The notes under the pieces were generated by a model, which made no database searches, was not told the origin of the DNA, and saw nothing but the letters and a program-made list of their open reading frames with translations. From NCBI RefSeq assembly GCF_004339665.1, contig NZ_SMMU01000035.1, forward strand, positions 1 through 32,068: 32,068 bases of DNA. Direction: 5' to 3'. The first letter of the stretch is position 1. The number at the start of each line of letters is the position of its first letter. The position numbers and the translations under genes are program-made. Positions 1 through 32,068 of this stretch are shown in pieces. Source of the DNA: Azotobacter chroococcum (GTDB lineage Bacteria > Pseudomonadota > Gammaproteobacteria > Pseudomonadales > Pseudomonadaceae).

Positions 1-725
1 GTCACGCTGTCGCCCTGGCAGACGATAGTGACGGGAAGCTGGTCGATCCGCATGCGCTTGTACGCGGCCCGCAGATTCTCGGCGTTTCGGCGTGCATAGC
101 TGGCGTTGCGCAGAGTGTCCAGCACAGCCGCAACGTTGCTGGGGCCCCCGGAATCTGTGAGCGCCCCGACCATCGCCGCGCCCTTGGATGGGTCGGCGGT
201 GTTCAGCAGCTGCAAGGCCAGGTCGGAAGCTGATCCGCTCACCGGCGCAACGGGGACAGGATCTCCGGACGAGTTGAAACCCATCAGCATATTCGCCCTG
301 AATGCGGCATTCGGCAGCCGGGCAGGATCAGGATCGGTCGCCGAAACACGGATCACCTGCCGCAGCCCGCCGGCGTTCTGCTGGATCAGCATGGTCAGGT
401 AGTCGAAGACGTTCTCATGCGTCTGGGCCAGATATTTCCCTTGGTTGCGCAGGTCGGTTTCTTGGAGAGGGATCATCTCTCGGGAGATCGTCAGGCGCTC
501 AGCGGAGGCCGGAGCCGTAGCCATGGTCACCGTTCCGCCGTTTAGCGCGCCGGCGCCGGCCACGCTGTAGTCGGTCCCCATCACCAGCACGTGGTCGAGG
601 CCGTCAGCCGTTGTCTTCGTCACGACCAGATCGCCGCTAGCCAAGAACCTGAACGGCACAGGGAACGCCACCGTGGCGTCATTGCCGTCGTATTGAATGA
701 CGCTTTCGCTAGTCGATACGGTCAA
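1..725 (-). CDS. Tail fiber protein, N-terminal part (runs off the left edge)
   Basis: Partial gene, 241 codons visible and open throughout. The N-terminal ~150 residues fit the T7 gp17-type virion-attachment domain (VIQYDGNDATVAFPVPFRF, then a FDYLTMLIQQ segment) that anchors fibers to podovirus tails. After a linker the sequence reads VTIVCQGDSVT, with G238-D239-S240 at the very edge. This looks like block I of an SGNH/GDSL hydrolase, so the fiber probably carries an esterase domain acting on host surface polysaccharide. The start is a TTG at 725-723, chosen because GGAG (738-735) sits 9 nt upstream and the frame gives the family N-terminus. The gene begins just 20 nt after a terminator hairpin, so its expression probably needs read-through or antitermination. 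The fiber call is secure; the enzymatic activity is inferred from one motif. Confidence 0.85.
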   Translation of the reverse strand, partial: MTVSTSESVIQYDGNDATVAFPVPFRFLASGDLVVTKTTADGLDHVLVMGTDYSVAGAGALNGGTVTMATAPASAERLTISREMIPLQETDLRNQGKYLAQTHENVFDYLTMLIQQNAGGLRQVIRVSATDPDPARLPNAAFRANMLMGFNSSGDPVPVAPVSGSASDLALQLLNTADPSKGAAMVGALTDSGGPSNVAAVLDTLRNASYARRNAENLRAAYKRMRIDQLPVTIVCQGDSV

Positions 726-745
726 TTTTCGGGTCTCCAGAATGC

Positions 746-767
746 AAAAACCCCGCACTTGGCGGGG
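746..767 (-). terminator. Intrinsic terminator upstream of the tail fiber
   Basis: Perfect 6-bp stem CCCCGC/GCGGGG with a 5-nt loop. On the minus strand it is followed by TTTTT. It lies between the internal virion genes and the fiber start. It nearly matches the terminator at 19990-20014. Confidence 0.8.
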
Positions 768-873
768 CTCTCTTTGGTATGAATGCAAGTACTAGCGGAT
801 TTCTGATTGTGCGAATGCGGCCATTACGTCTAGCCTTCGCGTCACTGCAAGTAACAACAAGCGTGAGGGGGTC

Positions 874-1284
874 ATGTTGATTAAGTCGGTTCTATCGGCG
901 ACGGTTATCGCCATGCTCGGTGGCTGCGTAAGCGACCAAGCCACTATGGACGAGTTGTCGCGATTCAATGGGGTGCCGCTAGAGCAGTTTGTCATCGCCA
1001 ACGGAGCCCCAGGAAACAGCTACAAGCTCGCTGACGGAGACACGATTTACTATTGGTCAAGTTCGAAAAGTGTCTATGTGCCGGGGTCATCCGTGACCAA
1101 TTTCTCAGGAAGCCAAGCCTATACGCAGCAGGTTAGTGGCGGGGATATCAATACAGAGTGCCAGCTTGATCTGCTTACTGATCCACAAGGAGTGATCCGA
1201 AAGGTGACAATGCGGAAGAACACAATTGGCTACTGGACAAGCTCAGCCTGCCATGAATATGTTCGAAGCCACGACGAAATGTAG
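874..1284 (+). CDS. Putative lipoprotein (candidate lysogenic-conversion moron)
   Basis: 136 aa, unrecognised family. The N-terminus is a lipoprotein signal: charged start (LIK), hydrophobic stretch, and lipobox LGGC with the lipidated Cys at residue 18. Val at +2 suggests the outer membrane. The rest is polar, with two further Cys (positions about 98 and 125) that could form a disulfide. RBS GAGGGG lies at 865-870. The gene is transcribed against the late operon, and its stop codon directly abuts the stop of the neighbouring internal virion gene with no gap. Base composition is clearly lower in GC than its neighbours (26 of 60 bases are G/C at 1021-1080), which suggests separate acquisition. 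I see no convincing promoter at 780-865. The position, orientation and composition fit a moron expressed from the prophage; the function is unknown. Confidence 0.75.
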   Translation: MLIKSVLSATVIAMLGGCVSDQATMDELSRFNGVPLEQFVIANGAPGNSYKLADGDTIYYWSSSKSVYVPGSSVTNFSGSQAYTQQVSGGDINTECQLDLLTDPQGVIRKVTMRKNTIGYWTSSACHEYVRSHDEM

Positions 1285-3834
1285 TCAGTTGCTGACTGAG
1301 GCTCCTAAGTTAGGCGCCCTGGATGGGCTGGCTTCCCCTGGTTCCCACCAGTAGCTCTGGCCAAACTCCCGCTGAGCGCGGCGCTCCATACGGCTGAGAT
1401 ACCCGGGCGAAAAATACTCTTGCAGCTGATGGAAAATCAAATGATCCGTCGCCGCCTTGGTGTACCAGAGGTTCGCGCCTGGCAGGTGCCCCTTGGTGAG
1501 CTGGATCAGGCGGGCCCCGACGTTCGATACGTCACCCTTCTCGACCGCGTTGGCCGTCATGCCTCGCAGGTTCAGCAGTGTCTCTAGATCGCCCGCCAAG
1601 GGGCCGCCGAACGCAGCCAGCGCAGAGGTTCCGCCCTGAGTCAGGTTGGAGAAGGCGAAATCTCCATACAGAGACAGAGCGCCACCCTTGAGCATGGCTG
1701 CCATGCCGAAGCCAAGGCCGGGAATGCCTCCAGCCGAATCGTCCAGCATGTTGCGCGGATCCTTGCCGCTGGCCACCTCGTTGAGCTGCAAGGCGATAGC
1801 GCCGAGCACCGTGAGCGATGCGAGCAGCGCAGCGCCATAGCCGGCCTTGCCCCAGCCAGTTTGCTGAGCCATCGCTCGTCGAAAATGCTTCGAAATCATC
1901 GATACAGAGAACGACTTGAACTGCCAGAAGCTGCGCATGAACTCGCCGCTCCAGGTGCCGCGCTGGTTGTTGCCGTGCATGAAGGCTTTTTCCCGGGCGC
2001 CTGGGCCTGGGATGGCCATGTTGGTTTCATCCAGCACCATGCCCAGCAGCTTGGTGGCTGCCTGCTCGCGCAGCCGAGTTGGCGACACGCCGCTCTGCGC
2101 TGATAGCGCGGCCAAATCGGCATCCGGAATGCGGTAGATGCTGCCGGCCGTCAGTACCTGATCGCCCGCGCCGCGCCAGTCCTCGGGCTGCGCAAGACGC
2201 CAGACGGACCAGTCTTGATCGGTAATGCCGCGGGCTTGCATCAGGCGGCGGTCGCCAGGCTCTAGTGCAGCTAGAGAATCGAAGCGGCGGGTCAGATCGC
2301 CGGTCACGTCCATCATGGTTGCGCCGAAAGCGCGTCGGTTGCCGGCATCGATAGCGTTCATTCCGGACAGACGCATAGTCGCGGTTGCAGCGGTCTGTGA
2401 CCACTTGGAAGCGCGTCCGGCAATCACGGCCTCAGTACCAAGCCCCTCCTCACCCCAGCGTGCCAAGCTGCCGACCAGCTGATCGATGCCGAGCCCTGCG
2501 CGCAACGCCAGCCTGCGATGGGTGGCGTCAGCCGGGTTGAGCATGCGCAGTTCATTGGCGAATACCTGCATCACCGGCATGCCGTTCATTTTTGAGGTCA
2601 GCGCGATGATGCCCTGGTCGGTCAGGCCGGTAATGACCGCTGAACCCAGTTTGCCGAACACGTTGGAGTTGCGGTAAGTGTCGAAGGCGTTCGACAGCGC
2701 CGCTGAGGCTGGCGGCTCGCGGGTTCCTGCTACCTCGGTGTAGAGCTGCTCCAGCCGGCGCACGCGCTTGTCGATCTGCGGCTTGGCCTCCGGCTTGGCC
2801 TGGATCATCTCTTTGGCGGCCGTCTCGGTGTGGAAGCGCATCGCGTGGTTTGGGTTGGGACCAAGCGCCTCAACCAAGGCGATATCACGGGCGGCGCGGT
2901 CGATGTGGCCGAACATGAGATCCATGAGCCCCTTGTCGCCGTACTTGGCCTGGGCGGCAAGATAGGCGTCCGCATCGCGGTAGTGGATCTGCCGTGACTC
3001 GCTACCGCGATTCGCGCGGGCTCCGCCGCCAGACGGCTGTCCTGGGGTAAGCTTGTTGACGCCGCCAGTGGCTACCGTCTCCCACGCCTTTGTGAAGAAC
3101 TCGGTCAGCTCGGTATCGGTCATCCGGCTGCCATCCTCCTTGAAGTACTTCGCGCGGTTCGCCCACTGCACATGGTCGGCAATCCACTGGTCCTTGTTCC
3201 GGGCGACCTTCAGTTGGCTATGGCTGCGCGGGATCGCCCAGTCATCGAGATAGCCGACGTCGCCTCCGGCACGGTTGAAACGCTCGCGCAGGCGGTTGGC
3301 CACCTCAGCGAACTGCTTGGCCCCGACCTTTGCCTCGGGCACGCCGCCGTCCTGGCCGTGCAGCTCCTGAACCAGTGCGCGCGCCTTTTCCGCATCGGCG
3401 AACAGGCCGAGGAACTTTCCGCGCGTCATATCGATGGCGTCCAGCATCGTGGACATGGCCTCGTCACGAATGGCGCGGCTGGCCGACTCGACAGACTGCA
3501 GGCCGGGATAGTCAGAAGCGAAGGCCAGCATCCTGTCCAGCGCTTTCAGTGGGTCGCCTGGGAGCTGGGCCATTAGGTTGGCAACCCTATCATGCGCCAG
3601 GATGGTCAACGCTACCCGCTGCTTCTTTTTCGCCGCGTCAGCCTGAAGCTCTTTCGCCGCTGCGCTGGCAGCTTCGGTCATGCGATCAGCCGCTGTTTTC
3701 GTCTGCCAGGCAGGATCGGTTTGCGCCAATTGGCGCATGTTTCGACGGATGCGCGCCTCGATATCCTTGATTTCCGGCTGGTTGAGGCTGCGGCCAATGG
3801 CCTGCTGAACCGCCTGGATGCATTGCTGTTTCAT
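1285..3834 (-). CDS. Large internal virion / ejection protein (849 aa)
   Basis: Third and longest of three consecutive proteins between the gp13-like protein and the fiber, where T7- and BPP-1-like podoviruses encode their ejected core proteins. The N-terminal third is helical. A YLDDWAIPRSHSQLKV segment near residues 196-211 is a motif I associate with podoviral internal virion proteins. A hydrophobic stretch near residues 665-690 (AALLASLTVLGAIALQL) and a Gly/Ala-rich region after it could enter the membrane during DNA ejection. I see no lysozyme or transglycosylase motif. The ATG overlaps the stop of the 644-aa gene (TGATG), so translation is probably coupled. Family assignment is by position, size and composition. 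Confidence 0.75.
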   Translation of the reverse strand: MKQQCIQAVQQAIGRSLNQPEIKDIEARIRRNMRQLAQTDPAWQTKTAADRMTEAASAAAKELQADAAKKKQRVALTILAHDRVANLMAQLPGDPLKALDRMLAFASDYPGLQSVESASRAIRDEAMSTMLDAIDMTRGKFLGLFADAEKARALVQELHGQDGGVPEAKVGAKQFAEVANRLRERFNRAGGDVGYLDDWAIPRSHSQLKVARNKDQWIADHVQWANRAKYFKEDGSRMTDTELTEFFTKAWETVATGGVNKLTPGQPSGGGARANRGSESRQIHYRDADAYLAAQAKYGDKGLMDLMFGHIDRAARDIALVEALGPNPNHAMRFHTETAAKEMIQAKPEAKPQIDKRVRRLEQLYTEVAGTREPPASAALSNAFDTYRNSNVFGKLGSAVITGLTDQGIIALTSKMNGMPVMQVFANELRMLNPADATHRRLALRAGLGIDQLVGSLARWGEEGLGTEAVIAGRASKWSQTAATATMRLSGMNAIDAGNRRAFGATMMDVTGDLTRRFDSLAALEPGDRRLMQARGITDQDWSVWRLAQPEDWRGAGDQVLTAGSIYRIPDADLAALSAQSGVSPTRLREQAATKLLGMVLDETNMAIPGPGAREKAFMHGNNQRGTWSGEFMRSFWQFKSFSVSMISKHFRRAMAQQTGWGKAGYGAALLASLTVLGAIALQLNEVASGKDPRNMLDDSAGGIPGLGFGMAAMLKGGALSLYGDFAFSNLTQGGTSALAAFGGPLAGDLETLLNLRGMTANAVEKGDVSNVGARLIQLTKGHLPGANLWYTKAATDHLIFHQLQEYFSPGYLSRMERRAQREFGQSYWWEPGEASPSRAPNLGASVSN

Positions 3835-5768
3835 CAGTCACCAAACCTCAGCGCGCACAAGGCGGCAGCCATGAAGCCTTGAGAGTCGTTCTTGGCCCGG
3901 GCGATCTCGGCGTTAGCCTCGGCCAGCAGCTCGCGGGCGGAAACGGTTACCGGAGTGCCGTCCTCGTTGAGCGCTCCGGTGGGAATCTGCAGGTCTCGCT
4001 CGCCGGAGATGATCGAGTCGACCAAGCCTGGAAGCGCAGGGTCGATGCCGGACAGCGGGTCGGGCTCTCCGGACGGCGCAGGCTCAGCTGGCCTTGTGGT
4101 CTCCGGCGGTGCCATGGCAGCTTCTGCTGCCGGCGATTCCTGGGGAGCGACCTGCTCGGCTTGGTTCCTCGCCATGGCCGGTGCCGACTCTTGGGCGGTG
4201 CGCACTGAGTCCTCTGCCTGGGTCTGCCGTGCCGGAACTTCATCCAGCGGCTGGCCACCATCGCGCAGCAGACGCTCGATCTCTTGCCCGGCCAGGCGGT
4301 TCAGCTCCATTCCGTGATCCGGCGCAACGCTGCTGGCTAGGGCAGATCGCTTGAAGGCGTTGCCGATCTCCTGGGCGCGCTGCTTAACTTGCGGCTCTAG
4401 GCGTGCGGGCGTCTCCCCGCGATCCATCGCTGCCAATTCGGCGCCGGCGCGCTCAGCCGCCCGGTTACCCTCCAATGCCTGGGCGATCTCGTCGATACGC
4501 CCTTGGGCTGCGCCGCGCTGCTCGTCGAGAGCCTGCCGCTGCTGGGCGATGCCATCCCGCGCTGCGCGCTCTGCCTGCTTGCGCGTCAAGCCTTCTCGCT
4601 GGAAGGCCTTGGATGCGTCGCGGTACGTGTCGCCAACAGCTTCATGCGAGCGCTGCAGATCGCCGAGAGAGCGCTGCAGCACGCCAAGCTCAGCGCGCAG
4701 ATCGCGCACGTTCGGCAGGCCGGCAGCCGCTACCGGCTCAAGCTCAGCCCTTGCTTGCGCGAATACCTCATGCTGCGCCTGCTGCCGCACCACTTCGGGC
4801 TCGGGCCCGACGCGATTGGCGCGGATGAACGTGGCGCCGTCGATCACGTCCCCCACGCTGACCGGCTCGCCTCTGGCCATCTGCTCAATCGCTAGATCAA
4901 TGGCGGACTGGTGCGCAGCGCTGGAGCGCGGATCGACAGGGGCGCCCGGCGCGGTTCCGTGCTGCGCGTGCAAACCGTTGTTTCCGGCTAGGGCCGCGTC
5001 GATGGTCTCAGGAGAAGCGGCCGGCGCCCGAGTCATCGCGCGTCCAGCCCCCCAGAAGGCTGCGCCTAGCAGGCCGTCGATAGCCATCGCGGTAGCATCA
5101 AGGGCTTTGTACTGCTGCGCCTGCTGCGTGTACCCGTTTCGCTCAAGAAGCTGTCCGACTCCACCGCGCGCAGCAACGCCAAGGCCTACGTTTGCACCGG
5201 TCACCGCAGCCAAGTCAGCAGCAGGTGCCGACAGCAGGCGCGCCGCCGGAAGGAAAGCTCCGGCAGCGGTAACGCCGCCCTCGATTGCGCCGGCCATCGC
5301 TGCGGTGCGCGCATCAACGCCTTGGTCGCGAAGCTCGCTGAATCGTTGCTCGCCAACGGACGAACCAGCCGTCAAGGCTGCCACCGGTACGCCGCCAGAT
5401 GCGGCGCCGAACGCGAACCGCGAACCAACATCCCCAAGCCCGAACAGAATCTGTGCCGCCGTGCCGCTGGTCTCTGCGCTGGGGCGCAGCTGTTCGGTCA
5501 CCCGCAGACGCTGATCGCCAATCGCCGCACGCCTGGCAATTTCCTCGTCATCGGTCGGCACATCCATCAAGAAGGCTTGGGTAGGATCGTTGCCGTACTG
5601 GGCGGCCTGCAGCGTAAGTTGGGCTGCCCCCTGGGTGATGCCGCTGAGCAGCGCCGATCCTGAGCCGTCCCAGAAGCTTGGCTCAGGCGGCGATAGCGCA
5701 GGGTTCTCCAGTGCATCCTGCTCCAGTGCGCGCTGGTCATCGAACGCCAGGTCGCCGACAAAGCTCAT
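3834..5768 (-). CDS. Internal virion protein (644 aa)
   Basis: Second of the three large ejection-type proteins. The N-terminal ~220 residues are Ala/Gly-rich with amphipathic segments (for example GAIEGGVTAAGAFLPAARLL), which could insert in a membrane. Residues about 300-460 are very rich in Arg, Gln, Glu and Ala and look like long coiled coil. A Pro/Glu/Ala-rich linker follows near 500-560, then a C-terminal segment with GIDPALPGLVDSIISGER. The ATG overlaps the stop of the 677-aa gene by 4 nt (ATGA), and its own stop overlaps the next start. It probably forms part of the internal core or trans-envelope channel. No enzyme motif is visible. Confidence 0.7.
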   Translation of the reverse strand: MSFVGDLAFDDQRALEQDALENPALSPPEPSFWDGSGSALLSGITQGAAQLTLQAAQYGNDPTQAFLMDVPTDDEEIARRAAIGDQRLRVTEQLRPSAETSGTAAQILFGLGDVGSRFAFGAASGGVPVAALTAGSSVGEQRFSELRDQGVDARTAAMAGAIEGGVTAAGAFLPAARLLSAPAADLAAVTGANVGLGVAARGGVGQLLERNGYTQQAQQYKALDATAMAIDGLLGAAFWGAGRAMTRAPAASPETIDAALAGNNGLHAQHGTAPGAPVDPRSSAAHQSAIDLAIEQMARGEPVSVGDVIDGATFIRANRVGPEPEVVRQQAQHEVFAQARAELEPVAAAGLPNVRDLRAELGVLQRSLGDLQRSHEAVGDTYRDASKAFQREGLTRKQAERAARDGIAQQRQALDEQRGAAQGRIDEIAQALEGNRAAERAGAELAAMDRGETPARLEPQVKQRAQEIGNAFKRSALASSVAPDHGMELNRLAGQEIERLLRDGGQPLDEVPARQTQAEDSVRTAQESAPAMARNQAEQVAPQESPAAEAAMAPPETTRPAEPAPSGEPDPLSGIDPALPGLVDSIISGERDLQIPTGALNEDGTPVTVSARELLAEANAEIARAKNDSQGFMAAALCALRFGD

Positions 5769-7798
5769 TTCGCACCCTCATTGATGTTGATCATCAGCGG
5801 CTTGCCGTCGGCGCCGTACCGGTACTGCTGGCCCTGCATCACGTAGTAGAGGCCGTCCTTGGCTTGGCGCAGGGTCAGCGCGCTGGCGGCGGCTAGATCG
5901 CGCTCGCTCGCGCCCTGTGCTCTCAGGGTGTCGGTCAGACGCTGCCTGGCAGCCTTCGAAAAGGTGTCTCCAGGCATCCCCCAGGGGGCAATGGTCTTCG
6001 TTCCATTGAACTCAACGACATCACCAACGGTTGCTTTGATGGCCGCCTTGAGTCGGTCGCCGTTAACAACGCCGGTTATGTCGCCAAGCTGGGCGGCCTG
6101 GCCCGTGTAGTAGGACCTAACCGCCTGAGCGGCCAGGTCGTATGACTGAGGCTGCCCGGCGAAGACCGTGCCGAGCTCGGAGGCCAGCTTGGTTTCGAAG
6201 TCGGTGTCTTTCGGAAGAGGGAAGCTACTGCGGCCATCCTGCGCTTTGCTGGCTTTCGACTTGTTCAGGATTGATTCGCCAAGGGCCATGGTTTTGGCAA
6301 CGTCACCACTGGTCACGACGTCGTCGGGCTTGAACCAGTGAGTACCGACAGTCATGGATCGCTGCTTCCCAGCAATCATTCCAGCCAGGGCACGCACCGG
6401 CGAGTCAGGGGCAATCTGCTGCATCGCGCCGGCATAGGCCCTGTCGTCACCCATGGCGCTGTGCAGCGTGGCGAAAAGCTGGCTCTGCTGGTCCGGCGAC
6501 ATTTGCTCTAGCTGCGCGCTGAGCTGCTTTGCTTCCTGTGGCAGTAGCGGCTTCATGGCCACTGTCGAGCCGAACTTCCGCCGCATGCCATGGATGGCCG
6601 ACACGCGCTCGGACAGAGCCGCCGGCAGCGAATCCGAGTTGAAGTCCAGCGGCTGCACGTCACCGCCCAGGCGCTGCTGGTAGTAGTCCAGCGGAGCATC
6701 CGCCATCATCTTGCCGTTGGCATCCACCGCACGCCCCAGGCGCGCCAGGTTGCTGGCCTCGGCAACTGTGCCGCCGTTGTTCTGGAGTTCTGCCGACCGC
6801 TGGTTCACGTAGGCGACCTGCTGATCGATCGGAAGGCGCAGCACCTGCTGAGTTTCGTTCTCCTGCCGGCGCAGTTCGTTGAACTCTGCCTGCGCAGGCG
6901 TGCCCTGTACCTGCCTCGCCCATGCTGACCACATCTCATCCGTGGCCGGAATGCCGCTGGCGATCTGGGTGTTGATCTTGCCAAGCGCTCGCTCGGCCCG
7001 CGCCTCGGCCCGCAGCTGAGCCATTTCGGCGCGCTGCTGCAGGCGCTCGACCTTGGCGTCAATCGAACCGCCGATCTGGGTCAGGTCGTCTGCGGTCAGG
7101 TATTGCTGATAGGACTTGAGCGCAGCCTGCGCCTTGTACGGGTCTTGCGCGGCCTGCCGGCGCAGAATGTCCGAGTACATGTCGCTGGTGGCCTTCTGAA
7201 GATTCGCCTCCAGTACCTCGGGCGCCCAGCCATTGCGCTGCGCCTGAAGCTGCAGTACGGCGCCCAGCTTGGCATGGTTCTCAGCGATGGCTTTCGGATC
7301 GTTGTAGTTGAGGGCTGCCGAGTTTTGAGCTGTCGCAATAGCGGCCTGATCGACCTGGTTCTTGTACACCTGCTGCTGGTCGAACTCGTAGCCGCCGAGC
7401 TTTGCCTGCAGGCTCTGCCGCCTGGATAGGGCGGACTGATTGAACATCCGGCGCTGATCGTCGTTGGCTAGGCTGTCGGAGATGGCCTGCTGCTGTGTGT
7501 CGAAATCGGACAGGAACGACTGCGTGATGCCGAGCGCGGCTGAGCCCTTGCGGTTCAGCATCCCCTTTTCGGGGTCGTACAGGGTCTGGTTCTGCCAGGC
7601 GCCGAGGCGATTGTCGGCGTCCAGCATGGCCGTCTGATTGGCGTCTCGAACTTCCTGCTGGTGCACATGCTCAATCGCCGAGGCCACATTCTGCGCGCCA
7701 CGGGCCAGGCCGGACGTGTCTACCGAGGCATCGAGCACGCGCGGGGCTCCGGCGACCTCGGGGCGCACTTGCCTGCGGTATGTCGGGATGCGAGCCAT
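5765..7798 (-). CDS. Internal virion protein (677 aa)
   Basis: First of the three large proteins. Its start, MARIPTYRRQV, is typical of podoviral core proteins of this position. The body is predominantly helical and Gln/Ala-rich, with extended coiled-coil-like stretches at about residues 100-300. There is no membrane segment and no recognisable catalytic motif. RBS GAGG lies about 6 nt before the ATG, and the gene starts 3 nt after the preceding 152-aa gene. It is probably a structural part of the ejectosome. The C-terminus (YRYGADGKPLMI) looks like a small separate module. Confidence 0.7.
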   Translation of the reverse strand: MARIPTYRRQVRPEVAGAPRVLDASVDTSGLARGAQNVASAIEHVHQQEVRDANQTAMLDADNRLGAWQNQTLYDPEKGMLNRKGSAALGITQSFLSDFDTQQQAISDSLANDDQRRMFNQSALSRRQSLQAKLGGYEFDQQQVYKNQVDQAAIATAQNSAALNYNDPKAIAENHAKLGAVLQLQAQRNGWAPEVLEANLQKATSDMYSDILRRQAAQDPYKAQAALKSYQQYLTADDLTQIGGSIDAKVERLQQRAEMAQLRAEARAERALGKINTQIASGIPATDEMWSAWARQVQGTPAQAEFNELRRQENETQQVLRLPIDQQVAYVNQRSAELQNNGGTVAEASNLARLGRAVDANGKMMADAPLDYYQQRLGGDVQPLDFNSDSLPAALSERVSAIHGMRRKFGSTVAMKPLLPQEAKQLSAQLEQMSPDQQSQLFATLHSAMGDDRAYAGAMQQIAPDSPVRALAGMIAGKQRSMTVGTHWFKPDDVVTSGDVAKTMALGESILNKSKASKAQDGRSSFPLPKDTDFETKLASELGTVFAGQPQSYDLAAQAVRSYYTGQAAQLGDITGVVNGDRLKAAIKATVGDVVEFNGTKTIAPWGMPGDTFSKAARQRLTDTLRAQGASERDLAAASALTLRQAKDGLYYVMQGQQYRYGADGKPLMININEGAK

Positions 7799-7801
7799 GC
7801 G

Positions 7802-8260
7802 TTACCTCTTCAGTGCGCTATAAGCCTGGGCGCCGCCGGTCAGCAGCGAGCCCATGGCGTTGAATCTGGAAGAACGGAAATTGGCCTTGGCCTGCCGGAC
7901 CGTCTCGTTGCCCTGCTCCACTAGGCCGAACGCCTGGTTGAAGGCGTTGCGGCGGATCTGGTCGGCATCCTGCGCAGCCATGTCCAGCGTGCCCTGCTCG
8001 ACGCGGCCGGCCGTTCCGGTGCCGACCTCGATGCCGTTGGCCGCAAAGCCGGTGCGCTGGGATGCCGCAACCTGTCGGCCCTGCTCGGAAGCCATGTCGG
8101 CCTCGAAGTCGCCCTGGGCGATGACCTGCCCGGCCTGATCGTTGTAGTAGGCCTGCTGGCGATTGGCGGCCTTGACGCCGGCCTTGCCCTGCTGGATCTG
8201 CGAGTAGGCGCTAAGGATGCCTCCGCCGATGGCGACAGGCGCCGCTGCTGCTCCCATCAT
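7802..8260 (-). CDS. Small internal virion protein (152 aa)
   Basis: Starts MMGAAAAPVAIGGGILSAYSQ, a Gly/Ala-rich hydrophobic N-terminus followed by a long Gln/Ala-rich helix. The layout resembles small podoviral core proteins (T7 gp14-like in position). A longer frame exists upstream, but I chose the ATG at 8260 because GAGG (8264-8267) precedes it and it overlaps the stop of the gp13-like gene (ATGATGA). The residues upstream of it are the shadow-type Arg/Pro-rich sequence of the neighbouring gene. It probably associates with the membrane or the portal-proximal core during ejection. Confidence 0.7.
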   Translation of the reverse strand: MMGAAAAPVAIGGGILSAYSQIQQGKAGVKAANRQQAYYNDQAGQVIAQGDFEADMASEQGRQVAASQRTGFAANGIEVGTGTAGRVEQGTLDMAAQDADQIRRNAFNQAFGLVEQGNETVRQAKANFRSSRFNAMGSLLTGGAQAYSALKR

Positions 8261-8709
8261 TGACCTCTCATCGTAAACGGGTGGAATGGCTCGCCGTTGA
8301 CCCCGTAGGGCACGGCTGCGTGCATCTCGAAGCCCATCCAGCGCATCCACGCCAGGGCCCTGGAGTAGCGGGCATCGGTGAAGTTGAGCAGAACCGAATG
8401 GTTGCGCCGCATGATGGAGACCTGCTCTCGGCAGGCGATCAGGAAGGCCTTTCGGCCCCTGTTGACTGCCTCTCCGCTGATCAACCACGGCCAGCCGGTG
8501 TTCTCTTCGTGGTGAATGCAGCCGAAGATCCCAGCAAGCTCGCCCTGCAGGTAGAACGCCCGGCAGTGGTAGCTCAGTTCGACCGCCCGGCGCAGTTCAT
8601 CCAGCACGCTCCACCCCTGGATAGCCTCGAACTCCAGGCGATCTGCATCACGCGCTGTCTCGGCCATGCGCTTGATCACCCGGGCGGTCACAGGCTCAAG
8701 ACTGCACAT
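8257..8709 (-). CDS. T7 gp13-like protein with GNAT-like fold
   Basis: 150 aa. Sequence and place, directly after tail tubular protein B and before the core proteins, fit the T7 gp13 / DUF2833 family. That family is needed for virion morphogenesis and looks like a degenerate GNAT acetyltransferase. Visible features are the FYLQGELAGIFGC beta-turn-beta element, the WPWLISGEAV segment, and a C-terminal YSRALAWMRWMGFEMH helix typical of GNAT motif B. Whether it acetylates anything is unknown. It overlaps TTPB by 14 nt upstream and the next gene by 4 nt. Confidence 0.75.
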   Translation of the reverse strand: MCSLEPVTARVIKRMAETARDADRLEFEAIQGWSVLDELRRAVELSYHCRAFYLQGELAGIFGCIHHEENTGWPWLISGEAVNRGRKAFLIACREQVSIMRRNHSVLLNFTDARYSRALAWMRWMGFEMHAAVPYGVNGEPFHPFTMRGQ

Positions 8710-11014
8710 TGGGCATAACCCCCAAGATGGTCAGCGGCAGCGGGTCGGTCTGACGGATGAACAGCCGGCCAGTATCAGTCCAGGTCGCGTCGATGACGAT
8801 CTCGGCACGCCCGGTCAGCAGGTTGATCGGCTCGCCGTAGTTCTCGGTCGAGCGCTGCTTGAACTCGCGTAGCTTGTCGGACCGGGGGCCGGCGAAGATT
8901 CCGCGACTCTCCTGGCAGAGCACCACCACGTTGTTGACCCGCTTCTTGGCGCCCAGGAAGGCCTGGCTGTTGGCCATGGTGATATCAAGCGTCTCAAAGT
9001 CCGCCGTGATGGGCAGCCCGACGTGGGCGACCAACGCCGGCTCTTCCAACTCGATCAAGCCGCCCGACACGACCTTTTGCGGCTCGACGTCGCCATCGGC
9101 CAAGATGGATACCGTTTTGCCCTCAAGATGTCCCAAGCCGCTGATCGTCGTAGCGGCCAGCCCCCAGCGGGTTGCCGCCACACCGCGCAGCGAATCAGGC
9201 ACCACGGTCTGCGGGATGACCGTGACGACCGCGCCAGAGGTATAGGCGCTGATCTGGGCGACCAGTACCTCGCCAATGCTGTCGGTGTCTCCGCCGCCGT
9301 ACAGGATGACGCTGCGCCCAACCATGTCGACGGTGAAGACGCTACCGCCGGAGGTCAGGGTCAGCGGATTCGGGTACTTCCAGTCGGTTCCGCCCGTCAG
9401 CGTCGCGCTGACCGACTGCCGGCCGTCGTAGGTGAGCCCGCAGTCGACAAAGAAGGCCCGGTCATAGACGTAGTCGCCGCTGCCGTACTTGCTGAGCTGG
9501 CGAGTTGCCATGCGCTCGATGTAGCGCTTGGTGGCCCCGTTGATGGTCCGCTTGACGATCAGGTAGAGCGCGTCCTCGTCGTCCTCGGGAACACTGGCCA
9601 CAGACTCAACGTCGCCATCAGTATCGTGCCGATGCCAGCCGAACACCTGCTGGTCGGGCATGAAGGTGAAGCCGAGCAGCACGCCATCATTGCGGACAAG
9701 CCACAGCACGCCGTTCGGGGCCAAGCAGAACGCCATCTCGTCGATTCCATAGCCGCGCATCAGGTGGGATGACATGACGCTCACGTCGTTCGGCCTGAAC
9801 CCGTCGTCGACGTAGTTGTAGGCCAGCGTCGCCAGCTTCCCGCCGCGCGCCTGGATGTGCAGGGCCGTATTGCCATAGACGGCCGGTGGAACGTCGCTGG
9901 TCCCGAAGTAGCTTTGCGGAATGGCCGAGATGGTTTCGGGCGTGACACCCGCATCGGTGCTGCCGGTGATCGTCCACTCTGCCCCAGAGGTCAGGGCCAG
10001 CAGCTCGCGCAGGGACACGATATGCCGAATGCGGTTCACCTCCCTGCTGGCAATCGTGAACTCGATGCCGTCGTCGTCCTTGTTCGGATCGCTGTACCCG
10101 AAGTTATGGAAATCCCCGGCCCGGCTCATCCAGATGGTTTGCGGGTTCTCGTTGCTCGCAGCGAACACGAGGCGCTGCTGGAAGTAGCCGACCACTGACG
10201 GCCAGTTCGTGCCGCTGAAGGGGTTGTAGCCGATCGGCACCGTCTCGTCAGAGTCGGGAGTGATGTTGATGTCGCTGAACGTCGTGCCGGTGGCCTGACC
10301 GATGAAGCCGAACACGCCGGACGATTTGTTCTTGTAGACGTTGTAGTGGTCCGCGCCGGCCACGGCAGACCAGCTCAGAGTGGCCCCCGGCTTTGAATCC
10401 CAGCTGGCAACCGAGTCGGTATTGCTCGGCCACGACTCGACAGCCCCGTCAGCAAATGAACTTACCGCAGTGACCCGGTACTCGAAGTCCGTGGTATCGC
10501 CGCTGCCGCCGGTCCTGGCTGTTGCCGACAGGCCGGTAGGCGCCGCAATGGATGGCTCGAAGGTGATCGTGGTCAGCGTCCAGTTAGTCGGCCCGAGGCG
10601 CTTCAGCTCGCGCGGTGCGTAGCTCGGATGGACGATGGTCAGCACGTCGGCCGACTGCGTGAATTTCAGCTCGGGCAGGTCGGCGGTGGTGTACGGGCTG
10701 GCAATCTCATAGGGCAATCCGGCGCTCGTCACCTGGCCGCCATCGCTGACGAAGCGGACATAGCCGTTACCGAACTCCAGGACGTAGGTCTGTTCGGTGC
10801 TGAATTGAAACGGGATCAGGCGCGTCCGGGCCGAACTGTCCTTCACCTCGGCGACGAGCCGGGTACCCGCCCGGTTCTGCACGCCCCCCTCGGGCAGCAC
10901 GACGAAGTTCCGGCAGGTCCGCAAGCTGGTGTAGTAGCGCGCCAGATCGACCCGCGCATAGGCTGCTGGAGCAATCTCGCCGGCGCTGAACGATGGCTGG
11001 ATGGCCTGAGTCAT
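8696..11014 (-). CDS. Tail tubular protein B (nozzle)
   Basis: 772 aa, the usual size for podoviral tail nozzle proteins (T7 gp12 family). The N-terminus shows the family hallmarks: QPSFSAGEIAPAAYARVDLARYYTSLRTCRNFVVLPEGGVQNRAGT. Repeated beta-rich segments follow, including LRELLALTSGAEWTI and YNYVDDGFRPNDVS. A Thr/Ser-rich fibronectin-like stretch at about residues 150-240 (APTGLSATARTGG) is inserted in the middle. It forms the distal nozzle below the adaptor ring. The start overlaps the stop of TTPA (ATGA). Confidence 0.9.
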   Translation of the reverse strand: MTQAIQPSFSAGEIAPAAYARVDLARYYTSLRTCRNFVVLPEGGVQNRAGTRLVAEVKDSSARTRLIPFQFSTEQTYVLEFGNGYVRFVSDGGQVTSAGLPYEIASPYTTADLPELKFTQSADVLTIVHPSYAPRELKRLGPTNWTLTTITFEPSIAAPTGLSATARTGGSGDTTDFEYRVTAVSSFADGAVESWPSNTDSVASWDSKPGATLSWSAVAGADHYNVYKNKSSGVFGFIGQATGTTFSDINITPDSDETVPIGYNPFSGTNWPSVVGYFQQRLVFAASNENPQTIWMSRAGDFHNFGYSDPNKDDDGIEFTIASREVNRIRHIVSLRELLALTSGAEWTITGSTDAGVTPETISAIPQSYFGTSDVPPAVYGNTALHIQARGGKLATLAYNYVDDGFRPNDVSVMSSHLMRGYGIDEMAFCLAPNGVLWLVRNDGVLLGFTFMPDQQVFGWHRHDTDGDVESVASVPEDDEDALYLIVKRTINGATKRYIERMATRQLSKYGSGDYVYDRAFFVDCGLTYDGRQSVSATLTGGTDWKYPNPLTLTSGGSVFTVDMVGRSVILYGGGDTDSIGEVLVAQISAYTSGAVVTVIPQTVVPDSLRGVAATRWGLAATTISGLGHLEGKTVSILADGDVEPQKVVSGGLIELEEPALVAHVGLPITADFETLDITMANSQAFLGAKKRVNNVVVLCQESRGIFAGPRSDKLREFKQRSTENYGEPINLLTGRAEIVIDATWTDTGRLFIRQTDPLPLTILGVMPNVQS

Positions 11015-11646
11015 TGGCCGCGCCCTGTGATGAAACTGGATTCCCGGGTGAAATCGTTCACGCCCTCGTTGAGCATGGCGGAGGCGGCTCGCGCGATCTC
11101 GAGCTGATATTGGGCATCGCAGGTCTGAGCGATGCCGGCGTTATTCGAGAGGGCCGGCGCGATCTGGCTGGCCAGCCGCCAAGCGAGAGCAGACACGAAC
11201 ATGGGGTCGAACAGCTCCGACGACTCGATCTTCTTCGTGTACTCCAGCGTCGCCGGCGAAATCGTCGTCGCGATCAGGCTGTTGCTGGAGCCGTTGATGA
11301 CTCGGAAGGGAACGGGCTTGATGACTGGTCGTGCCCAGCCTTCGTTGACACACGGCCAGAAGTCAGCAGGAATACAGCCGCCAACGATGCGCCGCGCCTT
11401 CAGGCAGTCGGTCGGCATCGCGTAGGCATATGGGTATTCCGGGTCGGGGTTATCCGACACCTCGGCCAGCGAGACGAACGCCGTAGCGAACCCCCAATGG
11501 AAGTCACGCAGCACGAAGTCTCGCGATGGCTCGTAGAACAGGCTGCACTGCTCCGCCTGAGCGGTGTCCTCGTCGAGGGCGTCGATACGGTCGCCGTTGC
11601 CGATGCGCGACAACGCCATGTTGCAGATTTCAACAATGCTGGCCAT
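11011..11646 (-). CDS. Tail tubular protein A (adaptor / gatekeeper)
   Basis: 211 aa. The N-terminus VEICNMALSRIGNGDRIDALDEDTAQAEQC followed by FYEPSRDFVLRDFHWGFAT is diagnostic of the T7 gp11 / P22 gp4 adaptor family, which forms a 12-mer ring between portal and nozzle. It is followed immediately by TTPB, the usual order. The stop codon of the SGNH gene touches the ATG (TAAATG), and an AGGGTGA sequence just upstream serves as RBS. Confidence 0.9.
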   Translation of the reverse strand: MASIVEICNMALSRIGNGDRIDALDEDTAQAEQCSLFYEPSRDFVLRDFHWGFATAFVSLAEVSDNPDPEYPYAYAMPTDCLKARRIVGGCIPADFWPCVNEGWARPVIKPVPFRVINGSSNSLIATTISPATLEYTKKIESSELFDPMFVSALAWRLASQIAPALSNNAGIAQTCDAQYQLEIARAASAMLNEGVNDFTRESSFITGRGQ

Positions 11647-12891
11647 TTACTTCACCCTTTTGAGCCACACTGCCTTGGGGCGGCAGGTCATTGCCACGCT
11701 GGCCGCGCTGTCCACGGCGTAGGCAGTCAGACGCAGGGCAGCGGCGGTCGCGCCGGCCGGAATTACCATCTTTGGCGAGCGCAGAATTCCGCTGTAGGCC
11801 ACGCTCGGAAGCACAGAGGTGCCGAGGTAGCGGTCTCCATCCCAGTAGCGCTGGGTTCCGTTTACCGGATCGGTGACTTCAAGGCCAAGCTGCAGGCTGC
11901 TGAAGTTCGACGTGCCGGCGTCCACCTCGATATCCGCGAACGCCTCATAGGTAGCGCCAGGGATCAGAGTCGCGTGCAGGCCCGTCTGCTTCAGAATGTC
12001 CGCGGCTGCCGCACTGCCAGATGCAGCGCCGCCAAGGACGCACTGCTGCACGCCGTCTGCGGTGAAGCTGTAGGTGCGGGTAACGGTCGAGGCACCGCTT
12101 GCGTTGGTGCCACTCCAGTACTGGGCGATATTTCCCGATCCGCCAGTGCCAAGGCTTCCGGGAGTTCCGGTATTCCGAACCATCGGGTTCTGGACCATGC
12201 TGCCGGTCGGGTTGGCAGCTGAGAACAGATCGGCATTTGTCGCGATGGACTTCACCTCGCGCCCGGCGAACTTGCGCGTCAAAGCACCTGCCAGAGCCTT
12301 GCCCATCCAGTAGGCCCCGATAGGCGACGGGTGCAGGCCATCATGGGTATATCCAAGCCTCGCGTAGGCTGAGGCGCTCACCGCGTCCACCCAATCTGGA
12401 TACGGATCGGCAACTAGAATGGAGCCTCCGTTGTCCAGGCTCAGCATCCACTGGCGCACGATCTGGTGATTGGTCAGCTGATCGCCCGTCAGCGCGTTGC
12501 TGGTGAATGTGGCATCACCCCGCGGGGTATCGCAGAGCAGAATGACTTCCTTGCCGACCTTGAGGACGTTGTCGATGATCCCGGTGTAGTTGTCGATCGA
12601 CTCCCAGGCTGACATGTTGGCCGAGCCACGGTCGTTGGTCGGGCCGGTCAGGATGATGGTGCCGGCCTCGGTCGCAGCCAGCAGCGGCGCATAGCGGCCT
12701 TTGAAGTCGCGGGAGGTATTGCCGCCGATCCCCCAGTTATCGACCAGCGGATTTTCCAGCACGGCGCATTGGCGGGACTGCATCAGCGCCCAGTGGATGT
12801 AGCCGTAGTTCTCCAGCGTCAGGCCGCCAGCCGTGCCGACACAGTTCGCGCTCCTGCTATCAGGTCCGAAGGCAATTTTGTTGTTGATCAC
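11647..12891 (-). CDS. SGNH/GDSL hydrolase-like virion protein
   Basis: 414 aa. Residues 1-200 look like an SGNH hydrolase: block I FGPDS with Ser12, block II GGNTS (G57), block III GPTND (N86), block V DGLHPSPIG with D184 and H187. The triad is therefore Ser12-Asp184-His187, although block I lacks the canonical GDS Gly. Residues 205-414 are beta-rich and Gly/Ser/Thr-rich, like a carbohydrate-binding jelly roll. It probably deacetylates or hydrolyses surface polysaccharide. GTG start with GGAGC 7 nt upstream. It sits just behind a strong terminator and before the tail genes, an unusual spot for a receptor-modifying enzyme. It may be a paralogue of the fiber's esterase domain. Confidence 0.8.
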   Translation of the reverse strand: MINNKIAFGPDSRSANCVGTAGGLTLENYGYIHWALMQSRQCAVLENPLVDNWGIGGNTSRDFKGRYAPLLAATEAGTIILTGPTNDRGSANMSAWESIDNYTGIIDNVLKVGKEVILLCDTPRGDATFTSNALTGDQLTNHQIVRQWMLSLDNGGSILVADPYPDWVDAVSASAYARLGYTHDGLHPSPIGAYWMGKALAGALTRKFAGREVKSIATNADLFSAANPTGSMVQNPMVRNTGTPGSLGTGGSGNIAQYWSGTNASGASTVTRTYSFTADGVQQCVLGGAASGSAAAADILKQTGLHATLIPGATYEAFADIEVDAGTSNFSSLQLGLEVTDPVNGTQRYWDGDRYLGTSVLPSVAYSGILRSPKMVIPAGATAAALRLTAYAVDSAASVAMTCRPKAVWLKRVK

Positions 12892-12905
12892 GGCAGATGC
12901 TCCAG

Positions 12906-12930
12906 AAAAGAAAAGGCCCCCGAAGGGGCC
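12906..12930 (-). terminator. Intrinsic terminator between head and tail modules
   Basis: On the minus strand GGCCCC-TTCG-GGGGCC (6 bp, stable tetraloop) is followed by TTTTCTTTT. It separates the capsid genes from the SGNH, tail and ejection genes. It probably raises capsid transcript relative to the distal genes unless antitermination is active. Confidence 0.85.
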
Positions 12931-12948
12931 GCGACTGGCTGAAAGCGA

Positions 12949-13110
12949 TCAGGCCAGGCCTTTCTTCTTCAGTTCCTCATCGCTCAGTGGGCGCAGATTG
13001 TGGCCGGCCTCTCCAGAGAACTGGACCAGATCACCCGGGCTGCGCAGCTGATCGCCGATGTAGCTCTGTTCGAGCACTTCGTACCACTTTTCCTCGTTTG
13101 CCTTAGCCAT
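12949..13110 (-). CDS. Small hypothetical protein (53 aa)
   Basis: Short gene in the head module. It begins MAKANEEKWYEVLEQSYIGD, behind a strong RBS (GAGGAG, 6 nt before the ATG). The sequence is charged, with a C-terminal LSDEELKKKGLA helix. It lies between the cement protein and the terminator at 12906-12930, so it is co-transcribed with the capsid. Small proteins of this shape are often structural (decoration or head completion) in phage head operons, but I do not recognise the family. Confidence 0.75.
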   Translation of the reverse strand: MAKANEEKWYEVLEQSYIGDQLRSPGDLVQFSGEAGHNLRPLSDEELKKKGLA

Positions 13111-13120
13111 GGCTCACTCC

Positions 13121-13579
13121 TCAGAAGTTGCTGCCGTTGACGTAGGCCTTGAAGGCCTGGACGTCCTTGGCAAGGAACGCAGAGAAGGCGCCGGCGGTCA
13201 GCGGGCCGGTGGCCACGGTGAAGCGCACGCCGATGTAACGCTTGTAGTCTGCTGACGGCAGCTTGATCGCCACCAGGGTAGCGCCTGCGGCCATCTCGGC
13301 CAGGGCGAAGGCCTTCGACGAGAAGTGCACGACCGGAGCGGTGGCCATACCGGCCGCGCTGTCCGATTCGAGCGTGACGGTCACGGTTGCCGCGCCGGCT
13401 GCGGTAGCGGTGGTGTCCACTTGGACGACCAAGTAGACATCCTCGCCGACACCGATATCGCGGACGGTGTTGGTGTTGACCGCGTTGCCGAGCGGATACA
13501 GATCGACGACGTTGGTCGAAATAGCCGTCGCGGTGACGGCTTGGCTGTCGGAGAACTCAGCCTGCTTATCTACGTACAT
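13121..13579 (-). CDS. Capsid cement protein, Bbp16-like
   Basis: 152 aa, just downstream of the major capsid gene. It begins MYVDKQAEFSDSQAVTATAIST and continues DLYPLGNAVNTNTVRDIGVGEDVYLVVQV. This pattern and the beta-rich composition match BPP-1 Bbp16, the jelly-roll protein that clamps capsomers together. RBS is GGAG before the ATG; the intergenic gap to the capsid gene is 9 nt. Assignment rests on remembered family features plus synteny. Confidence 0.85.
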   Translation of the reverse strand: MYVDKQAEFSDSQAVTATAISTNVVDLYPLGNAVNTNTVRDIGVGEDVYLVVQVDTTATAAGAATVTVTLESDSAAGMATAPVVHFSSKAFALAEMAAGATLVAIKLPSADYKRYIGVRFTVATGPLTAGAFSAFLAKDVQAFKAYVNGSNF

Positions 13580-13588
13580 GATGGCTCC

Positions 13589-14593
13589 TTAGGCGACAGC
13601 CGCTTCGGTGTTGAGGATGGAATCGACGCGACGCACCGGAACCTCGCCGAACATCAGGGCCGGGCGGCCTGCGACGTTCTCGTAGGCCAGGGTGCTGGAG
13701 GCGACCTTGTTGACGGTCTGGCGGCGCAGGAAGCTTCGGATGCGGCGCGAGCAGTAGAACGCCGGGGTAACGCCGGTCAGGCCCTGGATCATCTCCAGTG
13801 CCTGAGTCATCAGGTCGATGACATCGGGGCCGGAGGCGGCGTTCTTGGTCAGTGCGGTGACGTCGATGTTGGCGATGCGCACGATGTACCGCCAGTCCTT
13901 CACGGCGACGCCGCATTTCCACTGGTACTGGTCCATCAGGGCGCGGTAGCGGTTGTTGCTGGCATCGAAGGCGTCCTGCTCGCCAAGGTCGCGATGGACA
14001 AGGCCAGCCTGCGAGCCCTTCGGGTAGATGCCGTGCACCGAGTTCTCGCCCCAGCCGACCAGCCAGATGCTGGTGTTGGTGGAGCCGGCGCCGCCAGCGC
14101 TGATCACGTTGTTGGCAGTGGCCGCAGTGCCTGCGCTCAGGGTGTTGAAGCGCGGAGCCAGGCCGGTGAAGCCTTCCGGAGTCACGCCGGCATTGCCGTA
14201 GATAACGTTGCGCTGCATGGTCTGGTTCATGGCCTCGATGAAGGCCTTCGACTCGGACAGGCGGAATGCGGCGGTGTTTCCGTTCAGCATCGCGAGGTCG
14301 ACGTCGATCTGGCCGCGCGCCTCGAGGATGCCGCAGGCTTCGTCGATCTGAGCGGTGGTCGACTTGCTGTTCGGCACGCCACCATTGAGCTTGCGGAAAA
14401 TCACATCGGGCAGGCCGGTGCGGGTCGTGATGCGGGAGCCGGTCGGCAGGTTGCCCTCGTACCAAGGCATATCCATCAGCATCTCGTTTTCCTGAGACAG
14501 CAGCTCGGCAATCGGCATGATGCCGCCGCCGTCCGGGTTCAGGCGCTTTGCGATGTCCAGCAGGGTGGGCAGGTTCGTTGCGAGAGTAGCCAT
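13589..14593 (-). CDS. Major capsid protein, Bbp17-like
   Basis: 334 aa. Starts MATLATNLPTLLDIAKRLNP, with IAELLSQENEMLMDMPWYEG and LPTGSRITTRTGLPDVIFRKLNGG. These are the hallmark N-arm and E-loop features of the BPP-1 type (HK97-fold) capsid protein of T=7 podoviruses. It lies between the scaffold and cement genes, and RBS GGA lies about 9 nt upstream. No separate protease gene is evident in the head module, consistent with an unprocessed capsid. Confidence 0.9.
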   Translation of the reverse strand: MATLATNLPTLLDIAKRLNPDGGGIMPIAELLSQENEMLMDMPWYEGNLPTGSRITTRTGLPDVIFRKLNGGVPNSKSTTAQIDEACGILEARGQIDVDLAMLNGNTAAFRLSESKAFIEAMNQTMQRNVIYGNAGVTPEGFTGLAPRFNTLSAGTAATANNVISAGGAGSTNTSIWLVGWGENSVHGIYPKGSQAGLVHRDLGEQDAFDASNNRYRALMDQYQWKCGVAVKDWRYIVRIANIDVTALTKNAASGPDVIDLMTQALEMIQGLTGVTPAFYCSRRIRSFLRRQTVNKVASSTLAYENVAGRPALMFGEVPVRRVDSILNTEAAVA

Positions 14594-14605
14594 AGTTGGC
14601 GGTCC

Positions 14606-15241
14606 TTAAGCGGGATAGTTCGGGTACATGCGGTTGGCGAGCGGGCGCTCCGCAGGAACTTCGGTGGTGGTGCGATGCAGCTTCCCTTCGGCGATTTCCT
14701 TGCCGACGCGATGGAAGAAGCGGACGACTTCCGGGTGCGAGCCGATGCCCGACTCCTTCAGGAACGCACTGAGTTCTGGCGTCCCGTAGGCAGCGAGGGC
14801 TTCGCTGGCCGCGGTGACGTTGGCCTCGAAGTTGGCACCCCCGAAATTCGGGTCGGCTTTGAGGCTCGTCTCCCACTCGGAAACCATCTGATTGCGCTGA
14901 TCAGTGGCCGCTTGTTCTGCCGCCTGCTGGCTTGCAAGAACGCGCTTGGCGTCCAGCGCGACCAGCTTCTCGGCCTGTTCCTGGGTGAGTCCCAACTCCT
15001 TGAACACCGGAGACCATTCGGCCAGCGCGGCATCGTCGACGGAGTAGCCCTCGGGCAGGTTGGCGAAGCTGTACTGCTCAGGGACTGATGGCTCGGCCTG
15101 CTGCTCTTGCGCGGACTGCTGTTGGGGTTGCTGCTGGCCCTGCTCCTGCGCTGCTGCTTGCTGCTCGGCTGCCTGGGCCTGTGACGTCGCACTCTCGGTC
15201 CCGCTTGCGGTAGTGGTGGCGGTATCGACTGCTTCGGTCAT
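14606..15241 (-). CDS. Scaffolding protein
   Basis: 211 aa, strongly acidic and low in complexity. The N-terminal ~55 residues are almost entirely Ala/Gln/Glu/Ser. Next come the LPEGYSVDDAALAEWSPVFKELGLTQEQAEKLV segment, seen in many podoviral and peptidase-like scaffold proteins, and a helical C-terminus. Directly upstream of the major capsid gene, the standard place. It is expected to guide procapsid assembly and then leave. Its ATG overlaps the stop of the Bbp19-like gene (4 nt). Confidence 0.85.
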   Translation of the reverse strand: MTEAVDTATTTASGTESATSQAQAAEQQAAAQEQGQQQPQQQSAQEQQAEPSVPEQYSFANLPEGYSVDDAALAEWSPVFKELGLTQEQAEKLVALDAKRVLASQQAAEQAATDQRNQMVSEWETSLKADPNFGGANFEANVTAASEALAAYGTPELSAFLKESGIGSHPEVVRFFHRVGKEIAEGKLHRTTTEVPAERPLANRMYPNYPA

Positions 15242-15549
15242 TCGGGAACCTCATCGGGTTGTTTGGTGTTCTCCTGCACCATCAGCAGGTACTGCTCAGG
15301 GCACAGGGTGCGAATTTCTTCGGAGAGCGCGCGGCCGACCTCGTAGGCGCCGAGCAGGTAGCTCTGCCGGCCGCCATGGGTATCGAACAGGGTCGACCTG
15401 GCCTCAAATCGGGTGGCGACCAGCAGGCTCCAGACGAAGCGACGGCCGCTCAGGCTGCCCATCTGCTGACGCACGTCGTCGATGCGCTGCCTTTTCAGCA
15501 GGCGCGCCTGGTCCTCCCGCTGCTGCAGGATCTCGTCGGTGTCGAACAT
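15238..15549 (-). CDS. Bbp19-like head protein
   Basis: 103 aa. The segment FVWSLLVATRFEARSTLFDTHGGRQSYLLGAYEVGRALSEEI matches the small Bbp19-like domain found between portal and scaffold in BPP-1 relatives. The fold is probably all-helical; the role is unknown, but it is presumably virion assembly. It abuts the portal stop directly (0-nt gap) and overlaps the scaffold start by 4 nt. Confidence 0.75.
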   Translation of the reverse strand: MFDTDEILQQREDQARLLKRQRIDDVRQQMGSLSGRRFVWSLLVATRFEARSTLFDTHGGRQSYLLGAYEVGRALSEEIRTLCPEQYLLMVQENTKQPDEVPE

Positions 15550-17235
15550 TTAGGCTCCGATGATCTGGCCTAGGGCGTTGTCAGGCGTGAGCTGCGTTTC
15601 GGAAAGGAGCTTGGCGCCCTGGATGCCGTTCGCCAGCGCCTCCTGCGCTTGCTGCTGCTGGGCAATCTGGGCGCGCTGCTGGCGGATCGTGTCGACTTCG
15701 TCATCGCCGCGCACAACTGTGGGCACGACGCCGATCGATTCGGCGTACTCGTCGATGAGCTGATCGGAATCGAGCTTGTCTGCTGCCTCCGGGAATGCGC
15801 CGGCCAGCCCGCCCACGAACTGGGCATAGCGCTCCAGGCTGGTGACCGCCTGCGCCTTCTGCGCCTGGGCAAGGATCGAGATGTAGTCCGCCTCGACCTC
15901 GCCGCTGCCCAACTCCTCTGGAGGCTCAGGCAACAGCGGCTCTCCGTCGATGATGCCGGCCCAGATCGGCAGGCTCTGGCGCAACATGATGCCGAACACG
16001 CGCTCGATGATCGGGTCGAGGCCCTCGAAATCCACTCGCTCGACCACCGGGCCGAGCATGGCCATCTTCTCTTCCTTGCGCGCGGCGATCTCGGTCGCCG
16101 TCCTGACGTCGTCCATCTGGCTGATCATCAGGAACAGGTCGGCGTAGAACGAGCGACGGATGCGCTCCTCATGCCTTGCGATCTTGGCCTCGATGGCCGC
16201 CAACCACTGAGGATTCGGCTCGTAGATCGGGGCGATCTGGTTCTGGCTGCCGACCATGTCCACATAGGTGATGCCGCCAGGGAGCGTCGAACTGGGCTGC
16301 CCTCGAAGGCTGGATGGGGCCTGCAGCGGCGGATTCGCGCCCGTTTCCACCAGTCGCGCCGAACTGCGCTCGTAGAGTTGCAGGGCCTTGATGTCGCCAA
16401 TGCAGCGACGCCCAGGCCCGGTCCCGTAGCAGTCGCCAGGGAGCACATCCCAGCGCATGACGGCGACGGGGAACTCATGCATGCCAGCATGCTCGAGAAC
16501 CTTGTCGGGTGGGGCGGGCTTCTCCCATGTCAGCGACACGAACGGCAGATGCCGGCTCAGCCGGCTGCCGGGGCTGTGCTCGGCGTTCGGCTCGACCATT
16601 TGCACGCAGTCGAACCACGTGTCTTGGCGCGATTCATTGAGTGCAGCACGCGCCTGGGGGCTCAGAGCCTCAACGCCGAATCGCTCGGACATCTGCGCCG
16701 CCGTCAGCTTGAACTCGCGGTAGAAGGCATTGGTCCGACCGTCCGCGCCGTTGGCGACGTAATACTCGCCAGCGGTGAACGCCTCGCACTTGATCACTGC
16801 CCGAGGGTCTTGCTCGATCCAAACCGCGCCGGTACCGAAGACGCCCATCTCCAGATAGGCAACATGCATGCAGTTGTAGAAGTTCGACCGCAGCAGCACG
16901 TCCCGCATGCGCTCGGTGCATTCGAACAGCCAGTTCTTGACCGGCCCGAACTCCATCGCTTCGCGCGACTTGGTCATCAGGTTGAACCACGGGCGGGACC
17001 TGGAGGTTAGCCCGCTCATCATCCCGGCAGCCAGGGTGCCGGCGTCCTCGGTGGCCTCGTTGTTGATGATCTTGTTGTTGCGCCGGTCTCCCTTGTTCAC
17101 CTCGGTGCACAGCAGGCGCGAGCGCATGGGCTGGATGAAGTCCGACAGTTCACGCCAGTTCGTCTCCCAGGACTGACGTTCCGTCTTGAGCAGCGCTAGG
17201 CGCTTCTCGGCGCGCCGCCTGAGAGATTCCGCCAT
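15550..17235 (-). CDS. Portal protein (head-to-tail connector)
   Basis: 561 aa. Starts MAESLRRRAEKRLALLKTERQSWETNWRELSDFIQPMRSR, the classic beginning of the podoviral head-tail connector family. Other hallmarks are a GLTSRSRPWF stretch, PVAVMRWDVLPGDCYGTGPGRR and a C-terminal Gln-rich helix for the barrel. The frame is open further upstream, but I chose the ATG at 17235 because the upstream residues are Arg/Pro noise overlapping the 89-aa gene, and this start lies 1 nt after its stop. It forms the dodecameric DNA channel at the capsid vertex. Confidence 0.92.
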   Translation of the reverse strand: MAESLRRRAEKRLALLKTERQSWETNWRELSDFIQPMRSRLLCTEVNKGDRRNNKIINNEATEDAGTLAAGMMSGLTSRSRPWFNLMTKSREAMEFGPVKNWLFECTERMRDVLLRSNFYNCMHVAYLEMGVFGTGAVWIEQDPRAVIKCEAFTAGEYYVANGADGRTNAFYREFKLTAAQMSERFGVEALSPQARAALNESRQDTWFDCVQMVEPNAEHSPGSRLSRHLPFVSLTWEKPAPPDKVLEHAGMHEFPVAVMRWDVLPGDCYGTGPGRRCIGDIKALQLYERSSARLVETGANPPLQAPSSLRGQPSSTLPGGITYVDMVGSQNQIAPIYEPNPQWLAAIEAKIARHEERIRRSFYADLFLMISQMDDVRTATEIAARKEEKMAMLGPVVERVDFEGLDPIIERVFGIMLRQSLPIWAGIIDGEPLLPEPPEELGSGEVEADYISILAQAQKAQAVTSLERYAQFVGGLAGAFPEAADKLDSDQLIDEYAESIGVVPTVVRGDDEVDTIRQQRAQIAQQQQAQEALANGIQGAKLLSETQLTPDNALGQIIGA

Positions 17236-17236
17236 G

Positions 17237-17506
17237 TCACTGCCCCAGGAGAGTCTTGGTGGTGGTCGACGCAGCTTGATCGGTCGCGCCACCCAGGATT
17301 GTCGACGACAGGCCGGCAGCCTTCGCACGACGCTTCTTGTCGGCCGCGAAGTTCTCGGCGTCGGTCGTCGACACCTCATTGCCGTCTACCTTGTCAACGG
17401 TGGTATTGCTCGTACCAGGCGTCTTTGCTGCGCCGAGAACAGCATCAGAAGCGCCGAGCGTTGCCACGCTGGCCACACTTTTGACTATCTTCTTGGCTCC
17501 GCCCAT
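17237..17506 (-). CDS. Hypothetical head-module protein (89 aa)
   Basis: Begins MGGAKKIVKSVASVATLGAS. This is a small Gly/Ala-rich amphipathic N-terminus, then a Thr/Ser/Asp-rich middle and a basic DKKRRAKAAGLSSTILGG segment. It lies between TerL and the portal, with a clear RBS (AGGA, 6-7 nt before the ATG). Similar short proteins occur at this place in related podoviruses. The amphipathic N-terminus recalls small ejected or core proteins; the role is not established. Confidence 0.75.
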   Translation of the reverse strand: MGGAKKIVKSVASVATLGASDAVLGAAKTPGTSNTTVDKVDGNEVSTTDAENFAADKKRRAKAAGLSSTILGGATDQAASTTTKTLLGQ

Positions 17507-17515
17507 GGGGATTCC

Positions 17516-18973
17516 TCACGCGAAAGGGTCGTAGTTGGATTGATGCGAGCCAGTGGCCGGCGCCTTGATCTGGTAACGCTGCCGGGCAAATCGCCGCATC
17601 ATGTAGGCGTACCGCGTCGCAGAGAGCAGGTCGTCATTCAGCTTCACGATCCGGCCCATCTCGTCGCGGTGGTAGTTCATCTTCTCTTCGAACCATGGCG
17701 ACAGATGGGAGAACACCTTCAGCCGGCCCGTGGTCATCCGCTCGTACAGCTCGACGAGGCCGGCCTCGACGCCAACGCCGCCGGCCGGCCAGGTGGCGTG
17801 TTCGGCCAGCATCGTCCAGCCGGCGTCCCGGTAGGCGGCCATCTGCTGCTCTCCGGACGACTTCTCGGACTGCAGGCCGTCGCTCGGCCATGCCGTCGGC
17901 ACATGCTGAGCCCAAGGCTTCACGACGCCCCAGGCTGTTGCTGGCGTGGTCCTCGACTGCTTCCACGCCTGCGCGACGTAGATCACGTCGGCATCCATGT
18001 CGATCCAGAGCTGCACATGGGCCTGCGGGTGATCCCAGCCGAAGTCCATGCCGTTGATGACCCAGAAGTGGTCCGGGCACGGGAACGGCGCACATTTGAC
18101 CAGTTCGTCGCCGAAGTCGAAGATCAGGCCTGTGCCGAGCAATGGGAGCCCCTTGGTTCGCATATCGCGCTGCCAGGCAGGGTACTGGTCTAGCAGCGCC
18201 TGCTTTGTCTCTTCCGTCAGGTGTTTGGCGTCATCCCATGTCGCGCGCTGCATGTACTGGCTGGGCGCCGGGCTGTCCATGAACTGGACGACCAGTTCGG
18301 TTCGCCCGTTCTCCGGGGTGAACGTGAGGATTCCCCGCCCGCCTCTGCCCTGATCGCCAGTTGCGGTCCGGGTGATCACCTGCGGGTATATCGCGCTGTC
18401 CCGCGGCTCTTCGTCGATGTGATACCAGTCGACGCTGTCGCCCATGATTGCGTGCTGACCCTGGCTATAGGACCAGAACTGGACGATTGCTATGCCGCCG
18501 CTAGCGTGCCTTACGCGCACCTCGCGCATCGCCCCGCTCGTGCCGGTGGCAGACTTCCAGTCAACAATCCTGTCCGCCGGGATCAGGCCGCCAGTGAACT
18601 TGCCGCCCTCCATCCGCCCGAACAGCGGAACCTGCAGCAGGTCGCGCGTCTTCTCCATCGAGAACCCGAGCAACCAGCACAGCGGGGCGCCGCTGAACTT
18701 GTGGCCAGCCCAGTCATGCGGGTAGTCGCCGAGAAGATGGAATGCATCGATTGTCAGGCCGGTGCGCGTTTTACCGACCCGGTTGGCCGCCATCAGCATG
18801 CAGGCCGAATAGCTTGCCGTGGCCTCGATGAACTTAAGCTGCCAGTCGTACAGCGACTGGAATTGGATCAGAGATGCCTGCTGCGCCCGTCTGCGCTTCT
18901 TCTCCTCCAGCAGCAGCAGAAGCTCAGCCTTCTCCTCCCGAGACAAGCTGCGCGATTCGGCGGTCAAGCTCAT
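17516..18973 (-). CDS. Terminase large subunit
   Basis: 485 aa. The packaging ATPase has Walker A AANRVGKT (62-69) and Walker B VDWYHIDEEP (181-190; D187/E188). A C-terminal RNase-H-like nuclease begins around GMDFGWDHP (D309 likely metal-binding). It docks on the portal and cuts concatemers. The N-terminal ~35 residues are a charged LLLLLEEKKRRRAQ helix. The ATG at 18973 lies 50 nt inside the TerS gene, an unusually long overlap without a strong RBS. I keep it because no other ATG precedes Walker A. Confidence 0.93.
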   Translation of the reverse strand: MSLTAESRSLSREEKAELLLLLEEKKRRRAQQASLIQFQSLYDWQLKFIEATASYSACMLMAANRVGKTRTGLTIDAFHLLGDYPHDWAGHKFSGAPLCWLLGFSMEKTRDLLQVPLFGRMEGGKFTGGLIPADRIVDWKSATGTSGAMREVRVRHASGGIAIVQFWSYSQGQHAIMGDSVDWYHIDEEPRDSAIYPQVITRTATGDQGRGGRGILTFTPENGRTELVVQFMDSPAPSQYMQRATWDDAKHLTEETKQALLDQYPAWQRDMRTKGLPLLGTGLIFDFGDELVKCAPFPCPDHFWVINGMDFGWDHPQAHVQLWIDMDADVIYVAQAWKQSRTTPATAWGVVKPWAQHVPTAWPSDGLQSEKSSGEQQMAAYRDAGWTMLAEHATWPAGGVGVEAGLVELYERMTTGRLKVFSHLSPWFEEKMNYHRDEMGRIVKLNDDLLSATRYAYMMRRFARQRYQIKAPATGSHQSNYDPFA

Positions 18974-19340
18974 CGTCAGTCATGTCCTGAATCTGGATTT
19001 TCCCGGAGTGCTCCTGCTGAATGCGGTCACCGTACTTCTTCGGGGAACGCTTTCCGGCCACCCACTTGAGAGCATCGATCTTCACCCGGGCGGCCGCAGC
19101 GTTCTCCGGCGTGACCGCCTCAGCCTCGGTGATGATGTCGGCCTCGAACAGGTCGGACGCAGCTTCGCGTGCGCGCGCGTACTGCTCGGAGTAGGGGCTG
19201 CCGCTAACGTGCCCCAACAGAGTCCCGACACTTAGCCCCATATCTACTGCGATCTGCCGTAGGGTTTTCCCCTCCGCGACCTGCTCGCACAGACGGTTAA
19301 CCCGCTCTCTGATCTGGTCATCAGTTAGCGGCCTGGTCAT
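18924..19340 (-). CDS. Terminase small subunit
   Basis: 138 aa. N-terminal helix-turn-helix: EGKTLRQIAVDMGLSVGTLLGHV (residues about 24-46). A helical oligomerisation segment follows (YARAREAASDLFEADIITEAEAV), then a C-terminal acidic tail DMTDDELDRRIAQL that probably contacts TerL. This is the common small-terminase layout; it recognises pac/cos. Directly upstream of and overlapping TerL. Confidence 0.88.
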   Translation of the reverse strand: MTRPLTDDQIRERVNRLCEQVAEGKTLRQIAVDMGLSVGTLLGHVSGSPYSEQYARAREAASDLFEADIITEAEAVTPENAAAARVKIDALKWVAGKRSPKKYGDRIQQEHSGKIQIQDMTDDELDRRIAQLVSGGEG

Positions 19341-19353
19341 CTTGAGAACTCCA

Positions 19354-19629
19354 TCAGCTGCCCCTCAGCACCGGAGCCAGATTGCCCCTGGTCTTCAGCA
19401 GCCCGATTGCCAGCACGCCATGGATGACGATCATCGGCCAGGCGGCGGGCTGGACCACAAACTGGCCTGTCACGATCTCAACGCAGGTAGTGAGGCAGGC
19501 CATCATCACGATTGTGGCCATCACGGACACGTCGCGGCGGAACTTTGCGCCCCGCCTCTGATACGTGAACAGCCTGACGAATGTGACGATACAGAGCAGG
19601 AACGTAATCCAGGTAAGTGCATTAGCCAT
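19354..19629 (-). CDS. Holin-like membrane protein (91 aa)
   Basis: Three hydrophobic segments are visible: TWITFLLCIVTFVRLF (about residues 5-20), VSVMATIVMMACLTTCVEIV (35-54) and WPMIVIHGVLAIGLL (64-78). A short polar C-terminus follows (KTRGNLAPVLRGS). The topology is that of 3-TM holins. I chose the ATG at 19629 because GGGGAG lies just upstream and the start overlaps the previous gene by 8 nt. Two adjacent membrane proteins at the head of the late operon suggest a holin pair (holin/antiholin). Confidence 0.7.
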   Translation of the reverse strand: MANALTWITFLLCIVTFVRLFTYQRRGAKFRRDVSVMATIVMMACLTTCVEIVTGQFVVQPAAWPMIVIHGVLAIGLLKTRGNLAPVLRGS

Positions 19630-19966
19630 CTGTCTCCCCCTTGGTCGCAACCGATGCCCGCTTGGCCTTGATGGCGGCGAGCGCTGCGGTTATGACCCCG
19701 GAGGAAGCGATAAATGCAGCCGGGCCTGGCAGGTCGATGGGGCCCACCCCGAAGATCGTCATGCCCGACACGACCGGCGCGAACATGTAGCCGACGATGA
19801 CGGATACAAGAGACAAGGCAACGCGGGAGAGGATGGACAACTCGGCATTGGCGACGAAGTAGACGACTCCGCCGCAGAGGGCGCCGATTGCTGCCTCCCC
19901 ATTGATCATCAGGCCGGCACCTATCGCGCCGGCGACAACGATGCCGGTCGTACTGGGTTCGGCCAT
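19622..19966 (-). CDS. Putative holin (114 aa)
   Basis: First gene of the late operon. Hydrophobic segments lie at about residues 8-36 (IVVAGAIGAGLMINGEAAIGALCGGVVYFV), 45-66 and 82-100. A basic C-terminus follows (KAKRASVATKGETDG). Size, topology and position (right after the late promoter and terminator) fit the small 3-TM phage holin families. No endolysin follows, which is unusual, so the lysis genes are split. Confidence 0.72.
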   Translation of the reverse strand: MAEPSTTGIVVAGAIGAGLMINGEAAIGALCGGVVYFVANAELSILSRVALSLVSVIVGYMFAPVVSGMTIFGVGPIDLPGPAAFIASSGVITAALAAIKAKRASVATKGETDG

Positions 19967-19989
19967 GCTGATTTCCTACTGCATAAACG

Positions 19990-20014
19990 AAAAAGCCCCG
20001 CACTAGGCGAGGCT
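19990..20014 (-). terminator. Terminator ahead of the late operon (tR'-like)
   Basis: AGCCTCGC/GCGGGGCT stem (8 bp with one G-T pair), 5-nt loop, then TTTTT on the minus strand. It lies between a candidate late promoter and the first holin gene, so late transcription must pass it. It nearly matches the terminator at 746-767. Confidence 0.8.
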
Positions 20015-20028
20015 CTGAATTTGTGTCG

Positions 20029-20051
20029 TTTTTCCTTTGGGCGAGGAAAAA
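20029..20051 (-). repeat. Inverted repeat in the late leader
   Basis: Perfect 7-bp inverted repeat TTTTTCC/GGAAAAA around a 9-nt loop, between the candidate late promoter and the terminator. In lambda the equivalent stretch holds the Q-loading pause; here the role is inferred from place only. Confidence 0.5.
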
Positions 20052-20063
20052 CATGATGGGAAA

Positions 20064-20092
20064 ACTGTACTCCTAGCCGCACAAGAACGCAA
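20064..20092 (-). promoter_or_regulatory. Candidate late promoter
   Basis: TTGCGT (20092-20087), 17-nt spacer, TACAGT (20069-20064) on the minus strand. It is the best sigma70-like pair in the 142-nt gap before the late operon. The terminator at 19990-20014 would stop a short leader RNA, as in lambda pR'-tR'. Confidence 0.5.
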
Positions 20093-20108
20093 CGTTATAG
20101 CGTCACAA

Positions 20109-20699
20109 TCACGCAGCTTCCCTCATCGAAGCCAGCAGCATCGCGACTGGGGCAAGCGCTTTTCTGTCGAGGTCGTTGCAGGCGTCAAAGCAACGCTCGA
20201 TGAAATCGTCCCACTCGCGCGACCAGTTGCGGGAATCCAGCGTCACGCCATACCGATCGAACAGCCATTTCCGGAATGCCTCTGGCGTCGGCATCGGGTC
20301 TATCCCCTCGCTCTGCCCACCCTGGTGCTGCCGGCGGTAGCGGTACAGCACACCCATGGCGACATACCGGGCGCGCCCTGACTTGGCCTCTGTCATGCGC
20401 TCCACCTTGCTGCGAGCGATGGCATAGACCAGCTCCTCGGCGATCTCCCGATGATCGTCATCTGCCAGCGGGCTGTAGAGCCAGTGCCCGAAGCACTGCA
20501 GGTGGGCCGGCAGCGTGCTGATTGCGCTCTGCACCACCCCAGCAAGCGCCTGATCCATGGCCGCGCCAGTCCGCCGGTCCTTCTCGCTCTTCTGGACCAT
20601 TGCCCCGAGTATCCCGACCTCCAGGGCGTAGGCGGTCGTCGACTCGCGGCGCTGGTAATACGCGTCGTGCCACAGTTGCCGGGCGCTGCTCAGTTTCAT
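20109..20699 (-). CDS. Hypothetical protein in the Q position (candidate late antiterminator)
   Basis: 196 aa, last gene of the leftward early operon. Mostly helical and basic/acidic mixed. Features are an N-terminal KLSSARQLWHDAYYQRR, a central SKVERMTEAKSGRARYVAMGVLYRYRRQHQGG that is strongly basic, and a C-terminal NWSREWDDFIERCFDACNDL. I do not recognise a named family, and there is no zinc-finger pair. Lambdoid phages encode Q exactly here, followed by the late promoter and its terminator, both of which are visible downstream. I therefore infer a late-gene regulator. ATG overlaps the nuclease stop (ATGA). Confidence 0.6.
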   Translation of the reverse strand: MKLSSARQLWHDAYYQRRESTTAYALEVGILGAMVQKSEKDRRTGAAMDQALAGVVQSAISTLPAHLQCFGHWLYSPLADDDHREIAEELVYAIARSKVERMTEAKSGRARYVAMGVLYRYRRQHQGGQSEGIDPMPTPEAFRKWLFDRYGVTLDSRNWSREWDDFIERCFDACNDLDRKALAPVAMLLASMREAA

Positions 20700-21067
20700 G
20701 CCGCTTTCCTCCCCAGGAACATCAGAACGGTTTCGATTGCTCTGCCGGACCGGATCATTTCCGGGTCACAGCGATAGACGGTCCATCCCAGGCGCAGCGC
20801 TGCTTCGTACTTCCGCAGGTCTTCTGCAAATCCCTTCCCTCGCGTGTGCCGGCCGCCGTTCCATGCGCCGCCCTCGACCTCAATCAGCAGCCGGCGCTCC
20901 AGGATGGCGAAGTCGGCCCGCCAGTCCCTGAGCCCTGCCGCCTCAAGACGGGCGCGAAGGCCTCTGCCTTCCCCGCCACATGCCTCGGCAGCGAAACGGT
21001 ACTCGCGCACCGCCTCGACGCCGTTTGCGCGCAGGTGGAGCGCTAGAGTGGCTTCTGCCTCACTCAC
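20696..21067 (-). CDS. PD-(D/E)XK endonuclease-like protein
   Basis: 123 aa. The core reads WRADFAILERRLLIEVEGGAW (about residues 48-68). The Asp in WRADF, then E-V-E of IEVEGG, gives the D...ExE arrangement of PD-(D/E)XK nucleases, close to Vsr/DUF559-like proteins. The C-terminus YEAALRLGWTVYRCDPEMI resembles the usual GWxVxR strand of that group. It stands where other phages have the RusA resolvase, so branched-DNA cleavage is plausible. Start is a GTG at 21067 with AGGGGG about 8 nt upstream; it overlaps the previous gene by 8 nt. Confidence 0.75.
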   Translation of the reverse strand: MSEAEATLALHLRANGVEAVREYRFAAEACGGEGRGLRARLEAAGLRDWRADFAILERRLLIEVEGGAWNGGRHTRGKGFAEDLRKYEAALRLGWTVYRCDPEMIRSGRAIETVLMFLGRKAA

Positions 21068-21302
21068 TCGCCTGCCCCCTCCTCATCCTGTTGAGCTTCG
21101 CCCTGGCCTCGGCCTGCAACTCCGGTCGCGCCGCCAGCTCCCTCTCGGCCCACATCCGCCCCTTGGTTTTCAGCTGCGAGTAGATCGAGTTGGCGAGCTC
21201 CACTGCCTGCCGGTACCGCTCCAGGCATTCCTGCTTGTGCGCATTGATCGCATCCCGTTCCGCAGGCGAAAGGGTCGCCAAATTCGAGCCATGCTTTTCC
21301 AC
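21060..21302 (-). CDS. Hypothetical protein (80 aa)
   Basis: Helical, charged protein: LATLSPAERDAINAHKQECLERYRQAVELANSIYSQL then a basic C-terminus RAKLNRMRRGQASE. No domain recognised. The likely start is a GTG at 21302 with GGGGA about 7 nt upstream. A competing +1 frame from 21309 gives a Gly-rich, implausible product. It overlaps the nuclease gene by 8 nt and starts 3 nt after the 92-aa gene. Confidence 0.6.
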   Translation of the reverse strand: MEKHGSNLATLSPAERDAINAHKQECLERYRQAVELANSIYSQLKTKGRMWAERELAARPELQAEARAKLNRMRRGQASE

Positions 21303-21305
21303 ACA

Positions 21306-21584
21306 TCATCCCCTTTGCTCCCCTTCCATCCTGTCGAGCACCCCGTAGACCTCTGCGAGCTCGCCTCCCTGCTCGATGCGCTGCTGGCGTGGGCTGTCGT
21401 CGCGCTCGGGCCAGCCGTTGAGCTCGAGCTCGTCGACTGGGCCTCGCTGCGCCTTGTCCGCGTCGATCCAGTTGAATGCCTCGTCGATGGTCTTGGCCTT
21501 GAACGCCGGCGCCCTCTCGTCACCCCGGTAGACGTGGAACCGATCGGTGTCGCCCGGGACGTTCTTCACGATGTAGCCGGTCAT
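21306..21584 (-). CDS. Hypothetical protein (92 aa)
   Basis: Begins MTGYIVKNVPGDTDRFHVYRGD, a short beta-rich section, then AFKAKTIDEAFNWIDADK, and a C-terminal helix GGELAEVYGVLDRMEGEQRG. The ATG at 21584 overlaps the stop of the zinc-ribbon gene (ATGA), which supports it over the much longer open frame upstream. Unrecognised; acidic overall. Possibly a small inhibitor or adaptor, with no evidence beyond position in the nin-like cluster. Confidence 0.65.
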   Translation of the reverse strand: MTGYIVKNVPGDTDRFHVYRGDERAPAFKAKTIDEAFNWIDADKAQRGPVDELELNGWPERDDSPRQQRIEQGGELAEVYGVLDRMEGEQRG

Positions 21585-21754
21585 TTGGCTCTCCGGTCGC
21601 GGCTGTTTGCGACAAGTGGCTGTTGGTCTTCCTTCAGCTCCCACGGCTGAGGCTGCTTGCAGTCGTTGCAGATGCGGTCCTGGTATGTGCTGAAGCTGAC
21701 CAGGGGTCCGCCGCATTCCGGGCAGCGCGGCCCGATGCCGTCGTAGTGGCTCAT
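21581..21754 (-). CDS. Small zinc-ribbon protein (57 aa)
   Basis: MSHYDGIGPRCPECGGPLVS then YQDRICNDCKQPQPW. The four cysteines in CPEC and CNDC form a clear zinc ribbon with a 13-residue spacing. Such ribbons bind nucleic acid or stabilise small folds in phage nin regions. Start and stop both overlap neighbours by 4 nt (ATGA), so the cluster is translationally coupled. Confidence 0.7.
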   Translation of the reverse strand: MSHYDGIGPRCPECGGPLVSFSTYQDRICNDCKQPQPWELKEDQQPLVANSRDRRAK

Positions 21755-21960
21755 CTCCCCACCCCGTGCGCCGCGGCCATTGCCTCGATCCACTCCACGG
21801 TGTGCGGACGGACCAGCCAGGCCCAGGCGATCTCCCCGTCCGGCATGGCGTCGGAACAGTCGCCAACGATCAGGACGGAGCCGGTCGAGTACAGCAGCAG
21901 CATCCCCGGCTCCAGCCGCTCAGGGGCGCCGGCGGTCCATTGCAGGTTGCGGATGCTCAT
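21751..21960 (-). CDS. Hypothetical protein (69 aa)
   Basis: MSIRNLQWTAGAPERLEPGMLLLYSTGSVLIVGDCSDAMPDGE, then WAWLVRPHTVEWIEAMAAAHG. It looks like a compact alpha/beta protein with a short beta core. No family recognised. ATGA overlaps at both ends. Confidence 0.62.
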   Translation of the reverse strand: MSIRNLQWTAGAPERLEPGMLLLYSTGSVLIVGDCSDAMPDGEIAWAWLVRPHTVEWIEAMAAAHGVGR

Positions 21961-22139
21961 GCGGCCTCCATCAACTTGCTAACGAGCCGCCCGACGCAGC
22001 GCTTGATCTGCTCGTCAGGCGCGGAAGGAAATGCAGCCCTCAAATCATCAAGCAGCGGCTTTGCGCGCCGATATCCGCCGTCTCTGGCCAGCCGAAACGC
22101 GTGCATGACGATTTCGATATCCTCGTAAACCTTGTTCAT
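21957..22139 (-). CDS. Hypothetical protein (60 aa)
   Basis: MNKVYEDIEIVMHAFRLARDGG, then KPLLDDLRAAFPSAPDEQIKRCVGRLVSKLMEAA. All-helical, with a pattern (DEQIKRCVGRLVSKL) like a small helix-turn-helix or helical bundle. Function unknown. Coupled to both neighbours by 4-nt overlaps. Confidence 0.62.
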   Translation of the reverse strand: MNKVYEDIEIVMHAFRLARDGGYRRAKPLLDDLRAAFPSAPDEQIKRCVGRLVSKLMEAA

Positions 22140-22435
22140 GCCTTCACCTCGATCAGCCCCATGCGGGCAAGTTGGGCCAGCGTTTCGCAGATGGCCTTGT
22201 CCAAAATTGCCCGGCGCTCGTCGCGGGTCATGTCCTTGCCGTTATCGATGGCCGAATGACACGACGGGCACAGCGCGGCCGTCAGGCAGTCGTCAGTTTT
22301 CTGGCTCATGGCTTTTCCAAAATTCCTGTGTGCAGCCTGCACGCCATAGGCGCCGCAGATCACGCAGGTTTCGATCTTGCGAACCGCTGCCAGCCACTTG
22401 CTGGAGCGGTAGACGGGTTGGCGTTGGCGGAGCAT
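22136..22435 (-). CDS. YbcO-like putative nuclease
   Basis: 99 aa. Cysteine/histidine layout CVICG (about 24-28), AAHRNFGK (about 34-41), CPSCHSAID (56-64) matches the DUF1364/YbcO family of HNH-like phage nucleases, which usually lie next to ninB. The same neighbour is found here. CxxC plus CxxCH bind zinc; the His in AAHR is a likely catalytic residue. ATG shares a base with the stop of the 25-codon ORF (TGATG). Confidence 0.8.
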   Translation of the reverse strand: MLRQRQPVYRSSKWLAAVRKIETCVICGAYGVQAAHRNFGKAMSQKTDDCLTAALCPSCHSAIDNGKDMTRDERRAILDKAICETLAQLARMGLIEVKA

Positions 22436-22512
22436 CAGATCCGCCTACACATCGCCCATACCAGTGCGGCTCCCCATGCGGCGCCGATAAGCAGTTGGGT
22501 CTCATGGCTCAT
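22435..22512 (-). CDS. 25-aa membrane microprotein
   Basis: Peptide MSHETQLLIGAAWGAALVWAM with a Cys-Arg-Arg-Ile end. A single hydrophobic helix (LLIGAAWGAALVWAM) is followed by a positive tail. The start overlaps the NinB stop (ATGA) and its stop overlaps the YbcO-like start (TGATG), so it fills the 77-nt gap between the two exactly. Without it, that gap would be the only uncoupled junction in this part of the operon. Could be a membrane-active early peptide. Confidence 0.55.
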   Translation of the reverse strand: MSHETQLLIGAAWGAALVWAMCRRI

Positions 22513-22913
22513 GCCGCGATCCCCCAGCGGTCGGCAGTGGTGAACCTCGCTCCGCGCTCAGCGGCGAAGGCCTCCATCACCTCGAACATGTCGCTGAACC
22601 ACTTCTTGCTCTGCTTGCGGGTCGAGACGCCCAGGACAACGAAGCCGCCGTCTAGGCCGGGCACGGCGCGCTGCTTCTGCACTGAGGCGCTGAAGATGTG
22701 CTTCCAGTCCTCGTCGCTGAGCTTCTGGCCGTACCAGTCGACCTGGCGGGAGATGTCGCGCAACATGCTCCACATACGCCTGTTCTGGGCGTCGGATCTG
22801 GCTTCCTCGCGCAGGCTCCAGACCATGCCGGCCTCGAGGTCGACGCGCTGCAGGATCTGGATAGCCCGCTGGCGGTCCATCTCGGTGCGGAGCGGGAAGG
22901 TTGGGCTGCTCAT
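22509..22913 (-). CDS. ninB: NinB recombination protein
   Basis: 134 aa. Central features of the NinB (lambda Orf) family are visible: RSDAQNRRMWSMLRDISRQVDWYGQKLSDEDWKHIFSAS, then GGFVVLGVSTRKQSKKWFSDMFEVMEAFAAERG. NinB binds single-stranded DNA and can replace RecFOR in phage recombination. The pairing with the YbcO-like gene is typical of lambdoid phages. Start overlaps the previous stop (ATGA). Confidence 0.9.
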   Translation of the reverse strand: MSSPTFPLRTEMDRQRAIQILQRVDLEAGMVWSLREEARSDAQNRRMWSMLRDISRQVDWYGQKLSDEDWKHIFSASVQKQRAVPGLDGGFVVLGVSTRKQSKKWFSDMFEVMEAFAAERGARFTTADRWGIAA

Positions 22914-23347
22914 TCAGCACCACCCTTGCCCATCGCGGCGTCGATGGCGGCCTCGGCATCATCGGCATCGACCGGTGCCCGCTCACTCGGCCAGGGCGAG
23001 CGCGAATTGCCGATGTCGTAGACGTATGCGGCCTGATCTACATACCAAGCCAGTTCCCTGACGAATCGGTAGCGCCGCGCATCCGCCCTAACCCGCTCCA
23101 GCTCGGCCTTGAGCCGGTCGCGCTCGGCTTGGAACGAGTCCGCCAGCGCCTTATTGGCCACAACCAGCCGATCCAGGCAGTCGGCATTTTTCTCCAGCGC
23201 ATCGTTCTCGGCGATCAGGGCCGCCACGTCCTCCGGCTCGACCGCGCAGTAGAACTCGTTCAGATTCCGGTCGCGCTCTTCCTCGTCGGCGCAGCGCTCG
23301 ATGCTGCAGGCGCTGACAAGACGCTTCAGGTTCTCGATATCAGCCAC
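22910..23347 (-). CDS. Coiled-coil hypothetical early protein (145 aa)
   Basis: Residues 40-90 are a long charged coiled coil (VAALIAENDALEKNADCLDRLVVANKALADSFQAERDRLKAELERV), followed by an Arg/Tyr-rich YRFVRELAWYVDQAAYVYD and an acidic tail. Resembles common Ea-type phage proteins of unknown function. Start is a GTG at 23347 with GGAGGG about 7 nt upstream. It overlaps its neighbour by 8 nt. Confidence 0.65.
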   Translation of the reverse strand: MADIENLKRLVSACSIERCADEEERDRNLNEFYCAVEPEDVAALIAENDALEKNADCLDRLVVANKALADSFQAERDRLKAELERVRADARRYRFVRELAWYVDQAAYVYDIGNSRSPWPSERAPVDADDAEAAIDAAMGKGGAE

Positions 23348-23507
23348 GCTCAGCCCTCCACAGCTCGTCCCGCGTTACGCCTTTCTTGACGCTCTCGATC
23401 AGCACGTAGAACGACATCTCGGAGAGCTTCGGCCGCACGATGCGGACCTCCACGGGCTCGTCGTCGACGATGTGCGCCCGCCACAGGGCCTTGAGTTTCT
23501 TGTTCAT
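23340..23507 (-). CDS. Hypothetical protein (55 aa)
   Basis: MNKKLKALWRAHIVDDEPVEVRIVRPKLSEMSFYVLIESVKKG... Basic N-terminus, then a beta-hairpin-like centre. The ATG at 23507 has GGAGGAGC upstream and overlaps the stop of the 131-aa gene (ATGA). A start 5 codons earlier exists but lacks an RBS. Unrecognised. Confidence 0.62.
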   Translation of the reverse strand: MNKKLKALWRAHIVDDEPVEVRIVRPKLSEMSFYVLIESVKKGVTRDELWRAERG

Positions 23508-23899
23508 GCCAGCTCCTCCCACTCAACGTGCTTGCCAGTCCTGCGCCAGATTTCGGATCGCTTCAGGTACAGCAGATGCCGGCACTCCTCGCAGCAGTCG
23601 GTCGAGTTGTTCGGATTGCGGATCGACTTGGCGCTGCGGGTCGAGTAGTTGCCGCAGGAGCAGCGGACCACCCACCCCTTGACCTCTGCGGCTTGAGCGA
23701 TAACCGTGAAACGCCCGAAGCGGAAGCCACTCAGGTCAGCCCATGACTGGCTGCCAAGCTCTTGCGAAGTCGGCTTACGCATGGCCGGCGGCACGTCCTG
23801 GCAAATGGCGGAATACTTCTTTCGAGACTCGTACACCTCGCCCCGCCCCATCACGCGGGCGGCTGTCGAGTTGACTGGGATTTCGTGGCCGACTTTCAT
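23504..23899 (-). CDS. Zinc-ribbon protein (131 aa)
   Basis: N-terminal ~45 residues are basic (YESRKKYSAICQDVPPAMRK). The second half reads FGRFTVIAQAAEVKGWVVRCSCGNYSTRSAKSIRN then CCEECRHLLYLKRSEIW. CSC...CCEEC gives a four-cysteine ribbon around a GWVVRCSCG strand, as in the small domain that accompanies phage HNH/AP2 DNA-binding proteins. Probably DNA-binding; no nuclease residues are seen. Its RBS lies in the 19-nt repeat described separately. Confidence 0.68.
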   Translation of the reverse strand: MKVGHEIPVNSTAARVMGRGEVYESRKKYSAICQDVPPAMRKPTSQELGSQSWADLSGFRFGRFTVIAQAAEVKGWVVRCSCGNYSTRSAKSIRNPNNSTDCCEECRHLLYLKRSEIWRRTGKHVEWEELA

Positions 23900-23914
23900 G
23901 CCCTGGCCTCCTTC
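23896..23914. repeat. 19-nt repeat, copy 1 (SD plus ATGA junction)
   Basis: Minus strand GAAGGAGGCCAGGGCATGA, an exact match to 24069-24087. It encodes the Lys-Glu-Ala-Arg-Ala C-terminus of one gene and contains the Shine-Dalgarno and start of the next. Confidence 0.85.
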
Positions 23915-24072
23915 GGCCCAAACTTGTGGTGCCCGCGCTTCATCGAGCCGTCTGCCAGGATCACGCGCTTGTCGATGCCGCGAGTCATGCGGACGATTCC
24001 CTTGGCCTCCAGCACGAACTGGAAGCCCTGGCGTGCCAGGTCAGATACGGTTTTGATCTGGGCGGGGGTCAT
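23896..24072 (-). CDS. Hypothetical protein (58 aa)
   Basis: MTPAQIKTVSDLARQGFQFVLEAKGIVRMTRGIDKRVILADGS... ending GPKEARA. Possibly a helix followed by a small beta domain. I chose the ATG at 24072 because it overlaps the stop of the 62-aa gene (ATGA) behind a GAAGGAGG sequence. The longer open frame upstream is the Arg-rich shadow of that gene. Confidence 0.62.
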   Translation of the reverse strand: MTPAQIKTVSDLARQGFQFVLEAKGIVRMTRGIDKRVILADGSMKRGHHKFGPKEARA

Positions 24073-24087
24073 GCCCTGGCCTCCTTC
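24069..24087. repeat. 19-nt repeat, copy 2 (SD plus ATGA junction)
   Basis: Exact copy of 23896-23914. It does the same job at the 62-aa/58-aa gene boundary. Confidence 0.85.
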
Positions 24088-24257
24088 TTCATCAGCGCCT
24101 CTACGGCGGCGGCGTGTTCGGCCTTGAGGGCCTCTAAAGATTCGATTTCGGCGCGGATCTGCTCGGCGCGCTGCCGGCGAGACTCGGCCTGCTTGCGCTT
24201 GGTCTCGTCGCGGAGGGCTCGCCAGCGGCGCTGCTGTTCTTGGTCTGGGAGGATCAT
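24069..24257 (-). CDS. Small coiled-coil protein (62 aa)
   Basis: Almost entirely one charged helix: QEQQRRWRALRDETKRKQAESRRQRAEQIRAEIESLEALKAEHAAAVEALMKKEARA. Probably a coiled coil. It starts on the overlapping TGATG of the DnaB stop. Role unknown; could be a helicase partner from position alone. Confidence 0.65.
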   Translation of the reverse strand: MILPDQEQQRRWRALRDETKRKQAESRRQRAEQIRAEIESLEALKAEHAAAVEALMKKEARA

Positions 24258-25615
24258 CAGAAGCCCCTCCCGAACTTGCCGCGGCCCATCTCAAGATCCT
24301 CTTGGCTGACCTCTCGCTGCCCGGCGAAGCTGACGAAACGGGAGAACTGGCCCTGATGCTGGACTAGGCAGGAGCCGACCTTGGCGTGCCGGCACTTGCC
24401 CACGATCAGCTCGGTTACCCCGTTCTGGCCTTGGTCAGTGTCGTTGTCGCGGTGCACGAGGATCACGGTGTCGGCGTCGGCCTCGATCTGGCCGGAGTCG
24501 CGCAGATCCTGCGGAACCGGCCGCTTGCCCGGGCGCTTTGTCGAGTCGCGGTTGAGCTGGGCCAGCACAATGACCGGCACCTTCAGCTCCTTGGCCAGGT
24601 TCTTCATGGCCGTGGAGATACGACCAAGCTCTACCGTGCGGTTCTGGCTGCGGCCTTCGGAGGAAATCAGGCCGATGTAGTCGACCACCACCACATCCAG
24701 GCCGTGGGTGCGCTGCGCGTGCCGGGCGATGCTGCGGATGCGCGGCGCGGTCAGCCCGGGGGCATCGCACAGGTACAGGCCGGAGTTCCGCAGCTTGTCC
24801 ACCGCGGCGGTGATGCCAGTCCAGTCTCCGTCCTCGAGCGAATGACCTTCGTCGATCCGGCTCAGCTGGACGCTTCCTAGCGAGGAAATGCCGCGGTTGA
24901 TCAGCTCCTTCTTCGACATCTCCATGCTGAACACCAGACCCTTGCCGGCGCCGCTTGTGGCGATGTGCTGGGCGATCTGCAGGCCGAGCGTCGTCTTTCC
25001 GCTGCCTGGTAGGCCGGCAATCACGATCATGTTGCCCGGGCGAGCGCCTTGGATGATGCCGTCCAGATCCGGCAGGCCTGTGCTGTGCCCGCGGTCGACG
25101 CGACGGTGGAACTTGGCGTCGAGCTCGTCGATAACCTCCGGCAGTGCCTCGCTGACGTGGCAGTAGTCCTGCCCGCCGCCGCCCAGGTCGTGCAGATCGG
25201 CAACCGCCTGCTGTGCACTGGCGATAATCTCGGCCACAGGCCGGTCCTCGCCGACGAGCTCGCGAATGGAGTCGGCCGCCTCAACCACCCGGCGAAGCAC
25301 GGCACGCTCCTTCACGACGTTTGCATAGGCCTCCCAGTTGGCTGCCGACGGCACGTTCTTGGCGATATCGCCGGCATAGGCCAGCACCCGGTCACCGCTC
25401 GGCAGGAACTGGTGCGTGACGCCAACGGTCACGGCGTCCACCGGCATGCCGTCGGCGTGGCAGTCCATGATGGCGGCGAACAGGGCGGCGTTGTCCGGCT
25501 CGTAGAAGTCGCCGGCCGTCAGCTTGGCCGCGATAAGGTCGATCTTCTCGGCGTCGAGCATCATCGCCCCAAGGACGCCGTGCTCGGCCTCGATGCTGAA
25601 CAGGGCGCGGCTCAT
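24257..25615 (-). CDS. DnaB-like replicative helicase
   Basis: 452 aa, normal length. N-terminal DnaB domain (EHGVLGAMMLDAEKID, residues 11-26), then a RecA-type ATPase core. The core has Walker A GLPGSGKT (201-208), Walker B VVVVDYIGLI (308-317), and VIVLAQLNRDSTKRPGKRPVPQDLRDSGQIEADAD. The hexameric 5'-3' helicase is loaded by the upstream DnaC-like protein. Start overlaps the loader stop (4 nt). Confidence 0.93.
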   Translation of the reverse strand: MSRALFSIEAEHGVLGAMMLDAEKIDLIAAKLTAGDFYEPDNAALFAAIMDCHADGMPVDAVTVGVTHQFLPSGDRVLAYAGDIAKNVPSAANWEAYANVVKERAVLRRVVEAADSIRELVGEDRPVAEIIASAQQAVADLHDLGGGGQDYCHVSEALPEVIDELDAKFHRRVDRGHSTGLPDLDGIIQGARPGNMIVIAGLPGSGKTTLGLQIAQHIATSGAGKGLVFSMEMSKKELINRGISSLGSVQLSRIDEGHSLEDGDWTGITAAVDKLRNSGLYLCDAPGLTAPRIRSIARHAQRTHGLDVVVVDYIGLISSEGRSQNRTVELGRISTAMKNLAKELKVPVIVLAQLNRDSTKRPGKRPVPQDLRDSGQIEADADTVILVHRDNDTDQGQNGVTELIVGKCRHAKVGSCLVQHQGQFSRFVSFAGQREVSQEDLEMGRGKFGRGF

Positions 25616-26403
25616 TGGTCACCCCCGCGGGCGGAATCCCAGTCGAAAACCACGGCCTGGCCGCCGTTCTCGCGCAGGCGATCCAGCGCCCGGTCGCCGA
25701 TGTAGGCCGCCAGCTCTGTCGACGGCAGGTTGGACGTGATGATGGTCGGCAGCATGTTCCGGTACCGGGTGTCGATGATCTGGTGCAGGGATTGGCGTTC
25801 GAACTCTGTTCCACCCTGGGCGCCGAGTTCGTCGATCAGCAGCAGGTCAACGCCGGCCAGCTCGGCGAAGATCTCGCGCTCGCTGCTCGCGGCATCGCGG
25901 CCGAAGCTGGCCTTGAGCGCGGCGATGATGTCGGCGGCCGGGACGTACAGGGCCGAAGCACAGTGGCGGGTCACCACGGCCTTGAGGATCGAGCAGCCGA
26001 GGTGGGTCTTGCCGGTGCCGAAGTTGCCCATCAGCAGCAGGCAGCGGCCGGCGGCGAAGTTCTCCTCGAACTGGTCGACGTAGGCTCTGCAGGTATCCAG
26101 GGCGAGCTTCTGGCCCTCCAGCGACGCGCGGTAGTTCTCCAACGAGCAGCGGCGGAACCGCGGTGCAATACCGGTGGCGAACAGGGCGGCGTTCCGGATC
26201 TCCCAGCGCTTCGACTCGACAGCCTCGGTGCGCTCTGCGCCGTCCTGGCCGTGGATCGCATCGAACCGGCAGCGCGGGCAGCCGATCACCCGGTTGTCTC
26301 CCTCGAATGCCTCGACCAGCGTCCGGTCGAACTCACCATGCACAGGGCAGCGATCAGCGCGGGTCTTGGTGCGCGGCGCAGCGCCGAAGTTAGAAATTCG
26401 CAC
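25612..26403 (-). CDS. DnaC-like helicase loader
   Basis: 263 aa. Residues 19-46 hold a small zinc-binding segment (CPVHGEF ... GCPRCRF). The AAA+ domain follows: Walker A GNFGTGKT (126-133), Walker B VDLLLIDE (185-192), sensor IITSNLP, and an arginine-finger region DRALDRLRENG. This is the DnaC / IstB-like ATPase layout that puts the phage DnaB on the origin. GTG start with GGGGGT upstream. It overlaps the DUF1376 gene by 14 nt. Confidence 0.9.
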   Translation of the reverse strand: MRISNFGAAPRTKTRADRCPVHGEFDRTLVEAFEGDNRVIGCPRCRFDAIHGQDGAERTEAVESKRWEIRNAALFATGIAPRFRRCSLENYRASLEGQKLALDTCRAYVDQFEENFAAGRCLLLMGNFGTGKTHLGCSILKAVVTRHCASALYVPAADIIAALKASFGRDAASSEREIFAELAGVDLLLIDELGAQGGTEFERQSLHQIIDTRYRNMLPTIITSNLPSTELAAYIGDRALDRLRENGGQAVVFDWDSARGGDQ

Positions 26404-27226
26404 GGCGCACCCCCAGGCGTTCGTTCTCGGCGGTACGGGCGCGGATCTCCTCGGCGTTCACCGGGGGCAGGTTCGTGAAGCGGGATTGCTGCGGCTGCGG
26501 GAAGGCGCGGACGTTCTGCGGCAGGCGGGCATTGCGCACCCAGTTCCGCCATGTGGCGAGCCAGTCCAGCTTCGCCGCGTTCTTGCCGGAGGCTGCATGC
26601 CAGTGATCGGCGAACTTCTCGCCCTCGCGGACCATCGCGGCCTCGGGGAACTCCGGTCGATCAGCAAGAGCCCAGGTCAGCCACTCAGCCGGCAGCGTCC
26701 AGTCGGCAGGCAGGCGCTTGGCACGCTGCGCTTTCGGCTGGACAGGCTCGCCAGCATTCTCGGCCTGAGCCTGAGCAGCGGTCGGCGCGTCAGCGGCGAC
26801 ATGCTCTTGATCTTGCTCTTCTGGTTCTTGGTTATTGGTTAGTGGTTCTTGGTTAGTGGTTAGGTGGCCATCCGTGCACGCTTCGTGCTCGACTCGTTCA
26901 CGCTTCGCCTTGCGGTTTGCCTCTCGCTCAATGGCGATCTGCTTGTTCTTCTGTGACTTGTCGTGATAGCCGGCGATCTCGTCAGCGATGCGCTGCTGCA
27001 TGTAACGGCCGTCAACCAGGTCAAAGAACTTGCTCAGCACGAACTTGACTGCCGCTACTTCCTCATCGCTGCGCGCCCAGCACCAGTCCAGCGCCTCGCT
27101 TTCCGTTGGGAATCGTTCACGGTCATAGCACGCATCCATCAGGAGCGTGTACGCACCGTGTTCAAGCATCGAGAGGCGGCCCGCCTTCTTGTGGTAGTCG
27201 CCGATGTTGCGCTTGAAGTAATGCAT
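26390..27226 (-). CDS. DUF1376 replication-module protein
   Basis: 278 aa. Residues 1-100 are the DUF1376 domain: MHYFKRNIGDYHKKAGRLSMLEHGAYTLLMDACYDRERF, a winged-helix-like replication initiator module often found before DnaC/DnaB in phages. A low-complexity linker follows with two near-copies of TTNQEPLT/TNNQEPEE near residue 122, then a C-terminal domain (LPAEWLTWALADRPEFPEAAM ... NWVRNARLPQNVRAFPQP) like DnaT/primosomal C-termini. The ATG at 27226 overlaps the previous stop (TGATG). Origin binding is inferred. Confidence 0.85.
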   Translation of the reverse strand: MHYFKRNIGDYHKKAGRLSMLEHGAYTLLMDACYDRERFPTESEALDWCWARSDEEVAAVKFVLSKFFDLVDGRYMQQRIADEIAGYHDKSQKNKQIAIEREANRKAKRERVEHEACTDGHLTTNQEPLTNNQEPEEQDQEHVAADAPTAAQAQAENAGEPVQPKAQRAKRLPADWTLPAEWLTWALADRPEFPEAAMVREGEKFADHWHAASGKNAAKLDWLATWRNWVRNARLPQNVRAFPQPQQSRFTNLPPVNAEEIRARTAENERLGVRRANF

Positions 27227-27603
27227 CACAGCGCCTCCTTGAGGTCGTCGCATTTGGCGATCTCGTCATCAAAATCCAGGCAGGCAAGTACTCCTCGGCC
27301 GTGATTGGTCATGGTTATGTACTCGGCGTACTGCTCGAAACCATTGAGGATCAGGCGCGGATCCATCTTGAAGAATTCACGGTTCTCGCTGACCCGGGCC
27401 GGGTAATAGGCCTCGTGAAGCTCGCGCTCTACCTGGCGCGGGTTTTCCACCTCAACGTAAAAGAGGATGTCAAACGGGTACGGGGCGGACGTACTGCTGG
27501 AGAGTTCGCAGCAACGCTGCATGGGTGAGCGTTCCGTCATGCCGATCTTGTAAATCCCCGGCATGTACTCATTGCCGATGCAGTAGATAAATCCGTAGTT
27601 CAT
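27226..27603 (-). CDS. GIY-YIG (T5orf172-type) nuclease-like protein
   Basis: 125 aa. GFIYCIGN (4-11), GIYKIGMT (16-23), RCCELSSSTSAPYPFDILFYVEVENPRQVERELHEAYYPARVSENREFFKM (30-80). This is the T5orf172/MUG113 domain: an N-terminal FIY, YKIG as the second core motif, and the RELHE ... EFF segment. No partner domain is fused. In prophages this family is attached to or near regulators and may cleave DNA. AAGGA lies about 11 nt before the ATG; the downstream gene is coupled. Confidence 0.75.
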   Translation of the reverse strand: MNYGFIYCIGNEYMPGIYKIGMTERSPMQRCCELSSSTSAPYPFDILFYVEVENPRQVERELHEAYYPARVSENREFFKMDPRLILNGFEQYAEYITMTNHGRGVLACLDFDDEIAKCDDLKEAL

Positions 27604-27650
27604 GGGTTAATATTTCCTTGTTCGTTTATGGCGCCTTGGCGCCGTTGAAG

Positions 27651-27678
27651 AAGCCGGGCCGTCACCCGGCTTTTTTTT
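27651..27678 (+). terminator. Strong plus-oriented terminator hairpin inside the leftward operon
   Basis: 8-bp stem AAGCCGGG/CCCGGCTT, 6-nt loop, then a run of T to 27678 on the plus strand. On the minus strand the same hairpin is followed by the weaker CTTCAAC. A perfect GGCGCC-TT-GGCGCC palindrome lies just before it (27630-27643). No plus-strand gene ends here. Confidence 0.7.
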
Positions 27679-27680
27679 GC

Positions 27681-27923
27681 CTACGATTTGCCTTCTTCAG
27701 GCCCTTTCGAGGCCCTCTCTTGAGCCCTTTTGGCGCCCAGCTGGACTAGCTCGGCCTTCGCCTTCTTCATGCCGGTCACTCCGCCCATGGCGACGAACTC
27801 GATACCGATCGCTTCCAGGGTCTCGTCGAGGCTCCAGCCATTGCTTTCGGCCAGAGCCTCGATCTTTTTCCGTGCCTGCTCGCTGAGAGCGTTGTAATTC
27901 AGTCCGCTCACATGGCCCCCCAT
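27681..27923 (-). CDS. Hypothetical early protein (80 aa)
   Basis: Helical: LNYNALSEQARKKIEALAESNGWSLDETLEAIGIEFVAMGG, then KKAKAELVQLGAKRAQERASKGPEEGKS. The ARKKIEALAESNGWSLDETLEAIGIEF part resembles an RHH/CopG-like or small helical DNA-binding pattern, though this is a weak similarity. I favour the ATG at 27923 (after AAAGG); a GTG at 27941 in the same frame is possible. It follows the RHH regulator, in the slot lambda uses for cII. Confidence 0.55.
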   Translation of the reverse strand: MGGHVSGLNYNALSEQARKKIEALAESNGWSLDETLEAIGIEFVAMGGVTGMKKAKAELVQLGAKRAQERASKGPEEGKS

Positions 27924-27930
27924 AGGGCCT

Positions 27931-28134
27931 TTAGGCCGCACTAGAATCGCGGTTGTCCTTGCTCAGCGCCTCGATAGCTCCGTTCTCTACCGCCCACTCG
28001 ATCATTTCGTGCAGGTATGTCGCGTGCTGCATGTGAGCCCGATTGGCGGCACGAGACAGAATCCGGTCGAGAACAGCGCTGAAGCGCACCTTTCTTGGGA
28101 TGTCGCGTTTGTGGCAGGGGTTGTCGTAGGACAT
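27931..28134 (-). CDS. Ribbon-helix-helix regulator (67 aa)
   Basis: RKVRFSAVLDRILSRAANRAHMQHATYLHEMIEWAVENGAIEAL (about 14-57) has the RHH pattern: one beta strand (KVRFS), then two helices with a turn at AHMQHA. Dimeric Arc/CopG-type DNA binder. Second gene after the Cro-like gene in the leftward operon, so probably an early regulator (Arc-, Mnt- or cII-like role). Family call moderate; target unknown. Confidence 0.7.
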   Translation of the reverse strand: MSYDNPCHKRDIPRKVRFSAVLDRILSRAANRAHMQHATYLHEMIEWAVENGAIEALSKDNRDSSAA

Positions 28135-28163
28135 AGGTGTTTCCTTGTCTCGGTAAGAATTGG

Positions 28164-28385
28164 CTAAGCGGCCTTTGGGTTTTGGGTGAAGTAGTTCGCC
28201 AGCTTCTGGATCGTGCTGATGCGCGGATCAGCTGTTGCCCGAGTCGCGATCTTGCTGATCGTGAAATACGGCACGTCAGCACGTTCACTAATCTCAAGCC
28301 AGGAACCCTTCCTGCTCTCGAGCTGGTCAAGCACATAACCGTGCAGGTCAAAAAACTCTGCGCGGATCTTCTTTGTCGCTTTCAT
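28164..28385 (-). CDS. Cro-like repressor
   Basis: 73 aa. A compact HTH: LEISERADVPYFTISKIATRATADPRISTIQKLANYF (about 30-67) with the usual XRE pattern (helix 2 ISERADV, helix 3 YFTISKIAT). First gene leftward of the switch, divergent from the CI gene. It is expected to bind the same operators as CI. ATG at 28385 with GAGGA 11 nt upstream; the short leader is next to a candidate operator-covered promoter. Confidence 0.8.
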   Translation of the reverse strand: MKATKKIRAEFFDLHGYVLDQLESRKGSWLEISERADVPYFTISKIATRATADPRISTIQKLANYFTQNPKAA

Positions 28386-28403
28386 GTGGTTAAGGTCCTC
28401 AGC

Positions 28404-28432
28404 AGTATATGACTAAGCATAGCCGTAAAGAG
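28404..28432 (-). promoter_or_regulatory. Candidate leftward early promoter (for the Cro-like gene)
   Basis: -10 TATACT (28409-28404), 5/6 match, with a weak -35 region (CTCTTT at 28432-28427). The -35 lies inside the operator at 28420-28435, so repressor binding would block polymerase. The transcript would start about 10-15 nt before the Cro-like ATG. Confidence 0.55.
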
Positions 28433-28435
28433 CTA
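28420..28435. promoter_or_regulatory. Candidate CI/Cro operator, left 1
   Basis: TAGCC-GTAAAG-AGCTA: inverted TAGCC/GGCTA with one mismatch and a 6-nt spacer. Confidence 0.65.
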
Positions 28436-28443
28436 ACAAGAGC

Positions 28444-28459
28444 AAGCCGCACATGGCTA
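28444..28459. promoter_or_regulatory. Candidate CI/Cro operator, left 2
   Basis: AAGCC-GCACAT-GGCTA, same inverted core (AGCC-N6-GGCT); centre 24 nt from left 1. A weaker overlapping AACC-N6-GGCA follows at 28459-28472. Confidence 0.65.
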
Positions 28460-28503
28460 ACCATAAATGGCACTCTTGGCTCCTCGGTTTCCAGGGGCCC
28501 GAA

Positions 28504-29175
28504 ATGACATCTACGCGCCAGGTGCTGGCTAACAATCTGAAATTTCTAATGGCTGGATCGGCAGAATTCGGCACGCAGACGCGCTTGTCCGAACGTTCCG
28601 GAGTCGGGCAGACTACAATTGGCCGTGTCCTTCGAAACGAAACGGATGCAGGGGTTGAAACGGTCGAGTCCTTGGCAAAGGTTTTCAAACTGTCCGCCTC
28701 GGATCTGATTGACCCTGGGCTAATCAGGCGCCTTTCGGGTGAAAGCTCAAACGTGGAAGGCACGAGTGGAGGAGTCGGACTTGTTCCGCTGATTTCGTGG
28801 GTGGCTGCCGGGATGCTGTACGAGGCAATCGACCAACTTGCGCCTGGGGACGCTGAGGAATGGCTTGAATCGCCATTCAGGCATAGCAATTCAACGTTTT
28901 GCCTGAAAGTGAGCGGGAACAGCATGTTTCCAGAATATCGGGATGGGGAAATCATCCAGGTAGACCCAGATGTTGACGCGGTGCACGGAAGCGACGTGGT
29001 GGTAAGGACGCCTGATGGACGTGCCACCTTCAAGCGACTCCAAGTGGAGTCGGATGGCGAGCAATTCTTGATCGCTATCAATGAGGATTGGCCCGAGCGA
29101 ATAATTCGCGTGCCGGAAGGAACGATCATCTGCGGAGTTGTAACAGGCTCCTGGATGGACCGCCGCAAGCGGTAG
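28504..29175 (+). CDS. CI-like repressor with LexA/S24 autocleavage domain
   Basis: 223 aa. N-terminal XRE helix-turn-helix (TRLSERSGVGQTTIGRVLRNETDAGVETVESLAKVF, about 26-61). The C-terminal S24 peptidase has cleavage site Ala102-Gly103 (WVAAGML), nucleophile Ser140 (SGNSMFP) and general base Lys177 (TFKRL). It keeps lysogeny and is inactivated by RecA-induced self-cleavage. I chose the ATG at 28504 (AGGGG upstream) because an earlier ATG at 28453 would place operator left 2 inside the gene and has no RBS. Intrinsic terminator follows at 29202. Divergent from the Cro-like gene. Confidence 0.9.
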   Translation: MTSTRQVLANNLKFLMAGSAEFGTQTRLSERSGVGQTTIGRVLRNETDAGVETVESLAKVFKLSASDLIDPGLIRRLSGESSNVEGTSGGVGLVPLISWVAAGMLYEAIDQLAPGDAEEWLESPFRHSNSTFCLKVSGNSMFPEYRDGEIIQVDPDVDAVHGSDVVVRTPDGRATFKRLQVESDGEQFLIAINEDWPERIIRVPEGTIICGVVTGSWMDRRKR

Positions 29176-29201
29176 CCCTCCGAACAATAACCAGAACATA
29201 G

Positions 29202-29225
29202 AGCCCGCCACTGAGCGGGCTTTTT
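29202..29225 (+). terminator. Terminator of the CI gene
   Basis: AGCCCGC-CACTGA-GCGGGCT (7-bp perfect stem) followed by TTTT, 27 nt after the CI stop. Confidence 0.88.
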
Positions 29226-29286
29226 CATTTCTGCGCCACTCCGTTTTTGGCTTAGCCGACAGCCAGTTAGCCATCATCTAAATTTT

Positions 29287-29302
29287 TAGCCGTAAACGGC
29301 TT
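29287..29302. promoter_or_regulatory. Candidate CI/Cro operator, right 1
   Basis: TAGCC-GTAAAC-GGCTT: inverted AGCC/GGCT with a 6-nt spacer; touches the -35 of the rightward promoter. Confidence 0.68.
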
Positions 29303-29327
29303 GACCGCCGAACCAAACGTGCATAAT
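29301..29327 (+). promoter_or_regulatory. Candidate rightward early promoter (pR-like)
   Basis: -35 TTGACC (29301-29306) and -10 CATAAT (29322-29327), spacing 15 (a TAATCT at 29324 gives 17). Bracketed by two operators, so CI would repress it. It is the only strong promoter-like pair before the boxA leader. Confidence 0.65.
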
Positions 29328-29331
29328 CTTC

Positions 29332-29347
29332 TAGCCATAGACGGCTA
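29332..29347. promoter_or_regulatory. Candidate CI/Cro operator, right 2
   Basis: TAGCC-ATAGAC-GGCTA, a perfect copy of the inverted core with a 6-nt spacer, just past the -10, where the transcript would start. Confidence 0.7.
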
Positions 29348-29741
29348 GACAACCGAGAATGACTAGCAGTTGAGGCCCTCAAAAGGCCCTCTACGCACCC
29401 CAGCGCAGAGACAGGCAGCGATGCCTCCGGTTATCCGGGAACGCTCTTTAACAAGTCGAGAGATCCACAGACGCCAGACGGCAATTGAGTTCTGTGGACG
29501 GTACTGAAGGACGCAACGCTTCCGCCACCGGGGACCGGCGCGGAGGTTTGCGAGAAATACCAAGCCAGCTTGAGGAAATAGCTGGGCAGCCGGCTAGGCG
29601 CAGTACCACCCGAAAGCGTGGGCCTAGTGAATCCATAGGCAATATTGGGGAGCGGGTGACGAAGGTAGCCCCGCAAAGCGAGTTTCCTCGATGCCCTTGG
29701 CGACAGGGGCATCCGGGGAACCAACCGAAGAAGGAATACCC
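29348..29741 (+). ncRNA. Structured leader of the rightward early operon
   Basis: About 390 nt without a convincing gene. In order it holds: CCGG-TTAT-CCGG hairpin (29427-29438), boxA (29442-29454), 8-bp stem TCCACAGA/TCTGTGGA (29464-29471 with 29491-29498), long-range stem GGTACTG/CAGTACC (29500-29506 with 29601-29607) enclosing CCAGCT/AGCTGG and other hairpins, and GATGCCC/GGGCATC (29690-29696 with 29707-29713). This is dense secondary structure for such a short stretch. The open frame 29485-29916 crosses the next gene and has Arg/Pro-rich nonsense composition, so I treat the leader as RNA. Likely role: antitermination or translational control. Confidence 0.65.
29442..29454 (+). promoter_or_regulatory. 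boxA antitermination element
   Basis: CGCTCTTTAACAA, the rRNA-operon/nut-type boxA bound by NusB and S10. It is preceded by a boxB-like CCGG-TTAT-CCGG hairpin 3 nt upstream, the rrn order. Positioned about 115 nt after the candidate rightward promoter. Confidence 0.8.
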
Positions 29742-30089
29742 ATGCTCAAGAAGCTTTTCAGGGCGCTGTTCCTGCGCAAGAAGAAGGAAGCGCCGCAGCC
29801 CAAGCCGGAGCGCCGGCCAACCAACGGGCCGCACGCAAGGCAGGCCATCCACAGTAGCCCGGCACGCAGCCAGCCGAGCAGCGATAACCCGATGCTCAAC
29901 CCACTCCACCCGCTGAACCCAGCCAATCCGATCTACGCCGCCAGCGATGACGACTGCCGGCGCCGCAGCCATGAGCCGGTATCCAGCAGCCACTGCTCGA
30001 GCAGCAGTTGGGGAAGCAGCGATAGCGGCAGCAGCAGCTCCAGCTCGTCGAGCGACTGCGGATCGAGCAGCTCCAGCAGCTGCGACTGA
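29742..30089 (+). CDS. Early phage protein with Ser/Cys-rich tail (115 aa)
   Basis: MLKKLFRALFLRKKKEAPQP: an amphipathic basic N-terminus that could lie on a membrane. Next come NPLHPLNPANP repeats around residues 66-77, then DDDCRRRSHEP and a tail of about 35 residues that is almost only Ser with Cys/Asp/Gly. Proteins of this shape are common in early Pseudomonas phage operons (from memory; family unnamed). RBS AAGGA 7 nt before the ATG; a start 17 codons earlier has no RBS. First gene of the rightward operon. Confidence 0.75.
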   Translation: MLKKLFRALFLRKKKEAPQPKPERRPTNGPHARQAIHSSPARSQPSSDNPMLNPLHPLNPANPIYAASDDDCRRRSHEPVSSSHCSSSSWGSSDSGSSSSSSSSDCGSSSSSSCD

Positions 30090-30132
30090 CCACAACGGCG
30101 CCCTGGCAACGGGGCGCCCACAGGAGAGAGAC

Positions 30133-30393
30133 ATGGAACAAGACAAGATGCGCGAGGATTTCGAGGCGTGGCACCGAGATAGGTATCCAGCGGTGGATGT
30201 TCGCAGGCAAAACCTGCTCGGAACCTACACGCTACTCATTGTCGAGCAGCGATGGGAGTGCTGGCAGGCCTCCCGCGCCGCGATGGTGGTGGAGCTACCC
30301 GAGTGGTTCGACCGCTTCGACAGTGGCGACAGAACCTATTGGGTCGAGGACGTCGAAAAGGCAATCAACGCCGCCGGCATCCGCACCAAGTAG
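30133..30393 (+). CDS. Early phage protein (86 aa)
   Basis: MEQDKMREDFEAWHRDRYPAVDVRRQNLLGTYTLLIVEQRWECWQASRAAMVVELPEWF... The FEAWHRDRYP ... RWECWQASRAAMVVELPEW pattern is the common phage motif seen in small Ea-like proteins (an aromatic, Trp-rich core). GGAGAG RBS 4 nt before the ATG at 30133. Function unknown. The stop is directly followed by the first RNA element. Confidence 0.72.
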   Translation: MEQDKMREDFEAWHRDRYPAVDVRRQNLLGTYTLLIVEQRWECWQASRAAMVVELPEWFDRFDSGDRTYWVEDVEKAINAAGIRTK

Positions 30394-30399
30394 CCCCGG

Positions 30400-30518
30400 G
30401 CGGCATCGGGGAGTGGTCTGAATGCGCCCGCCAAGGCTCGACTTCCATCCAGCTGAGGAAGGAAAGAAACCCTCATGTGCCGGGATTGGCTCCGGCCAGA
30501 CCACTCCACCGATGCCGC
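30400..30518 (+). ncRNA. Structured RNA element 1
   Basis: Closing stem of 21 bp with a single A bulge (30508). The 10-bp block 30400-30409 pairs with 30509-30518, and the 11-bp block 30410-30420 pairs with 30497-30507. Inside lie CTTCC/GGAAG (30442-30446 with 30457-30461) and, directly against the 3' arm, GCCGG/CCGGC (30479-30483 with 30492-30496). The layout is a three-way junction. No convincing ORF spans it. Confidence 0.72.
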
Positions 30519-30567
30519 TCGCATCTGACAGCCGGAATAGACGGCCCTAATGCCGGGGATGGTTGAG

Positions 30568-30585
30568 GACGTGCGCCGACACGTC
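30568..30585 (+). repeat. Hairpin between the two RNA elements
   Basis: GACGTG-CGCCGA-CACGTC, perfect 6 bp. A CCGC-TCT-GCGG hairpin follows at 30609-30619. Confidence 0.6.
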
Positions 30586-30620
30586 GTAATCCGGTGAATC
30601 GGCCCGATCCGCTCTGCGGG

Positions 30621-30726
30621 GCGGTATCGGAGAGCGAGCTGAACTGCCGCGTATGTAGATGGCGTGGAAACCAGAAATGGATAAGTCCGGAGGTCAGGGC
30701 CCGGACAGCTCGCTCCCCGATGCTTC
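30621..30726 (+). ncRNA. Structured RNA element 2 (paralogue of element 1)
   Basis: 5' arm (30621-30641) pairs with 30706-30726: G-A-G-C-G-A-G-C-T-G with C-A-G-C-T-C-G-C-T-C (10 bp), an A-C mismatch at the place of element 1's A bulge, then ATCGG/CCGAT and weaker outer pairs. Directly against the 3' arm is TCCGG/CCGGA (30686-30690 with 30701-30705), as in element 1. The 5' arms agree at 17 of 21 positions, and where the 11-bp blocks differ the partner strand changes too. Confidence 0.7.
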
Positions 30727-31047
30727 CCCAGCATCACCCTCTGATCTGCCCTGAGGGCAACTGACTCCAGCAGTCAGCGTTTAACCCGCGCCGGGCGGGG
30801 TGGCAGCTCCCGGCACAGACACATCACCCGTGCGGGGCGGGCCCAACTGGGATATCCCCGACGGCGATCAGCAGGCCAGTGCGCCGGTGACAAAAACCCC
30901 TGCAGCGAATCACGGGCTGCTCCTTTCCCTCGCCCGGGGATTCGTCGCCTGGCCGGCGTAACCGGCCACTTCCTTCCCTCCCGCGCCCATCAGAAAGCTT
31001 CCTCGTCCGAGGCGGCTTTCAATGCGCACGACATGGAGAAAACCAGA
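30727..31047 (+). other. Non-coding, hairpin-rich stretch upstream of the 133-aa gene
   Basis: No gene seen. Hairpins: TGCCC/GGGCA (30747-30759), CTGACT/AGTCAG (30761-30777), GCCGGG/CCCGGC (30790-30814), GGGATATCCC palindrome (30849-30858), TGGCCGG/CCGGCCA (30950-30968), and GAAAGC...GCTTTC with inner CCTCG/CGAGG (30993-31020), which sits just ahead of the RBS of the next gene. Minus-strand open frame 30910-31485 is antisense and not believed. Confidence 0.6.
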
Positions 31048-31449
31048 ATGGCATCGCTTGCACTGCGCGATCAGCGCGCATTCAGCGCCGCCCAGCACGC
31101 CTGGGACAACTTGGAGCCGCCGGCCCAGCCAGATAGCTGGATCGAAACCGAGCAGGGCCAGTCCTGGCTCGGCGAAAGCATCAGCGCTCTGATCCTCGGC
31201 CGCGACGTTGTGATCACCGCCCGCCCGCGTCTCGTCGTTTCCGCCGCTGATTTCATCACGACCTTCGGAGAGTCGGCAGCGGACATCTACGCCTACGACC
31301 CGAAAAATAGCCTGGAATGGGCGCTGGCCCGCGGCCTGTTGTTCGGCGGCCAAGAGTACCAAGACCTCGCACGACAGATTGCCAAAAAGATGCTGCTCAA
31401 GCACCAGGACGCAGCAGAGAAAGCCCACGCCTGGCTGGAGGACTACTGA
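31048..31449 (+). CDS. Hypothetical early protein (133 aa)
   Basis: MASLALRDQRAFSAAQHAWDNLEPPAQPDSWIETEQGQ... then SALILGRDVVITARPRLVVSAADFITTFGES and a helical C-terminus DLARQIAKKMLLKHQDAAEKAHAWLEDY. No family recognised. Chosen start at 31048 because GGAG lies 9 nt before it; the ATG at 31033 has no RBS. Overlaps the next gene by TGATG. Confidence 0.72.
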   Translation: MASLALRDQRAFSAAQHAWDNLEPPAQPDSWIETEQGQSWLGESISALILGRDVVITARPRLVVSAADFITTFGESAADIYAYDPKNSLEWALARGLLFGGQEYQDLARQIAKKMLLKHQDAAEKAHAWLEDY

Positions 31450-31709
31450 TGAAACGCCAATTCGACGCCTACGCCGCCGGCACAATCCGCGGCGCGAAAT
31501 CCATGGCCCGCAACGACGGCCACACCGAAGAGCCGCTGCACATCGAATGGCGTGGCGGCGCCTGGCATCTGCTCTACCAGGCCCGCAATCCGGTTGTCAC
31601 GCTGGCCCGCCTGCGCACCGCCCGCCTCCGCCGCTGGCTGGCCGGCATCCGCCGCCGCTTCGCCATCGGCACCCAGCACCAGATCGTCAAGGAGCTTCGG
31701 CATGGGTGA
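31449..31709 (+). CDS. Hypothetical early protein (86 aa)
   Basis: MKRQFDAYAAGTIRGAKSMARNDGHTEEPLHIEWRGGAWHLLYQ... then a basic C-terminal half LARLRTARLRRWLAGIRRRFAIGTQHQIVKELRHG. The Arg-rich end suggests nucleic acid binding. The start overlaps the previous stop (TGATG); the stop overlaps the next start region by 8 nt. Confidence 0.68.
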   Translation: MKRQFDAYAAGTIRGAKSMARNDGHTEEPLHIEWRGGAWHLLYQARNPVVTLARLRTARLRRWLAGIRRRFAIGTQHQIVKELRHG

Positions 31710-31977
31710 TATGGCCGAAGGATGGGAGTGGTTCAAGGAGCGGACCATAGAGAAGCGCGCAAAAAACACTGCCAGCTCCACCGAAATCCTTGTCCAGCGC
31801 GGAATACCTTTCGAGTCAAAGAATGGCGGCTCCCACCTGGTCGTAGACGCAGGCAGCCACCTGATCGACTTCTGGCCGAGCGGCGGACGCTGGATCGCCA
31901 GAGACCTGGGCAAGACCAACGGACGAGGCGTGTTCAAGATGCTGAAGCACATCGCCAAAGCGCGAGGCGAGCCATGA
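31702..31977 (+). CDS. Hypothetical early protein (91 aa)
   Basis: MGDMAEGWEWFKERTIEKRAKNTASSTEILVQRGIPFESKNGGSHLVVDAGSHLIDFWPSGGRW... A small alpha/beta fold: RGIPFESKNGGSHLVV then HLIDFWPSGGRWIARD and GVFKMLKHIA. The pattern is common in Pseudomonas phages; its role is unknown to me. The ATG at 31702 has GGAG about 8 nt upstream. Confidence 0.7.
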   Translation: MGDMAEGWEWFKERTIEKRAKNTASSTEILVQRGIPFESKNGGSHLVVDAGSHLIDFWPSGGRWIARDLGKTNGRGVFKMLKHIAKARGEP

Positions 31978-32068
31978 GCAGCTACCGCGCCAAGAAGCGC
32001 GCCTTCATCGCTCGCCTGATCCTGATCGACGTCTGCGTCGTCCTCACTATCGTCCTGATGATCGAGCA
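31974..32068 (+). CDS. Small membrane protein, partial (right edge)
   Basis: MSSYRAKKRAFIARLILIDVCVVLTIVLMIE..., 31 codons visible. Basic N-terminus then one hydrophobic helix (LILIDVCVVLTIVLMI). The start overlaps the previous stop (ATGA). Truncated by the window. Confidence 0.6.
   Translation, partial: MSSYRAKKRAFIARLILIDVCVVLTIVLMIE

Follow-up and report, generated by a model that had tools for sequence, protein, structure and literature searches.

The 32,068-nt stretch of Azotobacter chroococcum DNA analysed here (the window) encodes, among ten ORFs scanned against PHROGs, tail, terminase, head-tail adaptor, DnaB-like, DnaC-like and CI-like repressor proteins, and is therefore a prophage; no tRNA gene was found in it. 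Downstream of the CI-like repressor gene, between the genes at 30133-30393 and 31033-31449, two related elements (E1 and E2) lie in tandem on the plus strand with their starts 220 nt apart, as an earlier note on this DNA had described. The features of the locus are as follows.

28453-29175, CI-like repressor gene (PHROGs), upstream of E1 and E2
30133-30393, gene 5' of E1 (phrog_343)
30398-30522, plus strand, E1, whole element (closing stem and interior)
30398-30420, plus strand, E1 closing stem, 5' arm GGGCGGCATCGGGGAGTGGTCTG, about 22 bp with 30497-30519; covariation in relatives
30426-30437, plus strand, E1 5' hairpin GCC(CGCCAA)GGC in the D-arm position, read by hand from the minimum-energy fold
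30430-30434, plus strand, E1 loop segment GCCAA, proposed to pair with UUGGC at 30486-30490, read from the sequence
30454-30475, plus strand, E1 middle hairpin TGAGG(AAGGAAAGAAAC)CCTCA, read by hand and absent from the minimum-energy fold
30479-30496, plus strand, E1 3' hairpin GCCGG(GATTGGCT)CCGGC in the T-arm position, directly abutting the 3' arm
30497-30522, plus strand, E1 closing stem, 3' arm (CAGACCACTCCaCCGATGCCGC at 30497-30518), with one bulged A at 30508
30618-30729, plus strand, E2, whole element (closing stem and interior)
30618-30641, plus strand, E2 closing stem, 5' arm, 18 bp with one A.C mismatch
30642-30705, plus strand, E2 interior; model R2 (below) aligns the closing stem and CCGGAG-UCAG
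30686-30705, plus strand, E2 3' hairpin TCCGG(AGGTCAGGGC)CCGGA, abutting the 3' arm
30706-30729, plus strand, E2 closing stem, 3' arm of the 18-bp stem with one mismatch
30827-30907, Proteo-phage-1 RNA (RF03044), downstream of E2, 63.4 bits in the Rfam scan
31033-31449, gene 3' of E2 (phrog_4801)

Structure and setting of the tandem elements

Both long closing stems, each with a G/C hairpin set directly against its 3' arm, are present as the earlier note described. None of 200 shuffles folded as well as E1 (z-score -5.44), and one of 200 folded as well as E2 (z-score -3.15). The 18-bp helix of E2 exceeded that of all 200 dinucleotide shuffles (maximum 14), and the longest bulge-free run of E1, 14 bp, was not above its shuffles (maximum 15; n=200). 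Between the inner arms of the two copies (GAGTGGTCTG/CAGACCACTC versus GAGCGAGCTG/CAGCTCGCTC) there are three differences, all three of them compensated in the partner strand. The earlier note had read these changes as selection on RNA structure, for which two copies are too few on their own and for which relatives supply the covariation (see below). Its statement that no ORF is present was too strong, as ORFs overlap the elements on both strands in the mechanical list, none of them with support. Rfam scans of the window placed no family at gathering over either copy, in keeping with the earlier note; the best weak hits were to miRNA models, at 20.3 bits where the cut-off is 80, and no tRNA (RF00005) match was obtained at E1 or E2.

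The 5' hairpin of E1 was not resolved by the automated hairpin scan; related loops (CGCCAA/CGCCAC) occur at three other loci (L041, L042 and L007). The loops of the other two E1 hairpins recur on different stems, AAGGAAAGAAAC of the middle hairpin being flanked by GGCGG/CCGCC in L003 and L027, and GATTGGCT of the 3' hairpin by GTAGG/CCTAC in L007.

Several further features of the region were recorded. A boxA-like sequence, CGCTCTTTAACAA, lies upstream of E1 at 29442-29454, inside a long leader (~29425-29740) without a clear gene, part of which (~29479-29564) shows 78% identity to D3, PMG1 and related phage records. The Proteo-phage-1 RNA (RF03044) is also found directly 3' of the element in L027, at 1894-1978.

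Constant frames and exchanged interiors in relatives

Compared by BLAST with phage records, the window elements had no match, and a wider stretch matched nothing over the elements in phages and nothing at all in plasmids; relatives were reached through a whole-genome search, a covariance model and other members. A second prophage copy resides in the same genome (C29:40506-40894, 90% identical). Compared with the window, its E1 arms are 100 and 96% identical and its spacer and E2 100% identical, whereas the E1 interior is only 45% identical over 82 columns (the upstream gene, 44%). Such low identity between near-identical arms, spacer and E2 indicates, at the level of sequence, that the interior of E1 is exchanged between constant arms. 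By BLAST, 3 of the 4 genomes in the genus sample (own genome counted) and 7 of the 398 in the family sample were matched, at least one of the latter probably by chance. Among these seven genomes, L010 looks like a chance match, with no framed stem seen. The framed stem is present in L008, with no hairpins found in its interior.

A covariance model (R1) built from eight elements matched 50 of the 398 family genomes, in 10 of 19 genera, at E<=0.1, with 26 of the genomes listed at E<=1e-6, these E-values being rough and R1 itself having been built from some of these loci. The matches share a recurring frame, GCATCGG...CTG / CAG...CCGATGC, whose centre varies, and they differ widely in their interiors. 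We fitted 21 matches above the strict cut-off (20 distinct rows) to the closing-stem structure in an alignment (A3) in which 94.2% of cells pair and both sides change in 12 of 26 pairs; the covariation score was 0.227 versus 0.083 for shuffled alignments (0 of 500 as high), for an alignment fitted to the structure under test. Pairing is kept in the relatives. G.U and A.C cells numbered 11 and 16 in A3, and 20 and 22 across 42 frame members (12 of the A.C cells in one column); as the two are about equal, the pairing does not tell RNA from DNA. An A.C mismatch at one stem position (columns 18/395, 0-based), apparently that of E2, is carried by 12 of the 42 frame members. Two Pseudomonas-frame interiors (L013, 2258-2406; L059, 1501-1648) end in a canonical T arm, CGGG(TTCGAAT)CCCG, and ARAGORN calls neither element.

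One type of interior, termed class II (TGCGCAGGCTGATGCGC ... GCCGGAGATCAGCnCCGGC), was found under quite different closing stems in the P1 isolate OP279344, Salmonella phage IME207, mEp460, HK620, KP591P3 and phiEt88, as well as in HK629 (variant hairpins), Magnus, Jeremy (variant), ZC03 and Burkholderia phage CSP3; the family as a whole occurs also in PAE2 and Klebsiella phages. The reference P1 record (NC_005856) holds another interior in the class II slot, and Citrobacter phage phiNP matches the L064 interior type, which is different from class II. Some part of one class II member was matched by BLAST in 163 phage records at E<=1, a P1 stretch with neighbouring sequence included matched 152 at E<=0.1, and pattern scans of IMG/VR gave at least 120 matches. 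Among the loci examined we counted 160 5' hairpins; for 86 of them an exact 3' hairpin followed at no more than 350 nt (73 distinct), and the linker to the 5' hairpin was AA in 68 of these 73.

The closing stem was then assessed over seven bases on each side, at a position fixed by the interior alone, which left 32 distinct arm pairs. Own arms were Watson-Crick at 200 of 224 positions, as opposed to a mean of 115 for swapped arms (maximum 139; 0 of 10000 as high), and all seven pairs were standard in 24 of the 32 own arm pairs compared to 52 of 992 swapped ones. Counted from the innermost pair, the commonest uninterrupted stem length was 7 (9 of 32), with five stems of 3 or fewer, three of 6 and fifteen of 8 or more; no consistent CCA tail was seen among the 19 of the 32 arm pairs listed. 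In an alignment of 24 of these elements (A4), six of the seven closing pairs change on both sides, with a covariation score of 0.261 versus 0.069 (0 of 500), a count to which the hairpins and the loop contact contribute nothing informative, as they hardly vary in a set chosen for them.

A model (R2) was built from these 24 elements, all taken from loci outside the window; two of them (L071 and L118) are from phages that carry the Pseudomonas-type frame. With filters off, on the 601 bases from 30300 to 30900, R2 scored E1 at 25.0 bits (30414-30503) and E2 at 13.2 bits (30635-30712), the next best match reaching 3.4; with default filters on 131 kb, neither window copy was listed at E<=1, and the close relatives L027 (24.0) and L003 (17.1) were. 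The abutment of the 3' hairpin on the closing stem, a trait of this family, is present in both E1 and E2, and the model scores suggest that membership is good for E1 and fair for E2. Across the phylum sample, R2 matched 59 of 398 genomes at E<=0.01, a weak level left out of our counts, and only 7 of 398 (own genome counted) at E<=1e-6. The family has no name in Rfam and was not found in searches of the openly licensed PubMed Central literature; published motifs without an Rfam model, some of which are listed for phages and Pseudomonas in a passage of PMC2864571, lie outside the Rfam comparison.

The earlier note had called the pair duplicated, which holds in that tandem pairs do recur but not for the interiors, which are exchanged. 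In the P1 isolate and its relatives (L067, ~1415-1640), GTTGTG occurs both in element A, in its 3' arm, and in element B, in its 5' arm; through this shared sequence the stems may be mutually exclusive or may extend one another. The cargo of element A in L371 and L286 contains, by eye, a hammerhead-ribozyme-like core in a framed element; Rfam returned no hammerhead match at gathering for either, and passages of PMC3088659 on hammerheads in prophages name no such locus.

A probable tRNA-like plan, with complementary loops in many members

The elements run from the closing stem through an AA linker, a 5' hairpin and a variable middle to a 3' hairpin that abuts the stem. In tRNA, the acceptor stem is followed by a 2-nt linker, the D arm, the middle and the T arm without a linker. 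In both order and spacing, the element apparently matches a tRNA whose anticodon arm has been replaced, with acceptor, D arm and T arm following one another as before. The same slot in enterobacterial phages, immediately 3' of a preceding framed element, is occupied by sequences with D-arm-like and T-arm-like parts and complementary ends; by reading, these carry a large insert and lack a normal anticodon arm. Such tRNA-looking slot-B members include, among the matches listed, L360, L304, L348, L288, L306, L320, L344 and L330. The Rfam tRNA model matched full-length at slot B in L288 (40.0 bits) and L360 (31.9 bits; cut-off 29), and in Pseudomonas phage Jeremy (L266) it matched the element preceding the class II one (34.9 bits). 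L344, L330 and L304 fell below this cut-off, ARAGORN called none of nine tRNA-like loci (L266 lying outside the nine), and apart from tRNA at L288, L360 and L266 no family was named by Rfam for the elements scanned. Of 16 phages (17 annotated stretches), five have a tRNA gene on the same strand within ~250 nt of the element (P1 OP279344, IME207, where the tRNA was called by ARAGORN, KP591P3, ZC03 and phiEt88); none lies within this distance in the other 11, CSP3 having one ~1.5 kb off.

Additional support for this plan may come from the loops. With hairpins searched from the frames as anchors and not from the loops, both hairpins were resolved in 36 of the 60 distinct elements at slot B and in 26 of the 47 with a Pseudomonas frame. 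Complementarity of 4-5 bases links the two loops in 21 of the 46 distinct loop pairs (that of L316 probably by chance), most commonly as GCTGA/TCAGC, with the compensated variants GTCGA/TCGAC (L372, L301), GCCAA/TTGGC (L041, L042) and GCCGA/TCGGC (L063). Own loops exceeded swapped ones in all four tests (0 of 5000 in each), with means of 3.50 versus 2.72 over the 46 distinct loop pairs (0/5000) and 3.13 versus 2.48 when each 5' loop was represented by a single row (31 rows; 0/5000). The E1 loops CGCCAA and GATTGGCT, read by hand and not resolved by the scan, give GCCAA/UUGGC; no loop-loop contact was found in E2 by the hairpin-loop scan.

Candidate functions and known systems

Taken together, these comparisons point to a family with paired stems, a loop contact, a tRNA-gene setting in some members and interior exchange. 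A structured non-coding RNA family is very probably what E1 and E2 represent, and its fold is probably tRNA-like; the existence of an RNA family without an Rfam name and with an unexpected tRNA-like plan is well supported. Our preferred, if tentative, reading is that E1 and E2 belong to a phage family of tRNA-like RNAs acting as decoys. Each would be transcribed with its operon and fold like the upper half of a tRNA: an acceptor-like closing stem on which a T-arm-like 3' hairpin stacks directly, in both E1 and E2, a D-arm-like 5' hairpin and a loop contact imitating the tRNA elbow in E1 and many relatives (none being found in E2), and an exchangeable middle in place of the anticodon arm. Such an RNA would act in trans, occupying or inhibiting a host factor directed at tRNA, be it a defence enzyme that cleaves tRNA or an enzyme that processes or modifies it; the target would be set by the middle, the part that changes fast. 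Rapid replacement of the middle while the tRNA-like outline stays constant, seen across very different phages, would fit trans-acting decoys better than a cis-acting signal.

Whole phage tRNAs counter tRNA-depleting defences (PMC11555353; PMC10264068). As described in PMC11555353, a phage tRNA lost its effect when its anticodon or stem-loops were altered, and its authors presume that this tRNA works in protein synthesis. This account does not favour decoys that lack an anticodon and slightly lowers our estimate of a decoy or anti-defence function, which, taken by itself, we regard as rather doubtful.

The same stems may be read otherwise. RNase P or RNase III could cut them as processing punctuation, separating messages or freeing the middle as a base-pairing sRNA without any decoy; stem lengths that in most members range from 6 to more than 20 bp, the acceptor/T-arm stacking, the position of elements between genes and between tRNAs, and a GATGC in the 3' arm that by reading could pair with a downstream GCATC in several members would all suit this explanation, but it needs neither a compensated loop-loop contact nor fast interior exchange, and we consider it unlikely. 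The pairing itself would also be compatible with an element acting as DNA, a single-strand or cruciform hairpin cassette for recombination or replication whose arms are the exchange sites, given that arms are kept while interiors are swapped and that G.U is not in excess over A.C. Loop-loop complementarity, Rfam tRNA matches in the slot and tRNA neighbours on the same strand nevertheless favour RNA, and homologous recombination at shared flanks accounts for the swapping, which makes the cassette improbable. Small ORFs of the mechanical list overlap the elements in the window, and minus-strand genes are annotated over relatives in mEp460 and in reference P1 (plp in NC_005856); that they are the real genes is hardly credible, as the six frames differ between the window and the sister prophage over the E1 interior while the arms covary.

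HK022 put consists of two tandem RNA stem structures in a phage, promoter-proximal and cis-acting. The earlier note had inferred a duplicated riboregulator or antitermination RNA, with put as a functional analogue to compare, and a cis-acting antitermination or attenuation element of this kind could draw on the early operon after the CI-like repressor gene, the boxA-like site upstream (29442-29454) and the HK629 and HK620 copies between pR' and S, the latter just before the annotated terminator tQ. This proposal is not supported by comparison with the relatives, which are placed in the middle of operons, in late leaders and within tRNA clusters (the ZC03, Magnus and KP591P3 copies lie between tRNA genes or elsewhere), with a freely exchanged interior and a tRNA-like architecture; nor are the window elements promoter-proximal as put is, and we judge a put-like role very improbable.

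Akin to E1 and E2, T4 rnaC and rnaD (species 1 and 2; NC_000866, 70908-71171; L386) are tandem stable RNAs, 139 and 119 nt long, that adjoin a tRNA cluster, and the 3' end of rnaC is a T arm, CCGGG(TTCGAAT)CCCGG, plus 9 nt; unlike the R2 family, they score at best -0.1 bits with R2 and have no closing stem of at least 5 bp at their annotated ends. tRNA itself (RF00005) shares the order of acceptor, 2-nt linker, D arm and T arm, with L288, L360 and L266 above its cut-off, but E1 and E2 give no match, the anticodon arm is replaced and the elbow consists of base-paired loops. ROOL and GOLLD are likewise structured RNAs of phages and prophages, often near tRNA islands, but much larger, GOLLD often exceeding 800 nt, as stated in part of PMC12286853; neither had an Rfam match in the window or in 44 loci. 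According to PMC3475682, the pseudo-ToxI of phage PhiTE is a phage RNA that beats a toxin-antitoxin defence by mimicking a host RNA, and evolves through expansion and recombination; it mimics a type III antitoxin repeat and is not tRNA-like. Part of a preprint on prophage Pas sRNAs (PMC13192938) describes tRNA-like sequences with STnc100 nearby; in L265, STnc100 lies at 3568-3782, away from the element.

It is conceivable, if somewhat unlikely, that phages keep slots, some of them within tRNA clusters, for diversifying pseudo-tRNAs, in which the acceptor/T-arm/elbow outline is retained and swappable cargo stands in place of the anticodon arm, as a counter-defence arsenal, of which T4 rnaC and rnaD would be further examples. 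The family spans the P1 isolate, HK620, HK629, PAE2, ZC03 and Klebsiella and Burkholderia phages, and links phage tRNA genes, whose role is debated, with phage stable RNAs such as T4 rnaC and rnaD. Rapidly exchanged RNA genes can thus sit in unannotated phage DNA, where current annotation misses them.
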